Below are positions 1 through 64,000 of a stretch of DNA of 64,000 bases, one piece after another. Location of the stretch: positions 372,001 to 436,000 of the forward strand of contig JAHCHE010000001.1 in NCBI GenBank assembly GCA_026129905.1, written 5' to 3'. Each line of letters begins with the position of its first letter. Position 1 is the stretch's first letter. A program made the translations under genes and the position numbers. The notes under the pieces are model-generated. The model searched no databases. It saw only the letters and a list, made by a program, of their open reading frames with translations, and was not told the DNA's origin. Source of the stretch: Bryobacteraceae bacterium (GTDB lineage Bacteria; Acidobacteriota; Terriglobia; Bryobacterales; Bryobacteraceae).

Positions 1-583
1 TATCCACCTTGGAGCTAAGGATCGAGATACCGGCGGCGCGAATCTCCTCGGGCGGGCGGCCGGTCAACGAGAGGACGATTTCCAGGTCGTGGACCATCAG
101 GTCGAGAACGACGTCGATGTCGAGGCTGCGCTGGGTGAAGACGCTGAGGCGGTGGATCTCGAAGAACAGCGGCTGCCGCGCGATCGTGCGCAGGGCGATG
201 ACGGCGGGGTTGAAGCTCTCCAGGTGCCCGACCTGGAGGATGCGGCCGCGCGCGTGCGCCGTCTCCACCAGTTGCCGGGCGGAAGGCAGGTCTGGGGCGA
301 TCGGCTTTTCCACCAGGATGTCGATGCCGGCTTCCATCAGGCCGGCGCCGATTTCGGCATGGTGGATGGTCGGAGCGGCGACCACGGCGGCGTCGATCTT
401 GCCGGTAAGGTCCCGCCAGTCGGAAAACGGCTGGCAGCCGAACTCGGCGGCCGCGGCGGCGGCGCGGTCCGGGTCCGTGTCAACGGCTGCGACGAGTTCG
501 GCGCGCTCCGAGGCTTTCACGACCCGCAGATGATTCTTGCCGAAAGCGCCGGCGCCCACCACCGCGACGCGTATCCGGCTCAC
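1..583 (-). CDS. Gfo/Idh/MocA-family oxidoreductase, 3' part outside window
   Basis: Reading the minus strand from a GTG at 583 gives an uninterrupted frame of 194 codons that leaves the window. It opens with a Rossmann dinucleotide motif (VVGAGAFG) and has the EKP motif of this family near residue 97. The GTG overlaps the TGA of lpxI by four bases (GTGA), so the two are probably translationally coupled. Its place after lpxA-lpxI suggests a nucleotide-sugar dehydrogenase working with lipid A synthesis; GnnA, which oxidises the 3-hydroxyl of UDP-GlcNAc, is the obvious candidate. That is inferred from context only. A generic sugar dehydrogenase is the alternative. Confidence 0.85.
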   Translation of the reverse strand, partial: MSRIRVAVVGAGAFGKNHLRVVKASERAELVAAVDTDPDRAAAAAAEFGCQPFSDWRDLTGKIDAAVVAAPTIHHAEIGAGLMEAGIDILVEKPIAPDLPSARQLVETAHARGRILQVGHLESFNPAVIALRTIARQPLFFEIHRLSVFTQRSLDIDVVLDLMVHDLEIVLSLTGRPPEEIRAAGISILSSKVD

Positions 584-1395
584 GATTCCTCCGGCTCATA
601 ACCGGCGATGGCGATGTCCGCCGCGTCGGCCTGCTCGATCAACTCGGCGCGGTCGAGCAGAAGCGTCCGGCCGGCATCGACGGCCAGGGCGGTAGCGCCG
701 GTTTCCCGCATCACGTCGATGGTATCGAGGCCGGCCACGGGGACATCGAACAGGAGATGGCCGCGCCGGCGGGAGACCTTCACCAGGCGCAGGGGCTTCC
801 CATTGGCCAGCGCGGCGGCGCGCCGGAGGACGGCGTCGGTACCCTCCATCGCTTCGACGGCGACGCAGGCGCGCTCGGCGATGGCGACGCTCTGGCCGAC
901 GTCGAAGCCGGCCACCGCATTAGCGATGCGGCGCCCGTAGGCGATGTCCTTTTCTTCCTCCTTCGAAGGCTTTCGCCGGGTCATGGGTCCGAGGCCAGCC
1001 AGCAGCGGCTTCAACAGGATGGTTGAATCCAGCAGGCGGATTCCTTCCTCCTCCAGGACTTTGGCGACGCCCCCGATGAGCGCGTCGGTGTTCCTGGCCG
1101 GCAGCGCGGCCAGCAGCTTGAACAGGCGCCAGTCGGGCCGGATTGAAGAGAAGATGCTGGCGTGCTTCACCTGCCCGGCCATGATCAGTTCCGAGATCTC
1201 CTCGCGGTGGAGAACGTCGATCAGCGCGCTCAGTTCGCCGAGTGAAATCCAGTGACACTTCCACGAGAGCGCTTCCACCTCGGGGGAAGCCTCTTCCTTA
1301 ATGGCGAGGACGACGACCTCGTGCCCCAGCCGGGCCGCTTCCTTCAAGGCGAGAATCGGGAAGCGCCCGTTGCCCGCGATCAGTCCGTACTTCAT
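580..1395 (-). CDS. lpxI: UDP-2,3-diacylglucosamine pyrophosphatase LpxI
   Basis: This 271-residue protein matches the LpxI (DUF1009) family in length and in its characteristic opening MKYGLIAGNGRFP. LpxI hydrolyses UDP-2,3-diacylglucosamine to lipid X and UMP at the cytoplasmic membrane, replacing LpxH in lineages that lack it. The C-terminal half contains the family's catalytic-domain segments (GLGPMTRRKPS, GQSVAIAERACVAVEAMEGTD). It follows lpxA directly, with its ATG next to the lpxA stop, and overlaps the downstream oxidoreductase by four bases, so all four genes look like one operon. The ATG at 1395 is the natural start. Confidence 0.95.
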   Translation of the reverse strand: MKYGLIAGNGRFPILALKEAARLGHEVVVLAIKEEASPEVEALSWKCHWISLGELSALIDVLHREEISELIMAGQVKHASIFSSIRPDWRLFKLLAALPARNTDALIGGVAKVLEEEGIRLLDSTILLKPLLAGLGPMTRRKPSKEEEKDIAYGRRIANAVAGFDVGQSVAIAERACVAVEAMEGTDAVLRRAAALANGKPLRLVKVSRRRGHLLFDVPVAGLDTIDVMRETGATALAVDAGRTLLLDRAELIEQADAADIAIAGYEPEES

Positions 1396-2172
1396 TCACT
1401 TGATGACGCCGCGTTCGGCCGAGCGGATGAAGGCGACAAGCTCCTCCACCTCGGGGCACGGCGGAACCTCCTCGCGGATGCGTTCGATGGCCTGTGACGT
1501 ATTAAGCTTGGCGTGGCTCAGGAGGCGAAACGCCTTTTGCAGCCGGTCGATTGTATCCGCCGGGAAGCCGCGCCGGTCGAGCCCGACCTTGTTGGCGCCA
1601 TAGACTTTCGATTCCCGCGGCGTCACCGTTTGCGAGAACGGCATCACGTCCTGCGTGACGACGCTGTAGCCGCCGACGAAAGCGTGCCGTCCGATGCGGC
1701 AGAACTGGTGTACGCCGGAGAACGCCTCGACGATCGCCCAGTCCTCGATGGTCACGTGGCCGGCGAGCGTGACGGCGTTGCCGAGAATGCAGTGGCTCCC
1801 GATGCGCGCGTCGTGGGCGATATGCGCGTACGCCATCACCAGGTTGTCGTCGCCGATCGAGGTGACCAGCCCGCCGCCCTGCGTGCCGCGATGGATGGTG
1901 ACGAATTCGCGGATCTTGTTGCGGCTGCCGATCCGGGTTTCGGCGCGTTCGCCCTTGTATTTGAGGTCCTGGGAAGCAACGCCGACGGTAGAGTAAGGAT
2001 AAAAGATGTTGTCTTCGCCGATCCAGGTTGGGCCCTCCAGGTACACGTTGGCCTGTAAGCGCGTGCGCGGGCCGATTTCCACCTCCTGCCCGACGATGAC
2101 GTAAGGTCCGATCTCGGCGTCCTCGGCGATGCGGGCGGCCGGATCGACGATGGCGGTCGGATGGATGGGCAT
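1396..2172 (-). CDS. lpxA: UDP-N-acetylglucosamine acyltransferase LpxA
   Basis: This is the first enzyme of lipid A synthesis; it transfers a hydroxyacyl chain from acyl-ACP to the 3-position of UDP-GlcNAc or its 3-amino analogue. The 258-residue length is normal. The first two thirds show hexapeptide repeats of the left-handed beta helix (IVDPAARIAEDAEIGPY and later turns), with the catalytic His in the MAYAHIAHD region and the GVHQFCRIG segment. The C-terminal third is the helical domain. It lies 10 bases after fabZ, the usual order in lipid A operons. Confidence 0.97.
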   Translation of the reverse strand: MPIHPTAIVDPAARIAEDAEIGPYVIVGQEVEIGPRTRLQANVYLEGPTWIGEDNIFYPYSTVGVASQDLKYKGERAETRIGSRNKIREFVTIHRGTQGGGLVTSIGDDNLVMAYAHIAHDARIGSHCILGNAVTLAGHVTIEDWAIVEAFSGVHQFCRIGRHAFVGGYSVVTQDVMPFSQTVTPRESKVYGANKVGLDRRGFPADTIDRLQKAFRLLSHAKLNTSQAIERIREEVPPCPEVEELVAFIRSAERGVIK

Positions 2173-2182
2173 GAACCGGGCG

Positions 2183-2662
2183 TCAGGTTTGCGAAACGGC
2201 GGCGGGCTCCGAGGCGGGCTGCTCCGCGGGCTTGTCCGCCAGCTTGCACATCACCGTCGCTTCCGCCACCACCGCGCCGTCAACCGAGGCGGTGCCGTGC
2301 ATCTTGGCGACGCTCGCCTTCCACTTGTCGACGATCATCTCGATGCGCAACTGGTCGCCAGGCAGCACGGGCCGGCGGAATTTCGCGCTCTCGATGGATG
2401 CCAGCAGAACGAGCTTCCGGTCGCGCTCCTCCAGCCGGCGCAACACCAGCACTCCGGCCACCTGGGCCATGGCTTCGACGATGAGGACGCCGGGCATTAC
2501 CGGGAAGTCCGGGAAGTGGCCGTTGAAGAACGGTTCGTTGCCGGAAACATTCTTGAGGCCGACGATGCGCTCCGCGTCCAGTTCAATGATGCGATCCACC
2601 AGGAGCATCGGGAAGCGGTGAGGGAGGATCTTGCGGATCTCAAGGATATCCAAAGTCGGCAT
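2183..2662 (-). CDS. fabZ: 3-hydroxyacyl-ACP dehydratase FabZ
   Basis: The 159-residue hot-dog-fold dehydratase acts in fatty acid elongation and competes with LpxA for hydroxyacyl-ACP. The catalytic motif is clear: HFPDFPVMPGVLIVEAMAQ holds the active-site His and Glu, and LPHRFPMLLVDRI is the typical N-terminal segment. The C-terminal tail is Ala/Pro/Glu-rich and longer than in E. coli. It is the first gene of the minus-strand operon; no lpxD precedes it here. No Shine-Dalgarno sequence is visible before ATG 2662, but a perfect TATAAT lies 12 bases upstream, which suggests a very short leader. Confidence 0.96.
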   Translation of the reverse strand: MPTLDILEIRKILPHRFPMLLVDRIIELDAERIVGLKNVSGNEPFFNGHFPDFPVMPGVLIVEAMAQVAGVLVLRRLEERDRKLVLLASIESAKFRRPVLPGDQLRIEMIVDKWKASVAKMHGTASVDGAVVAEATVMCKLADKPAEQPASEPAAVSQT

Positions 2663-2670
2663 TTAGTCTG

Positions 2671-2681
2671 GCTATTATAGC
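2671..2681. promoter_or_regulatory. Symmetric divergent -10 element between fabZ and the M20 peptidase
   Basis: The 24-base gap between two divergent start codons (2662 and 2687) holds the palindrome GCTATTATAGC. Read on the minus strand it is a perfect TATAAT toward fabZ; on the plus strand it is TATTAT toward the peptidase. Predicted start sites are about 2667 and 2685, almost on the start codons. Neither gene shows a ribosome binding site. No convincing -35 element is visible on either side. Confidence 0.5.
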
Positions 2682-2686
2682 AAGCG

Positions 2687-3859
2687 ATGGATAATCTACT
2701 GGCTTATACCGAGCGGCATCGCGGCGCGATCGTCGCCTTGACCCGCGAGATGGTGGAATGCGAATCGCCCAGTGGCGACGAGGCGGCTCTCAGAAGAATG
2801 GGAGACCTGGTGGCGGACCGGCTTTCCGGCGACGCCAAGGTGAAGCGGATCGCCGGAGGGCGCCTGTTGTGCGAGTTTCGCCTGCCGGGCCGGGGCAAGG
2901 AGGGGCAGATTCTCGCGCTCGGGCATATCGACACGGTGTGGCCGGTCGGAACGCTGGCGGGGATGCCGTTCCAGGAACGTGATGGAAGGGTGTGGGGACC
3001 GGGGGTGCTCGACATGAAATCGGGCATCGCCTTCTTTGTATTCGCCATGCGCGGTCTGCGGGAGTTGGGGATTCCGGTCGGCCGCAAGGTTTTATTGCAG
3101 CTCAACGCCGATGAAGAGACCGGCAGCAAAACGTCGAGAGCGTTCACCGAAGATCTGGCGCGCAACAGCGCCGCCGTGCTCGTGCTCGAGCCGGGCACGG
3201 GGCTGGAAGGAAAGCTGAAGACCGCCCGGAAGGGCGGGGGAGTGTACCGGCTGGCGGTGGAAGGCAAAGCGGCGCACGCGGGGGTGGATTTCACCGCCGG
3301 GGCGAGCGCGATCGTTGAACTGGCCCGCCAAATCTCCCGCGTCGTGGAGTTCACCGATCTCGAGCGGGGCATCACGGTGAATCCCGGCGTGATCGCCGGC
3401 GGCACGCGGTCGAACGTGATCGCCGCCGCCGCCGCCGCCGAAGTCGATGTCCGCGTTCCGAAGATGAAGGACGCCGCGGCGCTGGACCGCAAATTCCGCG
3501 CGCTCCGTCCGGTGGATAAGCGGTGCAGTATCCAGCTCAGCGGCGGCGTCAACCGGCCGCCAATGGAACGCTCGAGGGGCGTCGTGGCGCTGTTCCGGGC
3601 GGCGGAACGGCTGGGGCGCGAATTGGGCGTCCAACTGGAGGAGTCGATGACCGGCGGCGGCTCGGACGGCAACTTCACCGCGCCGCTGGCGCCGACGCTC
3701 GACGGACTGGGCGGCGTGGGCGAAGGCGCGCACGCCCCGCACGAGAGCATCCTGGCGGCGCGCATCGCGGATCGGACGGCGTTGCTGGCGAAGCTGGTGG
3801 CGTGGCTGGGTAGCCGGACCGAGCCGATCGGCTATACTAGCGATAGCAAGCCATCTTAA
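2687..3859 (+). CDS. M20 family metallopeptidase (CPG2/glutamate carboxypeptidase type)
   Basis: This 390-residue cytoplasmic hydrolase has the complete two-zinc site of the M20 family: H80 and D82 in GHIDTVWPVG, D109 in GVLDMKSG, the catalytic/ligand pair E143-E144 in ADEETGS, E168 in LEPGTG, and a C-terminal His in HAPHESI. The dimerisation domain starts near residue 180. Sequence features (IDTVWP, LDMKSG) fit the carboxypeptidase G2 subgroup, which removes C-terminal glutamate or similar residues, but the substrate is not determined. No signal peptide is visible. It starts at ATG 2687, divergent from fabZ. Confidence 0.92.
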   Translation: MDNLLAYTERHRGAIVALTREMVECESPSGDEAALRRMGDLVADRLSGDAKVKRIAGGRLLCEFRLPGRGKEGQILALGHIDTVWPVGTLAGMPFQERDGRVWGPGVLDMKSGIAFFVFAMRGLRELGIPVGRKVLLQLNADEETGSKTSRAFTEDLARNSAAVLVLEPGTGLEGKLKTARKGGGVYRLAVEGKAAHAGVDFTAGASAIVELARQISRVVEFTDLERGITVNPGVIAGGTRSNVIAAAAAAEVDVRVPKMKDAAALDRKFRALRPVDKRCSIQLSGGVNRPPMERSRGVVALFRAAERLGRELGVQLEESMTGGGSDGNFTAPLAPTLDGLGGVGEGAHAPHESILAARIADRTALLAKLVAWLGSRTEPIGYTSDSKPS

Positions 3860-3936
3860 GTTGAGAACGCGCCTGCAAGAGGATAGCGGCGTCGAACGCG
3901 TCGCGGGTCCGGCCGGCGCGCTCGGGAGTTCACCCC

Positions 3937-5865
3937 ATGTTTGACCTGTTCCGAAGCCGCGCGAAGGCTGTGCGGTACCTGCTGGGAGCGCTGCTGCTGC
4001 TGGTGGCCCTCTCGATGGTGATTACCTTGATACCCGGTTTCGTCGGCGCCAGTTATTCTCCCGACAACGTGATCGCCGAAATCGGCAAAGAGGTGATCAC
4101 CACCCGCGAAGTGCAGCTCAATATCCAGCAGCAGATCCGCAACCAGTCCTTTCCGCGCGAAATGGCGTCAGTCTACGTGCCGATCGTCGCCAACCAGATG
4201 ATCGCCGACCGGGCGATCGCGTACCAGGCCGAACGGATGGGTTTCCGCGTCACCGACGCCGATGTGGCGCTGGCGGTGGAATCGATGATTCCGCAACTCT
4301 TTCAGGACGGGAAGTTCATCGGACGCGAGGCGTACGCGCAGTACCTGTCGCAGATGAACATGACCATTCCCGAGTTCGAGAGCAACGTGCGGAAGCAGAT
4401 CCTGCTGCTGAGTCTGTCGAACCTGGCGCTGGAAGGCGTGGTGGTGACGCAGAAGGAAATCGAAGACTATTACCGGATTCGGAACCAGAAGGTCAAAGTT
4501 GACTACATCGCCGTTTCTCCCACCGATTTCCGGTCGCAGATCAAGATTTCGCCGGAAGAGGTTAAAACGTACTTCGAACAGAACCAAAGCGCCTATCAGG
4601 TTCCCGAGAAGCGGGACGTGGCGATGCTGCTGGTGGACGAGGGCGAGATCGCCCAAGGCCTGACCGTGCCGGAACAGGAGTTGCGGAGGATCTACGCCGC
4701 CTCTCAGGAGCGCTTTCGGACTCCGGAGCGCGTGAAAGTCCGGCATATTCTCCTGAAGACAACGGACAAGACGGACGAGGAGAAAAACAAGGCCAAAGCG
4801 CAGACGGACGACCTGTTGGCGCAGCTCAAAGCCGGCGGGAATTTCGCGGAATTGGCCACGAAGTATTCCGAGGACACCGGTTCGGCGGTGAACGGCGGCG
4901 ACCTGGGATGGATTGTTGCCGGACAGACGGTGGAGAATTTCCAGAAGACGGCGTTCGCGCTCAATCCGGGCGAGATGAGCGACGTGATCTCGACCGAGTA
5001 CGGTTACCACATCATCAAAGTGGAAGGCAAAGAGCAGCCGAGACTCCAGCCGTTCGACGAGGTCAAGGGGCAGCTCGAGGAGGAGCAGCGCAAGCAGTTC
5101 GTCTTCGACCGTATGCAGGAGGTGGCCGATCAGGCCCACGAGGAGCTGGCCAAGAACCCCGGCCAGGCCGAGGCGATCGGCGCGAAGCTGGGCCTGAAAG
5201 TGCTGCGAACCGACCGGTGGTCGAGCGGTGAACCGCTCACCGGCGTCGGGACCCCGGCCGACCTGCAGGAGGCCATCGGTTCGCTGGCCAAAGGCGGCGT
5301 CACGCCGGTGGCGCAAGTGGGAACCACCCGGCTGGCGGTGGCCGTCGTTACGGAACTCTATCCCGCGCGCCCGGCGCAACTGGCCGAGGTGGAGCAGTCG
5401 ATTCGCGAACAGTTGATCACGCAGAGAGCCCAGCAGATGGCCGACGACAAAGGCAAGCAGCTCGCCGAACGGATGAAGACCGCCGGCAACGACCTGGCGA
5501 AACTCGCCAAGGAGTTCGGCCTTTCGGTGAAAAGCGCGCCGGAATTCGGCCGCGACGGCAACGTGGAAGGCGTGGGCGGCGCAGGCCTGATGGGGCCGGC
5601 GTTCGAAGCCGAAGTCGGCTCTCTGGTGGGTCCCATCAACGCCAGCGGCCAGACGGTGGTTGCCAAGGTGGTATCGAAGACCGAGCCGGACATGAGCAAG
5701 CTGGCGGACGAACGAGAGTCCCTCGAGAACACGCTGAAAGGCCAGAAAGCGCGGCAGCGGCGGGACCTGCTGGAAGACGGCATCCTGACCAAGCTCATCA
5801 GCGAGGGCAAAGTCAAGATCTACGAGCGCAACATCCAGCGGTTGACAACCAGCTATCAGGGATAA
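3937..5865 (+). CDS. ppiD: PpiD/SurA-like periplasmic peptidyl-prolyl isomerase
   Basis: The 642-residue protein is an inner-membrane-anchored folding factor. A short cytoplasmic N-terminus is followed by one transmembrane helix (about residues 12-35) and a SurA-N-like helical chaperone region to about 250. A full parvulin domain follows at about 262-366 (VRHILLKT, GGDLGW, EYGYHIIKVEG). A second, degenerate parvulin-like segment lies near 510-600. Length and order match PpiD, which helps outer membrane and secreted proteins leave the Sec channel. It sits 77 bases after the M20 peptidase and may be transcribed separately. ATG 3937 is the only sensible start before the membrane helix. Confidence 0.9.
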   Translation: MFDLFRSRAKAVRYLLGALLLLVALSMVITLIPGFVGASYSPDNVIAEIGKEVITTREVQLNIQQQIRNQSFPREMASVYVPIVANQMIADRAIAYQAERMGFRVTDADVALAVESMIPQLFQDGKFIGREAYAQYLSQMNMTIPEFESNVRKQILLLSLSNLALEGVVVTQKEIEDYYRIRNQKVKVDYIAVSPTDFRSQIKISPEEVKTYFEQNQSAYQVPEKRDVAMLLVDEGEIAQGLTVPEQELRRIYAASQERFRTPERVKVRHILLKTTDKTDEEKNKAKAQTDDLLAQLKAGGNFAELATKYSEDTGSAVNGGDLGWIVAGQTVENFQKTAFALNPGEMSDVISTEYGYHIIKVEGKEQPRLQPFDEVKGQLEEEQRKQFVFDRMQEVADQAHEELAKNPGQAEAIGAKLGLKVLRTDRWSSGEPLTGVGTPADLQEAIGSLAKGGVTPVAQVGTTRLAVAVVTELYPARPAQLAEVEQSIREQLITQRAQQMADDKGKQLAERMKTAGNDLAKLAKEFGLSVKSAPEFGRDGNVEGVGGAGLMGPAFEAEVGSLVGPINASGQTVVAKVVSKTEPDMSKLADERESLENTLKGQKARQRRDLLEDGILTKLISEGKVKIYERNIQRLTTSYQG

Positions 5866-5914
5866 TCCTTAGATTGCCCAGGGGATGCCGCCCGGGTCGC
5901 CGCTGGGGAGGCCA

Positions 5915-5923
5915 TGCTATACT
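5915..5923 (+). promoter_or_regulatory. Extended -10 promoter before the GT2 gene
   Basis: TGCTATACT is an extended -10 (TGn plus TATACT) in the 89-base gap after ppiD. The predicted transcription start near 5930 leaves a 25-base leader before the TTG start at 5955. No clear -35 element is present, as expected for extended -10 promoters. Confidence 0.4.
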
Positions 5924-5954
5924 CAGCCACGTGCCATGAGGCGGGGGACTGCTT

Positions 5955-8018
5955 TTGCGTTTCGCGCATAGGGCGGAGCGGGCGCAAGACGCCGCCAGCG
6001 AAATTCCAGCCGGCGCCGCGGGCGCGTCGCACGAGCCGCGTGAGTCTGCTTCGGAACAAACGCTCCTGCGAAAACGGTTGCAGAGCGCCGCGCCGGACGC
6101 AACCCCCGAAGAACTGACGGCCCTGGCGGACGCCTTCCAGGAACTGCTGGCCCAGGAGCGCCGGGAATCTGCGCGCGAACTCGAGTCGCTGTCGGCCGAA
6201 CAACGGGCGCTGGAGGCTCGCCTCGCCGCGGTCGAAAACAGCCGCCCCTTCCGCTACGCCCGCGCGCTATCGAAGGCAGCCTCCGAATGGAGGGCGCGCG
6301 CTGGGCAGTGGCTGCTCCATTCGCCGTTTCACGGGGCGTACCTGAAGTTGACCCGCCCGGCGCCGTTCGACCGGCAGTACCGCCTCTGGCTTGAGCGGGA
6401 GCGCGCCCGCGAGGAGCGGGAGGCCCCGCCGGCCGAGCGTATCGCCGCTTTTCATTTCCGGCCCGTGTTCAGCGTCCTCATGCCAGTCTACAAACCGCCG
6501 CGGCGGTGGCTGGAAGCGGCGGTAGCTTCCGTCCAGGCCCAGGCGTATCCGCACTGGGAACTTATCATCTGCGACGACGCGTCCGGCGAGCCGTGGATCC
6601 GGGACTACGTCGAGCAACAGGCGCGCGCCGATCCGCGCATTCGCTTCACCGGATTGAGCGAGCGCGGAGGCATCTCCGCCGCGTTCAACCAGGCGGGGCG
6701 CGCGGCGCCCGGAGACTACTTCACGTTTCTCGATCAGGACGACGTTCTGCCGCCGCGCGCGCTGTTCTACGTCGCCGAGGCGCTTCAGGAAGGCCCGGCT
6801 GACATCGTCTATTCGGACGAAGACCGGCTCTCGCCGGAGGGCGAGCGCGTGGCGCCGATCTTTAGGCCCGCGTGGTCGCCGGATCTGCTCACCTCGTGCA
6901 TGTACATGGGCCACCTGTTCGTCGTCTCGCGCGAGGCGATGGAGCGGGCGGGATGGTTCCGTCCGGCTTACGACGGCAGCCAGGATTACGACTTGGCGCT
7001 GCGGATCACGGACGCTCCCGCCGCCGTGCGTCACGTTCCGCGTGTCCTGTATCACTGGCGGCAGCACGAAGGCTCCACTTCCGCGCGAACCTCGGCAAAA
7101 CCCTACACGCACGAGGCGGGCTGGCTGGCGCTGGAAGACGCGGTTAGCCGGAGAGGCTGGGAGGCGAACGTGGCCGGCGGGCCGCGGCGCAACACGTACC
7201 GGCTCGCCCGGCGCGCCTCGCCGCAGCCGCTGGCGAGTATCATCGTCGTGTCCCGCAACCCCAAGCTGCTGGAGCGGTGCCTGGCGGGGATCGGCCGGAC
7301 GACCGAATATGCGAATCGCGAGATCGTCGTGGTCCAGCACCGAACCGGCGACGACGCGGAAATGGACGCCGTGCTCGAACGGAGCGCGTGTAAACGCGTA
7401 ACGCACGCCGGCCACTTCGATTTCGCGGAAATGAACAACCGCGGAGCGGCCGAAGCGGCCGGAGAGGTTCTGGTCTTCCTGAACGACGACGTCACGCCCC
7501 TATCCTCGGACTGGCTGTCGGCGCTCGCCGGGCAGGCGTTCCGGCCGGAAGTGGGCGTCGCGGGCGCGCGGCTTGTGTACCCCTCGGGAGCGATTCAGCA
7601 CGCCGGGATCGCGATCGGGATTATGGACGGGTGCGGGCATCCGCTGCGGGGCGCGTTTGCCGGCGCGTACTGGCACTGGGCCGACGTGACGCGCAACGTC
7701 TCCGGAGTGACGGCGGCTTGCATGGCCGTGCGGGCCGAGGTGTTCTCCGAGCTAGGCGGCTTCGACCGGGTCTTTCCGGTGAACTACAACGATGTGGATC
7801 TGTGCCTGCGGGCGCGGCGGGCCGGTTACGAGGTGGTGTACGAGCCGGCGGCCGTCCTACGCCACGACGAGTGCCGCAGCCGCGCGCCGGGTACCACCCA
7901 CGAAGAGCGGCGGCGCTGGAGGAAACGGTGGGACGCCGAACTCGAGGCCGGCGATCCTTTCTATAGCCCCAACCTGACGCGGGTTCGGGAAGACGCTTCG
8001 CTGCGGCTGGACGAATAG
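5955..8018 (+). CDS. Two-domain family 2 glycosyltransferase
   Basis: The 687-residue enzyme carries two GT-A domains in tandem. The first (about 171-390) begins FSVLMPVYKPP and has a nucleotide-sugar metal motif in FLDQDDVLP. The second (about 425-665) begins ASIIVVSRNP and has FLNDDVTPL and later FDRVFPVNYNDVDLC. Such double GT2 proteins usually build O-antigen, capsule or glycoprotein glycans in the cytoplasm. An N-terminal Glu/Ala-rich helical stretch of about 110 residues precedes the first domain. A stop codon at 5937 limits the upstream frame, so TTG 5955 is the best start; a later start in the helical region cannot be excluded. Immediate neighbours give no substrate clue. Confidence 0.9.
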   Translation: MRFAHRAERAQDAASEIPAGAAGASHEPRESASEQTLLRKRLQSAAPDATPEELTALADAFQELLAQERRESARELESLSAEQRALEARLAAVENSRPFRYARALSKAASEWRARAGQWLLHSPFHGAYLKLTRPAPFDRQYRLWLERERAREEREAPPAERIAAFHFRPVFSVLMPVYKPPRRWLEAAVASVQAQAYPHWELIICDDASGEPWIRDYVEQQARADPRIRFTGLSERGGISAAFNQAGRAAPGDYFTFLDQDDVLPPRALFYVAEALQEGPADIVYSDEDRLSPEGERVAPIFRPAWSPDLLTSCMYMGHLFVVSREAMERAGWFRPAYDGSQDYDLALRITDAPAAVRHVPRVLYHWRQHEGSTSARTSAKPYTHEAGWLALEDAVSRRGWEANVAGGPRRNTYRLARRASPQPLASIIVVSRNPKLLERCLAGIGRTTEYANREIVVVQHRTGDDAEMDAVLERSACKRVTHAGHFDFAEMNNRGAAEAAGEVLVFLNDDVTPLSSDWLSALAGQAFRPEVGVAGARLVYPSGAIQHAGIAIGIMDGCGHPLRGAFAGAYWHWADVTRNVSGVTAACMAVRAEVFSELGGFDRVFPVNYNDVDLCLRARRAGYEVVYEPAAVLRHDECRSRAPGTTHEERRRWRKRWDAELEAGDPFYSPNLTRVREDASLRLDE

Positions 8019-8040
8019 CGCCGGCCGGACCGCGGCCACA

Positions 8041-8049
8041 TGGGATAAT
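8041..8049 (+). promoter_or_regulatory. Extended -10 promoter before nuoB
   Basis: TGGGATAAT (TGn plus GATAAT) lies 14 bases before ATG 8064. It overlaps a possible TTG start at 8049, which argues for the ATG as the real start. The predicted transcription start is near 8056, giving a leader of about eight bases. Confidence 0.4.
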
Positions 8050-8063
8050 TGAATCGGGACGCC

Positions 8064-8609
<546 letters not shown>

Positions 8610-8633
8610 AGCCTCGCCGCGGCGCAATCCGCC

Positions 8634-8660
8634 TCAAATCCTGCGCCGTCCGCCCGATAA
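8634..8660 (+). promoter_or_regulatory. Candidate sigma-28 (FliA) promoter of flaG-fliS
   Basis: TCAAATCC, an 11-base spacer and CCCGATAA resemble the flagellar sigma-28 consensus TAAAGTTT-N11-GCCGATAA. Seven of eight bases match in the -10 part and four of eight in the -35 part, with exact spacing. It lies 43 bases before flaG, a late-class gene, in a locus that encodes FliA itself. Confidence 0.5.
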
Positions 8661-8702
8661 GACTTTAAGGAGGAGTGGCCCTCTTCCAAAAGCGAGGCCA
8701 AC

Positions 8703-8981
8703 ATGGACATCAATCCCGTAAACAGCAACCCGGCGCTCCCGGTAAGCGCCCAGATCGTGTCGCCCGAACTACAGGCCCAGAACCGGGAACTGATCGAAGC
8801 GGTAAAGGCGCTCAACGGCGCGGAATTCTTCGGCCAGAACAACGAGCTGACTTTCGTTTTTGACCGCACCACGCGCCGGCCGCTGGTCAGGATCGTCGAC
8901 CGCGAAACGCGCGAGGTGGTCCGGCAGATCCCGCCGGAGTATGCGCTGCGGATGGCGGAAGACTTGGGAATCGACCGTTAA
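8703..8981 (+). CDS. flaG: FlaG family flagellar protein
   Basis: This 92-residue protein matches FlaG in size and in its C-terminal core (LTFVFDRTTRRPLVRIVDRETREVV spans the conserved segment, ending IPPEYALRMAEDLG). FlaG influences filament length and usually sits with fliD and fliS. Here fliS follows at once, while fliD is absent. The N-terminus is Asn/Pro-rich and probably flexible. An AAGGAGG at 8667-8673 is too far upstream to serve ATG 8703; the weaker GCGAGG just before the ATG is more likely. Confidence 0.88.
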   Translation: MDINPVNSNPALPVSAQIVSPELQAQNRELIEAVKALNGAEFFGQNNELTFVFDRTTRRPLVRIVDRETREVVRQIPPEYALRMAEDLGIDR

Positions 8982-9006
8982 CGGCCGACGCCGCGTATAT
9001 GGCGCT

Positions 9007-9033
9007 TAAGAAAAGCGTTTCAAAGACCGATGA
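9007..9033 (+). promoter_or_regulatory. Weak candidate sigma-28 promoter before fliS
   Basis: TAAGAAAA, 11 bases and ACCGATGA match the sigma-28 pattern at six of eight -10 positions but poorly at -35. It lies in the 71-base gap between flaG and fliS. It could give extra fliS expression independent of flaG. A chance match is quite possible. Confidence 0.25.
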
Positions 9034-9052
9034 GTTGTTTGGAGGCTGCTGA

Positions 9053-9493
9053 ATGTTCAGCTACGCGCAGGACGCTTATCTGGAGACCGAGGTGCTGCAA
9101 GCCGACGGGTGCCGGCTGGTGCAGATCCTGTATCGCTCGGCGATTGACGCCATTGGCAGCGCGCGGACACACCTTTCTAACAGTGACATCGCCGGCCGCT
9201 CGCGCGAAATCACTCGCGCGCAGGAGATCCTGAACGAACTGGCGCAGTCGCTCGACCACTCGGCCGGCGACATTTCCCGCAATCTCGCCGAGTTGTATGA
9301 CTACGTCCTGCGGCTCCTCATCGACGGCAACTTCAAACAGGTCGATCCGCCGCTCGCCGAGGCACAGGCGCTACTGACAACGCTGCTCGAAGGGTGGGAG
9401 CAGTGCGCCGCCCAGACTTCCGCCCGCGTCGTCTCCTCCGCGCCGGTTTGGGAGACCGCTTACGAGCGAGAGGCGCTCGATTGCGTCGGATGA
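9053..9493 (+). CDS. fliS: Flagellin export chaperone FliS
   Basis: The 146-residue helical protein binds the C-terminus of flagellin in the cytoplasm and keeps it unpolymerised until export. It shows the family pattern: YLETEVLQADGCRLVQILYRSAI at the start, the AQEILNELAQSLD helix, and NLAELYDYVLRLLI. The C-terminal tail past residue 125 is not conserved. A good ribosome site (GGAGG, 9041-9045) precedes ATG 9053. It is followed by a strong factor-independent terminator. Flagellin genes themselves are not in the window. Confidence 0.92.
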   Translation: MFSYAQDAYLETEVLQADGCRLVQILYRSAIDAIGSARTHLSNSDIAGRSREITRAQEILNELAQSLDHSAGDISRNLAELYDYVLRLLIDGNFKQVDPPLAEAQALLTTLLEGWEQCAAQTSARVVSSAPVWETAYEREALDCVG

Positions 9494-9548
9494 CGCAACA
9501 TTGACGTGGGGAGTGACACCCGGCCGGTAGCCGCGTAGAGCTCTCTTC

Positions 9549-9604
9549 GGCGATCATTCGCGCTCACGCAAAGCCGGGAGCGGAGGATGATCGCCTTTTT
9601 TTTT
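9549..9604 (+). terminator. Factor-independent terminator after fliS
   Basis: GGCGATCAT (9549-9557) pairs perfectly with ATGATCGCC (9587-9595), followed at once by nine T (9596-9604). A second stem, CGCTC (9561-9565) with GAGCG (9578-9582), forms inside the loop, so the hairpin is long with an internal bulge. It closes the flaG-fliS unit and separates it from the convergent flg operon ending at 9710. Confidence 0.85.
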
Positions 9605-9709
9605 GCGACCTGGCGCTGGCATTACCTTGAATCGGGCGAACTGGCGCAGCGTCGGTTCGATGATCGGTCGGAGACGATGTTCTTGGATACCGCGGCCTGG
9701 CGCCGGCGG

Positions 9710-10000
9710 TCAGAGTCCGGCGGCGCCGGCCGTGAGGTGTTCCCGCACCATGCTGCGGCTGATTTCGAGCGCCGGGACGGAGTACTCGCGGGCCGCGACT
9801 TCGCTTTCCAGGCGGTCGGCGCGGGCGGCGATGCCGGAGAAGGACAGGGCGTCGAGGAGCCGGGAGAGGCGCACTTCGTCGGCGCGCGGCGCACTATCGG
9901 GTCGGCTCGCGACACGGGAGGACCCGGCCCAGTCGGGACCGGCAATCCCGGTCTTGGCGGCCCGGTCGCCGGAAACCGTTGCCATCAGGTCCTTGCTCAT
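9710..10000 (-). CDS. flgM: Anti-sigma-28 factor FlgM
   Basis: The 96-residue protein has a disordered N-terminal half and a helical C-terminal half matching the sigma-28-binding region of FlgM (RADEVRLSRLLDAL, then VAAREYSVPALEISRSMVREHL). FlgM holds FliA inactive until it is exported through the finished hook-basal body. Its ATG overlaps the flgJ stop (ATGA), so it is the last gene of flgFGAHIJM. Its target, fliA, lies at 25730. The 105 bases between its stop and the fliS terminator hold nothing obvious. Confidence 0.85.
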   Translation of the reverse strand: MSKDLMATVSGDRAAKTGIAGPDWAGSSRVASRPDSAPRADEVRLSRLLDALSFSGIAARADRLESEVAAREYSVPALEISRSMVREHLTAGAAGL

Positions 10001-10317
10001 CCACTTTCCTTATCGGCGGGCGGTCGCAATCCTTGTAGGATCAGGCTCGCCAAACCCAGGCCGCCGCTCGAAGCGATCGCTTGCGCCACCTGCTGCTCGG
10101 CCATCTCGATGATGGTCGCGCTGGCCTGATCCTCTCCGGCGCCGAACCATCCGCCGTCTCCGGCCTCCCGCATCGACTTCAGCGTTTCGGCCACCAGCAG
10201 CGACTCGAACTCCGCAGCGGCCTGTTGAAGCGCTTGCGCATCCGGAGCGCGCCGGCCGCCCTCTCCCACCGCCTGGGGGGACCGAATCCGGGAGATTTCT
10301 CCGATCGGCGCCTCCAT
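9997..10317 (-). CDS. flgJ: FlgJ-type rod-binding protein (no muramidase domain)
   Basis: This 106-residue protein corresponds to the N-terminal rod-capping domain of FlgJ. The conserved pattern is AAAEFESLLVAETLKSMREAG followed by a variable loop and MAEQQVAQAIASSGGLGLA. The C-terminal peptidoglycan hydrolase domain of enterobacterial FlgJ is missing, as in many other phyla, so another lytic enzyme must open the wall for the rod. The start ATG shares one base with the flgI stop and the stop overlaps the flgM ATG, showing tight coupling. Confidence 0.88.
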   Translation of the reverse strand: MEAPIGEISRIRSPQAVGEGGRRAPDAQALQQAAAEFESLLVAETLKSMREAGDGGWFGAGEDQASATIIEMAEQQVAQAIASSGGLGLASLILQGLRPPADKESG

Positions 10318-11438
10318 CAGATCACCTCGACCTCGGCCTCGAGCGCGCCGGCCGCCCGCAGGTTCTGCAGGATCGCGATTACGTCGCGCGGCGTCGAGCC
10401 GATCGCCAGCAGCGCCCGCACCAGGTCCTCGACCGTCGCGCCGGGATCGAGCTGAATATTCTTGGCCTGCTCTTCGCCGACCTTGACCTCCTGGTCTGGG
10501 ACCACCGTCGTCTGCCCCGCGCCGAACGCCTGCGGCTGCGACACGATCAGCGTGGTCCGCACTTCCACCGTCAGCGCGCCGTGCAAAATCGAGACGGGAG
10601 CGATCTGCACCTGCTTGCCCATCACGATCGTGCCGGTGCGTTCGTTGATGACGATGCGGGCCAGCCGGTCGGTTTCAATCGTGAGGTTCTCAATCGCCGC
10701 GACGAACTCGACGCTTCGCGAAGCGTATTCCTCCGGCAGGCGCACGCTCACCACCGCGCCGTTCTCGGCCTTCGCAAGGGGCGCGCCCGCGCCGGCGAAT
10801 TCCTTGTTGACCGCGGCGGCCACGCGCGCGGCGGTGGTGAAGTCGGATTCGCGAAGCTGCCACTTGAGAGCCGGGCCGGCTACCGTCGACGGCGGCTCGC
10901 GTTCGACGATCGCTCCGTTGGGAATGCGGCCGGCGGTTGGGTGGTTTAGGGTGCGGCTGTTGCCGCCGCGCCCGGCCACAAATCCGCCGGTGAGCACCGA
11001 ACCCTGCGCGACGGCGTAGACCTGGCCGTTGGCAGCCTTCAGCGGGGTTATGACCAGCAAGCCGCCCTGGAGGTTGGTGGCATCGCCAACCGCGGCCACC
11101 GTGACGTCGATCCGGGTTCCCGGCTGGGCGAAGGGCGGCAGGTCTGCGGTCACCATCACGGCGGCCATGTTGCGCACCAGGATCGCCTTGGGATCGACAG
11201 CCACTCCCATCCTCTGCAGCAGGTTGGCCAATGTCTGCGCGGAGAACACGGTCTGCCGCTTGTCGCCCGTTCCGGCCAGACCCACTACCAGGCCGTAGCC
11301 GACCAACTGGTTGTCGCGCGCGCCTTCAAGCGAGGCGAGATCCTTCAGGCGGGCCGTTGCGGCCCGGCCGGGTTCGGCCGCCGCGCCGGCGATTAGAACC
11401 GCCAGGAAGATGCCGATTGAGCGTCGTAGTGTTTTCAT
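10317..11438 (-). CDS. flgI: Flagellar P-ring protein FlgI
   Basis: The 373-residue periplasmic protein forms the P ring around the rod in the peptidoglycan layer. An N-terminal signal peptide (about residues 1-27, ending near GRAATA) is followed by the hallmark RLKDLASLEGARDNQLVGYG and LVVGLAGTGD. The rest is colinear with FlgI (GTIVMGKQVQIAPVSILHG, LVRALLAIGSTPRDVIAILQ). Length is normal. It needs FlgA as chaperone, encoded two genes upstream. It follows flgH by six bases. Confidence 0.96.
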   Translation of the reverse strand: MKTLRRSIGIFLAVLIAGAAAEPGRAATARLKDLASLEGARDNQLVGYGLVVGLAGTGDKRQTVFSAQTLANLLQRMGVAVDPKAILVRNMAAVMVTADLPPFAQPGTRIDVTVAAVGDATNLQGGLLVITPLKAANGQVYAVAQGSVLTGGFVAGRGGNSRTLNHPTAGRIPNGAIVEREPPSTVAGPALKWQLRESDFTTAARVAAAVNKEFAGAGAPLAKAENGAVVSVRLPEEYASRSVEFVAAIENLTIETDRLARIVINERTGTIVMGKQVQIAPVSILHGALTVEVRTTLIVSQPQAFGAGQTTVVPDQEVKVGEEQAKNIQLDPGATVEDLVRALLAIGSTPRDVIAILQNLRAAGALEAEVEVI

Positions 11439-11444
11439 AAAGCG

Positions 11445-12140
11445 TTAGAAGGGAAGCGCGCCCAGCAGCAGGCGGTAGAGGAAATTCGGCCGGCGGATCG
11501 CGTCGTCCACCACGCCCCGGCCGTTCACCCGGATCTCGAGGTTCCCCAGCCGGTCCGAGCGCACGAGGTTGTTCTCGTCGACATCGGCCCCCCGCACGAC
11601 GCCGCGGACGCTCACCTGCTGGCGTTCCGCGTTCACCCACACGTCCTTGACGCCCTCGACCACCATGTTGCCGTTGGGCAGAACGTGCGTTACCCGCGCC
11701 GAGATCGTAGTCGTCAGGACGGATTCGCGGCTGGTCTCGCCCTGTCCCTGCAACTGGCGATTGCTGTTCATCTCCGCCAGTCCGGCCAGCCGCCCGCCCA
11801 GTTTCGAGGTGGGCCCGTAGAGCAACGGAACCGAGGCATTCGCCGAACTCTTCCGGGCGGTGTTCGTCGCCCCCCGGCTGACGGCCGACGCGCGGTCGGC
11901 GACGACAATCGTCACCACGTCGTCTACGTTTCGGGCCCGAAGATCCATTGAGAGATCGCCCAGCATGCCGTACGGCGTGTACAGAGACCCGCGCGACGGG
12001 CTCACCGCGGCGGCGCCCATCGTGGCTTCCCGGATGTACTGATCGATTGCCGAGACCGGTTCCGGCTTCTCTTTGCCGGCGGCAACGGCGGCGAAGATCG
12101 AAACGGCCGCCAGGGCGGCGCGAAAGAACAAGCTTTTCAT
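11445..12140 (-). CDS. flgH: Flagellar L-ring protein FlgH, without lipobox cysteine
   Basis: The 231-residue protein forms the outer membrane L ring. Conserved parts include SLYTPYGMLGDLSMDLRARNVDDVVTIVV, ISARVTHVLPNGNMVVEG and GVVRGADVDENNLVRSDRLG. It has a signal peptide (about residues 1-21, ending AAVAAG), but the sequence contains no Cys at all, whereas classical FlgH is a lipoprotein acylated on Cys. It therefore looks like a signal-peptidase-I substrate. Its ATG overlaps the flgA stop by four bases. The terminal segment RRPNFLYRLLLGALPF may replace the lipid anchor; that is only a guess. Confidence 0.93.
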   Translation of the reverse strand: MKSLFFRAALAAVSIFAAVAAGKEKPEPVSAIDQYIREATMGAAAVSPSRGSLYTPYGMLGDLSMDLRARNVDDVVTIVVADRASAVSRGATNTARKSSANASVPLLYGPTSKLGGRLAGLAEMNSNRQLQGQGETSRESVLTTTISARVTHVLPNGNMVVEGVKDVWVNAERQQVSVRGVVRGADVDENNLVRSDRLGNLEIRVNGRGVVDDAIRRPNFLYRLLLGALPF

Positions 12141-13057
12141 TGGTTTCTTCGTGTCTCCAGATGGACGGCGACGTTTCCCTTGCCCAGCACCGTGGCCGGG
12201 AATCGCCGCCCGGACAAAGGATTCCGGACGTAAACCGGCGCGCCCCGCCTTCCCCCGGTCTCGGCGCGCCCTTCGAAGTACAACCGGGCGCCCCCGTTTC
12301 GCACCTCGACGCGCACCAGGTCTCCAACCTGCACATCGTTGGGCGCCCGGAGCATGGAGGCGAAGACCGGTTCGCCCGTTCGGATGCGCCGCCGCGGCAG
12401 GGCCCCCAGCGCTTCGTCAAGAGCTTCGAGCGGCGCTTCGGCCAGGGGTGGCCCCTCGACTTCCTGAAGTGCGAGATCGTCCACCGCCAGGGGCCGGCCC
12501 AGGCCGATGTCTCGTGCGGCGACCACCTGGCGGCGGGGAATCCGGATGCGAACGCGAGCCCAGATTGGGGCCGACCTCCGCTGACCGTACCGGATCGCGC
12601 CCCGCCACAACAGCGGCGCGTCCGCCGGGGCGCCGGCGCCCACGGCCGTCAATCCCGAGAGCCGGAACTCGAGCCGGCCGCGCGGGAGGGCGAAGCGCGG
12701 GAAATCGACGATCTCAATCACCGCTTTCGGCGCATCGAGCGCATTCCGCAACGCCTCGATCAGGCGGGCGTCGCTCAGCGTCTCGACCGCTTGTAGGAAG
12801 CAGACGGGTTCGACGGAAACTTCCGGCAGGTTGTGGCGGCGAGCCAGTTGCCGCAATTCGGTGGAATTCATGACGCGGCGAACGCCCGGCGCCGGGCTCA
12901 TCGCCAGCGGCAGTCCCGGGTCCAGGGCGGCGAAGAGCGGCGCCTCCCGCGCCAGGTCCGCAGCCAGAATTCGATCGCCTTCCACCACCACGCAGGCGTC
13001 CGCGCGCGCGGCCCAGGCAAGCGCCGCCGCGGCGGCCAGCGCCGCCAGCCTCCTCAT
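12137..13057 (-). CDS. flgA: P-ring assembly chaperone FlgA
   Basis: The 306-residue periplasmic protein has a clear signal peptide (MRRLAALAAAAALAWAARADA) and a C-terminal SAF domain (about residues 175-300: VVAARDIGLGRPLAVDDLALQ, RRRIRTGEPVFASML, VQVGDLVRVEVRNGG). FlgA helps FlgI polymerise into the P ring. It is longer than E. coli FlgA (about 220) because of an extended N-terminal region of unknown role. It overlaps flgG upstream and flgH downstream by ATGA, so the order flgG-flgA-flgH is translationally coupled. Confidence 0.9.
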   Translation of the reverse strand: MRRLAALAAAAALAWAARADACVVVEGDRILAADLAREAPLFAALDPGLPLAMSPAPGVRRVMNSTELRQLARRHNLPEVSVEPVCFLQAVETLSDARLIEALRNALDAPKAVIEIVDFPRFALPRGRLEFRLSGLTAVGAGAPADAPLLWRGAIRYGQRRSAPIWARVRIRIPRRQVVAARDIGLGRPLAVDDLALQEVEGPPLAEAPLEALDEALGALPRRRIRTGEPVFASMLRAPNDVQVGDLVRVEVRNGGARLYFEGRAETGGRRGAPVYVRNPLSGRRFPATVLGKGNVAVHLETRRNQ

Positions 13058-13845
13058 CGCGTCACGTTGTTGACCTGCTGGTACATCTCATCGGCGGCGC
13101 GCACCACCTTCGAGTTGGCCTCGTAGGCCCGCTGGCTGATGATCAGGTTGATGAACTCCTCGACCACGCTGACGTTGGACTGCTCGACGTAGCCCTGCAG
13201 CAGGCTGCCCGCGCCTTCCTGTCCGCCCGGAATGCCGATGGTGGGCTCGCCCGAGGCGTCGGTGGGCAGAAACAGATTTCGTCCGATGCTGTTCAGCCCG
13301 GCGGGGTTGGAAAAGGTCGCAAGCTGAACCTGGCCGGCCAACTGGGCCGCCGTCTGGCCCGGCTGTAAATAGCTCACCGTCCCGTCCGGCGCGATCGTGA
13401 TCGACTGCGCCTCGGGCGGCAGCGTGATCTGCGGCTCGAGCGGATCGCCGTCGGCGGTGACCAGGTTGCCGTCCCGGTCCAGGTGAAAGGCGCCCGCCCG
13501 GGTGTAAGCCAGCTCGCCCGACGGCAGCCGGATCTGGAACATGCCGCGGCCCTGAATCACCAAGTCGAGCGGGTTCTCGGTGGTCATGAAATTCCCCTGC
13601 GAGAAGATGATCTCGTTGGCCACCGGCCGCGTCCCCAGCCCGAGCTGAAGGCCGGTGGGCACGATGGTCTGCGAGCCCGCCGCCGCTCCCGGCTGGACGA
13701 AGTTCTGATACAGCAGATCCTGGAACTGCGTCCGCCGCATCTTGAAGCCCACGGTGTTCGCGTTGGCCAGGTTGTGCGCGATGTTGTCCACGTTCATTTG
13801 CTGGGCCACCATTCCGCTGCCCGCGCTGAATAGCGCTCGAATCAT
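13054..13845 (-). CDS. flgG: Flagellar distal rod protein FlgG
   Basis: The 263-residue rod protein has the axial-protein N-terminal helix (MIRALFSAGSGMVAQQMNVDNIAHNLANANTVGFK region) and the matching C-terminal helix (VVEEFINLIISQRAYEANSKVV). The central D1 region contains GRGMFQIRLPSGELAYTRAGAF. Length is typical of FlgG. A strong ribosome site (GGAGG) precedes ATG 13845. It follows flgF by 36 bases. It is exported by the FliPQR-FlhBA apparatus encoded on the opposite strand. Confidence 0.96.
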   Translation of the reverse strand: MIRALFSAGSGMVAQQMNVDNIAHNLANANTVGFKMRRTQFQDLLYQNFVQPGAAAGSQTIVPTGLQLGLGTRPVANEIIFSQGNFMTTENPLDLVIQGRGMFQIRLPSGELAYTRAGAFHLDRDGNLVTADGDPLEPQITLPPEAQSITIAPDGTVSYLQPGQTAAQLAGQVQLATFSNPAGLNSIGRNLFLPTDASGEPTIGIPGGQEGAGSLLQGYVEQSNVSVVEEFINLIISQRAYEANSKVVRAADEMYQQVNNVTR

Positions 13846-13881
13846 GCTTTATCCTCCATCTGGCTTCTTCCTCTCTCCGGC

Positions 13882-14634
13882 TCATGAGCCGACGCGAGCC
13901 ACTTCCTCGACCGATTTGCGGTTCATCTCCCCGCCCAGCGTCAGGGCGCGCTGCAACATTTCGAATTGCCGCATCACGCCGATCAACCGGACCGCCGCCT
14001 CGGGCGCGGCGAAGTTCGCGGTCTCAAGCTTACCCTGGTGGATCTCGGCCCCGGCCGCCCGGGCCGGTTTGACGTCGGGGTCGGACAACTGAAAATAGGT
14101 CCCGGCATGCTTGGCCAGCGCGTCCGGGCGGCTGAAATCCACCACGCTCAGCACAGCCGCGACGGCGCCGCCCTGCTTGATTGTCCCGTCGCTCGCCACG
14201 TCGATCTCCATCGCCGGATCGAGCTGGATGGTCCGGCCCGCCTCGTCCAACACGGGATAGCCCTGCTGGGTCTGGAGCACGCCAGCCGGAGAAAGGCGGA
14301 AATCGCCGTTCCGCGTGTAGAGCGCCCCGCTGGGCCCGCGTACGGTGAAGAAACCCGGTCCCGAGATGGCCGCATTCAGCCGGCTTCCGGTAGGCGTCAG
14401 CGGACCTTGCGAGAAGTCGGTCCAATGCCTTTCGATCACCGGCAGGTTCGGCGGAAGAGGCGCCACGACGCCCCCGGTGGCGTCGAGCGCTTCCGGCGCC
14501 AGGTAGAGGCTGTAGAACTCCCGGTCCGCTTTGTAGCCGGCCGCCGACTGGTTGGCGATATTGTTGGCCAGCATTTCGAGCGACTCCATCCTTGCCCGCA
14601 TCCCGCTGGCCGCCGAGACTGTGAGCGCGTCCAT
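13882..14634 (-). CDS. flgF: Flagellar proximal rod protein, FlgF-like
   Basis: The 250-residue protein is a second FlgG-like rod protein, placed before flgG as flgF usually is. It has the axial motif NNIANQSAAGYKADREF in place of the NNLANxxTxGFK form and a C-terminal helix (APEAAVRLIGVMRQFEMLQRAL) that matches FlgF. The frame is open far upstream (to 15204), but that extension overlaps fliK on the other strand and has no axial-protein features, so ATG 14634 is chosen. It begins the minus operon. No clear promoter stands out in the 209-base divergent gap to fliK. Confidence 0.9.
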   Translation of the reverse strand: MDALTVSAASGMRARMESLEMLANNIANQSAAGYKADREFYSLYLAPEALDATGGVVAPLPPNLPVIERHWTDFSQGPLTPTGSRLNAAISGPGFFTVRGPSGALYTRNGDFRLSPAGVLQTQQGYPVLDEAGRTIQLDPAMEIDVASDGTIKQGGAVAAVLSVVDFSRPDALAKHAGTYFQLSDPDVKPARAAGAEIHQGKLETANFAAPEAAVRLIGVMRQFEMLQRALTLGGEMNRKSVEEVARVGS

Positions 14635-14843
14635 CGTGTTTCGTTCCCGCGGCATTTCAGGGCAATTCGGTTGCCGGAGAGCAAATTCGGAGCAACGCGC
14701 CCGGAATGTTGACGATGAGACAAACAAGACGCTCTCTCCGCGGCGCCAAGATCCTGGCGTCCGCCCGGCCGCTGGCAATTTCCTGACAGCCTCCGCTCCC
14801 GCTAACCCGCACAAACAACGAACCCTCCAATCTGGTTTCCCGC

Positions 14844-16961
14844 TTGCCTTCCAACGCCAGCGTGACGATCGCCGGCCTCGCCCCAGTCTCCCCGGAGCCG
14901 ACCGCCGGAGTGCCCGTGCCTCTCCCGGAGGATGCCGGCGCAATACGCGCGGCGTTCGGCTTGAACGCTCGGGACGGAGCCGGCGATCTCGACGGCGCTT
15001 TCGCGGCGCTGTTCGAAGACGTGAGCGGCGCCTCGGGCGACCGCGCTTCGGAAGACGGCGATGCCGAGTGGACGCCGGCCCGCCAGGATTCCGCGGCGCC
15101 CGCCGAGTGGCTCGGCGCGATGGCATTGCTCGCCCCCCCGCCGCCGCTGATCGAACCGGCCGATGTCGCGACGGAGGCGCCGGGAAACAGCCGCGCCGGG
15201 ACACGGGATGCCGTCGATCCGCCGCCGCCGGTTTCGCGGCTCGCGGCTGTCGACGCGGCGGCCGATCGGGATTTCGCCTGGAACAGCGCGTCCCCGCCGC
15301 CGGTAGAGGTGGACGTCCCGGACACAGTTGACGTCGGGCCGCCCCTGGCGCGCAACCGGGCCGGGCGAACGGAGTCCACGCCTCTCCTGGCCGCCTCCGA
15401 TCGCGTCAGCGAACCGCGGCAAGAACTCCTCGACGCCCGAAGGATAACGCTTCCTGGCGCGATCGAGGCAGACGCAAACGTTATACTGCCCCGCGCCGAT
15501 GGGGTCAACCCCGCTCGCCCGCCCGATCCTGACGCGACCGGGACAACCTTTGGAGAGCCTTCCGTCCACGCAAGCGGAACAGGCGCCCCCGCCGGCGAAT
15601 GCCCCGTCATTCCGCGGGACCCCGCCGCGGGACTGCCCCCCGCCGAGCGTTCGCGCGAATCGAGCGCCGCCGGCGCGCCGGCGTGGGAGTCCGGCGCCAA
15701 TCCGGAAGTCCGCCCTGACGGCATTCCTGCGGACGAGGAGGTTTCATTCGAGCCCGGCCCGGCCGCCGTGCTTACGCGCGAGTTTCCGCGCAGCCCCGCG
15801 GCCGGATCCGCCGCGCCGGCGAACCAGATTGCGTCGAGCGGCGCCGAGTCGGCTTTGCCTGCCGCCGCCGCCGGCGTGACGACCCGCTTTCCGTTTGCCG
15901 CTCCGCGCGAGGCGGCGGGCGTGCCCCAAGCCCAGCCCGATCCGTTTGCTCTGGCGCCGGTTCACGCTGTTCGCGCCGGCGCTGCGGGCCACATGCCGCT
16001 GGCCTTCGCGGCCGAGATCCAACCGGCATCGCCGGCCGGAGAAGAGTCCGCGGGGGTCGCGCCAGCCGATGCCGGGCCGGCGAAGCGGAGCCCCGGAGCG
16101 CCCGAACCGGTTCTCGCGAGCGGTAAGCCGACGGCCAGGCCCGAGGCCGCTTCTTCCGTTCTGACACCCAACGCCGCGTCCTCTCCCGCCTCCCGCCGCG
16201 TTCCGGAGGAGACATCGGGCGGCGGGGCGAAACCCCGGCTGGAGCGTCCCGCGGTAGAGCAACGGCCGGCGCAGGAGCGGTCGCTTTCCGGGCAGGAGGA
16301 AAACGCCGGCGCCGGTAAGTCCGGGCGCGAAAAGGCGGAGCTTGTCGAGGCTTCTCCGTCCGCCGCCCCGTCCCCTGCGACCCGCGCCCCGGTTGCGCAT
16401 CCCTCGCCCGCATGGTCCGCGTCCACGGCGGCGGCGTCTTCGAAACACGATTCCGCTGCCGGCCAGACGGCGCGTCCGGCGCCCGCCGCTCCCGAATTCG
16501 CTCCTCCGGCGGCGGCCAAACCGGTTGCGCCGGCCCAGGCGCTGCATCTGCGGCTGAATGCGGGCGCGAACGATTCGGGCGTGGATCTCCGGGTGGCCGA
16601 GCGCGGCGGGATGCTGCGCGTCGCGGTGCGAACCGCCGATCCCGACTTGCGGGAGGCCCTGCGGGACGACCTGGGCCGGCTGGTGGCGCGCGTCGAGGAT
16701 CAGGGTCTGCGGGCGGAGGTCTGGACGCCGGCGGTAGGCGCCCGGACAGCCTCCGGAGAGGGCCGCGATCCCCAGACCGGAGCCGGTTTCTCATACCAGG
16801 AATCGCCCTCGGGCGGCCGCTCCGGCGGCGAGTCTGGCCAGGACCGGCGTGAGGAGCGGCAAGGCCGCCCGGCCTGGCTCGACCAGCTGGAAGAAACCTT
16901 CAACGCAAAGGCGGGCAATTCCAAGGAGGAAAGCGAATGGCTGCGTATATTACGGCGCTGA
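14844..16961 (+). CDS. fliK: Flagellar hook-length control protein FliK
   Basis: The 705-residue protein consists of a very long Pro/Ala/Glu-rich, probably disordered region (about 1-565) and a C-terminal hook-length control domain (about 568-640: LHLRLNAGANDSGVDLRVAE, LRVAVRTADPDLREALRDDL). FliK is an exported molecular ruler that measures the hook and switches export specificity through FlhB. The disordered part makes it much longer than E. coli FliK (405). Start TTG 14844 is uncertain; a GTG at 14862 is possible. Its 3' end overlaps flgD by 25 bases. Confidence 0.85.
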   Translation: MPSNASVTIAGLAPVSPEPTAGVPVPLPEDAGAIRAAFGLNARDGAGDLDGAFAALFEDVSGASGDRASEDGDAEWTPARQDSAAPAEWLGAMALLAPPPPLIEPADVATEAPGNSRAGTRDAVDPPPPVSRLAAVDAAADRDFAWNSASPPPVEVDVPDTVDVGPPLARNRAGRTESTPLLAASDRVSEPRQELLDARRITLPGAIEADANVILPRADGVNPARPPDPDATGTTFGEPSVHASGTGAPAGECPVIPRDPAAGLPPAERSRESSAAGAPAWESGANPEVRPDGIPADEEVSFEPGPAAVLTREFPRSPAAGSAAPANQIASSGAESALPAAAAGVTTRFPFAAPREAAGVPQAQPDPFALAPVHAVRAGAAGHMPLAFAAEIQPASPAGEESAGVAPADAGPAKRSPGAPEPVLASGKPTARPEAASSVLTPNAASSPASRRVPEETSGGGAKPRLERPAVEQRPAQERSLSGQEENAGAGKSGREKAELVEASPSAAPSPATRAPVAHPSPAWSASTAAASSKHDSAAGQTARPAPAAPEFAPPAAAKPVAPAQALHLRLNAGANDSGVDLRVAERGGMLRVAVRTADPDLREALRDDLGRLVARVEDQGLRAEVWTPAVGARTASGEGRDPQTGAGFSYQESPSGGRSGGESGQDRREERQGRPAWLDQLEETFNAKAGNSKEESEWLRILRR

Positions 16962-17239
16962 CCCAGAGTCAGCAATCCAACGGTCAATATGCCGCGCCGA
17001 AGGCGGACGGCGCGGCCGACGCCGGGATCAATAAGGAGATGTTCCTGAAGCTCCTGGTGGCGCAACTCCGCAACCAGGATCCGCTCCAGCCGCAAGACGG
17101 GGTCGAATTCCTGTCGCAACTCGCGCAGTTCGCGAATCTGGAGCAGATGATGGCGATCCGCGCCGAACTGGAGGCGATTCACGCCAACCTTACGCCCTCC
17201 GGCTCGGCGGGCGAGACCGGCAACGGGGGAGGCTCATAG
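16937..17239 (+). CDS. flgD: Hook-capping scaffold FlgD, minimal form
   Basis: The 100-residue protein corresponds to the N-terminal part of FlgD only. The diagnostic segment is EMFLKLLVAQLRNQDPLQPQD followed by FLSQLAQFANLEQMMAIRAEL. The tudor-like and Ig-like domains that complete FlgD (about 230 residues elsewhere) are missing; the tail is Gly/Ser-rich. FlgD caps the growing hook and is required for FlgE assembly, and flgE follows. The ribosome site AAGGAGGAAA (16922-16931) supports ATG 16937, inside the fliK frame. Confidence 0.92.
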   Translation: MAAYITALTQSQQSNGQYAAPKADGAADAGINKEMFLKLLVAQLRNQDPLQPQDGVEFLSQLAQFANLEQMMAIRAELEAIHANLTPSGSAGETGNGGGS

Positions 17240-17299
17240 AGCCGTGACAACCGCGTCCGCCGCCGGGCGGCGAAGCGGAAATTTCGAGGAGAAAGAACG

Positions 17300-18604
17300 A
17301 TGTTTACTTCATTCAGCACAGCGCTCTCTGCGCTCAACGCGCACACGACGGCGATTGACGCGGTCGGGAACAACCTCGCCAATCTTAACACCACGGGATT
17401 CAAGAGCAGCGTCGCCGCCTTTCACGATCTGGTGACGCAGTCCATGGGCGCCGGTCCCGCCGGGGGACAGGCCGGATTCGGCGTGGCCCGACCGTCGATT
17501 CTGCGCCAGTTTTCGCAAGGAGTCGTGCAGTCCAGTTCCGGTCCGCTCGACGCGGCGATCCAGGGCGACGGTTTTCTGGTGGTGAAGAACGACGCGGGCG
17601 CGACGCTCTACACCCGGGGCGGCCACCTGCTGGTGGACAAGAACGGCGCGCTGCAAACCTCCACTGGCGAGTACGTCCAGGGGTGGATGGAAAGCGGAGG
17701 CGTTCTGAACGCCACGGGCGCCATCGGGAACATCGTGGTCCCGGTGGGTACGCTCAAGCCGCCCACGGCGACCACGGGCTTCTCCTTCGATCTGAACCTC
17801 GATGCCACCGCGGCGGTGGCGACGACGCCTCCCAGCGGCACGACGCCTCCATTCACGCCGCCGTACAGTTCTCCGACGTTTTCCAATTCGGTCGAGGTGT
17901 TCGACTCGCTCGGGGTATCGCACCTGGTAAACATTGACTTCTACTACAGCGCGGCGGCGGCGCCGGCCGCGACGCCTCCCACCCCCGCCACTTGGGACTA
18001 CGTCATCTCCGTGCCGGGAGAGACGGTCACGGGAGCGGCAGCCACGGGACAGTTGACGTTCGACTCGGCCGGCAAGCTGATCGCTCCGGCCGCCTGGCCG
18101 GCGGCCACCGTCACCATCGCCACGCCAAGCACGGGAGCGGCGCCGATCAACCTCTATTGGGACCTCTTTAACGGCGTGTCGCCGCGCCTGACGCAGTATG
18201 CGCAGCCCTCGGCCGTATCGGCCCGGGCGCAGGACGGCTCGCCGGCCGCGCAACTGATGAGCGTCGGCATTCTGGACGGCGGCCGGGTGTTCGCACAGTA
18301 CTCCGACGGCGAACAGAAGATCGTCGCGCAGCTCGCCATGGCCGGCATCCGCAACCCGCAGTCGCTCATTGCGGCCGGTAACAACAACTACCAGTTGGGC
18401 GCCGACACGGCTCTGCCCGCCATCGGTCTGCCCGGCACCGGCGGCCGCGGCAACGTCATCGGAAGCGCGGTCGAGAACTCAACCGTGGACATCGCCAAGG
18501 AGTTCACGCATCTGATCGTATTCCAGCGCGCCTTTCAGGCCAACACGCGCGTGGTTTCAGCTCTGGACGAACTGAGCCAGGAGACGATCAATCTCAAGCG
18601 GTAA
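17300..18604 (+). CDS. flgE: Flagellar hook protein FlgE
   Basis: The 434-residue protein has the N-terminal axial helix (FSTALSALNAHTTAIDAVGNNLANLNTTGFK region) and the C-terminal helix (VDIAKEFTHLIVFQRAFQANTRVV). In between are GDGFLVVKNDAGATLYTRGG and an Ala/Thr/Pro-rich surface domain (about residues 150-340) of low complexity. It polymerises into the hook after export. A good ribosome site (GAGGAGAAAG) precedes ATG 17300. Order fliK-flgD-flgE is classic. Confidence 0.96.
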   Translation: MFTSFSTALSALNAHTTAIDAVGNNLANLNTTGFKSSVAAFHDLVTQSMGAGPAGGQAGFGVARPSILRQFSQGVVQSSSGPLDAAIQGDGFLVVKNDAGATLYTRGGHLLVDKNGALQTSTGEYVQGWMESGGVLNATGAIGNIVVPVGTLKPPTATTGFSFDLNLDATAAVATTPPSGTTPPFTPPYSSPTFSNSVEVFDSLGVSHLVNIDFYYSAAAAPAATPPTPATWDYVISVPGETVTGAAATGQLTFDSAGKLIAPAAWPAATVTIATPSTGAAPINLYWDLFNGVSPRLTQYAQPSAVSARAQDGSPAAQLMSVGILDGGRVFAQYSDGEQKIVAQLAMAGIRNPQSLIAAGNNNYQLGADTALPAIGLPGTGGRGNVIGSAVENSTVDIAKEFTHLIVFQRAFQANTRVVSALDELSQETINLKR

Positions 18605-18631
18605 GGGTAAAGCCTTAGACAAGAAACGCCG

Positions 18632-18880
18632 ATGGACACTCGGGAGCAGATTGCGCATCTCTCCGATGTGCCGGTTCCGGTTGAGGTGGAACTTGACCGG
18701 AAGATCATGACGATCGGAGAGATCCTCCGCCTGGAAAAGGGAGGCGTGATCAAGCTGACGCGCTCGGCGGGCGAGAACATCGATATCGTCGTGGGTGGCT
18801 CCCTGATCGCCTCGGGAGAAATCGTAGTCCTCGAGGAGTCGATGGGAGTACGCATCACGGACTTCAACGATGAACTCTGA
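18632..18880 (+). CDS. fliN: Flagellar motor switch protein FliN (short)
   Basis: The 82-residue protein is essentially one SpoA/FliN C-terminal domain: HLSDVPVPVEVELDRKIMTIGEILRLEKGGVIKL, then ENIDIVVGGSLIASGEIVV and MGVRITDF. FliN forms the lower C ring with FliM and controls rotation switching and export. It lacks the N-terminal extension of E. coli FliN (137). FliM is not in this window. A second, longer FliN-like gene lies at 26526. The gene precedes fliO in the usual order. Confidence 0.92.
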   Translation: MDTREQIAHLSDVPVPVEVELDRKIMTIGEILRLEKGGVIKLTRSAGENIDIVVGGSLIASGEIVVLEESMGVRITDFNDEL

Positions 18881-18900
18881 CGCCGGCGCAAGGACGCGCG

Positions 18901-19227
18901 ATGGACCTTGTACGACAACTTCTCTCGGTCTTTATGGTGTTGGCGTTGCTTGGCGGCTCGCTGTGGTGGCTCCGGCGGAGATCGCCGGCGCGATTCTCGT
19001 GGCCCGGCGGCGGGAAGCGGAACGGGCGGCGGATGGAGAGCGTCGAGCGGCTGGCGCTTGGGCCACAGCATGCGCTGCACCTGGTGCGGATGGGCGACCG
19101 CGGCCTGGTGGTGGCGGTGCACGCTGGCGGCTGCACGCTCATCGATAGCCGCCCATGGCCCGAATGGGAGTCGCGGCTGCCCGTCGAGGCGAAGCGCGCG
19201 CCCACGGTCTTCGGAGCGGCTCAATGA
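18901..19227 (+). CDS. fliO: Flagellar export scaffold protein FliO
   Basis: The 108-residue protein has one transmembrane helix near the N-terminus (LLSVFMVLALLGGSLWWL) followed by a small cytoplasmic domain with the FliO pattern RRMESVERLALGPQHALHLVRMGDRGLVVAV. FliO helps assemble the FliP ring. It lies between fliN and fliP and its stop overlaps the fliP ATG (ATGA). Identification rests on topology, size, the weak motif and position. Confidence 0.85.
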   Translation: MDLVRQLLSVFMVLALLGGSLWWLRRRSPARFSWPGGGKRNGRRMESVERLALGPQHALHLVRMGDRGLVVAVHAGGCTLIDSRPWPEWESRLPVEAKRAPTVFGAAQ

Positions 19228-19961
19228 GGAAGCTGGCGCTTGGCGCGGCACTGGCGGCAGGGTTGGCCGGCGCCGCCGCGGCGGCCCCGCAGCCGGACTC
19301 GCTGTTCGGAATCCGGGTGTCGGGCAACGGCGCGCAGTTGGGCATTCCGATGCAGATCGTCCTTCTGCTCACCGCCCTGACCCTGTTGCCGGCGGCGCTG
19401 GTATCGATGACGCCGTTTCTGCGCATCACGGTGGTGCTGCACTTCCTGCGGCAGGCGCTGGGCACGCAGACGACGCCCTCCAACCAGGTCCTGCTTGGCA
19501 TGTCGCTGTTTCTCACGCTGCTGATCGTGCATCCTGTCGCCTCCGACATTTACCAGCGAGCCTGGACGCCGATGGAGAAGGGCCAACTCACGATGGAACA
19601 GGCCGCCGAACAGGCCGCCGCGCCTCTCAAGGAATTCCTGATCCGCTATGTGCGGGAAAAAGACGTGGCGATGCTGGTAGAGGTCTCCCGGACGCCGGCG
19701 CCCGCGCGGCCGGCGGACCTATCGCTGCGGATCCTGATACCGGCGTACGTGCTATCGGAGCTGAAAACGGGGTTCCAGATCGGCGCCGTGCTGTTCCTGC
19801 CGTTCCTGATCATCGACCTTGTGGTGGCCTCGGTGACGCTCTCGGTCGGCATGGTCCAACTGCCGCCGGTGATGCTCTCGGCGCCGTTCAAGGTGCTGCT
19901 GTTCGTGCTGGTGGACGGCTGGAACCTGGTCGTCGGTTCGCTGGTCAGGAGTTTCTATTGA
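19224..19961 (+). CDS. fliP: Flagellar export gate protein FliP
   Basis: The 245-residue protein is the main FliPQR gate subunit. It starts with a cleavable signal peptide (MRKLALGAALAAGLAGAAAAA) as FliP does, then LLLTALTLLPAALVSMTPFLRI and the VLHFLRQALGTQTTPSNQVLLG segment. The C-terminal membrane part follows (FLIIDLVVASVTLSVGMVQLPPV). The frame is open back to 19155, but ATG 19224 gives the signal peptide and overlaps the fliO stop. Confidence 0.96.
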   Translation: MRKLALGAALAAGLAGAAAAAPQPDSLFGIRVSGNGAQLGIPMQIVLLLTALTLLPAALVSMTPFLRITVVLHFLRQALGTQTTPSNQVLLGMSLFLTLLIVHPVASDIYQRAWTPMEKGQLTMEQAAEQAAAPLKEFLIRYVREKDVAMLVEVSRTPAPARPADLSLRILIPAYVLSELKTGFQIGAVLFLPFLIIDLVVASVTLSVGMVQLPPVMLSAPFKVLLFVLVDGWNLVVGSLVRSFY

Positions 19962-20013
19962 GAGCCTCTCGCCGCGCTGTCGCGGCCGGGTGAACGGGGA
20001 CAAAGGAGTTCGT

Positions 20014-20283
20014 GTGACGCAACAACAAGCGGTGGATATCGTGAGGCAGGCGCTGATGACGACGTTCTGGCTCGGGCTGCCATTGATGGCGGTCGGTTTT
20101 CTTGCCGGCGTGGTGGTGAGTCTCGCGCAGATCATCACCTCGATGCAGGATCCCGCGGTGGGAACCGTTCCGCGGCTGGCCGCCTTTCTTCTGGGGATGC
20201 TGCTGTTTCTTCCCTGGATGCTGGTCAAGCTGACCGGCTACACGACCACGCTGCTGGAGGACCTCGGCCGGTATGCCCGCTGA
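20014..20283 (+). CDS. fliQ: Flagellar export gate protein FliQ
   Basis: The 89-residue protein has two transmembrane helices and typical FliQ motifs (AVDIVRQALMTTFWLGLPLM, QIITSMQDPAVGTVPRL). GTG 20014 is chosen over the upstream GTG 19990 because AAAGGAG (20002-20008) lies just before it and the family length is 89. It overlaps fliR by 11 bases. It forms the outer part of the export gate with FliP and FliR. Confidence 0.94.
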   Translation: MTQQQAVDIVRQALMTTFWLGLPLMAVGFLAGVVVSLAQIITSMQDPAVGTVPRLAAFLLGMLLFLPWMLVKLTGYTTTLLEDLGRYAR

Positions 20284-21052
20284 GATCGGCATACCGGTCT
20301 CGACCTTGTACGGGTTCCTGCTCGTCCTGGCGCGGGTCGCCGGCGCCTTCTCGTTCGTGCCGATTCCCGGCTTTCGCCAGACGCCGGGGATCGCGCGCGT
20401 CGTGTTGGCCGCCGGGCTGACCATTGCGCTGGCGCCGGTGTGGCCGCGCGTCGAGGCTGGCTCGGCGACGGCAGGGTTGCTGGCGGCGTGGATGCTGGCC
20501 GAACTCGCCTTCGGAGCGGCCGTCGGCGTCGCCGTCGCCTTTCTGAACGAAGCCTTTGTGCTGTCGAGCCAGATTTTCGGATTGCAGGCCGGCTACGGCT
20601 ACGCTTCGACGATCGACCCGTCGACGGAGGCCGACAGCAGCGTCCTCCAGATATTCACGCACCTGGCATCGGGATTGTTGTTCTTTTCTTTCGGCATGGA
20701 CCGGCAGATCGTCCGTCTCGCGGCCGAGAGCCTGGAAACGGTTCCGCCGGGGACGTTTCTGTTGTCGCTCGGCGCGGGCGAACAGATTCTCAAGCTCGGC
20801 GCGACGATGTTCTCCACCGCCGTGCGGCTGGCGCTGCCGGTGGTGGCCTTGTTGATTCTGGTGGACATCTCGCTGGCGCTGCTGGGCCGGATCAACAGCC
20901 ACCTGCAACTGCTGACCCTGGCGTTTCCGGCGAAGATGCTGGTCTCGCTCGGCATGCTCGCGGCGTTGACGGCCGTCCTGCCGCCGCTGTATCGGACCGC
21001 GGCGGATTCCACGATGCAGGCGCTCAGGGCGGCGCTGCTGGCGGGGCAATAG
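20273..21052 (+). CDS. fliR: Flagellar export gate protein FliR
   Basis: The 259-residue multi-spanning protein matches FliR in length and in its opening YGFLLVLARVAGAFSFVPIPGFRQTP. Later segments include NEAFVLSSQIFGLQAGYGYASTIDPSTEADSS and LLGRINSHLQLLTLAFPAK. FliR completes the helical FliPQR gate. ATG 20273 lies inside the fliQ frame, and flhB follows after six bases. Confidence 0.95.
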   Translation: MPAEIGIPVSTLYGFLLVLARVAGAFSFVPIPGFRQTPGIARVVLAAGLTIALAPVWPRVEAGSATAGLLAAWMLAELAFGAAVGVAVAFLNEAFVLSSQIFGLQAGYGYASTIDPSTEADSSVLQIFTHLASGLLFFSFGMDRQIVRLAAESLETVPPGTFLLSLGAGEQILKLGATMFSTAVRLALPVVALLILVDISLALLGRINSHLQLLTLAFPAKMLVSLGMLAALTAVLPPLYRTAADSTMQALRAALLAGQ

Positions 21053-21058
21053 CGAACG

Positions 21059-22171
21059 ATGGCGGACTCCGGACAGCGAACCGAGCAGCCTACCGAACGG
21101 CGCGTGCAGAAAGCGCGCGAGGAAGGCAATTTCGCCGTCAGCAAGGAGTTCGTCGCCGCGATCCAGTTCGGGGCGTTCGTCACGCTGCTGGTGGGCTTCT
21201 CGGCGCAGTGGTTCGCCGCGGCGCGGTCGATCGCGAAGTTCCTCCTTGCCTGGAGCTTTCAGGTCGAAGTGGACCGCGACGCCGTCCTGCGTCTGCTCCG
21301 CGATTACCTATTCTGGGCGGCGACGCCGCTGCTGGCGGCCGGCCTGGGACTGGTGGCGCTGAGTCTGGCGATACACCTGGCGACCACGCGCATGGGGTTT
21401 TCCACAAAAAAGCTGACGCCCGACTTCAAACGGCTGAGCCCGGCGCAGAAGCTGAAGAACCTGCCGCGGCAGAACGTGCCGCAATTCTTCTATGCGCTGA
21501 TCCTGTTGCCGGTGTTTCTGTTCTGCGTGTACGCCATTGCCAGAGAGAACCTGGCGGTCTTCTTGCGGCTGCCTCTGCTCGACGTGGAAAGCGGACTGGC
21601 GCGAGCAGGAAGCTCGATTTCCGGACTGCTATGGAAGGCGGTCGGACTGTTTCTCGTCCTGGGCGTGATCGACCTGATACGGCAGCGGCGGCGATATCGG
21701 AAAGACCTCCGGATGAGCAAACAGGAGATCCGGGAGGAGCACAAGGAGATCGAAGGCAATCCGCACGTCAAGAGCCGGATCCGGCGTCTCCAGCGCGACC
21801 TGCTGCGCCGCCAGATGATGAAGGAGGTCCCCAAGGCGACCGCGGTCGTCGTGAACCCGACCCATTACGCAGTGGCGATCCGGTATGAAATGGAAACCAT
21901 GGCCGCGCCGAAGGTCGTCGCCAAGGGCAAGAACTATCTCGCGCTCCGCATCCGCCAGAAGGCGCTGGAGCACCAGGTCCCGATCGTGGAAAACCCGCCG
22001 TTGGCGCAAGCCCTGTACAAGTCCGTCGAAGTCGGCCAGGAGATCCCGGTGCAGCTTTACCGCGCCGTCGCCGAAATCCTGGCGTACATCTATCGGCTGA
22101 TGAACGCGCGTCCCGGTGCAAATGGAACGCGGAGCGGCGCGCCGCCGGGCGGCCCGCGCCGCCCGCAATGA
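21059..22171 (+). CDS. flhB: Flagellar export switch protein FlhB
   Basis: The 370-residue protein starts with the family signature (RTEQPTERRVQKAREEGNFAVSKE), has four transmembrane helices in the middle and ends in a cytoplasmic domain. The self-cleaving NPTH motif is intact at residues 266-269 (VVVNPTHYAVAI), so it should switch export specificity on contact with FliK. The Arg/Gly/Pro-rich C-terminal tail (from about 350) is not conserved. flhA follows after 16 bases. Confidence 0.97.
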   Translation: MADSGQRTEQPTERRVQKAREEGNFAVSKEFVAAIQFGAFVTLLVGFSAQWFAAARSIAKFLLAWSFQVEVDRDAVLRLLRDYLFWAATPLLAAGLGLVALSLAIHLATTRMGFSTKKLTPDFKRLSPAQKLKNLPRQNVPQFFYALILLPVFLFCVYAIARENLAVFLRLPLLDVESGLARAGSSISGLLWKAVGLFLVLGVIDLIRQRRRYRKDLRMSKQEIREEHKEIEGNPHVKSRIRRLQRDLLRRQMMKEVPKATAVVVNPTHYAVAIRYEMETMAAPKVVAKGKNYLALRIRQKALEHQVPIVENPPLAQALYKSVEVGQEIPVQLYRAVAEILAYIYRLMNARPGANGTRSGAPPGGPRRPQ

Positions 22172-22187
22172 GAGGATCAGAACCGCA

Positions 22188-24347
22188 ATGGCAACGACAA
22201 GCGCGCCGGTAACCGCGGTGGCGAACAGCCCGATGAGCGAAGCGCAGGTCAACGCGCCGCCGGGCGCCAAGTCCCGCGCCCGCGCCGTGGACCTGGCGCC
22301 CGGCTTCTCGATGGCCTTTCCGAAAGTCGGTTGGGGCGACATGGCGGTGCCGATGGCGGTGCTCGCCGTCGTGATGGCGATGATCATGCCGCTGCCGGCC
22401 ATCCTGCTGGATATCCTGATCAGCGCCAACATCACCATGTCGGTCATCATCCTGCTGGTGGCGATGTACATCACCCGCGCGGTGGAGTTCAGCGTCTTCC
22501 CCACCACCCTTTTGCTGATGACTCTGTTCCGGCTGGCGCTGAACATTTCGTCGGCGCGCCTGATCCTGCTGTACGGCCAGACCGGGACCAACGCCGCCGG
22601 ACACGTCATCGAAGCGTTTGGGAACTTCGTCGTGGGCGGCAATTTCATTATCGGCGCGGTGATCTTTCTGGTCCTCATCGCCATACAGTACGTGGTCATC
22701 AACCACGGCGCGGTGCGCATTTCCGAAGTTACGGCGCGCTTCACGCTGGACGCGATGCCCGGCAAGCAGATGTCTATCGATTCCGACCTCAACGCGGGCC
22801 TGATCGACGAAGCGGAAGCGAAGGATCGCCGCCGGAAGCTCGCGGCCGAGAGCGAGTTCTACGGGGCCATGGACGGGGCGTCGCGGTTCACGCAGCGGGA
22901 CGCGCTGGCCAGTATCATCATCACCGGCATCAACATCATCGCCGGCTTCCTCATCGGCGTTCTCCAGCACGGGATGGAATTGGCCAAGGCGCTGGAAACC
23001 TATACCGTCCTCACCATCGGAGACGGATTGGTCACCGTGATTCCCGCCCTGATGATTTCGATCTCCGGCGGCCTGATCGTTACGCGCGCGGGCGCCGAGA
23101 CCCGGCTCGGATCCGAGTTCCGCCAACAGGTATTCGGCAACACGCAGCCGCTGTTTCTGGCATCCGGAGTGCTCCTCGCCATGGCGGCGTTTCCGGGTCT
23201 GCCGAAGATACCCTTCCTGATGCTGGGCGGTGGATTGGCGGCCATTACCTGGCGGATGCGCCAAAAAGCCGTCACCGACAAGAAAACGGCGCCTGCCGCC
23301 GCCTCGGCGGCCCCCAAAGAAAACCTCGAGACGCTGCTCAAGGTGGAGCCGCTGGCGGTCTCGGTGGGACTGGGACTGGTGAAGCTGGTAGAGGGCGGCC
23401 AGAATTCCCCCCTGCTGCGCCGCATCGCGGGCATCCGCCGGCAGCTCGCCTCCGACCTCGGCTATCTACTGCCGCCGGTGCGGGTGACCGACAACCTTAA
23501 CCTAAAGGCGGGCGAATACGTGATCGCGCTGAAAGGCGTCGAAGTGGCGCGATTCGAACTGGCGCCGGGCTGCGAGATGGCCTTGAAACCCGAACGGGAG
23601 CCGGCCAAGGCCATCGAAGGCATTCCGGCGAGGGAGCCCGCCTTCGGCCTGCCGGCGATATGGATCCCCAGCAGCCGGGCCGAAGAAGCGCGCCGCGCCG
23701 GCTACACCGTGGTGGATCCCCTGAGCGTCCTCGGCACGCACCTTTCCGAAGTCGCCCGCGCTCACGCGCACGAGCTGTTTTCCAGGCAGGATGCCAAGCG
23801 GGTGCTGGACCGCGTCGCCGAAAGTAATCCTCGCGTGGTCGAGGATCTGGTCCCGAAATTGCTCCCTCTCGCGTTGGTACAGAAGGTGCTACAGAATCTG
23901 CTCCGGGAACGCGTTTCGATTCGGGACGGCGTCACCATTTTGGAAGCCCTGGGCGACGCGGCGCAGGTCACGAAAAACCCGGTGTTGCTGACGGAACTCG
24001 TCCGGCAGGCGATCCGGCGCATGGTGGTGCAGCCTTATCTGAATCCGGCCGGCGACCTGCCGGCCTTTGTGCTGGACGCCCCGCTGGACCACGCGGTGGA
24101 GTCGGCCGTGGAGCATGGCGAGCACACGTCCCACTTGAATCTGCCGCCGCAGCGCATCCGGGACCTTCTGGACAGGATCGAAAAAGCGACCGGGCGAACC
24201 GAAACGCCGGTCGTTATGTTGGCCAGTTCGGGAGCGCGCTATTTCCTGCGGCAGATCGTCGAAGCGGCGCTGCGGAACGTGGTCGTGATCTCGCATGCGG
24301 AAATCCCGGCGGGCGTGAAGGTGATTTCGCTGGGGCTGGCGCAGTAA
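22188..24347 (+). CDS. flhA: Flagellar export gate/ring protein FlhA
   Basis: The 719-residue protein has an N-terminal membrane half with about eight helices and the FHIPEP signature region (RFTLDAMPGKQMSIDSDLNA). The C-terminal half is cytoplasmic, forming the docking ring for chaperone-substrate complexes (VARAHAHELFSRQDAKRVLD, LQNLLRERVSIRDGVTILEAL). The frame is open to 22116, but ATG 22188 follows AGAGGATC and avoids a long overlap with flhB. The N-terminal 45 residues are Ala/Pro-rich and lack conservation. Confidence 0.97.
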   Translation: MATTSAPVTAVANSPMSEAQVNAPPGAKSRARAVDLAPGFSMAFPKVGWGDMAVPMAVLAVVMAMIMPLPAILLDILISANITMSVIILLVAMYITRAVEFSVFPTTLLLMTLFRLALNISSARLILLYGQTGTNAAGHVIEAFGNFVVGGNFIIGAVIFLVLIAIQYVVINHGAVRISEVTARFTLDAMPGKQMSIDSDLNAGLIDEAEAKDRRRKLAAESEFYGAMDGASRFTQRDALASIIITGINIIAGFLIGVLQHGMELAKALETYTVLTIGDGLVTVIPALMISISGGLIVTRAGAETRLGSEFRQQVFGNTQPLFLASGVLLAMAAFPGLPKIPFLMLGGGLAAITWRMRQKAVTDKKTAPAAASAAPKENLETLLKVEPLAVSVGLGLVKLVEGGQNSPLLRRIAGIRRQLASDLGYLLPPVRVTDNLNLKAGEYVIALKGVEVARFELAPGCEMALKPEREPAKAIEGIPAREPAFGLPAIWIPSSRAEEARRAGYTVVDPLSVLGTHLSEVARAHAHELFSRQDAKRVLDRVAESNPRVVEDLVPKLLPLALVQKVLQNLLRERVSIRDGVTILEALGDAAQVTKNPVLLTELVRQAIRRMVVQPYLNPAGDLPAFVLDAPLDHAVESAVEHGEHTSHLNLPPQRIRDLLDRIEKATGRTETPVVMLASSGARYFLRQIVEAALRNVVVISHAEIPAGVKVISLGLAQ

Positions 24348-24431
24348 GAAACGTTGGCGGGCGCCGACGGTACGCGTCGTCCGCCGCCGCGCGGATCGCT
24401 GGACAGCAACGGAGTCGTGAAGAAGCAGGGT

Positions 24432-25703
24432 ATGAAACTGAAGTCGTATTTCGCGGAAACGGTGGAGCAGGCGGTGAGCCGGGCCAAGCAGGAACTGGGT
24501 CCGGAAGCGATGCTCGTCTACTCGCGCGAGGCGCATGCCGAAGCGCGCTACCTGGGCTCCTATGAGGTCGTCTTCGCCCCGCCGGAGGGGGGCCGGATCG
24601 AGGCTTCTCGCCTGCCGGCGCCGCCCCCGGCGCCTCCTGCCCCGACGCCGTGGACGCGAACCGAAAGCGGACCGCCTCAACCGCCGGCGACCGGCGCCCG
24701 GTCGATGGAGGAGCCGTCGGTCGAGAGACTCTCCTTGGAACTGGCGGTGTTGCGGCGGCAGATGGAACGAATGATGGCTGCCTTCGCGCGCGGAAACGGG
24801 CTGGCGCCCGAAAGCTCGCGGCGCCCCGGACTCATAGCGGCGCTCGATCCACTGTCGCGGGCCGGCGTATCCAACGAGATCGTCGAGCAGTTGGCCGGCC
24901 GTCTGAGCGCGGCCGCCGGCGCATTGACGCCACTCGGGGACCTCGACCAGGCCGGAATGCTCGCGCTGCGCCGCGAAATGGGCGCCATGTTCTCGGTCGA
25001 TTCCAGCCTGGGCGTCGCTGACGCAGGTCCCCGCTACGTCGCTCTGGCGGGACCGCCCGGCGCCGGCAAGACCACCACGCTCGTCAAGCTGGCCGTGGCG
25101 TATGGGCTGAAATGCCGCAAGCCGGCGCAACTGATCTCGATGGATACCTGGCGAATCGGCGGCGCCGACCAGTTGCGTTCCTACGCGGCGATCCTCGGCG
25201 TCGGGTTTCTGGCCCTGGAGACCGCCGGCGCCCTGGCGCAAGCGTTGGAGGAGCATCGCCACAAGGACCTGGTCCTGATCGACACGCCGGGCCTGAGCGA
25301 GAACGATATGGACGCGGCGGAGGATCTGGCGGCGTTTTTGCGCTCGCGCTCCGATATCGATACGCATCTTACCCTAACGGCGTCCATGAATTCTGCCGAT
25401 CTAAGGCGTGCGGTGGATCGGTACGAGAGATTCAACCCGTCGAAGCTTCTGTTCACGAAGGTGGACGAGACCAGTCTGCCCGGAACGATCTTCAGCGAGG
25501 CGGTAAGGACGTCAAAGCCGGTCTCGTTTCTGACCAGCGGCCAGCGGATCCCGGAGGATCTTCAGGAAGCCGCCAAAGACGGCGTTCTCGATCTGATCCT
25601 GGGCTGCCCCACCAGCGGCAGCGAGGCGCAAGACTTGGACGCCGCCCTGGCCGATCCCTTCGAGCCGGGGCGGCAACGAGAACGGCAAGCCGCCGCCGCC
25701 TGA
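24432..25703 (+). CDS. flhF: SRP-type GTPase FlhF
   Basis: The 423-residue protein helps place the flagellum at the cell pole. It starts as FlhF does (MKLKSYFAETVEQAVSRAKQELGPEAMLVYS region), followed by a Pro-rich linker and an SRP-GTPase N/G domain. The P-loop is GPPGAGKTTT (207-216) and the G2-like motif is SMDTWRIGGADQLRSY. The G3 motif reads DTPGLS instead of the usual DTAGR, and the region corresponding to LSATT reads TASMN; G4 is FTKVDET. The ATG at 24432 is favoured over the open frame from 24354. The partner gene flhG, often next to flhF, is missing here. Confidence 0.93.
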   Translation: MKLKSYFAETVEQAVSRAKQELGPEAMLVYSREAHAEARYLGSYEVVFAPPEGGRIEASRLPAPPPAPPAPTPWTRTESGPPQPPATGARSMEEPSVERLSLELAVLRRQMERMMAAFARGNGLAPESSRRPGLIAALDPLSRAGVSNEIVEQLAGRLSAAAGALTPLGDLDQAGMLALRREMGAMFSVDSSLGVADAGPRYVALAGPPGAGKTTTLVKLAVAYGLKCRKPAQLISMDTWRIGGADQLRSYAAILGVGFLALETAGALAQALEEHRHKDLVLIDTPGLSENDMDAAEDLAAFLRSRSDIDTHLTLTASMNSADLRRAVDRYERFNPSKLLFTKVDETSLPGTIFSEAVRTSKPVSFLTSGQRIPEDLQEAAKDGVLDLILGCPTSGSEAQDLDAALADPFEPGRQRERQAAAA

Positions 25704-25729
25704 CAAAATTATGCGTTGACGGTATTTGG

Positions 25730-26479
25730 ATGCATCCCTACCAGGCAGTCTCAGAAATCGGATCGGACGAGCGCGAGCGTCTCATCCTGGAACACCTGCC
25801 CCAGGTGCGCTTGATTGCGAGGAGGATCCACGAGCGGTTGCCGGAAAGCGTCAGCCTGGACGATCTGATCTCGACGGGAATTGTCGGCCTCATCGGCGCC
25901 ATCGACAACTTCGATGTCAGCCACCAGGTAAAGCTGAAGACTTACGCGGAATACAAGATCCGCGGGGCGATTTTGGATAGTCTCCGGGGCCTGGACTGGG
26001 CCCCGCGCCAACAGCGCAAGAAAGCCAAGCTGATCGAAGCGGCCATCAGCGAAGTCGAAAAACGGGTCCACCGAACGCCTAATGAGGAGGAGATTTCCGA
26101 AGAGCTCGGCATCTCGTTGGAGGAATACCACGACTGGCTCGTCGATGTGCGGGCGGTGAACCTCGGCAGTCTGGAAAGCGCCGCCCCCGAGGACGACGGG
26201 CGCGACCTGCTGCAATACGTTTCCGATACCGAGGACAACTGGCCGTCGAGTCTGCTCGAGAGGTCGGAACTCGAGCGGCTCCTCGCCGATGCGATCGAGA
26301 AAATGCCCTACATCGAGAAGACGATCCTCAGCCTCTACTACCACGAAGAACTGACGCTGCGAGAGGTGGCCAAGGTCGTGCGATTGCACGAATCGCGCGT
26401 GTCGCAGTTGAAATCGCAGGCGATCCTTCGGCTCCGCAGTTACATCCAGAAGCGCTGGCCGATGCCGCGCGGCAAATGA
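25730..26479 (+). CDS. fliA: Flagellar RNA polymerase sigma factor FliA (sigma-28)
   Basis: The 249-residue protein has sigma-70 regions 2, 3 and 4: LDDLISTGIVGLIGAIDNFDVSHQVKLKTYAEYKIRGAILDSLR is region 2, RTPNEEEISEELGISLEEY region 3, and LREVAKVVRLHESRVSQLKSQAI the region 4 helix-turn-helix. Size and sequence are FliA/WhiG-like. It should drive late flagellar genes such as flaG-fliS and is held by FlgM (9710). The frame is open far upstream through flhF in another frame; ATG 25730, 26 bases after flhF, is the true start. Confidence 0.96.
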   Translation: MHPYQAVSEIGSDERERLILEHLPQVRLIARRIHERLPESVSLDDLISTGIVGLIGAIDNFDVSHQVKLKTYAEYKIRGAILDSLRGLDWAPRQQRKKAKLIEAAISEVEKRVHRTPNEEEISEELGISLEEYHDWLVDVRAVNLGSLESAAPEDDGRDLLQYVSDTEDNWPSSLLERSELERLLADAIEKMPYIEKTILSLYYHEELTLREVAKVVRLHESRVSQLKSQAILRLRSYIQKRWPMPRGK

Positions 26480-26525
26480 CGCGGGAAGGAAGGCGGCGCG
26501 CCGAGGCTGCCGACGGCGGGAAACG

Positions 26526-27398
26526 ATGAAGAACGGTCCTCAGGACGAGTTGCAGGAAATCCGGCGCTGGCTCGCCGATGCCTGGAGCATGCATCTCCGC
26601 GAAGTGCTCGAGGCCATGACGTTCGAGCCCGTCAGAGTCGCGGTGGTCGATCCTCGCCAGGCGCGGGGCGGCGAAGACGAGGCGATCCTTTGGTGGAAAC
26701 AGTCCCTCAGCTATCCCGAGCAGGGCGCCGTTTGGGTTGGCGCGTCGTCCGCCGCCCGCGGGCTCCTGGCGAAAAAGGTCCTCGCAGCCGCCGGGGTCGA
26801 AGAAGAGGATTCGGACCTTTTACTGCGGACCTATCAGGAAGTCGTCCAACAGACCACGCCTGCGTTGGCGCGGGTGATCGGCGCGAAGCTCAACCGCGAG
26901 ATCACCTGCAGTGAGGGAGACGTAGACCCCGACGGCCCGCCGGACGCGCCCTTTTCGATCCAGGCCCGCTACAGCGAGGAACAGGCCCCGCTTCTCCTGC
27001 TCGGGTTTGACCCCGCCTTGGCCGCCGGTATTCGCGCCTCCCAGCAATCGGGGGAAAATCCCGCCGCGAGATCTCCGCGCGTCGCCGGCGACTCCCCCCT
27101 GGCGGCGCTTCCTCCGCCGGCGGACGACTCCGGTCCCCCGAAAACGATCGACCTTCTATTGGATGTCGAACTGCCGGTGAGCGTCTCATTCGGCCGGGCC
27201 TACCTGCCGCTAAAGGACGTTCTGCGGCTCACCTCCGGATCGATCGTCGAACTGAATCGCCCGGTTGCCGATCCTGTCGAGGTGATCGTGAACAACTGCG
27301 TCATCGCCCGAGGGGAGGTGGTCGTGATCGACGGGAATTACGGGGTCCGCATCAGCCGAATTATTAGCCGCCAGGACCGGCTGCGAACCTTGAGCTAG
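26526..27398 (+). CDS. FliN/FliY-like motor switch protein with extra N-terminal domain
   Basis: The 290-residue protein ends in a clear FliN (SpoA) domain, about residues 215-285 (VELPVSVSFGRAYLPLKDVLRL, VEVIVNNCVIARGEVVVIDGNYGVRIS). The first 170 residues form a separate domain, perhaps related to FliM/CheC-type folds, with a helix pattern (LLRTYQEVVQQTTPALARVIGAKL) but no phosphatase motif I can identify. A Pro-rich linker joins the two. It is the second FliN-type protein of the locus, so the C ring may be heteromeric. It follows fliA by 46 bases. Confidence 0.85.
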   Translation: MKNGPQDELQEIRRWLADAWSMHLREVLEAMTFEPVRVAVVDPRQARGGEDEAILWWKQSLSYPEQGAVWVGASSAARGLLAKKVLAAAGVEEEDSDLLLRTYQEVVQQTTPALARVIGAKLNREITCSEGDVDPDGPPDAPFSIQARYSEEQAPLLLLGFDPALAAGIRASQQSGENPAARSPRVAGDSPLAALPPPADDSGPPKTIDLLLDVELPVSVSFGRAYLPLKDVLRLTSGSIVELNRPVADPVEVIVNNCVIARGEVVVIDGNYGVRISRIISRQDRLRTLS

Positions 27399-27407
27399 GG
27401 AGACGAC

Positions 27408-27785
27408 ATGTTTGACGCCCTCGCCGCCCCGCTTTCCGCCCTGGCGCTTGCCGTTTGCGTTTACTTCTCCCTCGCGCTCAAGCGGGATGTGCGGCGCATC
27501 CACCTCGGGCATCAGGAGCGAACCCGAACGCTGACCGCCGCGCTCAGCGCCCTCGAGCTCCGCGTGAATGCGCTCGAGCAGAGCGTCACGGAACTGAACC
27601 GGAAAACGGCGACGCTGCCGCAGTTGTCGCCGCCCAAACCGGGGATGACGGAAAGCAGGCGCGTTCAAGTCCTGCGGATGTACAAGCGGGGAGAACGCGC
27701 CGAACAGATCGCCGCCGCCCTCGGCCTGCCGCTGAACGAGGTCGATCTCCTGGTGAAGGTCCACCAACTCGTGCACTTCGGTTGA
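27408..27785 (+). CDS. Small membrane protein with coiled coil and HTH-like tail
   Basis: The 125-residue protein has an N-terminal transmembrane helix (LAAPLSALALAVCVYFSLAL), a coiled-coil stretch (RTLTAALSALELRVNALEQSVTELNRK) and a C-terminal helix-turn-helix-like segment (RVQVLRMYKRGERAEQIAAALGLPLNEVDLLVKV). This layout resembles the DUF2802/DUF6115 proteins near flagellar genes, such as Bacillus SwrB, which promote basal body assembly. The likeness is by architecture only. It is the last gene of the plus-strand flagellar unit, 9 bases after the FliN-like gene. Confidence 0.75.
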   Translation: MFDALAAPLSALALAVCVYFSLALKRDVRRIHLGHQERTRTLTAALSALELRVNALEQSVTELNRKTATLPQLSPPKPGMTESRRVQVLRMYKRGERAEQIAAALGLPLNEVDLLVKVHQLVHFG

Positions 27786-27891
27786 ACGCCCCCCAGCGCT
27801 GCCAAGGTCATCCCTTCGTCTCGCGGCGTTCAGCCGCTCGCCTCGACGCACACGCGGCTTCGCCTCAGCGTCCAGACACCCAACGCCGCAC

Positions 27892-27917
27892 CGCTTGCCG
27901 GCGAGGAGCCGCAAGCG
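27892..27917. other. Hairpin between convergent transcription units
   Basis: CGCTTGC (27892-27898) pairs with GCAAGCG (27911-27917), and GGC/GCC extends the stem inside with a single bulged base. It lies in the 142-base gap between the end of the flagellar unit and the convergent gene at 27928. There is no T run on either strand, so a terminator role is uncertain. Nothing else stands out in this gap. Confidence 0.35.
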
Positions 27918-27927
27918 CCTCGCTTGG

Positions 27928-28830
27928 TCAGCCGGAGGCCTTTGCCGTCGCCGTCGGCCGCGTCTCTCTTACTTTGGGTGTCGCCAGGTAACCCGTAATA
28001 CGGTCCTTCTGGACCTCATTGATCACCAGCTCGTAGGGCTGCCGCGCGCCGGAAACGTAAAACTGGAGAGGCTCGTTGACCGTCCGGTCCTTCTTTTCCA
28101 CCGTCCGGTCGTCGGCCACGACGTCGATCGTGTAGCGCCCCCTCTTCGCGTCCGCCCGCTTCAGCTTTAGCGCAATGTCGCCCACCTTGATCGGCTGCTT
28201 TGTCTTCCTAATGTCGAACTCGAAGTAATTCCGGTCGCCCAGAGCCTTCAGCGCCGTCAGTTCGGTCGAATTCGTCGCGATCAGACCGCTTTGGACGCCC
28301 AGGTCGCCCGTAACCTGCTTCAGATTCTCGATCGTCTTGCTGAGTTCCGACTTCGTGTTGGTGATCTCGGTCTTAACCTCGCCAAGTCCCGTCTGGGTCG
28401 TCTCGGTCGCCTTGGCCACTTCGCTCAGCTCGTGGCTCAACTGCTGCTGCGCTTTGGCCTGCTCCTCCCGCTGGCGAGCCTGTTCGGCCTCCAGTTTGCG
28501 CGCCAGCTCCTCCGCGCGCTTGGTGGCCTGTTCCTTGGCCTGACCCGCCGCCATCGCCGCCTGCCGTCGCGCGGCGTCCAGTTCATCGCGCATCGTCTCC
28601 ATGCGGCGCTGGTGCGTCTGGCTCGTGACGGTGGAACTCTCGCGCAGGTTGGAAACCTCGCCGAGAATCGATTCCCGCATCGACGCGAGCTCCGTGCGGA
28701 CTTGGTCCAACTGAAGAAACAGGTACACGTTCGCGGCCACCAGCGCGATCACGATCCCGAACAGAATCGGGATCTTCAGCCCCGGTCCGCTTGGCGGCGG
28801 AATATAGTGAACGTTGTTCGGCTCGGTCAA
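27928..28830 (-). CDS. Membrane-anchored coiled-coil protein, function unknown
   Basis: The 300-residue protein has a short N-terminus, one transmembrane helix (about 19-40, IPILFGIVIALVAANVYLFL) and a long coiled coil (about 45-190) rich in Ala, Glu, Lys and Gln. A C-terminal beta-rich domain follows (DRNYFEFDIRKTKQPIKVGDIALKL). No family is recognised. The topology suggests the coil and the terminal domain lie in the periplasm. TTG 28830 is preceded by a strong AAGGAGG. It is convergent with the flagellar unit and followed on its strand only by the hairpin at 27892. Confidence 0.8.
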   Translation of the reverse strand: MTEPNNVHYIPPPSGPGLKIPILFGIVIALVAANVYLFLQLDQVRTELASMRESILGEVSNLRESSTVTSQTHQRRMETMRDELDAARRQAAMAAGQAKEQATKRAEELARKLEAEQARQREEQAKAQQQLSHELSEVAKATETTQTGLGEVKTEITNTKSELSKTIENLKQVTGDLGVQSGLIATNSTELTALKALGDRNYFEFDIRKTKQPIKVGDIALKLKRADAKRGRYTIDVVADDRTVEKKDRTVNEPLQFYVSGARQPYELVINEVQKDRITGYLATPKVRETRPTATAKASG

Positions 28831-28869
28831 GCCAAAACCTCCTTGCTTGAAGTTAGCGATTTGTCGTTA

Positions 28870-28878
28870 AGTTTAGCA
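28870..28878 (-). promoter_or_regulatory. Extended -10 promoter of the coiled-coil gene
   Basis: On the minus strand, TGCTAAACT (TGn plus TAAACT) lies 40 bases before the TTG start at 28830, leaving room for the ribosome site AAGGAGG. The element lies between the VWA gene stop and this gene, so the coiled-coil gene can be transcribed on its own. Confidence 0.4.
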
Positions 28879-28915
28879 CTTACGTCCGGTTGGATGGCCG
28901 CTGGCGCCGCCCGTT

Positions 28916-29995
28916 TCAGTTCGCCTGAACTCGGGAGGCCATCCAGTAGCCGCGCCGCGCCCGGATTTCCACGCCCGGGCGGTTTACTTCCACGCGGATC
29001 TTATGGAACCCGCCCTCGGATACGGTGTCCGGCGTATAGCTCAAAATATACTGGCTGTGAAGCTCCTCGCCGAGGTCCGTGACCGCCCGTTCCAGGCTCT
29101 TCAGGTTCGTAAACGAATACTCCCGCCCGCCGGTGTACTGCGTCAGAATCTCCGCGTGATTGGAGATGAAGATCGCCTTCACCTGGTTGAAGATCTCCAT
29201 GAATATCGGCTCGAAATGCATCGACTGCCCGCCGCGTAGCTGCGCCACAGTGTGCGGCGTCGCCGGTCCGGGGCCGGGCGCGGGATGCGCCGCCGTCGGG
29301 AACGGATCCCGCCTCGGCGCCGGCGCCTTGGTCGTCAGCGCCGTGATCATCCGGTCCATGTTGATCGTGTAGATGATGACGTTGTGAACTTCGGCTTCCA
29401 GCAACGCGTCCCGGATGTTTCCTTCGCTGCCCCGGTCCTTCGTTTCGCTGATCAGCACCAGAACGCGTCTCCGGTCCGGCGGGCGCCGCCGCAGCAGCCG
29501 AATGCCCTCGAAAACCGCGTCAACCACCGTCGAGTTCGAGCTTCCCGGCGTCAGCTTCTCCAACGCCTTGGTAAACAGCGCGCCGTCGTTGGTGAAGTCC
29601 TGTATGACGTCCATGCGGTGATCGAATGCCAGTAACGCCGCTTCCCCGTGCTCGCCGATCACGAGGGCTTGGAGCATGTTGCCCATCTTCTTGATGTTCG
29701 GCAACATCGCTTCCGTCCGGTTGTTGCGCTGGATCGCCACCACCATCGACAACGGCGAGTACGTGACGTCCAGCCTGATGTCCTGCAGCTTCTCGTTGTC
29801 GTACAACCGGAAATCTCGCAGTTCCAGGCCGTTGACATAACCGCCGGAACTCGTCAGAACCGTGACCGGCGCCAGGACCACGTTGGCCTGCGCGCGGAAC
29901 GTCCTCTCCGGCAGCTCTTCCTGGCTGAAGACGCGCCAACCGGCCCCCAGTATCCCGACCGCGGCGATCAATCCTGCGAGCCTACGTAGTGTCAT
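28916..29995 (-). CDS. VWA-domain protein of acidobacterial type, degenerate MIDAS
   Basis: The 359-residue exported protein has an N-terminal signal or anchor (LAGLIAAVGILGAGW), the short beta domain seen before the VWA fold in this family (VTVLTSSGGYVNGLELRDFRLYDNEKLQDI) and a VWA domain. It ends in the family pattern LHSQYILSYTPDTVSEGGFHKIRVEV. The metal site that reads DxSxS in active VWA domains is here AIQRNN (about 87-92), so metal binding is doubtful, unlike its paralogue at 42167. ATG 29995 is preferred to the TTG at 30022. Function is unknown. Confidence 0.88.
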   Translation of the reverse strand: MTLRRLAGLIAAVGILGAGWRVFSQEELPERTFRAQANVVLAPVTVLTSSGGYVNGLELRDFRLYDNEKLQDIRLDVTYSPLSMVVAIQRNNRTEAMLPNIKKMGNMLQALVIGEHGEAALLAFDHRMDVIQDFTNDGALFTKALEKLTPGSSNSTVVDAVFEGIRLLRRRPPDRRRVLVLISETKDRGSEGNIRDALLEAEVHNVIIYTINMDRMITALTTKAPAPRRDPFPTAAHPAPGPGPATPHTVAQLRGGQSMHFEPIFMEIFNQVKAIFISNHAEILTQYTGGREYSFTNLKSLERAVTDLGEELHSQYILSYTPDTVSEGGFHKIRVEVNRPGVEIRARRGYWMASRVQAN

Positions 29996-30100
29996 CCTGG
30001 CAGTGCAATGCGCTCGAACCAAATCAGGTTACGCGAATCGCGGTCCCTATAACCACAATAACCCTCGCCGCGTCCACGATGCCACCGGCGGCGAGCCGCT

Positions 30101-30571
30101 CTATCGGGTCCGCCTCTGGTAGTCGCCGCTCTTGCCGCCCGTCTTCTCCAGCAGATACAGATCCTGAATCTCGATCGACTTGTCCAGCGCCTTGGTCATG
30201 TCGTAGACGGTCAATGCGGCGACGGCGGCGGCCGTCAGCGCTTCCATCTCAACGCCCGTCGGCCCGGTCGTGGACGCGGTCGCTTCGATGCGAACCCCGT
30301 TCGCTTCCACCCGCACGTCGACGTCCGCGTGGGTCAGCGGCAACGGATGGCACAACGGTATCAGGTCCGCCGTGCGCTTGGCCGCGGCGATGCCCGCGAT
30401 CCTCGCCACCTCGAGCGGATTACCCTTCGGATTACGGGGCAGTTCCGCCAGCGCGGCCGGCGTCATTCGTACGAACGCGTGCGCGCGCGCCGATCTCGCG
30501 CTGTGCGCCTTCGAGGAAACGTCCACCATGCGCGCCCGGCCCGCCTCGTCATAGTGCGACAGCCGGCTCAC
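30101..30571 (-). CDS. moaC: Molybdenum cofactor biosynthesis protein MoaC
   Basis: The 156-residue enzyme, cyclic pyranopterin monophosphate synthase, works with MoaA in the first step of molybdopterin synthesis. Conserved segments are all present: [71 protein letters not shown] and the catalytic Lys region [11 protein letters not shown] 30571 overlaps the moeA stop by four bases (GTGA). The frame is open further upstream, but only inside moeA. The cofactor could serve the molybdoenzyme at 57177. Confidence 0.96.
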
Positions 30572-31767
30572 TTCGGCATCGCCGGCATCCACTCGCCGGC
30601 CTCCCACGACTCCCGTTCGGGATCGGCCACCAGGAACGCGTTCGCCCGCGCCGCCGCCGCCACATCGCTCGAACCCTGCCACTTGATCGGCGTCAGCTCG
30701 CCTCCGTCCGGACTGAGCCGCGCCGGCAGAAATCGCGTCAGTCCGGTCTTGTGCCGGAACGGCCCCGTCAGCCGCGACGGGAAGACCGGCAGCGCCACCT
30801 CGCTCTGCCCTCCTAGCGACTCCAGCGCCGCCCGCGCGAAGATGTTGAAGGTCACCATCGTCGAGACCGGGTTCCCCGGCAGACCGAAGAAGAACGTCCC
30901 CCGCGCCCGCCCGAATACCGTCGGCTTGCCCGGTTGAATCAGCGTCCCGTCAAAGAAGAACTCGGCCTCCAACTCTTCCAACGCCTGCTCCACCACGTCA
31001 TATTTGCCCGCCGAAACGCCGCCCGAAATCAGCAGCAGATCCGCCCGCAAACCCCGCTCCAACAACCGCCGCGTTGCTTCCCGTTCGTCCGGCGCCGCCG
31101 GTAGAATCTCCGGAATCCCCCCGGCCCGGCGCGCCTGCGCGGCCAGCGAAACCGCGTTCGAATTCCGAATCTGGTACTCGCGAGGAACCGCGCCGGCCTC
31201 CACCAGTTCGTCCCCGGTGGCCAGAATGGCGACGCGCGGCCGCCGGTACGCCTTGACGCGGATCTTGCCGACTGTCGCCAGCATGGCGATCGACGAGTAG
31301 TCCAGCCGCGCGCCGGCGGCCAGCACGGCCTGTCCCGCCTTGGCCTCGGAGCCCTTCGGATTTACCCACTCGCCCCGGTTCGGTCCGCGGTCCGTCGTCA
31401 TGCGGCCGTCTTCGCGCCGCGTGTGCTCGAGCATCACCACCTGGTCCGCGCCCTCCGGAACCGGCGCGCCCGTCATGATCTCGAGCGCTTCGCCGGGGCC
31501 GACCGGCCGCTCGAAAATGCCCCCCGCGCGAACCTCGCCGATCACTTCGAACGCGCCCGGCAAGTCTGCCGAACGCACGGCATACCCGTCGCGCAACGAG
31601 CGCGCCACCGCCGGGTAGTCGCGGTCCGCAGCGACCTCCTCGGCAAGCACGCGGCCGTCCGCCTCATCGAGCCCAATTTCCTCCACGGGCGGTTTGCCGG
31701 CCCCGGCGACCTTCGCAATCACGCAGTCGCGAGCCTCCCGAAACGATAACGTCGCCACGACCGCCAT
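30568..31767 (-). CDS. moeA: Molybdopterin molybdenumtransferase MoeA
   Basis: The 399-residue protein inserts molybdate into adenylylated molybdopterin. It has the MoeA domain series: the linker domain ([39 protein letters not shown]), the MogA-like domain with GDELVEAGA and [17 protein letters not shown], the [16 protein letters not shown] loop and a C-terminal beta barrel. It starts at ATG 31767, 16 bases from the divergent amidase, and is coupled to moaC. Confidence 0.96.
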
Positions 31768-31783
31768 TCTACACTGGGTTCAA

Positions 31784-33184
31784 ATGCCGAACCATTGGAC
31801 GCTTCGGGATATGGCCGCGGCCGTGCGAAAGCGCGATCTCTCGCCCGTGGAACTGTTGGAAGCTCACCTCCGCCAGATCGAGACCCACAACCCGCGCGTC
31901 AACGCGTTCACCGCCCTGCTGGCCGAGGAAGCGCGCGAAGCCGCGCGGCGGGCCGAAGCCGCGGCGGCGAAGGGTGAAGCGGCCGGCCCGCTTCACGGCG
32001 TCCCTCTGACCGTAAAGGACAGCTTCGACGTCCAAGGGACCCCGACGCTGTGCGGCAGCCGCCTGCGGTTGGGACGTCCAGCCGCCCGGGACTCCACGGC
32101 CGTCTCCCGGCTGCGCGCCGCCGGCGCCATCATTCTCGGAAAAACGAACTGCCCCGAGTTCCTCATGAACTACGAGACGGATAACCACGTCACGGGCCGG
32201 ACTAACAATCCCTGGAATCTCGACCTCACGCCCGGCGGTTCAAGCGGCGGCGAGGCGGCGGCCATCGCCGCCTGTTTCTCGGCCGGCGGCGTGGGCAGCG
32301 ACGGCGGAGGCTCCATCCGGCTGCCGGCGCATTTCTGCGGCGTCTGCGGCCTGAAACCCACGCCGGGCCGCGTCTCCGCCTCCGGGCACTTCCCGGTGAT
32401 CTGCCATCCGGGAGGCCTGCTCGGGGTAGCCGGCCCGATGGCTCGAACCGCCCGCGACGTGCAGTTGCTGTTCCAGGCGCTGGCCGGCTACGACCCCGAG
32501 GATCCCTTCTCGGCGCCCGTACCCTTGCGCACGCCGCGGGTGCAGGGAATCCGCGTCGGCGTCGCGGAACAGTTCTATGAAATCCCGGTCCAGGCCCCGC
32601 TTGGCGAAGCGGTGCGAAGCGCGGCTGCGGCGCTCGCCCGCATCGGTTTCGCCGTCGAGCCGTTCATGCCGCGCGGGCTCGAACGCGCGCCCAACCTTTG
32701 GTCGTTCTTCTTCTGCCAACTGCCGGCCGGGATCGTGCGCGACCTCACCGCCGGCCGCGAAAGCGAGACGCACTGGACCGGGCGCGAGATGTTCGACGCG
32801 GTGAAGGACCTGCCGGAGCCCTCAGGAAAAACCGTGCTGGAACAACTGGCCGCTCGCGACGCGATGCGCGCCGCGTTGATGCGTCAAATGAGCGACGTCG
32901 CCGTACTCCTCTGGCCCGCCTCCGGCGTCACCGCGTTCCCTCACCGCCGGCGGCGCTGGGAAACGCCCGGCAAATCCATCGGCTATTTCGAGGCGATGTT
33001 TCCTCTCACTCCGGCGAACCTGCTCGGCCTGCCCGCGGTCGTAATTCCGTTCTCCACAACTGTTGAGGGCATCCCGGTCGGGGTTCAGTTGATCGGGCGG
33101 CCATACGAGGAAGAACTCATCCTCGAGATCGCCGGCCTGCTCGAAGAAGCCCGCGGCCCGTTTCCCGGCCCGCCGGGTTTCTGA
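31784..33184 (+). CDS. Amidase signature family hydrolase
   Basis: The 466-residue enzyme has the full Ser-cisSer-Lys triad: K78 in VPLTVKDSFD, cis-Ser S153 in TPGGSSGGE and nucleophile S177 in GSDGGGSIRLP, with spacings of 75 and 24 residues as in FAAH. It resembles FAAH-like amidases more than GatA; no GatB or GatC gene is near. The substrate is unknown. ATG 31784 is used; the longer frame to 31694 lies inside moeA. A TACACT at 31770-31775 could place its transcription start within about two bases of the ATG. Confidence 0.92.
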   Translation: MPNHWTLRDMAAAVRKRDLSPVELLEAHLRQIETHNPRVNAFTALLAEEAREAARRAEAAAAKGEAAGPLHGVPLTVKDSFDVQGTPTLCGSRLRLGRPAARDSTAVSRLRAAGAIILGKTNCPEFLMNYETDNHVTGRTNNPWNLDLTPGGSSGGEAAAIAACFSAGGVGSDGGGSIRLPAHFCGVCGLKPTPGRVSASGHFPVICHPGGLLGVAGPMARTARDVQLLFQALAGYDPEDPFSAPVPLRTPRVQGIRVGVAEQFYEIPVQAPLGEAVRSAAAALARIGFAVEPFMPRGLERAPNLWSFFFCQLPAGIVRDLTAGRESETHWTGREMFDAVKDLPEPSGKTVLEQLAARDAMRAALMRQMSDVAVLLWPASGVTAFPHRRRRWETPGKSIGYFEAMFPLTPANLLGLPAVVIPFSTTVEGIPVGVQLIGRPYEEELILEIAGLLEEARGPFPGPPGF

Positions 33185-33211
33185 GACTCTTCGGGGCGGC
33201 GGCAAATCCTG

Positions 33212-33220
33212 TGGTACTTT
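33212..33220 (+). promoter_or_regulatory. Extended -10 promoter, probably leaderless, before the GT39 gene
   Basis: TGGTACTTT (TGn plus TACTTT) ends seven bases before GTG 33227, which puts the predicted transcription start on the start codon itself. No ribosome site is visible before the GTG. Confidence 0.4.
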
Positions 33221-33226
33221 AGTCGG

Positions 33227-34828
33227 GTGCTCAGGGCTGTTTGGGCATCGGTCTGGCGATTGGCGGGAGTCTTCTGCGCCGCCATTTGTCTGGTTGCGCT
33301 GCTGCAATGGAAGGCGGGCAGCTATGACGCGGAGTTCGCCGACAACAGCGACGAGGCCACGCACTACGTTACCGGACTGATGGTCCACGACTACCTTGTC
33401 CGAGGTTTCCCCGCGCCGCCTTTGCGTTTTGCCCAGGACTTCTATTCGCACTATCCCAAAGTCGGCTTAGGACACTGGCCGCCCGTATTTTACGCCGCTC
33501 AGGCGCTGTGGATGTTTGTATTCGGCGAAGGACGGGCCTCCGCATTGTGGCTCATGGCCGTGATTTCCGCGCTGGTACTGACGGTGACGCACCGTCTCGC
33601 GTCGGCGTACTTTGGCTTCTGGGTCGCCGCGGGCGTTACTCTGTTTCTGGCCACCACGCGCTGGTTCCAACAGTTCAGCCGAACTGTGATGACGGACATG
33701 CTGGCAACGCTGCTCATGCTCCTGTCGTTGATCGCCCTGAGCCGTCACCTGAATCGGAATGAATGGCGCACCGGTTTCCTGTTCGGCGGGCTGGCCGCGA
33801 TGGCGCTGCTTACAAAACCAACCACGATCGCGCTGGCGCCTTTGCCGCTGCTGGCCGCCCTTCTGTTGCGGCGCGAACACAACCTGCGCACATGGCCGTT
33901 CTGGTCTCCAGCCTTGCTGGCGCTGGCGCTGGCGCTGCCGTGGTTCGCCGCCGCTCCGGATGCCCTGCATGGCAGCGTCGGATTTCTCGGAGGCTTGCGG
34001 TTCCGCTGGTACCGCCCGCTGGAGTCGATCTACCACTGGGCCAAGGTTCTCGGGCCGGCGGCTGCGGGCTTGGCTGCGATTGGACTGGCCCGGACCGCCG
34101 GACTGCTCTGGGCGGTCCGGCGGGAAGCCCCCGAGGCGCCGCGCCGCGACCGTGCGCCCGGCGCGCTCTGGGCGTGCCTACTGCTGACGATTCCGGTGGT
34201 GATCGCCTTCCGTTGCTTTGTCGGAGCATGGCAACCGCCGTACCTGGTCGCGACATTGCCAATCCTGGCGCTCTTCTGCTGTTCGGGCGTGGCGTGGCTT
34301 GCGCGCCTTGCGCCCGCCGCATGGATCAGGGCGCCGCTGGCGATTCTCCTGCTCGTGACCGCGATCGCCGGGAACCTGCGGGCGTTGCCGCCGAAGCCAC
34401 ACCGCGGGCTCGACCTGGCGGCGGCGGCGATTCTCGAAGATCCCGGGCTGGCCCGTGCGCCGCTCCTCATCGTGTCCGACGCCGCGGGAGAAGGCGCCTT
34501 TATCGCCGAAGTCGCCTCGCGCGCGCGGCGGCCGGAACGCCGGGTGCTGCGGGGATCGAAGGTGCTTGCCGACAGCGACTGGATGGGCGCGGGTTACCGT
34601 CTGCGTTTCGAGAGTCCGGTTCACCTGATGGAGTTCGTCGGCGCTCAACCCGGCCTGGTGCTTGTTTTGGATTCCCCTGCCGAAGCCGCCCCACACCTGG
34701 CTCAGGTTCGCGCGGCCCTGGCCTCATGCCCCCACCGTTGGCAAACGCTCCACACCGTCGCGTGGAGCCCGCCTCGTACGGCGCGGATCGATATCGTTCG
34801 CGCGCGGGGAGAAGGCGGCTGTGAATAG
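33227..34828 (+). CDS. GT39-like integral membrane glycosyltransferase (1)
   Basis: The 533-residue protein has roughly ten hydrophobic helices and the GT-C layout of ArnT/PMT enzymes: an N-terminal helix, then a periplasmic loop with acidic residues (EFADNSDEATHYVTGLMVHDYL) and a second loop with YYSHYPKVGLGHWPP-type residues (FYSHYPKVGLGHWPPV). Such enzymes move a sugar from a polyprenyl phosphate donor onto lipid, glycan or protein on the outer face of the membrane. The acceptor is unknown. The C-terminal 130 residues form a soluble domain. It precedes a GT1 gene by 15 bases. Confidence 0.85.
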   Translation: MLRAVWASVWRLAGVFCAAICLVALLQWKAGSYDAEFADNSDEATHYVTGLMVHDYLVRGFPAPPLRFAQDFYSHYPKVGLGHWPPVFYAAQALWMFVFGEGRASALWLMAVISALVLTVTHRLASAYFGFWVAAGVTLFLATTRWFQQFSRTVMTDMLATLLMLLSLIALSRHLNRNEWRTGFLFGGLAAMALLTKPTTIALAPLPLLAALLLRREHNLRTWPFWSPALLALALALPWFAAAPDALHGSVGFLGGLRFRWYRPLESIYHWAKVLGPAAAGLAAIGLARTAGLLWAVRREAPEAPRRDRAPGALWACLLLTIPVVIAFRCFVGAWQPPYLVATLPILALFCCSGVAWLARLAPAAWIRAPLAILLLVTAIAGNLRALPPKPHRGLDLAAAAILEDPGLARAPLLIVSDAAGEGAFIAEVASRARRPERRVLRGSKVLADSDWMGAGYRLRFESPVHLMEFVGAQPGLVLVLDSPAEAAPHLAQVRAALASCPHRWQTLHTVAWSPPRTARIDIVRARGEGGCE

Positions 34829-34843
34829 GCCGACGGAGCGCAA

Positions 34844-36169
34844 ATGAGCCGGATTGTGCTTTCCACCATGGGATCGTACGGCGACGTCCATCCCTACCTG
34901 GCCGTCGGTCTCGCCCTGAAGGACCGCGGACGTCACGTGACCATCGCGACCTCGGAGCATTATCGCCGCAAGGTGGAAGGTGAGGGCCTGTGCTTCGCCC
35001 CGATCCGGCCCGATTTTGTTCCGATCACCGCGCCGCCGGAGATCGTCCGGCGTTCCTTCGATCCCCGCGGCGGCGCGAACTTCGTGCTCAAGAGCCTGGT
35101 GCTGCCGTTTGTCGGCCCGATGTACGCGGATTTGCTCCGGATATGCAGGGGCGCGAACCTGCTGGTGGTTCATCCGACTCTGTTCGCCGGGCCTCTGGTG
35201 GCGGAAAAGCTCGGCCTGAGATGGGTATCCGTGTTGCTCTCGCCGGCCGTGTTCGTCTCGGCCTACGATCCCCCCGTGTTCCCGCCTTTTCCCTGGTTTC
35301 ATCATCTGCGGCATCTCGGGCCATTTCCACATAAGCTGATGGTGCGCGTGATGAAGTTGCTGACCAGACCATGGACGCGTTCCATCGCGGAGCTGCGGGC
35401 CCGCGAAGGGTTGAGGCCGCCGGGGGCCTCCGCGATGCACGACGACATGTTTTCGCCGTTCGGCACGCTAGGTTGGTTTTCGCCGCTGATCGCTCCGCGG
35501 CAGCCGGATTGGCCCCAGAACACCCAAATCACCGGGTTTACGTTCTACGACCGGCGGAGTCCCGGCGAAGGGCTGCATCCCGCCCTGGCCGCGTTCCTCG
35601 ACGACGGAGAACCGCCCGTGGTCTTCACGCTGGGATCTTCGGCGGTGGGAGACGCGGGTGATTTCTATGTAGAGAGCCTCGGCGCCGTTCGACGCCTCCG
35701 CCGCCGGGCCGTGTTCCTGGTCCGCGACCAACCGGCGCCGACCATGGCCGGAGGCGAGCCGCCGGGCGTTTTTGTGACCGACTACGCTCCCTACTCGCAA
35801 CTGCTCCCCCGGGCCGCGGCCGTGGTCCACCAGGGCGGCATCGGCACGGTGGCGCAGGTGATGAAGGCGGGCGTTCCCATGCTGGTAGCGCCCAGAGGTC
35901 TGGATCAGCCCGATAACGCCAATCGCGTTCGACGGCTGGGCATCGCGCGAGTGCTGTCACGCTCCCGCTACTCGGCCGCCCGCGCCGCCAGGGAACTCGA
36001 TCGGTTACTCGGCGATCCCCGCTACGCCCGCGCCGCGCGCGAGGCGGGCGCCGCAATCGCAGGCGAAGACGGCGTCGAAGCCGCGTGCGATGCGCTGGAG
36101 CGAATCTGCGACGCCGCGCCGCCGGAACACGCGACCCGTCGAGAGCTGGCCCGGACGCAGTCCGGCTAA
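34844..36169 (+). CDS. GT1 (UGT/RhlB-like) glycosyltransferase
   Basis: The 441-residue soluble GT-B enzyme starts with the typical MSRIVLSTMGSYGDVHPYLAVGLAL. It has a C-terminal nucleotide-sugar site (VTDYAPYSQLLPRAAAVVHQGGIGTVAQVMKAGVPMLV region) with the conserved HQGG-GT pattern and the following DQPDNANRV. Members glycosylate lipids, polyketides or sterol-like acceptors. Here the neighbours suggest a role in glycolipid or glycan assembly. ATG 34844 lies 15 bases after the GT39 gene; a GAGCGCAA stretch is a weak ribosome site. Confidence 0.88.
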   Translation: MSRIVLSTMGSYGDVHPYLAVGLALKDRGRHVTIATSEHYRRKVEGEGLCFAPIRPDFVPITAPPEIVRRSFDPRGGANFVLKSLVLPFVGPMYADLLRICRGANLLVVHPTLFAGPLVAEKLGLRWVSVLLSPAVFVSAYDPPVFPPFPWFHHLRHLGPFPHKLMVRVMKLLTRPWTRSIAELRAREGLRPPGASAMHDDMFSPFGTLGWFSPLIAPRQPDWPQNTQITGFTFYDRRSPGEGLHPALAAFLDDGEPPVVFTLGSSAVGDAGDFYVESLGAVRRLRRRAVFLVRDQPAPTMAGGEPPGVFVTDYAPYSQLLPRAAAVVHQGGIGTVAQVMKAGVPMLVAPRGLDQPDNANRVRRLGIARVLSRSRYSAARAARELDRLLGDPRYARAAREAGAAIAGEDGVEAACDALERICDAAPPEHATRRELARTQSG

Positions 36170-36193
36170 AGGATCATTGTTCAAGGTTGCCGA

Positions 36194-37237
36194 TTGACGA
36201 CCCTACGCATCGACATCTATGGCTACAGCGTGGTACTCCGATCCGCGTCAGAACCCGCGCTTGACGGCCTGGCGGAAGACTTTGCGTTCTTCAGGCGGCC
36301 GGAAAGCCCCGGCCCTTGCGAACTCACGATCGAGCTGCTCGAGGAAGATCCCGCCTACAACGAACTGCCCCAGGACCTGGTCGCGTCGGTTTACACGCCG
36401 CGCAATGTCTCCTATACAAATCAGGGCCTCACCATATTGGACTACTCCGGCCGCGCCCTGGCGATTCACGATCCCGCGGCCAAGACCTTCCGCGTCTTCA
36501 GCCGCAGCGTGGATCTGCTGTACGAGGCGGCGTATTTGTTTCTCCTCTCGCAGGCCGGCGAGTTTCTCGACTCCCGCCGCCTCCATCGCGTTCACGCCCT
36601 CGGCGTCAGCGTCGCGGGAAGAGCCGCGTTGGTGCTTCTGCCGATGGGCGGCGGAAAAAGCACGTTGGGCTACGAACTGCTTCGCTATCCCGAAGTCGAA
36701 ATCCTTTCCGACGACTCGCCGTTGATTGACGCGCGCGGCCACGTCCGCGCCTTTCCCCTGCGCATCGGCGTTCTGCCCGGATTCGAAGGCGAAATCCCGG
36801 AATCGCAGTTGCGGTTCATCCGCCGCATGGAGTTTGGGCCGAAGCTGGCCTTGAACTACTCGTACTTCGCCCGTCGCGTCGTCCCGCACGCGCAGCCGGG
36901 GTGCGTGTTCCTGGGTCACAGGAGCCTGGGCACGGCTTGCGTCCTCCGTCGGGCCACGCGCACGCAGGCGCTGCGGGCGATGTTTGTGAACTGCGTAGTC
37001 GGACTCGGTCTCTTCCAGGGCATGGAATTCGTGTTCCACCGCGGCGCTCGCGAGGTGGTTGCCAAGGCCGCAATCGCACGCTCCCGGCTTAAGGCCGCGC
37101 GGGCGCTGCTGAGGCGCTCATCCCCCTATCACCTGGTCCTGGGCCGCGATCCGCGGGAAAACGGCCGCGTCCTGGTGGAGTTTCTCAAGAAGTCCCCATC
37201 GAAAACAAAGCGAACAGATTTCTCGCTTGCTCGATGA
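36194..37237 (+). CDS. HPr-kinase-like P-loop protein
   Basis: The 347-residue protein has an HprK-type kinase core: HRVHALGVSVAGRAALVLLP leads into Walker A MGGGKST (151-157), followed by LSDDSPLID (171-179) with the acidic residues expected for phosphoryl transfer. It lacks the N-terminal domain of true HPr kinase, and no HPr gene is near. Such HprK-related proteins occur in polysaccharide and peptide-modification clusters, often with nucleotidyltransferase-fold proteins. That matches the convergent gene at 37185, with which it shares 53 bases. TTG 36194 is the only start available before the conserved region. The phosphorylated target is unknown. Confidence 0.8.
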   Translation: MTTLRIDIYGYSVVLRSASEPALDGLAEDFAFFRRPESPGPCELTIELLEEDPAYNELPQDLVASVYTPRNVSYTNQGLTILDYSGRALAIHDPAAKTFRVFSRSVDLLYEAAYLFLLSQAGEFLDSRRLHRVHALGVSVAGRAALVLLPMGGGKSTLGYELLRYPEVEILSDDSPLIDARGHVRAFPLRIGVLPGFEGEIPESQLRFIRRMEFGPKLALNYSYFARRVVPHAQPGCVFLGHRSLGTACVLRRATRTQALRAMFVNCVVGLGLFQGMEFVFHRGAREVVAKAAIARSRLKAARALLRRSSPYHLVLGRDPRENGRVLVEFLKKSPSKTKRTDFSLAR

Positions 37238-38876
37238 GTTGCCGGATGTCGCGAGGCCGCCCGGCCAGCTCCGCTTCATACGCCTCGCGCAACTGGTCGA
37301 ACAGCGGTATCGGTGGAAGGCCCCAGTCCCGCAGCGCGCGCTGCATGGCCGGCAATGTGAGCGGAACCACCGCGCCTTCCGCCCGGTCGACGATCTCGAG
37401 CTGAAGATGGCGCCATAGATTCCTTAAGACCTCCAGGTTGCTCATGCCGGCCGGCGCCGAGCCGATTTTGGCCAAGGCGCCCCGCCGGATCATGATCTCC
37501 TCGGAAACCAGGTCGGCGGCGAACCGGGTCCATACCGGTACGCCCCGCCGCGCTCTTGGTTGGCCGTCCACCGCGAACTCGGGCCGGTCGAGCAGGGCAA
37601 ACACCTCAGGATTCGCCGCCGGGCACAACAGGTGGCGCCAAAGCTCGATGGTGCTGACAATCTCAAGCTGATACGCGCCATGGTCGAGCAACAGGTACAA
37701 CGCCACTCGCTGCTTCAACTTGCTTGCCGCGGCCTGATGCCAGCGGCACAATTTGCGAATCTGCCGGACCCGCGGCGGATCCTCCGGATCGGCTTCCAGC
37801 AGCAGCGCCAGGTCGTCGGGCTGGAAAAACGAAAGCGAAGGAACCAGGAACGCCGCCCGATATCCGCTCCATTCCTTCTTCACCCGGTCGACCAGGGCTT
37901 CGATATGCCGGCGAGGCTCCTCGGCGCACAACATTTCGGAGGCGTGGGCGTCTAGCCGCATCTCCGGCGCGGCGGGCTGAAACGTGGCCGCGCAATGCAA
38001 TCGGGCGTGGATGCCTTCCAGCCGCGGAAGCAGATGCCGGAACGTATCTTCCTGAATGTCGCCGTCGTAGGCGCGGTGAGGCTTTTTGGCGCTGCGGATC
38101 AGCCGCTCGAGGAAACGCTTCTCCTCTCCCTCCGCCTCGGCCAGCGCGCCGGCGAGAACGCGTTCGCGCGAAAGCTCCGAGTTGCCGCCGGCGAGCGCGG
38201 CAGCCATGTTCAGGATTCCGGCGTACGTCTTGTATGCGATGGTGCGTCGAAATATGGCGTCTTCGGCCATCGGTCCCGCGCCGAATGCGCTCTTGATGAA
38301 GTACGACCACCAGGTGCGGACTTCCGTGTAGTACCCTCCGGCCAGGCGTTCGGCCGGCACTGGCGGCAGCATCGAGAAGACGTCGTCGCCGTAGACCAGC
38401 TTCCAGCGCATACGTCCCAGGTTGAAGCGGTACTGAAAGAAGTAATCGGTCTCGCAGAGCGACTTCAGCGAGGTCAGGGTCTGCACGCATTGTCCCAGCA
38501 ACGTGTCGTAGAGCGGAGACAGGCGGCTCAGTCCGCGCAGCGCGTTTACAATCTTCATCTGGTCCTGCTCGGACGGCCATTCGCCGTTGACGGTGAGATC
38601 GATGTCGCTGATCCCCGGCCGGATCTCGTCCGTGGCGACGCCCCCGGTGATGTAGATCGACTGTATCCCGGCAAAGCGGCGCAACGTCCGCAGCGCGTAA
38701 CTAACGTGGAGCCTGTAGACGAAAAGATAAAGATGGCGAAGCGGGGTTTCCGCCGTCGCGACCACAAGCCAGCGAAGCGCGAGCTTGAACTTCGAGCGCC
38801 ACCGCCGCCCGGCGGGTAACCGGAACCGGCTGGTGTCCATGTGGTCCAGCAAAACGATCTCGCGCACATCGGCCAT
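37185..38876 (-). CDS. Nucleotidyltransferase-fold protein of unknown role
   Basis: The 563-residue protein carries an MNT-type nucleotidyltransferase signature near the N-terminus: IYITGGVATDEIRPGISDIDLTV, with G78-G79 and the metal ligands D91 and D93. The rest is mostly helical and of unknown fold. No signal peptide is seen. It is the last gene of galU-GT39-NTase on the minus strand, seven bases after the GT39 gene. Its 3' end overlaps the convergent HprK-like gene by 53 bases. Function could be nucleotidyl transfer to a sugar, lipid or protein. ATG 38876 is chosen; the open frame beyond it is inside the GT39 gene. Confidence 0.75.
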   Translation of the reverse strand: MADVREIVLLDHMDTSRFRLPAGRRWRSKFKLALRWLVVATAETPLRHLYLFVYRLHVSYALRTLRRFAGIQSIYITGGVATDEIRPGISDIDLTVNGEWPSEQDQMKIVNALRGLSRLSPLYDTLLGQCVQTLTSLKSLCETDYFFQYRFNLGRMRWKLVYGDDVFSMLPPVPAERLAGGYYTEVRTWWSYFIKSAFGAGPMAEDAIFRRTIAYKTYAGILNMAAALAGGNSELSRERVLAGALAEAEGEEKRFLERLIRSAKKPHRAYDGDIQEDTFRHLLPRLEGIHARLHCAATFQPAAPEMRLDAHASEMLCAEEPRRHIEALVDRVKKEWSGYRAAFLVPSLSFFQPDDLALLLEADPEDPPRVRQIRKLCRWHQAAASKLKQRVALYLLLDHGAYQLEIVSTIELWRHLLCPAANPEVFALLDRPEFAVDGQPRARRGVPVWTRFAADLVSEEIMIRRGALAKIGSAPAGMSNLEVLRNLWRHLQLEIVDRAEGAVVPLTLPAMQRALRDWGLPPIPLFDQLREAYEAELAGRPRDIRQLIEQARNLFALFSMGTS

Positions 38877-38883
38877 AGGAGTC

Positions 38884-40293
38884 TCAGTGTAGCGCGATGC
38901 TCCGGTAGACCACGGCGGTCGGTAGCTGCGCCGCCTCTTCATACCCTGCCAGCCATTCCCGCAGGTCCGGGTATTCGGTAATGGCCAGCTTCGGATTGTA
39001 CGGCCCCAGCCCGTCCACCACGAACGTTGGTCTGGTGCGAACCAGTTTCCGCCGGTTGGCTGCGGCCAGTCCTGGCGCCGAAACGCGAGCATCCACCAGG
39101 TGCCGATCCGCGATCACGCCGGTGAGCGGCTGCGAATCGAGGAACGGAGTTCCGGCGGCAAGCCGAGTCTCGACATAGATGTCCGGGCGGTAACCCCAGA
39201 CGAACAGGGTATCGCCGGACCGCGCGAGGCGATCGATGGTTCGCGCCGCCTCCCGGCTGCCCTCGTACATCGCGACATCCTTCCACTTGTGGGGACGGTC
39301 GTGGACCAGGTCGGCCGCCAGTTCGACGTACCGGGGGCCGAACCGCGCCGCCGGGATCAGCAGCAGCGCCAGCGCCGCGATCGCGCCCTTCCTACCCGCC
39401 AGCGATAGACCGCGCGCGGCCGCCAGCGTCATCACCGGGAGAAGGTGGAAATAGTACCGGGGGAAAAAGCGCCAGCCGGCCGCGATCGCCGCCAGTGAAA
39501 CCAGCGTCCAGACAGCGAAGCGCCATCTGCCCCCGCTCCGCTCCCGCAGGTAGAACCATGCCGCTCCCACAACCAGCGCCCCGTGCATGCCGGCCCAGTT
39601 CAGCGTTCGCCGCAGGCCCTCCGTCGCTGGCGCTTCCACGAACGTGTCGCGCGAGTAGAGCACACCCCAGCGCCAGACCTGTTCCCAATACGCTCCCAGC
39701 GCGCCGGCTCCCGCCAGCCACGCCAGCATCAGCGCGTTCGGCAGAACGAACCCGGCCGCCACCGCGGGAAGTGCGCGCGCCTGCCACGCCAGGCATCCCG
39801 CCAGAACAAACCACCCCTTGGCGTGGATCAGCATCGCGACCCCCGCCACGACTCCGCTCCAGAACGGACGCCCGCGCGCCGCCAGGTACACAGCCCCTGC
39901 GTGAGGCGCCAGCATCAGCAGGTCCGGCGCCAGCGCCATCACCGCCGAAGGGACGCCGAACGTCAGAAAGAACGCCGTCAGGCAAGCGGCGTACGCGCCC
40001 TCGCGCTCGCCCCATTTCCGCGCAAACCGGTACAGGATCCAGCTTGCCAGCGTGACGAAGATCGCCCCCGCCAGCCGCAGGAGCCATCCCTTCCGCACAT
40101 CCCAGAGCACATACGCAAGCGCCGATAGCGGCGGCTTGTCGAACCAAAAATCCCGGTAGGGAACCTTCCCGTCGAGAATCTGAAGCGCGGCGGCGGCCGG
40201 GTAGCACTCCTCCACCCAAAGAATGTCAACGTGACAGAGGCGCGCCGCCAGCGCGGCACCGAACACGCACGCGAACAGCGCCCGCGGACGCAT
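38884..40293 (-). CDS. GT39-like integral membrane glycosyltransferase (2)
   Basis: The 469-residue multi-spanning protein has a GT-C N-terminal loop with acidic residues (HVDILWVEECYPAAAALQILDGKVPYRDFWFDKPPLSAL region), where DGKVPYRDFWFDKPP is typical of ArnT/PMT-like enzymes. About ten helices and a short soluble tail follow. Donor is probably a polyprenyl-phosphate sugar; acceptor unknown. Its ATG touches the galU stop with no gap, so galU and this gene are likely co-translated. Confidence 0.85.
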   Translation of the reverse strand: MRPRALFACVFGAALAARLCHVDILWVEECYPAAAALQILDGKVPYRDFWFDKPPLSALAYVLWDVRKGWLLRLAGAIFVTLASWILYRFARKWGEREGAYAACLTAFFLTFGVPSAVMALAPDLLMLAPHAGAVYLAARGRPFWSGVVAGVAMLIHAKGWFVLAGCLAWQARALPAVAAGFVLPNALMLAWLAGAGALGAYWEQVWRWGVLYSRDTFVEAPATEGLRRTLNWAGMHGALVVGAAWFYLRERSGGRWRFAVWTLVSLAAIAAGWRFFPRYYFHLLPVMTLAAARGLSLAGRKGAIAALALLLIPAARFGPRYVELAADLVHDRPHKWKDVAMYEGSREAARTIDRLARSGDTLFVWGYRPDIYVETRLAAGTPFLDSQPLTGVIADRHLVDARVSAPGLAAANRRKLVRTRPTFVVDGLGPYNPKLAITEYPDLREWLAGYEEAAQLPTAVVYRSIALH

Positions 40294-41178
40294 TCATGCT
40301 TTCCCGAGCATCCTCTCGATCGAGGCGCGGAACGCCGGCCCGTACTGCGGATCGGCCAGCGCGAATTCGACAAAGGTCTCGAAGTAGCTCGGAAAATTGC
40401 CGATGTCGTAGCGTCTGTCGGTATCCGGCAGCTTGCACGCCAGCACGCGGCGTCCTTCTTCGCAGAGCCGCTGAATCGCGTCCGTGAGCTGGATCTCGCC
40501 CCTCCGGTCGGGCTTCACGCCCCGGATCATGTCGAAAATGTTTGGCGAAAAGACGTAGCGGCCGGCGATGGCCAGGTTGCTCGGCGCGTCCTTCGGCTTA
40601 GGCTTCTCGACCAGGTTGGTGACGCGAAACGAACCCCCTTCCCCGTTGCTGACTGCCACAATCCCATAGTGGGACGTCTGTTCCTTCGGCACTTCCTCTA
40701 CCGCGATGACGCAACTCGCGCGCCGCGCCTCGTACATCTCCACCATTCGCGCGACGCAGGCCGACTGCGCGTGCAGGCCCAGAATCGAATCCCCCAGCGC
40801 GACCACGAACGGATCCTCGCCGGCGAAGCTCTCGCCGCACAGAATCGCGTCCCCGAGCCCCCGCTGCGTGCGTTGCCGCGTGTAGTACAGGTGCGCGCCG
40901 AGGCTCTCGAACTCCAGTTCCTTGAGCAGGTCCTCCTTGTCCGCGGAGTTCAGCGTGCTCACCAACTCCGGGTCGCTGTCGAAATGGTTCTCGATGGACG
41001 ATTTCTTGCGGCCCGTGATAAAAAGAATCTCTCCGATGCCGTTGGCGACCAACTCTTCCACGACGTACTGCACGATCGGTTTCCTGGCCACTGGCAACAT
41101 CTCTTTCGGCTGCGACTTGGTCGCCGGCAGCAGCCGCGTGCCATGGCCGGCCACGGGAACAATTGCGCGTCGAATCAC
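40294..41178 (-). CDS. galU: UTP-glucose-1-phosphate uridylyltransferase GalU
   Basis: The 294-residue enzyme makes UDP-glucose, a donor for glycans and nucleotide-sugar pathways. It shows the family signature from the N-terminus (RRAIVPVAGHGTRLLPATKSQPKEMLPV), the metal site region (DPFVVALGDSILG) and GRYVFSPNIFDMI. Note GHGTR where most members have GLGTR. It starts with GTG 41178, divergent from rluD with only 22 bases between, and heads galU-GT39-NTase. Confidence 0.95.
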   Translation of the reverse strand: MIRRAIVPVAGHGTRLLPATKSQPKEMLPVARKPIVQYVVEELVANGIGEILFITGRKKSSIENHFDSDPELVSTLNSADKEDLLKELEFESLGAHLYYTRQRTQRGLGDAILCGESFAGEDPFVVALGDSILGLHAQSACVARMVEMYEARRASCVIAVEEVPKEQTSHYGIVAVSNGEGGSFRVTNLVEKPKPKDAPSNLAIAGRYVFSPNIFDMIRGVKPDRRGEIQLTDAIQRLCEEGRRVLACKLPDTDRRYDIGNFPSYFETFVEFALADPQYGPAFRASIERMLGKA

Positions 41179-41188
41179 TTCTCTAAAC

Positions 41189-41196
41189 TATATAAC
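41189..41196. promoter_or_regulatory. Shared AT-rich -10 region between galU and rluD
   Basis: The 22-base gap between two divergent GTG starts holds TATATAAC. TATATA (41189-41194) is self-complementary and can act as -10 in both directions. Predicted start sites fall at about 41201 (the rluD GTG itself) and 41182 (four bases before the galU GTG). Neither gene has a visible ribosome site. Confidence 0.4.
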
Positions 41197-41200
41197 GGGC

Positions 41201-42148
41201 GTGCCAAGCAACCTGAAACTTGACGTCGATCCGGGGCACTCCGGGCGCCGGCTCGACCGGTTTCTTCAAGAGAAGCTGCCGGATTTCAGCCGGTCGCGGA
41301 TTCAAAGCTGGATCAGGGAAGGCCGAGTCCTGCTCAACGGCGAAACCGCCAGGCCGGCGGCGCTGTTGCGAGGGACGGAGATCGTCGAGGTGGCGCCGGC
41401 GGATCCGCCGCCGCTGCGCGCCTTTGCCGAGGACCTGCCGCTGGAGATCCTGCACGAGGACGACGACGTAGTCGTGGTGAACAAACCGGCCGGCATGGTG
41501 GTTCACATCGGCGCCGGCAACCGGACCGGAACCCTGGTGAACGCGCTGCTGCACCACTTCGGGACGCTCTCTTCCGTGGCCGGCGAAACGCGTCCCGGCA
41601 TCGTGCACCGGCTCGACCGGTACACCAGCGGCGTGATGCTGGTGGCGCGCACCGATGCGGCCCATCGAGCCCTGGCCGCCCAGTTCGCCGCGCGCCAGGT
41701 GGAGAAGTTCTATGTCGCCCTGGTCCACGGCGACATTCGCGGCGAGCGGGGACGTGTCGACAAACCGATCGCCCGTGACCCCTTGCGCCGCCTCCGGATG
41801 ACCGCGAAGCTGGCCACCGGCCGAAAGGCGCTCACCGAATACCGCGTCCTCGAACGGCTCTCCGGATTCACCTTTCTCGAAGTGCGAATTATGACTGGAC
41901 GGATGCACCAGATCCGCGTTCACATGTCGAGCATCGGACACCCCGTCGCCGGCGATGCGCTTTACGGCGCGCCGTCCCGCATTCCCGGGCGGCGCCCGCT
42001 GGAACGCCTCTTTCTTCACTCGCACCGCCTAGGCTTTCAGAGCCCGTCCACCGGGCGTCCCATCGTAGTCGAATGTCCGTTGCCGTGCGACCTTGAAGAC
42101 TGGATGGCGGAATTGAAGCTGCCGGGCGGTTCGCCGCCGGAACTATAA
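41201..42148 (+). CDS. rluD: 23S rRNA pseudouridine synthase RluD
   Basis: The 315-residue enzyme has an N-terminal S4 domain (GRRLDRFLQEKLPDFSRSRIQSWIREGRVLLNG) and a RluA-family catalytic domain with HRLDRYTSG, where D139 is the catalytic Asp. Further motifs are VNKPAGMVVHIGAGN and ILTGRMHQIRVHM-type (IMTGRMHQIRVHMSSIGHPV). Length and domains fit RluD, which modifies helix 69 of 23S rRNA. GTG 41201 is used; the open frame to 40922 lies opposite galU and lacks similarity. Confidence 0.92.
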   Translation: MPSNLKLDVDPGHSGRRLDRFLQEKLPDFSRSRIQSWIREGRVLLNGETARPAALLRGTEIVEVAPADPPPLRAFAEDLPLEILHEDDDVVVVNKPAGMVVHIGAGNRTGTLVNALLHHFGTLSSVAGETRPGIVHRLDRYTSGVMLVARTDAAHRALAAQFAARQVEKFYVALVHGDIRGERGRVDKPIARDPLRRLRMTAKLATGRKALTEYRVLERLSGFTFLEVRIMTGRMHQIRVHMSSIGHPVAGDALYGAPSRIPGRRPLERLFLHSHRLGFQSPSTGRPIVVECPLPCDLEDWMAELKLPGGSPPEL

Positions 42149-42149
42149 T
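42144..42149 (+). promoter_or_regulatory. Perfect -10 element before the second VWA gene
   Basis: TATAAT overlaps the rluD stop codon and lies 17 bases before ATG 42167. The predicted start site near 42156 leaves a short leader containing GAGGTGAGAGGG, a usable ribosome site. No clear -35 element is seen. Confidence 0.45.
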
Positions 42150-42166
42150 CGAGGTGAGAGGGAACC

Positions 42167-43132
42167 ATGATGCGTAGGGTCGTTGTCGCCGTCATCCCGC
42201 TCGTCGCGGTGACGCTCGGGCTATCCGCCCAGGTCGGCACGAACGCGAAGGCCGACCGGGAGACCTCCGCCCAGCAACAGCAGCTTGACGATGAAAATAC
42301 GCGGTTTACTCTGGATGTCACCCGCGTCAATATCCTGTTCACCGTTTCGGATAAAAAAGGCCGGTTTGTCACGGACCTCGCGCAGAACGATTTTGAAGTG
42401 GTCGAGCGCAAACAGTCGCAGAACATCCTCGAATTTACCTCGGAATCCGATCTGCCCCTGCGGCTCGCCATCCTCATCGACACCAGCAACAGCATCCGCG
42501 ACCGCTTCAAGTTCCAGCAGGAAGCGGCCATCGAATTTATTAACAGCGTGATCCGTCCCGAAATCGACCGGGCCATCGTGGTCAGTTTCGATTCCGGCTT
42601 CAACATCGTGGCCGACCTCACCGGCGATCTCGAGGAGCTTACCGAGGCCGTGCGGTCGCTCCGTCCCGGCGGCGGTACCGCCCTCTACGACGCGATCTTC
42701 CATTCGTGCAAAGACAAGCTGATGGTGGATCAGCCTCGCCATAAATTCCGCCGCGCCCTGGTGATTCTCAGCGACGGCGAGGACAACCAGAGCCGCGTCT
42801 CGCGCGATCAGGCGCTGGAAATGGCGCACCGCGCCGACGCCGTGATGTACACCATCTCGACGAATATCACCCGGGTCCAGACCGGCGGCGACAAGGTGCT
42901 GCGGTATTTCGCCGAGGAAACGGGCGGCCTGGTGTTTTTCCCGTTCAAGGTCGAGGATCTGTCGCAGTCGTTCGAGAACATCGCCAACGAACTGCGGCAC
43001 CAGTACAACATCCTCTATCGCCCCGAGCCGCTGCGAGCCGACGGCCAGTATCACCCGGTGAGCATCAAAGTAAGAAATCAGAAAAATCTCGTCGTCCGCG
43101 CCCGCAAGGGCTACTACGCGCCGACGATGTAG
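42167..43132 (+). CDS. VWA-domain protein of acidobacterial type, intact MIDAS
   Basis: The 321-residue protein has a signal peptide (about 1-21), the beta domain that precedes VWA in this family (NILFTVSDKKGRFVTDLAQNDFEVVERKQSQNI region) and a VWA domain with intact metal site: DTSNS (105-109), the Thr in GGGTALYDA and the Asp in ILSDGEDN. The C-terminal pattern LRHQYNILYRPE followed by VRARKGYYAP is shared with the gene at 28916. It is probably a secreted or periplasmic adhesion or scaffold protein; the partner is unknown. Confidence 0.9.
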   Translation: MMRRVVVAVIPLVAVTLGLSAQVGTNAKADRETSAQQQQLDDENTRFTLDVTRVNILFTVSDKKGRFVTDLAQNDFEVVERKQSQNILEFTSESDLPLRLAILIDTSNSIRDRFKFQQEAAIEFINSVIRPEIDRAIVVSFDSGFNIVADLTGDLEELTEAVRSLRPGGGTALYDAIFHSCKDKLMVDQPRHKFRRALVILSDGEDNQSRVSRDQALEMAHRADAVMYTISTNITRVQTGGDKVLRYFAEETGGLVFFPFKVEDLSQSFENIANELRHQYNILYRPEPLRADGQYHPVSIKVRNQKNLVVRARKGYYAPTM

Positions 43133-43138
43133 GCTTGC

Positions 43139-44755
43139 GTGCCTGACCGCCTCCGTTCGTTGCCGCCCCGTTGGAGGGCGGTCTGGCCCGTCGCCGCGTT
43201 ACTCCTGCTCGCCTTTCTAATCGACGCCTGGACCATCCGCACGAATTCCGTCACCTTCGACGAACTGGCCCACTTCCGCTACGGACGGCAGTTCTTCTCC
43301 CGCCAGCTCGACCGCTCCCGCGAACCGCTGCGCATGGACAGCAAGATGCCGGTCTCCGCCATGAATGTTCTGCCCCCGGCGGCCGGCGGCGTTCTGCAAA
43401 AGGCGGGCGTCGCGCCCGGCCTCGCGGAGCGTCTTGTCGACGTGCGCTCCGGACGCTACGTCACCGTGGTTTTCGCGCTGCTGCTGGGACTGCTCATCTA
43501 CCGCTGGGCCGGCGAGCTGTACGGCCGGACGGCGGCCCTGTTTGCGCTCGCCTTTTTCGTCTTCTCGCCGAACCTGATCGCGCACTCCGGGCTCATCACC
43601 ACGGAAATCTACTCGACGCTCGCCATCGCGGCGCCCGTATATGCGTTCTGGAAATTCGCCGCCAGGCCGAACAGAGCGTGGGCCGTGCTCAGCGCCTGTT
43701 CACTGGCGGCCGCTCAATTGGCCAAGGTCACTTCGCTCTATCTCTACCTGATCCTGCCCCTGATCTTCGGCATTCGTTGGCTCTCCCGCCGGCCCGCCAG
43801 CGTCCGGCCCAAGGCCGTCTGGCAGTATCTGCTTCTGCTCGCTGCCGCTCACCTGGTCATCATCAACGCGGGCTTCCTCTTCTATCGCTCGTTCACTCCG
43901 CTCTCCCAGTACGAGTTCAGCAGCCCCTCGCTGCGCGCCCTCCAGCGGATTCCGCTGGTACGGGACATTCCCGTGCCGCTGCCGTATCCCTACCTCGAGG
44001 GCATCGACCTGTGCCGGCATCACGAGCAGACCGGCGTCAATATCGGCCGGCTCTACCTGCTCGGGGAACTCCGGGACCACGGCGATGACGGGCCGCGCCC
44101 CTTTCCAAGCTACTTCCTGGTCGCCTACCTGGTGAAGGAACCGATTGCGCTCCAGGTCCTGCTGTTGTTGTCGCTGGCGCACCTGTGGCGCCGGCGGCGT
44201 GAACGGGACATCGCGAACCGGGAAGCGTTCCTGCTTGTCCCCTCGGTGTTCTTTTTCGTGTACCTTAGCTTCTTTTTCAACGCGCAGATCGGCATCCGCT
44301 ACCTGCTGCCGGCGTACCCGTTCCTGCTGATCATTACCGCCGCGCCATTCGCGCGGTGGGCGCGGATGGGCCGCGCGGCGAAAGGCGCTTCACTGGCTCT
44401 CACCGCCTGGCTGGTCGTCTCGACGCTGTCCTGGTTTCCGCACTTCATCCCCTACTTCAACGAACTTGTCTGGGACCGCAAGCAGGCATACCGGATCCTG
44501 GCGGACAGCAACATCAACTGGGGACAGGACCGGGATGCCGTTGCGCGTTACGCCGCCGCGCATCCGGACATCTCAGTCGAGCCGGAAACCCCGCGCAGCG
44601 GCTGGATCCTGGTGGATGTGAACAGCCTCGTCGGCATCCTCCACCGGCAGGATCCCGAACGTTACCGCTGGCTCCGGGAAAACCACAAGCCAGCCGGCCA
44701 CATTAACTACTCGCACCTTCTGTTTCACGTGCCGGCGAATGCGGCCGGGCGCTAA
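43139..44755 (+). CDS. GT39-like integral membrane glycosyltransferase (3)
   Basis: The 538-residue protein has about ten transmembrane helices and a PMT-like N-terminal loop (TNSVTFDELAHFRYGRQFF) with the conserved acidic pair. A large periplasmic loop follows with MPVSAMNVLPPA. The segment ILADSNINWGQD near residue 455 recurs in related membrane glycosyltransferases. Sugar and acceptor are unknown. GTG 43139 lies six bases after the VWA gene, so the two may share a transcript. The third member of this type in 11 kb. Confidence 0.85.
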   Translation: MPDRLRSLPPRWRAVWPVAALLLLAFLIDAWTIRTNSVTFDELAHFRYGRQFFSRQLDRSREPLRMDSKMPVSAMNVLPPAAGGVLQKAGVAPGLAERLVDVRSGRYVTVVFALLLGLLIYRWAGELYGRTAALFALAFFVFSPNLIAHSGLITTEIYSTLAIAAPVYAFWKFAARPNRAWAVLSACSLAAAQLAKVTSLYLYLILPLIFGIRWLSRRPASVRPKAVWQYLLLLAAAHLVIINAGFLFYRSFTPLSQYEFSSPSLRALQRIPLVRDIPVPLPYPYLEGIDLCRHHEQTGVNIGRLYLLGELRDHGDDGPRPFPSYFLVAYLVKEPIALQVLLLLSLAHLWRRRRERDIANREAFLLVPSVFFFVYLSFFFNAQIGIRYLLPAYPFLLIITAAPFARWARMGRAAKGASLALTAWLVVSTLSWFPHFIPYFNELVWDRKQAYRILADSNINWGQDRDAVARYAAAHPDISVEPETPRSGWILVDVNSLVGILHRQDPERYRWLRENHKPAGHINYSHLLFHVPANAAGR

Positions 44756-44845
44756 CAGGGGCCACGGAATCGAGAACAATATCCCGCCCCGGCGCGTATC
44801 ATCGAAAAGAGGGCGCCCCCGGCGTTCCGGAAAGAGAATCCGGCT

Positions 44846-45457
44846 TTGAACACGTTCGAACTGATAGGACTGGCGACAGGCCTCGGCTTTCTGGCCGGGC
44901 TGCGGCTGTACGCGACCGCGCTGACGCTGGGCCTGGCCATCCGCTTCGGCTGGCTATCGCTCCAGCCGGAGTACCAGCAACTGGACGTCCTGGCGAACTG
45001 GTGGGTTATCGCTCTTTCGGGAACCCTCTTTGTCGTGGAGTTTCTCGCTGACAAAATCGCCTGGCTGGACTCGATCTGGGATGCCGTCCACACCTTTATC
45101 CGCCCGCTTGGGGCCGCCGCGGTAGCCGTTGCGGCGGTCGGCAACATGGATTCCTCCGCCATGGTTGTCGCGGGTCTGGTGACAGGCGGCGCCGCGCTCA
45201 CCAGTCACTCCATGAAGGCGATGACGCGCTTCGCGGTAAATCACAGTCCGGAGCCGTTTTCCAACGCGGCGTTGAGCCTGGCCGGAGACGTAGTTGTCCC
45301 CTTCGGCGTCTGGTTCGCGATGAAGCACCCGGTACTGGTCGGGACGACGGTTATCGTGATCGCCGTTTTGTTCGCGCTGCTGTTCTTGAAGATCGTCCGG
45401 TGGCTGCGCCGTCGCGGCGCGAAGCGGGCCGGCAGACTGGCGCCGGCCCAAGCCTGA
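44846..45457 (+). CDS. DUF4126 family membrane protein
   Basis: The 203-residue protein matches DUF4126: ELIGLATGLGFLAGLRLYATALTLGLAIRFGW at the start, FVVEFLADKIAWLDSIWDAVHTFIRP in the middle and GLVTGGAALTSHSMKAMTRFAVNHSPEPFSN. About five hydrophobic helices are seen. The role is unknown. TTG 44846 is the start that keeps the conserved N-terminus. The gene stands alone between a glycosyltransferase and a convergent oxidoreductase. Confidence 0.85.
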   Translation: MNTFELIGLATGLGFLAGLRLYATALTLGLAIRFGWLSLQPEYQQLDVLANWWVIALSGTLFVVEFLADKIAWLDSIWDAVHTFIRPLGAAAVAVAAVGNMDSSAMVVAGLVTGGAALTSHSMKAMTRFAVNHSPEPFSNAALSLAGDVVVPFGVWFAMKHPVLVGTTVIVIAVLFALLFLKIVRWLRRRGAKRAGRLAPAQA

Positions 45458-45487
45458 GGTCGCGCGCGAGCCGTCGCGCCGCCCGCG

Positions 45488-46633
45488 TCAGACCGTCTTC
45501 ACCCAGCCATGCTTCTTATGGCTCTGCAACGCCTTCTCCAGGAGCTGCATGCCCCACAGTCCGTCTTCGAACGTCGGGTATTCCACCGGCGCCGAGGGAT
45601 CGGCCACCCGCCGGTAGAAGCGCTTGTATACCTGCTTGTGCGTGTCGTCGTAGCCCTCGCTGTGCCCGCCCGGAAGATCGGCGTAGGTAGCCGCCGCGCC
45701 GGCCAGCAGCGCCGGGTCCTTCATGATCACCTGGTTTGGTTCGTTGCGATTGCCGATCCAAAGCTGGTCCGGCGCTTCCTGGTTCCACATGACGCCCGAT
45801 TTGGTTCCGAAAATCTCCACCTGAAAGCGGTTCTTGCACCCGGCCGACATCTGGCTGACCGTGTACGCGCCCCGCGCCCGGTCGCCGAGTTGGAGCAACA
45901 CCGAGCCGAAATCCTCCGTGTCGATGGCGACTTCCTCGTAATCCTGCGGCCGCAGCTTCTTGCCCGCGAAGGTCTCGATAGCGACCTTCGGCTTCTTCCG
46001 CGTCTTGTGGAACGTCTGCATGTCGCAGCACAGCGCGGTGATGCGCAAGCCCGTGAGGTGCTGGATCATGTCCATCCAGTGCGAGCCGATGTCGGCCACC
46101 ACGCGCATCGGGCCGTTTTCCTTCGAATCGAGCCGCCAGTTGTAGTCGGTATCGTACAGCAGCCAGTCCTGCGAGTACGTGCCCTGGACAATCATGATCT
46201 CGCCCAGGTCCCCGCTGGCGATCATCTGCCGGATATGTTGTAGGACCGGATAGTAACGGAGGTTGTGATTCACGCAGTGAACGACGCCCTTCTTCTTGGC
46301 CTGGTTCAGCATGTCCTTCGCTTCGGACGCCGACATGGCCAGCGGCTTTTCGCACAGTACGTGCTTGCCGGCCTTGATCGCCGCTTTGGAAACCGGCGCA
46401 TGCAGCGCGTTCGGCGTGCACACGTGGACGGCTTCAATCTCAGGATCGGAGATCAGGTCCATGTAATTGTCCGTCGCTCTCTCGACGCCGGTGGCCCTGC
46501 TGAACCGCTCCGCTTCCTCCTTGGAAATCGCCGCGACGCCTGCCACTTCGACGTTGCCCAACCGCCGGATTCCCTCGGTATGGACCCTGCCCATGAATCC
46601 GGCGCCGATAACCGCAGTCTTGATCTTGCGCAT
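45488..46633 (-). CDS. Gfo/Idh/MocA-family oxidoreductase
   Basis: The 381-residue enzyme has the Rossmann motif VIGAGFMGRVHTEG at its N-terminus, the catalytic EKPLAM motif near residue 97 and a C-terminal dimerisation domain (HWMDMIQHLTGLRI; GGHSEGYDDTHKQVYKRFY). These enzymes oxidise sugars or inositols with NAD(P). A strong ribosome site (GGAGG) precedes ATG 46633, so the longer open frame to 46723 is not used. No pathway is evident from neighbours. The GGHSEGY segment is common in dehydrogenases of planctomycetes and acidobacteria. Confidence 0.9.
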   Translation of the reverse strand: MRKIKTAVIGAGFMGRVHTEGIRRLGNVEVAGVAAISKEEAERFSRATGVERATDNYMDLISDPEIEAVHVCTPNALHAPVSKAAIKAGKHVLCEKPLAMSASEAKDMLNQAKKKGVVHCVNHNLRYYPVLQHIRQMIASGDLGEIMIVQGTYSQDWLLYDTDYNWRLDSKENGPMRVVADIGSHWMDMIQHLTGLRITALCCDMQTFHKTRKKPKVAIETFAGKKLRPQDYEEVAIDTEDFGSVLLQLGDRARGAYTVSQMSAGCKNRFQVEIFGTKSGVMWNQEAPDQLWIGNRNEPNQVIMKDPALLAGAAATYADLPGGHSEGYDDTHKQVYKRFYRRVADPSAPVEYPTFEDGLWGMQLLEKALQSHKKHGWVKTV

Positions 46634-46800
46634 TGTTTTTCCTCCGCCCATGATTTGGATCGCTATGACATCGGGATTGCGCCGCGGCGCGCCAGCCTGC
46701 TCACGCGCGCCCGGCTTCCACACACTCTACCGCAATAGCCGGACGGCCGTACGGATTCCGGCGCCTCGCCCGATCAACGCTAACGCGTCCTCGAAAGGGT

Positions 46801-46809
46801 TGTTACACT
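46801..46809 (+). promoter_or_regulatory. Extended -10 promoter before the two-helix membrane protein
   Basis: TGTTACACT (TGn plus TACACT) ends 16 bases before ATG 46826, in the 192-base divergent gap after the oxidoreductase start. The rest of that gap holds no other recognised element. Confidence 0.35.
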
Positions 46810-46825
46810 CTAAAGGCTGCGCGCC

Positions 46826-47107
46826 ATGCGGGTGAGGATTCAACTGGGGAGCGGCCCCCGCGTCAGGCAGGATCGCGAACTCAAGCTGCGCCTCGCCGCA
46901 GCCGCCGCCGCGCTGTTGACTCCCGCCGCGGTAATGGCGGGAGCGTTGGCTCTCTGGGGGCTGGCGGCCGAGATGAAATGGACCGGGGAGTTCCCGATTT
47001 CGAGCGGCCCGCTGGCCCGCTGGTTCATCTGGATGGCCGCCGCCGTCGCGCTCCAGCTTTCCTCGGTTGCCCTAAACCGCTACGCCCGCGCCCACCACGA
47101 CGGCTAA
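46826..47107 (+). CDS. Small two-helix membrane protein, unknown
   Basis: The 93-residue product has a basic N-terminus and two hydrophobic segments (AAAAAALLTPAAVMAGALALWGL and LARWFIWMAAAVALQLSSVAL regions). No family is recognised. A -10 element upstream and the absence of an overlapping better frame support it as a real gene. It is followed after 51 bases by the four-helix-bundle gene. Confidence 0.6.
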   Translation: MRVRIQLGSGPRVRQDRELKLRLAAAAAALLTPAAVMAGALALWGLAAEMKWTGEFPISSGPLARWFIWMAAAVALQLSSVALNRYARAHHDG

Positions 47108-47158
47108 TGGCACGGCGCTTCCGCAATCCAGCGGTCCTGTTCATGGGAACATCTTCCT

Positions 47159-47533
47159 ATGCCCACGCAACGAACAGCCGCGCGAAGCTTCCGCGATCTG
47201 GTGGTCTGGCAAAAGGCGCATGAATTCGTGCTGGCGGTGTATCGATTGACGGGATCGTTTCCCGACCGCGAGAAGTTCGGACTATCCAACCAGATGCGCC
47301 GCGCCTCTGTTTCGATCGCAGCCAACATCGCGGAAGGTTTCGGCAAGCGCAGCCCCGCGGAGAAGGCCCGCTTCCTGAACATCGCGGAAGGCTCCTTGGA
47401 GGAGTGCCGCTACTATCTGATCCTGACCCACGACCTCGGCTACGGCCCGACCGACTCCTTAACGGCCACCCTCGAAGAAACCAGCCGCTTATTGAACGCC
47501 TACGCGCGAGCCATTCTGGCTTCAGGCTCCTGA
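47159..47533 (+). CDS. Four-helix-bundle protein (23S rRNA intervening-sequence type)
   Basis: The 124-residue protein matches the S23/IVP family: SFRDLVVWQKAHEFVLAVYRLTGSFP, then FGLSNQMRRASVSIAANIAEGFGKRS and LNIAEGSLEECRYYLILTHDLGY. The family was first seen inside 23S rRNA intervening sequences but is widespread as free genes; its role is not established, and some relatives accompany reverse transcriptases. Here it is a stand-alone gene, with paired hairpins just after its stop. Confidence 0.9.
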   Translation: MPTQRTAARSFRDLVVWQKAHEFVLAVYRLTGSFPDREKFGLSNQMRRASVSIAANIAEGFGKRSPAEKARFLNIAEGSLEECRYYLILTHDLGYGPTDSLTATLEETSRLLNAYARAILASGS

Positions 47534-47545
47534 CTTCTTGCTTCC

Positions 47546-47579
47546 ATATCCCGCAGGGATATCAAGTGCGAAGCACTTG
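47546..47579. repeat. Two adjacent short-loop hairpins between convergent genes
   Basis: ATATCCC-gca-GGGATAT (47546-47562) is followed at once by CAAGTGC-gaa-GCACTTG (47563-47579). Both have perfect 7-base stems and 3-base loops. They fill the 49-base gap between the four-helix-bundle stop (47533) and the convergent amidohydrolase stop (47583). There is no T run. They may act as a two-way transcription end or RNA-stabilising element, or belong to a dispersed palindromic repeat. Confidence 0.6.
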
Positions 47580-47582
47580 CAC

Positions 47583-49475
47583 TCAGCAGTCACAGCCCCC
47601 ATCGGCCCCGAACCAGCCACCCCCATGGCGCCGGCCTGGCGCCGCCGCCGCGTTGGCCCTGACCGTGGGCTTTCCCCTCCAGTAGCCGTCGCGAATACGC
47701 GCGGGGGACCAATCGGGGCTCGCCGGCGGAAGCGGTGGAGCGAGTTTGGCAAACTCTCCGGCGCCGTGCGCCACTCGCCCGGCAACCACCGTCAGCACCG
47801 ACTCGAGCTGCTTGATCTTCTCTTCCGGCACGGAAAAGTAGTCGTCGGACAACACAGCGAAGTCTCCCAGTTGGCCGGGCGCGATGGTTCCCTTCGTTTC
47901 CTGCTCGCCGGAAAACCACGCACTCCCGTGAGTCATCAGCCGGAGCGCTTCGCTGCGATCCAACCGGTTTGAACTCGGATACAAAGACATGCCGCCCACC
48001 GTTTTGCCGGATACAAGCCAATACAGCGCGACCCAGGGGTTATAGCTGGCGACGCGAGTTGCGTCGGTCCCCGCGCCCACGGGGATTCCCATCGCGAGCA
48101 TCTTGCGCACCGGCGGAGAACTCTCGCCCGCTTTCTTCCCGTAGCGGGCAACGAATGCTTCGCCTTGGTAGGCCATGCGGTGCTGAATGGCGATGCCGCC
48201 GCCCAGCGCCTTCACGCGCTCCAGGTTTCGGTCGCTGATCGTCTCGGCGTGATCGAAGAACCAATGCAGGTCTCTGAGCAGCGCCTCGCGGTTCACTTCC
48301 TCGAAAATGTTTAGGGCCCGGCCGATCGTCTCGTCATAAGTGGCGTGCAGTCGGAAGGGCCAGCGATTCCGGGCAAGCAGCGTCACCACCTCCCTCAGTT
48401 CGGCATCCATCCGTTCCGGCATCTCTGGACGGGGTTCCACGAAATCCTCGAAGTCCGCGGCCGAGTAGACGAGCATTTCCCCGGCCCCATTATGGCGATA
48501 CATGTCGTTGCCCTGGCCCGGCTTCACCAGCTTGATCCAGGCCGCGAAGTCGCCCAATTCGCGTTGGGGATGTTGGGTAAACAGGTTATAGGCAAATCGA
48601 ACAGTCAGAAGTCCGTTGCGGTTCAGGTCCTCGACGACAGCGTAATCTGCCGGGTAATTCTGAAACCCGCCGCCCGCATCGATCACGCTGGTCACGCCCA
48701 GCCGGTTGAGTTCGCGCATGAACTGTCGCGTGGAATTGACTTGATCCTGGTAATCGAGCTTCGGCGCCTTGGCGAGAGTGGAGTAGAGGATCAAAGCATT
48801 AGGTTTCGCGATCAGCAGCCCGGTGGGGTTGCCGTGCGTATCGCGCTCCACCTCCGATGCCGGAAACTGCGGGACCTCTTTGTCGTAACCCAGCGCGCGA
48901 AGCGCCGCCCGGTTGAGAAAAGCCCGGTCGTAAAGGTGCAGGATAAAAGCGGGCGTGTCCCCGGTCGCTTCATTGATCTCGGCCAGCGTGGGCATGCGCT
49001 TTTCCGCGAATTGCTCAGGCGTCCAGCCGCCGACCACTCGCGCCCACTGCGGCGGCGGCGTGCGCCTGGCTTGCTCCTTGAGCATCCGCAGGGCGTCGGC
49101 CAGGGATGGCGCCCCGTCCCAGCGCAATTCCATGTTGTAGTTAAGGCCGCCGCGAATCGGGTGCGTGTGCGAGTCGTTCAGTCCGGGAATGACGCGTCGT
49201 CCGCCGGCATTGATGACGTGCGTGGATTGCCCCCGAAACCGCAGCGCGTCGCGGTCTGAACCTACAGCCAGGAAGCGGCCGTTGTTCGCCGCCAGCGCCG
49301 AGGCGTTGGGACGGCTCTTATCCAATGTGGTGACTTTCCCGTTGAGAAGAATGAGATCGGCAACCTGATTCTGCCCCCCGGACTGCGCCGAAAGATCGTG
49401 TCCGCCGAACGCGAGACAAAGTCCGGGCGCAGTGCCGCATTTCAGGAAATCCCGTCTGGATTGCCGGTCGCTCAT
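47583..49475 (-). CDS. Exported amidohydrolase (YtcJ-like)
   Basis: The 630-residue protein has a Tat-type N-terminus (SRRDFLKCGTAPGLCLAFGG) and an amidohydrolase-3 fold: VADLILLNGKVTTLDKSRPNA, the metal site HTH in PGLNDSHTHPIRGGLN, and the late segment LRLMTHGSAWFSGEQETKGTIAPGQLGDFAVL that closes the beta sandwich. Relatives hydrolyse cyclic amides or N-acyl compounds; the substrate is unknown. The ribosome site GGAGGGG precedes ATG 49475. The Ala/Gly-rich last 30 residues are not conserved. Confidence 0.88.
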   Translation of the reverse strand: MSDRQSRRDFLKCGTAPGLCLAFGGHDLSAQSGGQNQVADLILLNGKVTTLDKSRPNASALAANNGRFLAVGSDRDALRFRGQSTHVINAGGRRVIPGLNDSHTHPIRGGLNYNMELRWDGAPSLADALRMLKEQARRTPPPQWARVVGGWTPEQFAEKRMPTLAEINEATGDTPAFILHLYDRAFLNRAALRALGYDKEVPQFPASEVERDTHGNPTGLLIAKPNALILYSTLAKAPKLDYQDQVNSTRQFMRELNRLGVTSVIDAGGGFQNYPADYAVVEDLNRNGLLTVRFAYNLFTQHPQRELGDFAAWIKLVKPGQGNDMYRHNGAGEMLVYSAADFEDFVEPRPEMPERMDAELREVVTLLARNRWPFRLHATYDETIGRALNIFEEVNREALLRDLHWFFDHAETISDRNLERVKALGGGIAIQHRMAYQGEAFVARYGKKAGESSPPVRKMLAMGIPVGAGTDATRVASYNPWVALYWLVSGKTVGGMSLYPSSNRLDRSEALRLMTHGSAWFSGEQETKGTIAPGQLGDFAVLSDDYFSVPEEKIKQLESVLTVVAGRVAHGAGEFAKLAPPLPPASPDWSPARIRDGYWRGKPTVRANAAAAPGRRHGGGWFGADGGCDC

Positions 49476-49650
49476 GGTCTCCCCTCCTGCCAGGTCATGC
49501 CGTGCCTCGGCGTGAATCGTTTCGAGCGGACGAGCCTTCTTCGCCCCCCAACCCCTCCGCACATGTTCAATCGTAGCCGATCCATAGTCATTGCGCCAGC
49601 ATATTGAAGAAGAAATAGCCCCCGCCAGAGTGGTCGATTATGGATACCTT

Positions 49651-49686
49651 CGCGAATCTCTGCGTTCTCCGCGTCTCCGCGGTGAA
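49651..49686. repeat. Short CTC(T/C)GCG-type tandem repeat in intergenic region
   Basis: The stretch reads as successive near-copies CTCTGCGTT, CTCCGCGT and CTCCGCGG followed by TGAA. Runs of this kind (on the other strand, GCAGAGACGCAGAG-like) are a known intergenic low-complexity repeat in many bacterial genomes. It lies in the 248-base gap between the TPR gene stop and the amidohydrolase start. I see nothing else in that gap. Confidence 0.45.
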
Positions 49687-49723
49687 GTCTCAGGAAAACC
49701 GCCGCTCAGATCGCCGGTCGCTC

Positions 49724-50734
49724 CTACCGCCGACGGACATCCGATTCCGAGGCGAGCGCCGACAGGTGTACGGAGGCGCCGGCGATGACCCGGTCGGGAT
49801 GGCGGGCGGCGATATCGCGGGCGCGCCGCTCGAATCCTCGGGCCTCCTTCTTCCGGCCGGTCTCCTTGAGCGCGGCAGCGTAGGTGAACAGGATTTCCGA
49901 AACCAGGGGATGCTCTTCTCCGTACGCCGCCTCGGCTAGGGCCAGCGCTCGGGCGGCCAGCGGCCCGGCCGATGCGGGGCGGCCCAGCAGCATCTGAAGC
50001 CTGGCGAGGTTGAGCAAAGGCCGCGACAGCCTCGGATGAATCGGCCCCAGCGTCTGCTCATCGAGCGCGAGGCCGCGCCGGGCGTAGTCCGCCGACTCCT
50101 CGAGATGGTTCGTCGACGCCGTCAGAACGGCCAGGTTGCCCAGGACCCCGGCCGCGTTCGATTTATAAGCGGCGCGATTGGTCTCCAACAGCGCGAGGGC
50201 GCGGAGGAGAAGCGGCTTCGCTTCGTCGAAGCGGCGCCGGGCCATGCATGTGGTCGCCAGATTGGACAGTAGAATCGCAACCTCGGGATGGTCCTGTCCC
50301 AGTTCGGCCAGCCCGATCTCCAAGGCGCGGCGCCGGAGGCGATCGGCTTTTTCGTACTGGCTTCCGAACTCCGTGTACAGGCTGGCGAGGTTGTCGAGCA
50401 GTTCGGAGAGAGTGCGGCGCTGGTCCGCGCGATGGTCGAGGATCTGAATGCCGCGGAGGTACGCTTTCTCCGCCTCGGAATACTCACCGAAGACGTGGCA
50501 GAGGTAGCCGATTTGACTCAGCGTCGCGGCAACCCGAGGATCGCCGGAGCCGAATTTCTCCGCCTCGGCCAGGGCGCGGCCGGCGGCGGCGCGGGCCTCC
50601 TCATACTCGCCGCGGGCGGAGAGCCGCTGCGTCTCCATCAACAGGCGCTCCCATTCGCTCGGGTCGAGGCCCCCGGCGCGGCAAAACGGCGCCAGGACCA
50701 GCGCGTGAAGCGTGAGAATGACGCACTTCGACAT
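49724..50734 (-). CDS. Exported tetratricopeptide repeat protein
   Basis: The 336-residue protein has a signal peptide (about 1-20, ending FCRAGG) and six to seven TPR units of about 42 residues, of the kinesin-light-chain type (HPEVAILLSNLATTCMARRRFDEAKPLLLRAL). It is probably a periplasmic protein-binding scaffold. The partner is unknown. ATG 50734 has AAGGGAGCC before it. The 124-base gap upstream contains an AT-rich stretch but no convincing promoter. Confidence 0.85.
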   Translation of the reverse strand: MSKCVILTLHALVLAPFCRAGGLDPSEWERLLMETQRLSARGEYEEARAAAGRALAEAEKFGSGDPRVAATLSQIGYLCHVFGEYSEAEKAYLRGIQILDHRADQRRTLSELLDNLASLYTEFGSQYEKADRLRRRALEIGLAELGQDHPEVAILLSNLATTCMARRRFDEAKPLLLRALALLETNRAAYKSNAAGVLGNLAVLTASTNHLEESADYARRGLALDEQTLGPIHPRLSRPLLNLARLQMLLGRPASAGPLAARALALAEAAYGEEHPLVSEILFTYAAALKETGRKKEARGFERRARDIAARHPDRVIAGASVHLSALASESDVRRR

Positions 50735-50858
50735 GAAAAAGGCTCCCTTGGCATTATGTAACCAAATCAGGCCTTTTTCTCTCTGATTGTCGAGGCGGGG
50801 AACGGCGGACGTGGCTGCGCCCGCCGATGATGGCTCAGTCTGAGAACCTGTTGGCGGA

Positions 50859-51722
50859 CTACGCGCGTATCCGCCGCATCGCTTTCAGACAGCGTTCGAC
50901 GGTTTCCATCGGCGGGTAGGCGGACCCTTCCTGCTCAATGAAGTAGTACTCGATGCCTCCGACGCTTTCGGCCACGTCGAAGATCTCCTTCCACTTCGCC
51001 GCTCCCTCGCCGAGCAGCACCTCAAAGCCCTTGCTGGGATCGGGCGACCAGTCCTTGACGTGCATGCTGGCGGTGCGGCCCGGGTACTTCTTCATGAACG
51101 CGATGGGGTCCGCTCCGACGCTGAGCGCCGCGCCGACGTCGAGCTGCAGAATTACGTCTTTTGACGTGTCTTGGCCGAGGATATCCATCGGAATTTTCCC
51201 GTCGACGGGCTTGAATTCCTCGCCGTGATTGTGGAATCCTGTTCGCATTCCGTGCGGTTTGAAGCGCTCGGAGGCCTGGTTCAGCTTCTCCGCCACTTCG
51301 TGCCAGCCCTTCGCGGTTGTCACGCGGCCGGCGCTCGCAAGGATCACGTGCTTGCTGCCGAGGGCCTGGTTGAGTTCCACCGTGCGCGAGAGGTTCTCCG
51401 GCAGCAGCGCCTTGTCGCTGTTGTGCGTGCTGACGCAGCGGATCTTCACCTCGTCCATCGTCTTGCGGAGTAGCCGCGCCTGCTCCGGCGTGTAGTCGAA
51501 GTATATGGAGTAGTTCTCCACCACCTCGTAGCCGATCTTCGCCACCTGCCGGACCGCGTCGTTCACGTCCTTCTTTACGTGATCCCTGACCGAATACAGT
51601 TCCAATCCGATCGGCACATGCTTTCGCGCCGCTCGCAGCATGCGGGGCAGACCCGCTGCCGCCGAGGCGCCGAGCGCCAGAAACGCGCGCCGGGATGGAA
51701 TGTCAGGTTCCGTTTGTCTCAT
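50859..51722 (-). CDS. Exported sugar phosphate isomerase/epimerase-like TIM-barrel protein
   Basis: The 287-residue protein has a Tat-type N-terminus (SRRAFLALGASAAAGLP) and a xylose-isomerase-like TIM barrel: PIGLELYSVRDHVKKD, YEVVENYSIYFDY, GMRTGFHNHGEEF with metal-binding His/Glu, LDVGAALSVGADPI and the closing YYFIEQEGSAYPP. Relatives act on sugars and inositols, often next to Gfo/Idh oxidoreductases (here 45488 is 4 kb away). The ribosome site AGGAG precedes ATG 51722, so the longer frame to 51863 is rejected. Confidence 0.88.
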   Translation of the reverse strand: MRQTEPDIPSRRAFLALGASAAAGLPRMLRAARKHVPIGLELYSVRDHVKKDVNDAVRQVAKIGYEVVENYSIYFDYTPEQARLLRKTMDEVKIRCVSTHNSDKALLPENLSRTVELNQALGSKHVILASAGRVTTAKGWHEVAEKLNQASERFKPHGMRTGFHNHGEEFKPVDGKIPMDILGQDTSKDVILQLDVGAALSVGADPIAFMKKYPGRTASMHVKDWSPDPSKGFEVLLGEGAAKWKEIFDVAESVGGIEYYFIEQEGSAYPPMETVERCLKAMRRIRA

Positions 51723-51803
51723 GATCTGGATCTCCTGATTCGATGCTCTGGCCGCCAACATAGCACAGTCGCTCCGCCGGTTTTTTGAACAAAAGCGCGC
51801 GGT

Positions 51804-51819
51804 TGTGACCACGGTCACA
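51804..51819. promoter_or_regulatory. CRP/FNR-family operator upstream of the molybdoenzyme operon
   Basis: TGTGACCACGGTCACA is a perfect inverted repeat (7-base arms, 2-base centre) and fits the CRP consensus TGTGA-N6-TCACA at all ten fixed positions. It is centred 50 bases before ATG 51862. A TTACAC at 51841-51846 could be the -10; the start site would then be about 51853 and the operator centre at about -41.5, the class II activator position. The regulator gene is not in the window. The 139-base gap divides this unit from the divergent TIM-barrel gene. Confidence 0.65.
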
Positions 51820-51861
51820 GCGCCGGAAGGCTCTCGAACGTTACACAAGGGATGTACAGCC

Positions 51862-53748
51862 ATGGACCAGTCCTTCGCGGTTCGCTATGCCGTAACCATC
51901 GCGGACGAGGAATACTGGCGGCGTCAGATCAAGTGCCAGTACGCTTGCCCGGTGCACACCGACGCGCGCGGTTACGTGCGGGCCATCGCCGAGGGCGACT
52001 ACGAGCGGGCGTACCGAATTGCGCGCGGCCCCAACCCCCTGGCCAGCATCTGCGGCCGCGTCTGCGGGGCGCCCTGCGAGGCGGCTTGCCGCCGCGGCGC
52101 CATCGACCAGCCGATCGCCATCCGCGCGTTGAAACGGTTCGTAACGGACCAATTTGGCGGCCGCCCGGCATCGCCGGCTTCCTTCCCGTCGGGCGAGTGC
52201 GACGGGCTCGAGGAGATGACGCACCTGGCTCGCTATCTTGCTTCGCGCGAATACAAGGCGCCGGAAGGCGAGCGCGTGGCTATCATAGGCTCGGGCCCCG
52301 CCGGTCTGGCTGCCGCGCACGACCTGGCGCTCCTCGGCTTTCGTCCCGTGGTTTTCGAGATGGAGCCGAAACCGGCCGGCATGCTCTACACCGGCATTCC
52401 CGCCTACCGGCTGCCGCGCGATCTGATCGACGCCGAGATTGAGTTGATCCGGTCGCTGGGCGTCGAGTTCCGCTGCGGCGTCCAGATCGGCCGCGACGTG
52501 CCGTTTGACGACCTGCGCCGCGACTACCGCGCGGTGATCGTCGCTGTGGGGGCCAAGCGCGCACGCATGCTCACGCTGCCTGGCTCGGACGCCGAGGGCG
52601 TTTACGGCGGCGTGGACTTCCTGCGAGCCGCCGCGCTCGGCGAGCCGTTCCCGATCGGCCGGCGCGTGATCGTCATCGGCGGGGGCAACGTCGCGTATGA
52701 CGTTTCGCGTTCCGCCGTCCGATACCTTTCCGGCGAGGAAGAGGATCCGCAGCGGCTGGTGGACTGGCAGACCCAGTCCGACATTTCGCGCCTGGCGGTG
52801 CGGCAACCGTCGGTGCGGCAGGTACACCTTGTCTGTCTCGAATCCCGCGCAGAGATGCCCGCCGACGAGATCGAGATCGTTGAGGGCGAGGAAGAAGGCA
52901 TCCGCCGGCACAACCGGCTCGGTCCCAAGGAGTTCCTGTGGCGCCAGGACAACGGGGAGAAGAAGCTGACCGGCGTGCGGTTCCGCCGCGCGCTCCGCGT
53001 CTTCGACGAGAATCGCCGGTTCTCGCCGGTTTACGACGACGCGGATACGGTGGACATCGAAGCCGACACCGTGCTGCTTTCGGTCGGCCAGATGCCGGAC
53101 CTGAGTTTCCTGGGTGGCGCGGCTCGCCTGCCGGTAAACCCGGAGACGCTGGAGACCGGCATGGAGGGCGTGTTCGCTGCGGGCGACGTGGCCTATGGCG
53201 CGAAGCTGATGATCGACGCCATCGCCAGCGGGAAGAAGGCCGCGCGTTCCGTCTATCGTTACCTTACCGGGAGCGAAATCCAGCCGCGGGAATCGCAGTT
53301 CCACTTCGAGATTGACAGCTACCGGCGCGAGCGCGGCTACGAAGGCCGGGGACGGCAGCGTATTCCCGTCGCGAGCGTCCAGGAACGCCTGGCCGATCCG
53401 CGGCGGCTGGTGGAAACCGGCTACACCGAAACCGGGGCGCAACGCGAAGCCGGGCGGTGCCTCGACTGCGGCGTCAACACCATTTTCGACGGCGAGAAGT
53501 GCATTCTCTGCGGCGGCTGTGTGGACGTCTGCCCGACGCTGTGCCTGAAACTGGTCGGCGTCGAGCAACTCGAGCCCGCCGCCGAACTGCGCGCTCTGCT
53601 CGATGCGCACGCGGCCGGCGAAAGCTGGTCCGCCATCGTCAAGGACGAGGAGCGCTGCATCCGCTGCGCGCTCTGCGCCGAGCGCTGTCCCACCCGCGCC
53701 ATCACCATGGAGCGTTTTCAATTCAGCCAGGAGTGGCAACATGCATGA
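51862..53748 (+). CDS. GltD-like FAD oxidoreductase with C-terminal 2[4Fe-4S] ferredoxin domain
   Basis: The 628-residue protein begins with the Cys-rich [4Fe-4S] domain of glutamate synthase small subunits (CQYACPVHTDARGYV; ICGRVCGAPCEAACRRG). An FAD domain follows (IIGSGPAGLAAAHDLALLGF, about 140), then an NAD(P) domain (VIVIGGGNVAYDVSRSA, about 268) and a bacterial-type ferredoxin (CILCGGCVDVCP; CIRCALCAERCP, about 600). It has no membrane segment. As first gene of the operon it probably exchanges electrons between NAD(P)H or ferredoxin and the membrane complex; direction and partner are inferred. ATG 51862 is favoured over 51805, which would include the operator. It overlaps the Rieske gene by eight bases. 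Confidence 0.88.
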   Translation: MDQSFAVRYAVTIADEEYWRRQIKCQYACPVHTDARGYVRAIAEGDYERAYRIARGPNPLASICGRVCGAPCEAACRRGAIDQPIAIRALKRFVTDQFGGRPASPASFPSGECDGLEEMTHLARYLASREYKAPEGERVAIIGSGPAGLAAAHDLALLGFRPVVFEMEPKPAGMLYTGIPAYRLPRDLIDAEIELIRSLGVEFRCGVQIGRDVPFDDLRRDYRAVIVAVGAKRARMLTLPGSDAEGVYGGVDFLRAAALGEPFPIGRRVIVIGGGNVAYDVSRSAVRYLSGEEEDPQRLVDWQTQSDISRLAVRQPSVRQVHLVCLESRAEMPADEIEIVEGEEEGIRRHNRLGPKEFLWRQDNGEKKLTGVRFRRALRVFDENRRFSPVYDDADTVDIEADTVLLSVGQMPDLSFLGGAARLPVNPETLETGMEGVFAAGDVAYGAKLMIDAIASGKKAARSVYRYLTGSEIQPRESQFHFEIDSYRRERGYEGRGRQRIPVASVQERLADPRRLVETGYTETGAQREAGRCLDCGVNTIFDGEKCILCGGCVDVCPTLCLKLVGVEQLEPAAELRALLDAHAAGESWSAIVKDEERCIRCALCAERCPTRAITMERFQFSQEWQHA

Positions 53749-54199
53749 ACAGGAAACCAAGCGAAGAGATGTTCTGGGCCTCGCCGCATTGTGGAGTTTC
53801 GTTTCCGCGATCGGAGTAGCATTGGCGGGCGTCGCGCGGCTGCCCAAGCCCGCTGTTCTGCCCGGCCCGCTGCGCGTGTTCAAGCTGGGCGACCCGGCGC
53901 AGTTCGCGGTCGGCTCGGTGGCGCGCATCGACGAGGGCAATTTCTTTCTGTTCCGCGGCGAGCGCGGATTCCACGCCATCTCGTCCGTGTGCACGCACCT
54001 GGGCTGCATCGTGGCGCATACGGAAGACGAAGGCTTCTCCTGCCCGTGCCACGGCTCCCGCTTCACGGCCGACGGCGCGGTGATCGCCGGTCCGGCGCCG
54101 TCCGCGCTGCCGTGGCTGGAACTCGCGCTGGCGCCCGACGGGCAGTTGCAGGTGAACGCGGAAAGTCATGTGCCGAAAGGCGCCTATTTCCAGGTCTGA
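53741..54199 (+). CDS. Rieske [2Fe-2S] protein of a bc-type complex
   Basis: The 152-residue protein has a Tat-type anchor (TKRRDVLGLAALWSFVSAIGVAL) and a Rieske domain with both cluster boxes: CTHLGC (84-89) and CPCHGS (101-106). Ligands are C84, H86, C101 and H104; C89 and C103 form the disulfide. It should oxidise quinol at the Qo site of the cytochrome b encoded next, on the outer face of the membrane. Three bases separate it from the cytochrome b gene. Confidence 0.94.
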   Translation: MHEQETKRRDVLGLAALWSFVSAIGVALAGVARLPKPAVLPGPLRVFKLGDPAQFAVGSVARIDEGNFFLFRGERGFHAISSVCTHLGCIVAHTEDEGFSCPCHGSRFTADGAVIAGPAPSALPWLELALAPDGQLQVNAESHVPKGAYFQV

Positions 54200-54202
54200 G
54201 CC

Positions 54203-55732
54203 ATGCCGCCGACAAAAGAATTTCTCGAGAATTTAAAGAAAACGCCGGAGCGGCTGCGCGAGTCCGCCTTGCGCGTCGGCAAACTCCCGGAGACGGACCG
54301 CGAACGCTCCCAAAGCACGTTCCACAACCTGTTCCTGCACGTGCAGAGCGTCCGCACGCACCGCAATTCGTTGCGCTTCGCCTATACGTTCGGCCTGGGG
54401 CTGATTCTCACCGCGTCCTTCGTGGTGCTCACCATCACCGGCATCCTGGTGATGGTCTACTACAAGCCTTCCACCGACCTCGCCTACCAGTCGGTGAAAG
54501 ACATTCACTTCGTCGTCCCGGCAGGCCGCTTCATTCGCAATATTCACCGCTGGGCCGCGCACGTCATGGTAGTCGCCGTCTTCCTCCACATGGCCCGCGT
54601 GTTCTACACCGGCTCGTACAAGAAGCCGCGCGAATTCAACTGGCTCGTCGGCCTCGCGCTGCTGGTGCTGACGCTCGCGCTGAGCTTCACAGGATACCTG
54701 CTGCCGTGGGATCAGCTCGCGTTCTGGGCCGTCACCATCGGCGCCAACATCGCCAGTTCCCCCCGCGAGGTGACCGAGGCGCTCGGCATCACCAGGTGGT
54801 TCGACATCGGCGCATTCCAGAAACAACTGCTGCTCGGCGCAAATCACGTCGGTCAGGAAGCGCTTATCCGCTTCTACGTGCTGCACGTCGCGGTGTTGCC
54901 GCTGTTGACTGCCATCCTGATGGGCGTCCACTTCTGGCGCGTGCGCAAGGATGGCGGCCTGTCGCGCGACGTGACGGCCGAGCCGCCGCCTGCCCTCATC
55001 CGCGGCAGGGAGGTTCAAGTCTTTCCCCCAACCAAGACCTACGGCTTGATGGCCGTGGTGCGGGGGCGAACGCCGGTGGTGGGACGGGCGCCGGAAGGCA
55101 GCGTCCCCAGTTGGCCGCACCTGCTTTGGGCGGAATTGGCCGTCTTCGCGTTCACTATCGCCCTGACGCTGGCGCTCGGCTACTGGTTCGACGCGCCGCT
55201 GAAAGAGATGGCGAACCCCGCGATCCCGGAGAATCCGGCGAAGGCGCCTTGGTACTTCCTGGGGCTTCAGGAACTGGTGTCGTATTCGGCATTCATGGGC
55301 GGCGTCGCCATTCCAATGATCGTGCTCATCGGTCTGGGGCTCATCCCGTATCTCGACCGGGATCCGCGAGGCGTCGGCAAGTGGTTCGGTGGTCCCGAAG
55401 GACGCCGGATTTTCTGGGTCTCGCTCGTCGTCGGGCTGATCAGCGTTGTCGCCCTGCTGGCGTTCACGGTTCAGTTCGGCTGGCTGCGGAACTGGTTTCC
55501 GTCCATCGCGCAACTGGCGATCATCGCGCTGAATCCGGGAACGGTGATCGTCGCCATCTACGTGGCGTGGTCGCTCTGGACGCTCCACCGCACCGGCTCC
55601 ATCCGCATGTCGGCCATCGCGTTGTTCACCTGCTTCCTCGCCGGCTTCATCGTGCTCACCGCGATGGGCTCGGTTTTCCGCGGTCCCAACTGGCAGTTCT
55701 ACTGGTGGCCCAGCCAGTGGCCCGTCCATTGA
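54203..55732 (+). CDS. Cytochrome b of a bc-type quinol oxidase module
   Basis: The 509-residue protein contains both cytochrome b halves in one chain. The N-terminal part holds the heme ligand segments HRWAAHVMVVAVFLHMARVF and, later, HVAVLPLLTAILMGVHFWR. The C-terminal part has the Qo-site motif as APWYFLGLQE, in place of PEWY. An N-terminal extension of about 55 residues is soluble. Eight or more helices are predicted. With the Rieske and multiheme cytochrome it forms a menaquinol-oxidising bc complex of the non-proteobacterial type. Confidence 0.93.
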   Translation: MPPTKEFLENLKKTPERLRESALRVGKLPETDRERSQSTFHNLFLHVQSVRTHRNSLRFAYTFGLGLILTASFVVLTITGILVMVYYKPSTDLAYQSVKDIHFVVPAGRFIRNIHRWAAHVMVVAVFLHMARVFYTGSYKKPREFNWLVGLALLVLTLALSFTGYLLPWDQLAFWAVTIGANIASSPREVTEALGITRWFDIGAFQKQLLLGANHVGQEALIRFYVLHVAVLPLLTAILMGVHFWRVRKDGGLSRDVTAEPPPALIRGREVQVFPPTKTYGLMAVVRGRTPVVGRAPEGSVPSWPHLLWAELAVFAFTIALTLALGYWFDAPLKEMANPAIPENPAKAPWYFLGLQELVSYSAFMGGVAIPMIVLIGLGLIPYLDRDPRGVGKWFGGPEGRRIFWVSLVVGLISVVALLAFTVQFGWLRNWFPSIAQLAIIALNPGTVIVAIYVAWSLWTLHRTGSIRMSAIALFTCFLAGFIVLTAMGSVFRGPNWQFYWWPSQWPVH

Positions 55733-55743
55733 AGGAGGATCGG

Positions 55744-57180
55744 ATGAAGCTTTCGCCAGACCCGTCACGAATCTTCAAGTGGGCGACCCTCGCCTTCAGC
55801 GCGATCTCCCTCGCCTTTCTCGTCGCGGCGGCGATCCGCGAAAACATCGCCGCCGATTGGCGCGATCATCAGCTTGCGTACAGGACGATTCTCGAGAGCA
55901 AAGCGAACGACGCCGGGCGCGCCGCCGCGAGGACGTTTCCCATCGAGATCCGGCAGGTTTCCGTGCCGGCTCTCGGTGCCGTCGACCGCTGCGTTACTTG
56001 TCACGCCGGCATCGACGATCCTCGCATGGCGGACCAGGCGAATCCTCACAAAACGCACCCGAAGCGGCTGCTGGAGATTCACCGGGTCGAGAAGTTCGGC
56101 TGCACGATCTGCCACCAGGGACAGGGCGCCGCCTTGAATTTCGATGAAGCCAAAGCCGAGAACTTCTACTGGGATTATCCGCTGCTGCCCGCTTCGCTCA
56201 CCGAGGCCACGTGCAATTCGTGTCACGATCCCCGAGCGTTGCCCGACGGCTCGGCCCCCAAGCTGGCTTGGGGCCTGCGCCTGTTCGCTGAAAAGGGCTG
56301 CGGCGGATGTCACAAACTCGGCGGCAAGGGCGGCTCGCTCGGTCCGGCGCTCGATAACGTCGGCCTGAAGACGAAACACGAATTCGTGCGCGCGCATCTG
56401 AAAGGATCGCAGACCACCTGGAACTGGCACGAGCGGCACTTCCGCGATCCCGGCGGGCTCGTGCCTGGGTCTCTCATGCCCGCGCCGGCGCTCACCCCGG
56501 CCGAGACGGAGGCGCTGACGGTGTATATGCTCTCGTTGCGCCGCGGCGAAATCCATTCCGACTACCTGGCGCCCGACAAGATCGAAGAGAAGTACGCCCG
56601 GCTCCATCCGCCGCCGGCGGACGGCGAGGCGCTGTACCAACGGTTCTGCTCCGCCTGTCACGACACGGGAATGCACGCGCGCTGGGACCGGAAGTTCGCC
56701 CGTTTCGTGCCCGCCATACGAAACCGCGCGTATATCGAAACGGAAGACGACGAGTGTCTGGCCGAGAACATCCGTGAAGGGCGGCCGGGTACCCGCATGC
56801 CGGGGTGGGGGCAGAAGGCCGGCGGTTTGAGCGAGGGTGAAGTCGACGCGCTGGTCGCCTATCTACGCAGGAGCGCTCCGCCGATGGAGTTGCCGCCCGC
56901 GCCGCAGCGCGGTTCGATTGCCCGGGGCGGCGAACTCTTCAACCGGCAGTGCGCGGGATGTCATGGCGTCGACGGCAAGGGTCCCATCGCGCCGGCGCTC
57001 GCGAATCCCGTGTTCCAGCGCGCCGCGACCGACGCCTTTATCGCACAGACCATCCGCGCGGGGCGCGATCGGACGCCGATGCCCGCCTTCGGCCGGGCCG
57101 GTTTCGGCGACGGCGAAATCGCCGATGTGCTTGCTTACGTTCGCCAGTGGGCGCCCGCCGGCGGGAGGTCAACGCAATGA
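55744..57180 (+). CDS. Membrane-anchored hexaheme cytochrome c
   Basis: The 478-residue protein has one N-terminal transmembrane helix (about 13-31) and six CxxCH heme motifs: CVTCH 83, CTICH 120, CNSCH 157, CGGCH 186, CSACH 302 and CAGCH 403. The first three lie in a compact multiheme part; the last three belong to cytochrome-c-like domains (GELFNRQCAGCHGVDGKG; MPAFGRAGFGDGEI). It takes the place of cytochrome c1 and probably links the bc module to the molybdoenzyme or a soluble carrier. The strong GGAGG precedes ATG 55744, and the stop overlaps the next ATG by four bases. The open frame extends back to 53791 but is a shadow there. Confidence 0.93.
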   Translation: MKLSPDPSRIFKWATLAFSAISLAFLVAAAIRENIAADWRDHQLAYRTILESKANDAGRAAARTFPIEIRQVSVPALGAVDRCVTCHAGIDDPRMADQANPHKTHPKRLLEIHRVEKFGCTICHQGQGAALNFDEAKAENFYWDYPLLPASLTEATCNSCHDPRALPDGSAPKLAWGLRLFAEKGCGGCHKLGGKGGSLGPALDNVGLKTKHEFVRAHLKGSQTTWNWHERHFRDPGGLVPGSLMPAPALTPAETEALTVYMLSLRRGEIHSDYLAPDKIEEKYARLHPPPADGEALYQRFCSACHDTGMHARWDRKFARFVPAIRNRAYIETEDDECLAENIREGRPGTRMPGWGQKAGGLSEGEVDALVAYLRRSAPPMELPPAPQRGSIARGGELFNRQCAGCHGVDGKGPIAPALANPVFQRAATDAFIAQTIRAGRDRTPMPAFGRAGFGDGEIADVLAYVRQWAPAGGRSTQ

Positions 57181-59930
57181 ATCACCGACGCCACTTCTTA
57201 AAACTCGCGGGGCTCGCCGCTCTTGGCGCAGCCGTTCCGGGCTGCCGCAAGGCGGAGAAACCCGCGCTGGAGAGTTTCACGGGAACATTCGATCCGCTGC
57301 GGGTCTATCCGTACCGTTCCTGGGAGGACCTGTACCGGAAGCAGTGGACATGGGACAAGGTAGTGCGCTCGACGCACTCGGCCAATTGCACCGGCTCGTG
57401 CAGTTGGCTGGTGTACGTGCGCGACGGCGTCATGATTCGCGAGGAGCAGGCCGCCGATTACCCGCGCATCTCGCAGGACCTGCCGGACTACAACCCGCGC
57501 GGCTGTCAGAAAGGCGCCTGCTTCGTCGAGTACGTTTACGGCCCGCAGCGGCTCCGCTCGCCGCTGATCCGCGCCGGCGAGCGCGGCGAAGGCAAGTGGC
57601 GCAAGGCCACCTGGGACGAGGCCCTCACGCTGATCGCCGAAAAGCTGCTCGACAACATCTATAATTACGGACCCGATACGAACACCTATTTCAGCGTCAT
57701 TCCGGCCATGAGCCCCGTCTCGTTCTGCGCCGGGTCCCGCTTCGCCCACTACACCGGCGGCGTTTTCTGTTCGTTCTACGACTGGTACTGCGACCTGCCG
57801 CCGGGCGAGCCTCTCACCTGGGGCGTGCAGACCGAAGCCTGCGAGTGCGCCGACTGGTTCAACGCCAAGTACATCGTGCTGTGGGGCAGCAACATTTCAC
57901 AGACCCGTATTCCGGACGCGCATTTCGCTTTCGAGGCGCGCTACAACGGGGCGAAGCTGGTCTGCATCTCGCCGGATTTCAACTCCAGCTCCATTCACGC
58001 CGACCTGTTCCTTCAGATCAACCCCGGCACGGACGGCGCCCTGGCGCTCGGCGTGGCGCGACACATCATCGATAACAAGCTCTACGACGAGCCCTACGTG
58101 AAGGAGCAGACAGACCTGCCGTTGCTGGTGGATCGGAAGACCGGGCGCTTTCTCCGAGCGGACGGGACCGAAGACGTCTTCCTGCTCTTCGACCGCAAAA
58201 CCGGCCGGCGCATGGAGGCGCCGGGTTCGATGGGCTCGAAGCAGAAAACCATCGCCCTCGGGGCCCTCGATCCCGATCTTCACTACTCGGACGGCGACGT
58301 CACTACCGTCTTCGAACTGCTGCGGGAGTCGCTGAAGCCCTACGATCTTCCTTCGGTGGCGCGGACTACCGGTCTTGCGTTGAACGACATCGAGCGCTTC
58401 GCGCAGGAGATGGGCGTCCGGCGTCCGGCCATGATTATTCACGGCGCGGGCCTGAACCACTGGTTCCACAACGACCTAATCAACCGGGCGCTCATCCTGC
58501 TGGTGGCTCTCACCGGCAACGTTGGGAAAAACGGCGGCGGGTTCAATCATTACGTCGGGCAGGAGCGCATCTGGCCCGAGCACGGTTTCAAGATGTACGC
58601 GTTTCCGGAAGGCGCGAAAAAGCAGCGCTTCCAAAACACCACGCTCTGGACCTACGCCCACTCCTCCAACAAAGACAGGCATCTTTACAACGGAAAGCCG
58701 ATCGAGTGGTACATCGAGGAAAGCATCAAGAACGGCTGGATGCCGCTCTATCCGAAGAACCGCGCCCAAAAGCCGCGCGCGATGATCGTGTGGCGGGCCA
58801 ACTACCTGAACCAGGCCAAAGGCCACGAGCACGTCCGCGATTCCCTCTGGAAGGACCTCGACCTGATTGTCGACATCAACTACCGGATGGACACGACGGC
58901 GCTCTATTCCGACGTGGTGCTGCCCGCGGCGTCCTACTACGAGAAGTCCGATATCAACTCGACCGACTGCCACAGCTACATCCATCCGTTCAACAAGGTG
59001 CTCGATCCGCTCTACGATTCGAAGCCCGATTGGGAGGTGTTTCGCGAGTTGGCGCGGAAAATGTCGGAGGTCGCGGCGGCCAAAAAACTACCGTTTTTCG
59101 AGGATCGAGACCTGGAATGGACGCGCGATTTCACGAAAACGTACGACCTGTGGTCCGGCAATGGCCAGTTCCAATCGCCGGAGGACGGCGCCAACTTCAT
59201 CATGTCCCACTCGCCGGAAACCGACGGCCTCACGTTCGCGGACCTTCAACAGCACCCGCAGCGATTCCGCAAGATCGACGAGGAGGCCTGGAACAGCGAC
59301 ATCAAGCCGGGCGTCGCCTACACCCCGTTCCAGCACCAGCTCGAGAAGAAACGCCCCTGGCGCACGTTGACAGGACGGCAGCAGTTCTATATCGATCATC
59401 CCTGGTTCCTCGAGTTCGGTGAGCAGTTGCCCGTCTATAAAGAACCGCTCCCGGAAGGCGGAAAGCATCCGTTTTTCTGGAACACGCCGCACGGGCGGTG
59501 GTCGATTCACTCCACGTGGCGGGACGCGCGCTACCAGTTGCGGCTGCAACGCGGCGTTCCGATCGCCTACATCCACCCGGACGACGCCAAGGAGAAAGGA
59601 ATCGCCGACAACGACTGGGTCCGGATCTTCAACGACGAGGGCGCCATGGTGTGCAAGGCGCAGATTCTGCCGGGCGAGAAACGGAAGCGCCTCACGATGT
59701 ACCACGGCTGGGAACGGTACCTCGGGTTCCTCCAGGGTAGCTGGCAGTCTCCCACCTACATCAAAATCAAGCCGACGCAACTGGTGGGCAAGTACGGCCA
59801 CATTAATTTCCGATTGAACTATTGGGGTCCTACCGGAAATAATCGCGATATTCGCGTCGATATCGTCAAATACACTCCCACGGCCGCCGATTTGCGGCCG
59901 ATCCGGAGGGCCGGAAAGGAAAAGGCGTAA
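57177..59930 (+). CDS. Periplasmic molybdopterin oxidoreductase alpha subunit, NarG-type (type II DMSO reductase family)
   Basis: The 917-residue catalytic subunit binds Mo-bisMGD and one [4Fe-4S] cluster (H67, C71, C75, C110; HX3CX3CX34C) as NarG-type enzymes do. The Asp Mo ligand is expected at D202 in YDWYCDLPPGEP, and VLWGSNISQTRIPDAHF is a family motif. The N-terminus has a twin-Arg motif (RRHFLK) and a lipobox (AAVPGC, C23), so it should be an exported lipoprotein, unlike cytoplasmic NarG. It is shorter than NarG (about 1,240). Nitrate, nitrite, chlorate, selenate or an organic compound are all possible substrates. ATG 57177 overlaps the cytochrome gene by four bases. Confidence 0.93.
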   Translation: MNHRRHFLKLAGLAALGAAVPGCRKAEKPALESFTGTFDPLRVYPYRSWEDLYRKQWTWDKVVRSTHSANCTGSCSWLVYVRDGVMIREEQAADYPRISQDLPDYNPRGCQKGACFVEYVYGPQRLRSPLIRAGERGEGKWRKATWDEALTLIAEKLLDNIYNYGPDTNTYFSVIPAMSPVSFCAGSRFAHYTGGVFCSFYDWYCDLPPGEPLTWGVQTEACECADWFNAKYIVLWGSNISQTRIPDAHFAFEARYNGAKLVCISPDFNSSSIHADLFLQINPGTDGALALGVARHIIDNKLYDEPYVKEQTDLPLLVDRKTGRFLRADGTEDVFLLFDRKTGRRMEAPGSMGSKQKTIALGALDPDLHYSDGDVTTVFELLRESLKPYDLPSVARTTGLALNDIERFAQEMGVRRPAMIIHGAGLNHWFHNDLINRALILLVALTGNVGKNGGGFNHYVGQERIWPEHGFKMYAFPEGAKKQRFQNTTLWTYAHSSNKDRHLYNGKPIEWYIEESIKNGWMPLYPKNRAQKPRAMIVWRANYLNQAKGHEHVRDSLWKDLDLIVDINYRMDTTALYSDVVLPAASYYEKSDINSTDCHSYIHPFNKVLDPLYDSKPDWEVFRELARKMSEVAAAKKLPFFEDRDLEWTRDFTKTYDLWSGNGQFQSPEDGANFIMSHSPETDGLTFADLQQHPQRFRKIDEEAWNSDIKPGVAYTPFQHQLEKKRPWRTLTGRQQFYIDHPWFLEFGEQLPVYKEPLPEGGKHPFFWNTPHGRWSIHSTWRDARYQLRLQRGVPIAYIHPDDAKEKGIADNDWVRIFNDEGAMVCKAQILPGEKRKRLTMYHGWERYLGFLQGSWQSPTYIKIKPTQLVGKYGHINFRLNYWGPTGNNRDIRVDIVKYTPTAADLRPIRRAGKEKA

Positions 59931-59935
59931 CCGTC

Positions 59936-60952
59936 ATGCCGCTCCACCAGATCGCGATGGTTCTCGACCTCAACAAATGCCTCGGCTGCCAGACATGCAC
60001 GATGGCCTGCAAGAAGCTATGGACCGACGGCGACGGCATGGACTACATGTACTGGAACAACGTCGAAACCCGTCCCGGCCAAGGCTATCCGCGCAACTGG
60101 GACCGGATCGGCGGTGGCTTCGAGAACGGCATGCTGCGGCCGAGCGAGTTGCCGTCGAAGCTCGATTACGGCCAGACGTTCGAGTACAACTATGAGGAGC
60201 GGCTGTTCCAGGGCGGGCTCCAGGCGATGCCGCAAGAGGAGACGCGCAACACGCCGAATTGGGATGAGGACGTGGGCGCTCTCATGGCGGGCGAGAACTA
60301 CTACTTCTACCTGCCCCGGCTCTGCAACCATTGCACGAATCCTGCCTGCCTGGCGGCCTGTCCGCGCAACGCCATCTACAAGCGCGAGGAGGACGGCATC
60401 GTGCTGGTGGACCAGGAGCGGTGCGAAGGATACCGCTACTGCATGCGGGCCTGTCCGTACAAGAAGATCTACTACAACGAACTGCTCGGCAAGGCGCAGA
60501 AGTGCATCTTCTGCTATCCGCGCATCGAGCAGGGCGACACCACCGCCTGCTCGAAGCAGTGTCCCGGCCGCCTGCGTTTCGTCGGCTTCCTCGACGATGA
60601 GAGTTCGGCCGTGCACAGCCTGGTGAAGGTCCATCGCGTCGCGCTGGGGCTGTTCCCGGAGAAAGGCACGGATCCGAACGTCTTCTACGTGCCGCCCTTC
60701 AATCCGCCGCGGCGGGGCAACTATGGCAAGAGCGTTCTGGAAGACGCCCGCATGCCGCTGGATTACCTGGTTTACCTATTCGGACAGGAAGTGATCGACG
60801 TGATTCGGAGACTGGAACTGGAACTCGAAAAAGCCCAGAACGGCGGCGTCAGCGACGTGCTGCAGCTTCTGATCGGGCGCGATGCCGAGGTCCGCTACCA
60901 GATCCCGAAGCGCGACCAATTGGTGCAGATCGGGGGAATCGGAAAAGCATGA
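59936..60952 (+). CDS. Four-cluster iron-sulfur beta subunit (NarH/SerB/DdhB type)
   Basis: The 338-residue protein carries four ferredoxin-type Cys groups: C15, C18, C21, C25; C130, C133, C138, C142; C163, C169, C173; and C190, C193, C205, C209. In the third group Y166 takes the place of the second Cys, which marks a [3Fe-4S] cluster as in NarH. It has no signal peptide and should be exported folded together with the alpha subunit through the Tat system. It passes electrons between the gamma heme and the alpha subunit. Confidence 0.94.
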   Translation: MPLHQIAMVLDLNKCLGCQTCTMACKKLWTDGDGMDYMYWNNVETRPGQGYPRNWDRIGGGFENGMLRPSELPSKLDYGQTFEYNYEERLFQGGLQAMPQEETRNTPNWDEDVGALMAGENYYFYLPRLCNHCTNPACLAACPRNAIYKREEDGIVLVDQERCEGYRYCMRACPYKKIYYNELLGKAQKCIFCYPRIEQGDTTACSKQCPGRLRFVGFLDDESSAVHSLVKVHRVALGLFPEKGTDPNVFYVPPFNPPRRGNYGKSVLEDARMPLDYLVYLFGQEVIDVIRRLELELEKAQNGGVSDVLQLLIGRDAEVRYQIPKRDQLVQIGGIGKA

Positions 60953-61632
60953 AACGCAGTCTGGCGCTCCTGTTCTTCGCGGCCGCCCTGTCGGCCGAGA
61001 TGCCGAGCATACCGTCAACCGCCGCGGCCCCGGACGACGCGCTGGATCCGGCCTCCACGGGTTGGAAGACCGCGAGGGCCGTCTCACTCGCGCTGCACCG
61101 GACGCCTCCGCTGTATGCCACCGACGCGCCGGCGGCTCGCGAGATTGACTCGGTTCAAGTTCAACTTCTGCGCGGCGCTTCCGCCGTTTTCGTGCGGCTG
61201 GAATGGGCGGACCCGACCCGCGACGAGGTCTCGCTCCCGGGTCAGGAGAAAACATGGGTGACCGAGAAACTGGTGACGCCCTCCGAGGCGACGGACCGGT
61301 TCTCCGACAGCGTGGCGGTTATGATTCCAGCCGAACCCGGCGCCGACGTCTATCCGTCGTTGCAGATGGGCGATCGGGACCGGCCCGTGCGGATCTATTT
61401 CGTCAGCGCGACGCGCGGGGCCGCGGTGATGGAAGCCACGGGCCGAGGAACGACCCACCGCACCGGCGAGCGTTTCCCGGCCCGGCTCGGCTACGCCGCC
61501 GGTAAGTGGGCGGCCACCATGCAACTGCAGAACCTGCCCGCCGGCGCGCCGCTCTCGTTCGCCGTCTGGAACGGCAGCCAGCAGGACCGCGACGGCAGAA
61601 AGTATTTCACGGTATGGTACACGACGGAGTAA
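60949..61632 (+). CDS. Heme-b gamma subunit (EbdC/DdhC/SerC-like)
   Basis: The 227-residue protein has a signal peptide (about 1-16) and matches the ethylbenzene-dehydrogenase-type heme b domain. M140 in PSLQMGD and K218 near the end (DGRKYFTVWY) are the probable axial heme ligands, as in EbdC. It is a soluble periplasmic subunit, which confirms the outer-face location of the enzyme. ATG 60949 overlaps the beta-subunit stop by four bases. A gamma of this type excludes a NarI-like membrane gamma. Confidence 0.88.
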   Translation: MKRSLALLFFAAALSAEMPSIPSTAAAPDDALDPASTGWKTARAVSLALHRTPPLYATDAPAAREIDSVQVQLLRGASAVFVRLEWADPTRDEVSLPGQEKTWVTEKLVTPSEATDRFSDSVAVMIPAEPGADVYPSLQMGDRDRPVRIYFVSATRGAAVMEATGRGTTHRTGERFPARLGYAAGKWAATMQLQNLPAGAPLSFAVWNGSQQDRDGRKYFTVWYTTE

Positions 61633-62117
61633 ACCTCTGGGCCACGTTCCGGTACGCGCTTTCCTATCCGGACGAAAGCCGGCTCGAAGGCTTCCGGCCG
61701 CTGCTAGCCGGCGTGCCGCCGACGCTCGAAGAGTTGCGCGTGCTCTACGTCCGCTTGTTTGAGGCGGGCGCGCCGCACCCGGCCTGTCCGTTGCTGGAAA
61801 GTTTCTATGTCCCCGGCCGGCCGCCCGGCGACATCGTGCTCGAAAACAAGCTGTTCTACAAGCACTTTGGCTTGAGTATCCAGTCGAACGCCGCGCCGGA
61901 TCATCTGCTGACGCAACTGGAATTCCTGGCCTGGCTGGACTACTGCGCGGCATCGGGCAACGAAGGCGTCGAGGCCCTCGCCGCCGCGCGCGCCGACTAC
62001 ATCCAAAGGCATCTCGCGCACCTGCCGGCCGCCGCCCGGCGCGCGCGGGCAGCCGGCGGGGATTGCTACGCGCAGATCCTGGACTCGCTTTGCGAAGCGG
62101 CCGCCGGCCGCGCTTAG
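61614..62117 (+). CDS. TorD/NarJ-like molybdoenzyme maturation chaperone
   Basis: The 167-residue, all-helical, Cys-poor protein has the TorD/DmsD-family pattern: FRYALSYPDESRLEGFRPLL, LRVLYVRLFEAGAPHPACPLLESFY and an acidic-aromatic middle. Such chaperones bind the alpha subunit before Mo cofactor insertion and Tat export. ATG 61614 lies inside the gamma gene by 19 bases; the longer frame to 61506 is a shadow of gamma. It is the last gene of the operon. No terminator is visible before the convergent kinase gene at 62164. Confidence 0.85.
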   Translation: MVHDGVNLWATFRYALSYPDESRLEGFRPLLAGVPPTLEELRVLYVRLFEAGAPHPACPLLESFYVPGRPPGDIVLENKLFYKHFGLSIQSNAAPDHLLTQLEFLAWLDYCAASGNEGVEALAAARADYIQRHLAHLPAAARRARAAGGDCYAQILDSLCEAAAGRA

Positions 62118-62163
62118 CGCCGGAATGCCGGTGGCGACGCCTGTTGTTCGCGACTCACGCGGT

Positions 62164-62706
62164 CTAGCCTGACCTGGCGGCGTCGGCGGGAGAACTTCCC
62201 CGCCCCGCAAGGAAGCTCTCCACCCTGGCGAGGCACTCCTCCGGGGTGAGCGCGTCGGTATCGAGCAGCAGCCCTTCGCGGGTGTATACGAAGTCGCGCG
62301 CCATCTGGCGAACCAGCTCCGGCGTGAGGTTCAGACGCACCGGATCCGGCCCGCGCCGGACGAAACGCCGGACTGCCTCGTCCGGAGAGACCATGCACTC
62401 GATCAGCGCCAGCCGAGCCCCGGTCTTCTCCGCCGCGGCGGCGGCTTCCTGGCGATCTTCGGAAGAGCGGTACTGGGCGTCGAGTATAACGCTCGCGCCG
62501 GAAGCCAGCAGCAACTCGGCGGCCAGGTTCATCGCCCGCAAGGCGATCAGCCGCTCGGCGCGCGTGTGCCTCGGTCCCGGTATCAGCCGGACACGGACGT
62601 GGTCCATGGACAAGTGGGGAATGCCGGTCCTGGCCGACAGCTTCGCCGCAATCGTGGTCTTCCACGAGCAGGCGGATCCGGCGAACAGAATGAGCTTGGG
62701 ATCCAT
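62164..62706 (-). CDS. P-loop kinase (AAA_33/zeta-like) with altered Walker A
   Basis: The 180-residue protein has the fold pattern of small ATP-dependent kinases: LILFAGSACSWKTTIAAKLSA at the N-terminus, a DHVR acidic loop, ILDAQYRSSEDRQ in the Walker B region, and an Arg-rich lid (RRFVRRGPDPVRL). The Walker A GxxxxGKT is changed to GSACSWKT (W15 for Gly), so ATP binding may be impaired; a single base change would restore Gly. Substrate unknown. ATG 62706 is chosen over 62739. It converges on the chaperone gene. Confidence 0.8.
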   Translation of the reverse strand: MDPKLILFAGSACSWKTTIAAKLSARTGIPHLSMDHVRVRLIPGPRHTRAERLIALRAMNLAAELLLASGASVILDAQYRSSEDRQEAAAAAEKTGARLALIECMVSPDEAVRRFVRRGPDPVRLNLTPELVRQMARDFVYTREGLLLDTDALTPEECLARVESFLAGRGSSPADAARSG

Positions 62707-62788
62707 AGGCGAGCTGCAACGATCATACCGCGGCCGCACCCTCCCGATCCCGCCCCAGCCGACCAGCTAACTGGACCTGAAAGTCATA

Positions 62789-62794
62789 TATAAT
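62789..62794 (+). promoter_or_regulatory. Perfect -10 element before the second GltD-like gene
   Basis: TATAAT lies 18 bases before ATG 62813. The predicted start site is about 62801, just before the ribosome site GGGAGG (62804-62809). No good -35 element is seen. The 106-base gap is shared with the divergent kinase. Confidence 0.45.
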
Positions 62795-62812
62795 GGTCTC
62801 GCAGGGAGGCTC

Positions 62813-64000
62813 ATGCCGGCAGAACAGACTGGCTCGCAAGCGCAGAAACCCAGGATCAAAAGGACTCCGAAGGCCCCGCGGCAGGCGGCGCCGTTGCTCG
62901 ACGCGGAATTGCGGAGCAGGACGCCCGCCGAAGTCGCCCTTGGCTTCGATCTGCCGCAGGCGCAGGCCGAGGCGCTGCGCTGCCTGAACTGCAAGGACCC
63001 CAAGTGCCAGGACGCATGCCCCATCCACACCGATATCCGGGGCTTCATCAACTCCATGGTGGAAGGCGACTACAATGCCGCCTACAAGGTGTTGCAGGAG
63101 ACCAACCCGTTTCCCGGCATCTGCGGCCGCGTCTGCCAGAAGGAGCTGTTCTGCGAAAAGCACTGCCTGCTGGGCGTGAAGCTGGAGTCGGTGGCCATCG
63201 GCTCGCTCGAGCGGTTCCTGGCCGACTATCACCGGCTCTCCGGCGAAGCCGATCCGATGCCCGACATCGTCCCCAACGGCCTCAAAGTTGCCTTGGTCGG
63301 CAGCGGCCCCGCGTCCCTGATCTGCGCCAACGACCTGGCGCGGAAGGGCTACAGCATCACCGTCTTCGAAGCGCTGCACGACCTCGGCGGCGTGCTGGCC
63401 TACGGCATTCCGCCGTTCCGCCTGCCGCGGGAAATCATCCGCGAGGAGGTCGAGCGGCTGAAGAACTACGGCGTCGAGTTCCGCACCAACTTCATCGTCG
63501 GCAAAACGGCCACCCTCGACGAGTTGTTCGAACAGGGCTTTGCCGCCGTCTTCCTGGGTACCGGAGCGGGCCTCCCCTGGCTGATGGGCATTCCCGGCGA
63601 AAACCTGATCGGTGTCTACACGGCCAACGAGTTCCTCACGCGCATCAACCTGATGCACGCTTTCGAGTTCCCTAAAGCCGACACGCCGGTTCACGTCGGC
63701 AGGCGCACGGTAGTGATCGGCGGCGGCAACTCCGCCATGGACGCCGCGCGCTGGGCCAAGCGCATGGGCAGCGACGTGACCATCCTCTACCGCCGGGGCC
63801 GCGTGGAACTGAAGGCGCGGGCCGAGGAGATTGAGCACGCCGAGGAAGAGGGCATCGTCTTCGAGTTCCTCGCCGCCCCGGTCCGGCTGTTCGGCGACGA
63901 CAAGGGCGTCGTCAAGGAGATGGAGTGCATCCGGATGGAGTTGGGCGAACCGGACGAATCCGGCCGCCGCAGTCCGAAACCCCTCCCCGGCTCCGAATAC
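62813..64000 (+). CDS. GltD/SudA-like NADPH oxidoreductase, 3' part outside window
   Basis: The frame is open from ATG 62813 to the end (396 codons). It has the N-terminal Cys-rich domain (CLNCKDPKCQDACPIHTDIRGFI; ICGRVCQKELFCEKHC), an FAD motif (VALVGSGPASLICANDLARKGY), the GGVLAYGIPPFRLPREI segment and an NADP-binding motif (VVIGGGNSAMDAARWAKRMG). This is the glutamate synthase small subunit/NfnL (SudA) family, which transfers electrons from NADPH. A preceding Lys/Pro-rich tail of about 35 residues is unusual. The rest of the gene and its partner lie beyond the window. It is a paralogue of the protein at 51862. Confidence 0.92.
   Translation, partial: MPAEQTGSQAQKPRIKRTPKAPRQAAPLLDAELRSRTPAEVALGFDLPQAQAEALRCLNCKDPKCQDACPIHTDIRGFINSMVEGDYNAAYKVLQETNPFPGICGRVCQKELFCEKHCLLGVKLESVAIGSLERFLADYHRLSGEADPMPDIVPNGLKVALVGSGPASLICANDLARKGYSITVFEALHDLGGVLAYGIPPFRLPREIIREEVERLKNYGVEFRTNFIVGKTATLDELFEQGFAAVFLGTGAGLPWLMGIPGENLIGVYTANEFLTRINLMHAFEFPKADTPVHVGRRTVVIGGGNSAMDAARWAKRMGSDVTILYRRGRVELKARAEEIEHAEEEGIVFEFLAAPVRLFGDDKGVVKEMECIRMELGEPDESGRRSPKPLPGSEY

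Follow-up and report, generated by a model that had tools for sequence, protein, structure and literature searches.

A conserved CRP/FNR-type palindrome before a molybdoenzyme gene cluster of a Bryobacteraceae bacterium and its probable place in a nitrogen-oxide regulon

What controls a molybdoenzyme gene cluster whose first gene is preceded by a perfect palindrome of the kind bound by CRP/FNR-family proteins? The question arises from a 64-kb stretch of the genome of a Bryobacteraceae bacterium, referred to here as the window, in which a preliminary description had reported an exact TGTGA-N6-TCACA sequence. That sequence is present where it was reported, is the sole exact copy within the window, and has no counterpart in 100 dinucleotide shuffles of the window. 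Its 7-bp arms (TGTGACC/GGTCACA) enclose a centre of two bases. It is intergenic, lying in a divergent 139-bp region between an ATG at 51722 on the minus strand and an ATG at 51862 on the plus strand, both assigned as gene starts by eye. The palindrome ends 42 bp before the plus-strand ATG, where an eight-gene cluster begins, and is about 80 bases from the start of the epimerase-like gene on the other strand. The order of the eight genes suggests that they form an operon. The features of the locus are as follows.

50859 to 51722, minus strand: divergent TIM-barrel epimerase-like gene
51804 to 51819, no strand assigned: CRP/FNR-type palindrome TGTGACCACGGTCACA, from pattern counts and an invariant block in the upstream alignment
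51805 to 51818, no strand assigned: core GTGAC-N4-GTCAC of the palindrome
51862 to 53748, plus strand: GltD-like FAD/NAD(P) oxidoreductase carrying 4Fe-4S clusters (gene 1 of the eight)
53603 to 54199, plus strand: Rieske iron-sulfur protein (start uncertain)
54203 to 55732, plus strand: cytochrome b/b6-type protein
55729 to 57180, plus strand: multihaem cytochrome c (start approximate)
57177 to 59930, plus strand: molybdoenzyme of DMSO reductase family type II, closest to PcrA among solved structures
59936 to 60952, plus strand: iron-sulfur beta subunit, slightly under the TIGR03478 cut-off
60949 to 61632, plus strand: haem b gamma subunit (EB_dh type)
61506 to 62117, plus strand: NarJ/TorD-type chaperone (start uncertain)

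The search for further copies that the preliminary description had proposed was carried out on the whole genome (G000, 8.57 Mb, 98% complete), which holds TGTGA-N6-TCACA at two places, with one for a reversed-pattern control, and GTGAC-N4-GTCAC at 13 places, with three for its reversed control. Scanning the window, together with about 109 kb from elsewhere in the genome, with a weight matrix gave nothing above 11.5 bits beyond the known sites, the lowest training score being 17.3 and the reversed control yielding one match. The other exact copy (G000:C4:137612, around 1501–1516 of locus L002) has CATAAT at offset 23 and is flanked by a MobB-MobA-like fusion gene and a methyltransferase gene, both named by eye.

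Conservation ties the palindrome to the gene cluster. Eleven orthologous clusters were compared, namely that of the window, nine named loci (L005–L013) and L094 in genome G105, with first proteins 74–78% identical to that of the window. The core GTGAC-N4-GTCAC occurs shortly upstream of the first gene in nine of the 11; it was not found at L012, where only 270 contig bases precede the match, or at L094, and the two genomes concerned (G105 and G238) both encode the candidate regulator described below. When the nine upstream regions are aligned, the half-sites GTGAC and GGTCAC make up 11 of the 15 invariant columns, while the regions otherwise align poorly (mean column identity 49%). The gene order of the cluster is kept in the orthologues as far as their contigs extend, whereas a tblastn search of 10 orthologous loci gave no match to the divergent epimerase-like gene; the palindrome therefore most likely belongs to the plus-strand operon. 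Inspection by eye showed no -10 element at the class II offset on the side of the divergent gene. Of 71 more distant homologues fetched, 41 were examined, and their upstream sequences lack the motif. A second family of homologues of the first protein (L096–L114, 56–60% identity) occurs in many Bryobacterales, and ten of its upstream regions, reverse-oriented ones being left out and L103 having almost no upstream sequence, contain no palindrome.

The molybdoenzyme passes the TIGR03479 cut-off and, among solved structures, matches PcrA best (903 bits, with 543 for NarG). A Tat signal read by eye predicts its export. One Glu residue aligns, by hand count, with Glu461 of entry 5e7o, a Trp461Glu variant, and the gate of the enzyme would thus be of the nitrate rather than the perchlorate type. 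Together with the content of the regulon, this residue points to nitrate rather than perchlorate as the likely substrate. The cluster probably encodes a nitrate-type reductase of the periplasm that a Rieske/cytochrome b/cytochrome c chain would supply with electrons. The nearest named relatives are found in metagenome-assembled genomes of Bryobacterales/Solibacteraceae and other Acidobacteria.

The genes that share the palindrome indicate the kind of regulon to which the operon may belong. Across the 11 cluster-bearing genomes, GTGAC-N4-GTCAC occurs at 109 places, which a simple codon-usage gene caller divides into 51 intergenic and 58 intragenic. Recognised neighbours account for 34 of the intergenic sites: the operon itself (nine), RIC/ScdA-like genes (eight), NapH-like ferredoxin genes (six), hemerythrin genes (five), DUF6448 genes (two), and one each of DUF438, radical SAM, multihaem cytochrome and NrfH genes. 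The other 17 lie beside genes of other kinds (for instance one for a TetR protein, two for cupins and one for a methyltransferase) or have no neighbour recognised as of nitrogen-oxide type. These names were assigned by eye except for proteins scanned against family models, of which RIC (TIGR03652) and NrfH (TIGR03153) exceeded their cut-offs near sites in the window's genome, as did hemerythrin, a NorB domain and DUF438 near sites in its relatives; the NapH/MauN resemblance stayed under its cut-off. Three of the 13 sites in the window's genome lie within 40 kb of one another on contig C4, in the company of NarGHJI, NarK, hemerythrin and RIC genes recognised by eye. On this best reading of the neighbouring genes, the co-targets would place the molybdoenzyme operon in a regulon for nitrogen oxides and nitric oxide (NO), which sharpens the earlier suggestion of anaerobic or nutrient-dependent control.

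The wider C4 island (G000:C4:100001–170000, covering L128–L131) contains, as judged by eye, NarGHJI, NarK, alternative complex III, RIC, several hemerythrin-like and Rrf2-type genes, and a second MGD oxidoreductase. DUF6448-type proteins (HCDGMDGPVV...) recur near palindromes or in this nitrate island (L147 1563–2171, L247, G000:C4:112605 and 121646), the family scan for them covering L147 only.

The preliminary description had also assigned the palindrome to a class II position. A class II activator site is centred at -41.5 from the transcription start, and from the palindrome centre at 51811.5 this spacing puts +1 at 51853, with the following features around it.

51841 to 51846, plus strand: weak candidate -10 hexamer TTACAC, at the offset where related promoters have xAnnnT
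51847 to 51852, plus strand: Shine-Dalgarno-like AAGGGA, read from the sequence, upstream of the predicted +1
51853, plus strand: putative transcription start, assuming a palindrome centre at -41.5, from the regulon-wide spacing

TTACAC matches TATAAT at only two of six positions and lacks both A2 and T6, and a sigma-70 scan found no promoter. A start at 51853 would give the operon a leader of about 9 nt, leaving AAGGGA outside an mRNA that would be nearly leaderless. The loss of this element from the mRNA initially cast doubt on the -41.5 spacing, a doubt that was reversed by the spacing observed over the regulon as a whole. Among the 62 orientations of sites in the 11 genomes that have a called gene start 20–300 bases away, xAnnnT stands at offset 23 in 30 and at any other offset (8 to 43) in no more than nine; TAnnnT stands at offset 23 in 17 cases and at other offsets in three at most. 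The same offset carries xAnnnT in only three of 40 gene-less orientations and four of 116 at intragenic sites, and the largest count at any offset in 2,000 shuffles was 12. With the palindrome centred at -41.5, offset 23 corresponds to a hexamer spanning -12 to -7. The leaders predicted in this way are 0–15 nt long for 31 of 50 called regulon genes, and 2–4 nt for seven of the eight other operon rows, the called start at L161 falling before +1. Three of the 30 offset-23 hexamers (L163+, L245+ and L260+) point away from the operon, and the one at the NrfH site points to the divergent gene. Only L211 among the nine operon rows has xAnnnT at this offset; in the remaining rows near-matches occur, for example TATTAA or TAACTA at 23, TATCAA at 24 or TATTAT at 21. 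The arithmetic behind the class II proposal is correct and the regulon agrees with it, but the operon's own -10 is poor and the site fails TAnnnT.

In four orthologues (L007, L008, L010 and L011), the palindrome is preceded, at a distance of a few bases, by a conserved element (TGATATT...TATACT), a possible second, upstream promoter. A TATACT box in this position means that the site could be an operator near a transcription start, and the same CRP/FNR protein might then act as a repressor that blocks a promoter upstream of the palindrome and leaves a leader with a usable Shine-Dalgarno sequence. AAGGGA would indeed lie within the mRNA only if the leader were longer. However, the window has no TATACT box, and the regulon-wide -10 lies downstream of the palindrome at the spacing of an activator site, so that repression is an unlikely, if coherent, account of the site.

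Combining the palindrome with its promoter spacing gave a test over the whole order. The palindrome followed by 22 bases and TANNNT has 231 matches in 257 genomes, compared with eight for the reversed pattern. Two of these are in the window's genome (C1:289420 and C6:109342); the window's own site is not among the 231, its hexamer failing TAnnnT. Without the C/G adjoining the half-sites, a hand count over the same 257 genomes gave 105 matches as against 80 for the control, which indicates that the C/G is needed, and generic TGTGA-N6-TCACA was dropped as the motif. At 30 composite loci that were examined, NO reductase-like genes lie downstream at L290, L292, L294 and L297, RIC-like genes at L275, L276, L282 and L298, and NapH-like genes at eight loci; four have no called downstream gene and the site at L277 is intragenic. 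Family scans of the composite loci covered L271, L274 and L292, and the protein at L274 had no match.

The distribution of the composite site largely follows that of one protein. A homologue of the candidate regulator occurs in 134 of the 257 genomes and in all 11 that bear the cluster, that in G199 being only 48% identical. The 134 genomes contain 201 of the 231 composite sites, with at least one in 103 of them, while the 123 genomes without a regulator match contain 30, with at least one in 20 (Fisher p 2e-23, a value that, like all counts here, carries no correction for phylogeny). The regulator match has a composite site no more than 56 bp away in at least 18 genomes, and in at least 15 of these the two share a strand. 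The general proposal of CRP/FNR-type control of the molybdoenzyme is thus supported by nine of 11 orthologues, by the -10 spacing over the regulon and by co-occurrence with the regulator.

A search of the window's genome for CRP/FNR-type genes, also suggested in the preliminary description, returned one protein with a CRP-type helix-turn-helix (HTH). This protein of 226 amino acids, encoded on contig C42, is the only one of seven cNMP-domain proteins to have such a motif (PF13545, 9.7e-20, the sole protein in the genome over the cut-off). The other six (G000:C45:189762, C4:143824, C13:91160, C13:130705, C34:129869 and C45:168474), one of which is encoded in the nitrate island, were set aside as candidates after no CRP-type HTH was read in them, and a weak HTH match at L004 was rejected as a GntR/MocR-like frame, judged by eye, with no CRP-type HTH. 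No NCBIfam equivalog exceeded its cut-off for the regulator. Its predicted structure has the CRP/FNR fold (mean pLDDT 89.9, pTM 0.66), with GlxR, the CRP of Mycobacterium tuberculosis, Thermus 4ev0, DNR and HcpR among its neighbours; the search supports the fold and does not separate CRP, DNR and HcpR. Among 31 aligned homologues C48 and C117 do not vary, while H176 is kept in 29. In the recognition helix, GTVREVVSR, the residues R, E and R are the same in all 31, and a published recognition code ties R180 to G3 and E181 to A6 of the site (PMC1274295), from which G3 and A6 of TGTGA are predicted.

The TGTGA-N6-TCACA sequence fits the consensus of E. coli CRP, in which the pair of residues that contacts cAMP is Arg-Ser. 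A classical cAMP-CRP site under carbon-source control would also suit the best sequence and fold neighbours of the regulator, which include cAMP-binding CRPs. At the place of the Arg-Ser pair, aligned by eye, the regulator nevertheless has Pro94-Ala95, invariant in 31 of 31 aligned homologues, and the recognised co-targets are nitrogen-oxide genes, which makes cAMP-dependent control improbable. As the best reading of its sequence, the regulator would be an HcpR/DNR-like, cAMP-independent protein.

Rex, a repressor that senses NADH/NAD+, recognises the nearly identical consensus TTGTGA-N6-TCACAA, and a Rex operator would befit a redox-related operon. In Desulfovibrio, according to one study, Rex and HcpR1 share identical binding sites (PMC5701242). 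The Rex DNA-binding domain PF06971 was not found in the window's genome at E 0.001, while it is present in seven of 14 control genomes; with no Rex gene found, co-targets that appear to be NO genes and a -41.5 spacing that suits an activator, this explanation is largely refuted and its probability very small. A chance palindrome or terminator-like hairpin without regulatory role, to which a terminator-like match overlapping the palindrome on the minus strand (one found, 0.3 expected in shuffles) and the intragenic location of about half of the GTGAC-N4-GTCAC places might point, is scarcely credible given that nine of the 11 orthologues have the palindrome and that its spacing to the promoter is fixed.

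The palindrome is probably a class II operator of the genome's CRP/FNR factor, which would make the operon a member of an NO/nitrogen-oxide regulon. A dimer of the regulator is predicted to bind TGTGAC-N4-GTCACA, with the site centred at -41.5, and to help RNA polymerase, in the manner of a class II activator, to use a promoter whose -10 is poor and whose -35 is not recognisable. This factor would also control genes for the repair protein RIC and for hemerythrins, NO reductase, NrfH and NapH-like proteins across the order. The operon of the window would accordingly be switched on by NO or nitrogen oxides.

Regulons of this kind, in which a CRP/FNR protein governs NO-related genes, are known systems; in the open-access literature searched no description of one was found for the Acidobacteriota, which are abundant soil bacteria. 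The palindrome supplies an operator of defined sequence together with a candidate regulator and target list, and it ties an uncharacterised molybdoenzyme chain to nitrogen-oxide physiology, narrowing its likely substrate. A more far-reaching reading, offered tentatively and with slightly less than even confidence, is that an undescribed NO-responsive CRP/FNR lineage (operator TGTGAC-N4-GTCACA, the regulator lying directly beside RIC genes in some genomes) governs a new, near-leaderless PcrA/NarG-related nitrate-type module, consisting of the periplasmic reductase, its own Rieske/cytochrome b/cytochrome c complex and the GltD-like flavoprotein.

Among known systems, HcpR1 of Desulfovibrio desulfuricans, a member of the CRP/FNR family, resembles the present one in its operator consensus, its R/E/R helix and its link to nitrate and NO; it binds TGTGA-N6-TCACA, and roles in nitrate and NO responses have been proposed for it (PMC5701242). 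The Desulfovibrio HcpR consensus is given elsewhere as wTGTGAnnnnnnTCACAw (PMC1274295). The Bryobacteraceae regulator belongs to another phylum, its likeness to HcpR1 lies in the operator and the helix residues, and its putative sites require the C/G beside TGTGA/TCACA; the targets recognised here are RIC, NO reductase and the PcrA-like cluster. DNR of Pseudomonas aeruginosa, an NO-responsive FNR-like activator that binds haem, is alike in its CRP/FNR fold (Foldseek TM 0.64 over 217 columns, 28% identity in the structural alignment). Its targets, like the apparent ones here, concern denitrification and NO, whereas its site is TTGAT-N4-ATCAA (PMC1274295). E. coli CRP at class II promoters provides the geometry proposed here, with a site centred at -41.5, but the cAMP-contacting Arg-Ser is not kept in the present regulator and the regulon differs. 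The DNA-contact residues of E. coli CRP, given as 180, 181 and 185 in the same source (PMC1274295), match R, E and R here by eye. Compared with PcrA and NarG, enzymes of DMSO reductase type II, the molybdoenzyme is set apart by a gene order that includes Rieske, cytochrome b and GltD-like proteins.
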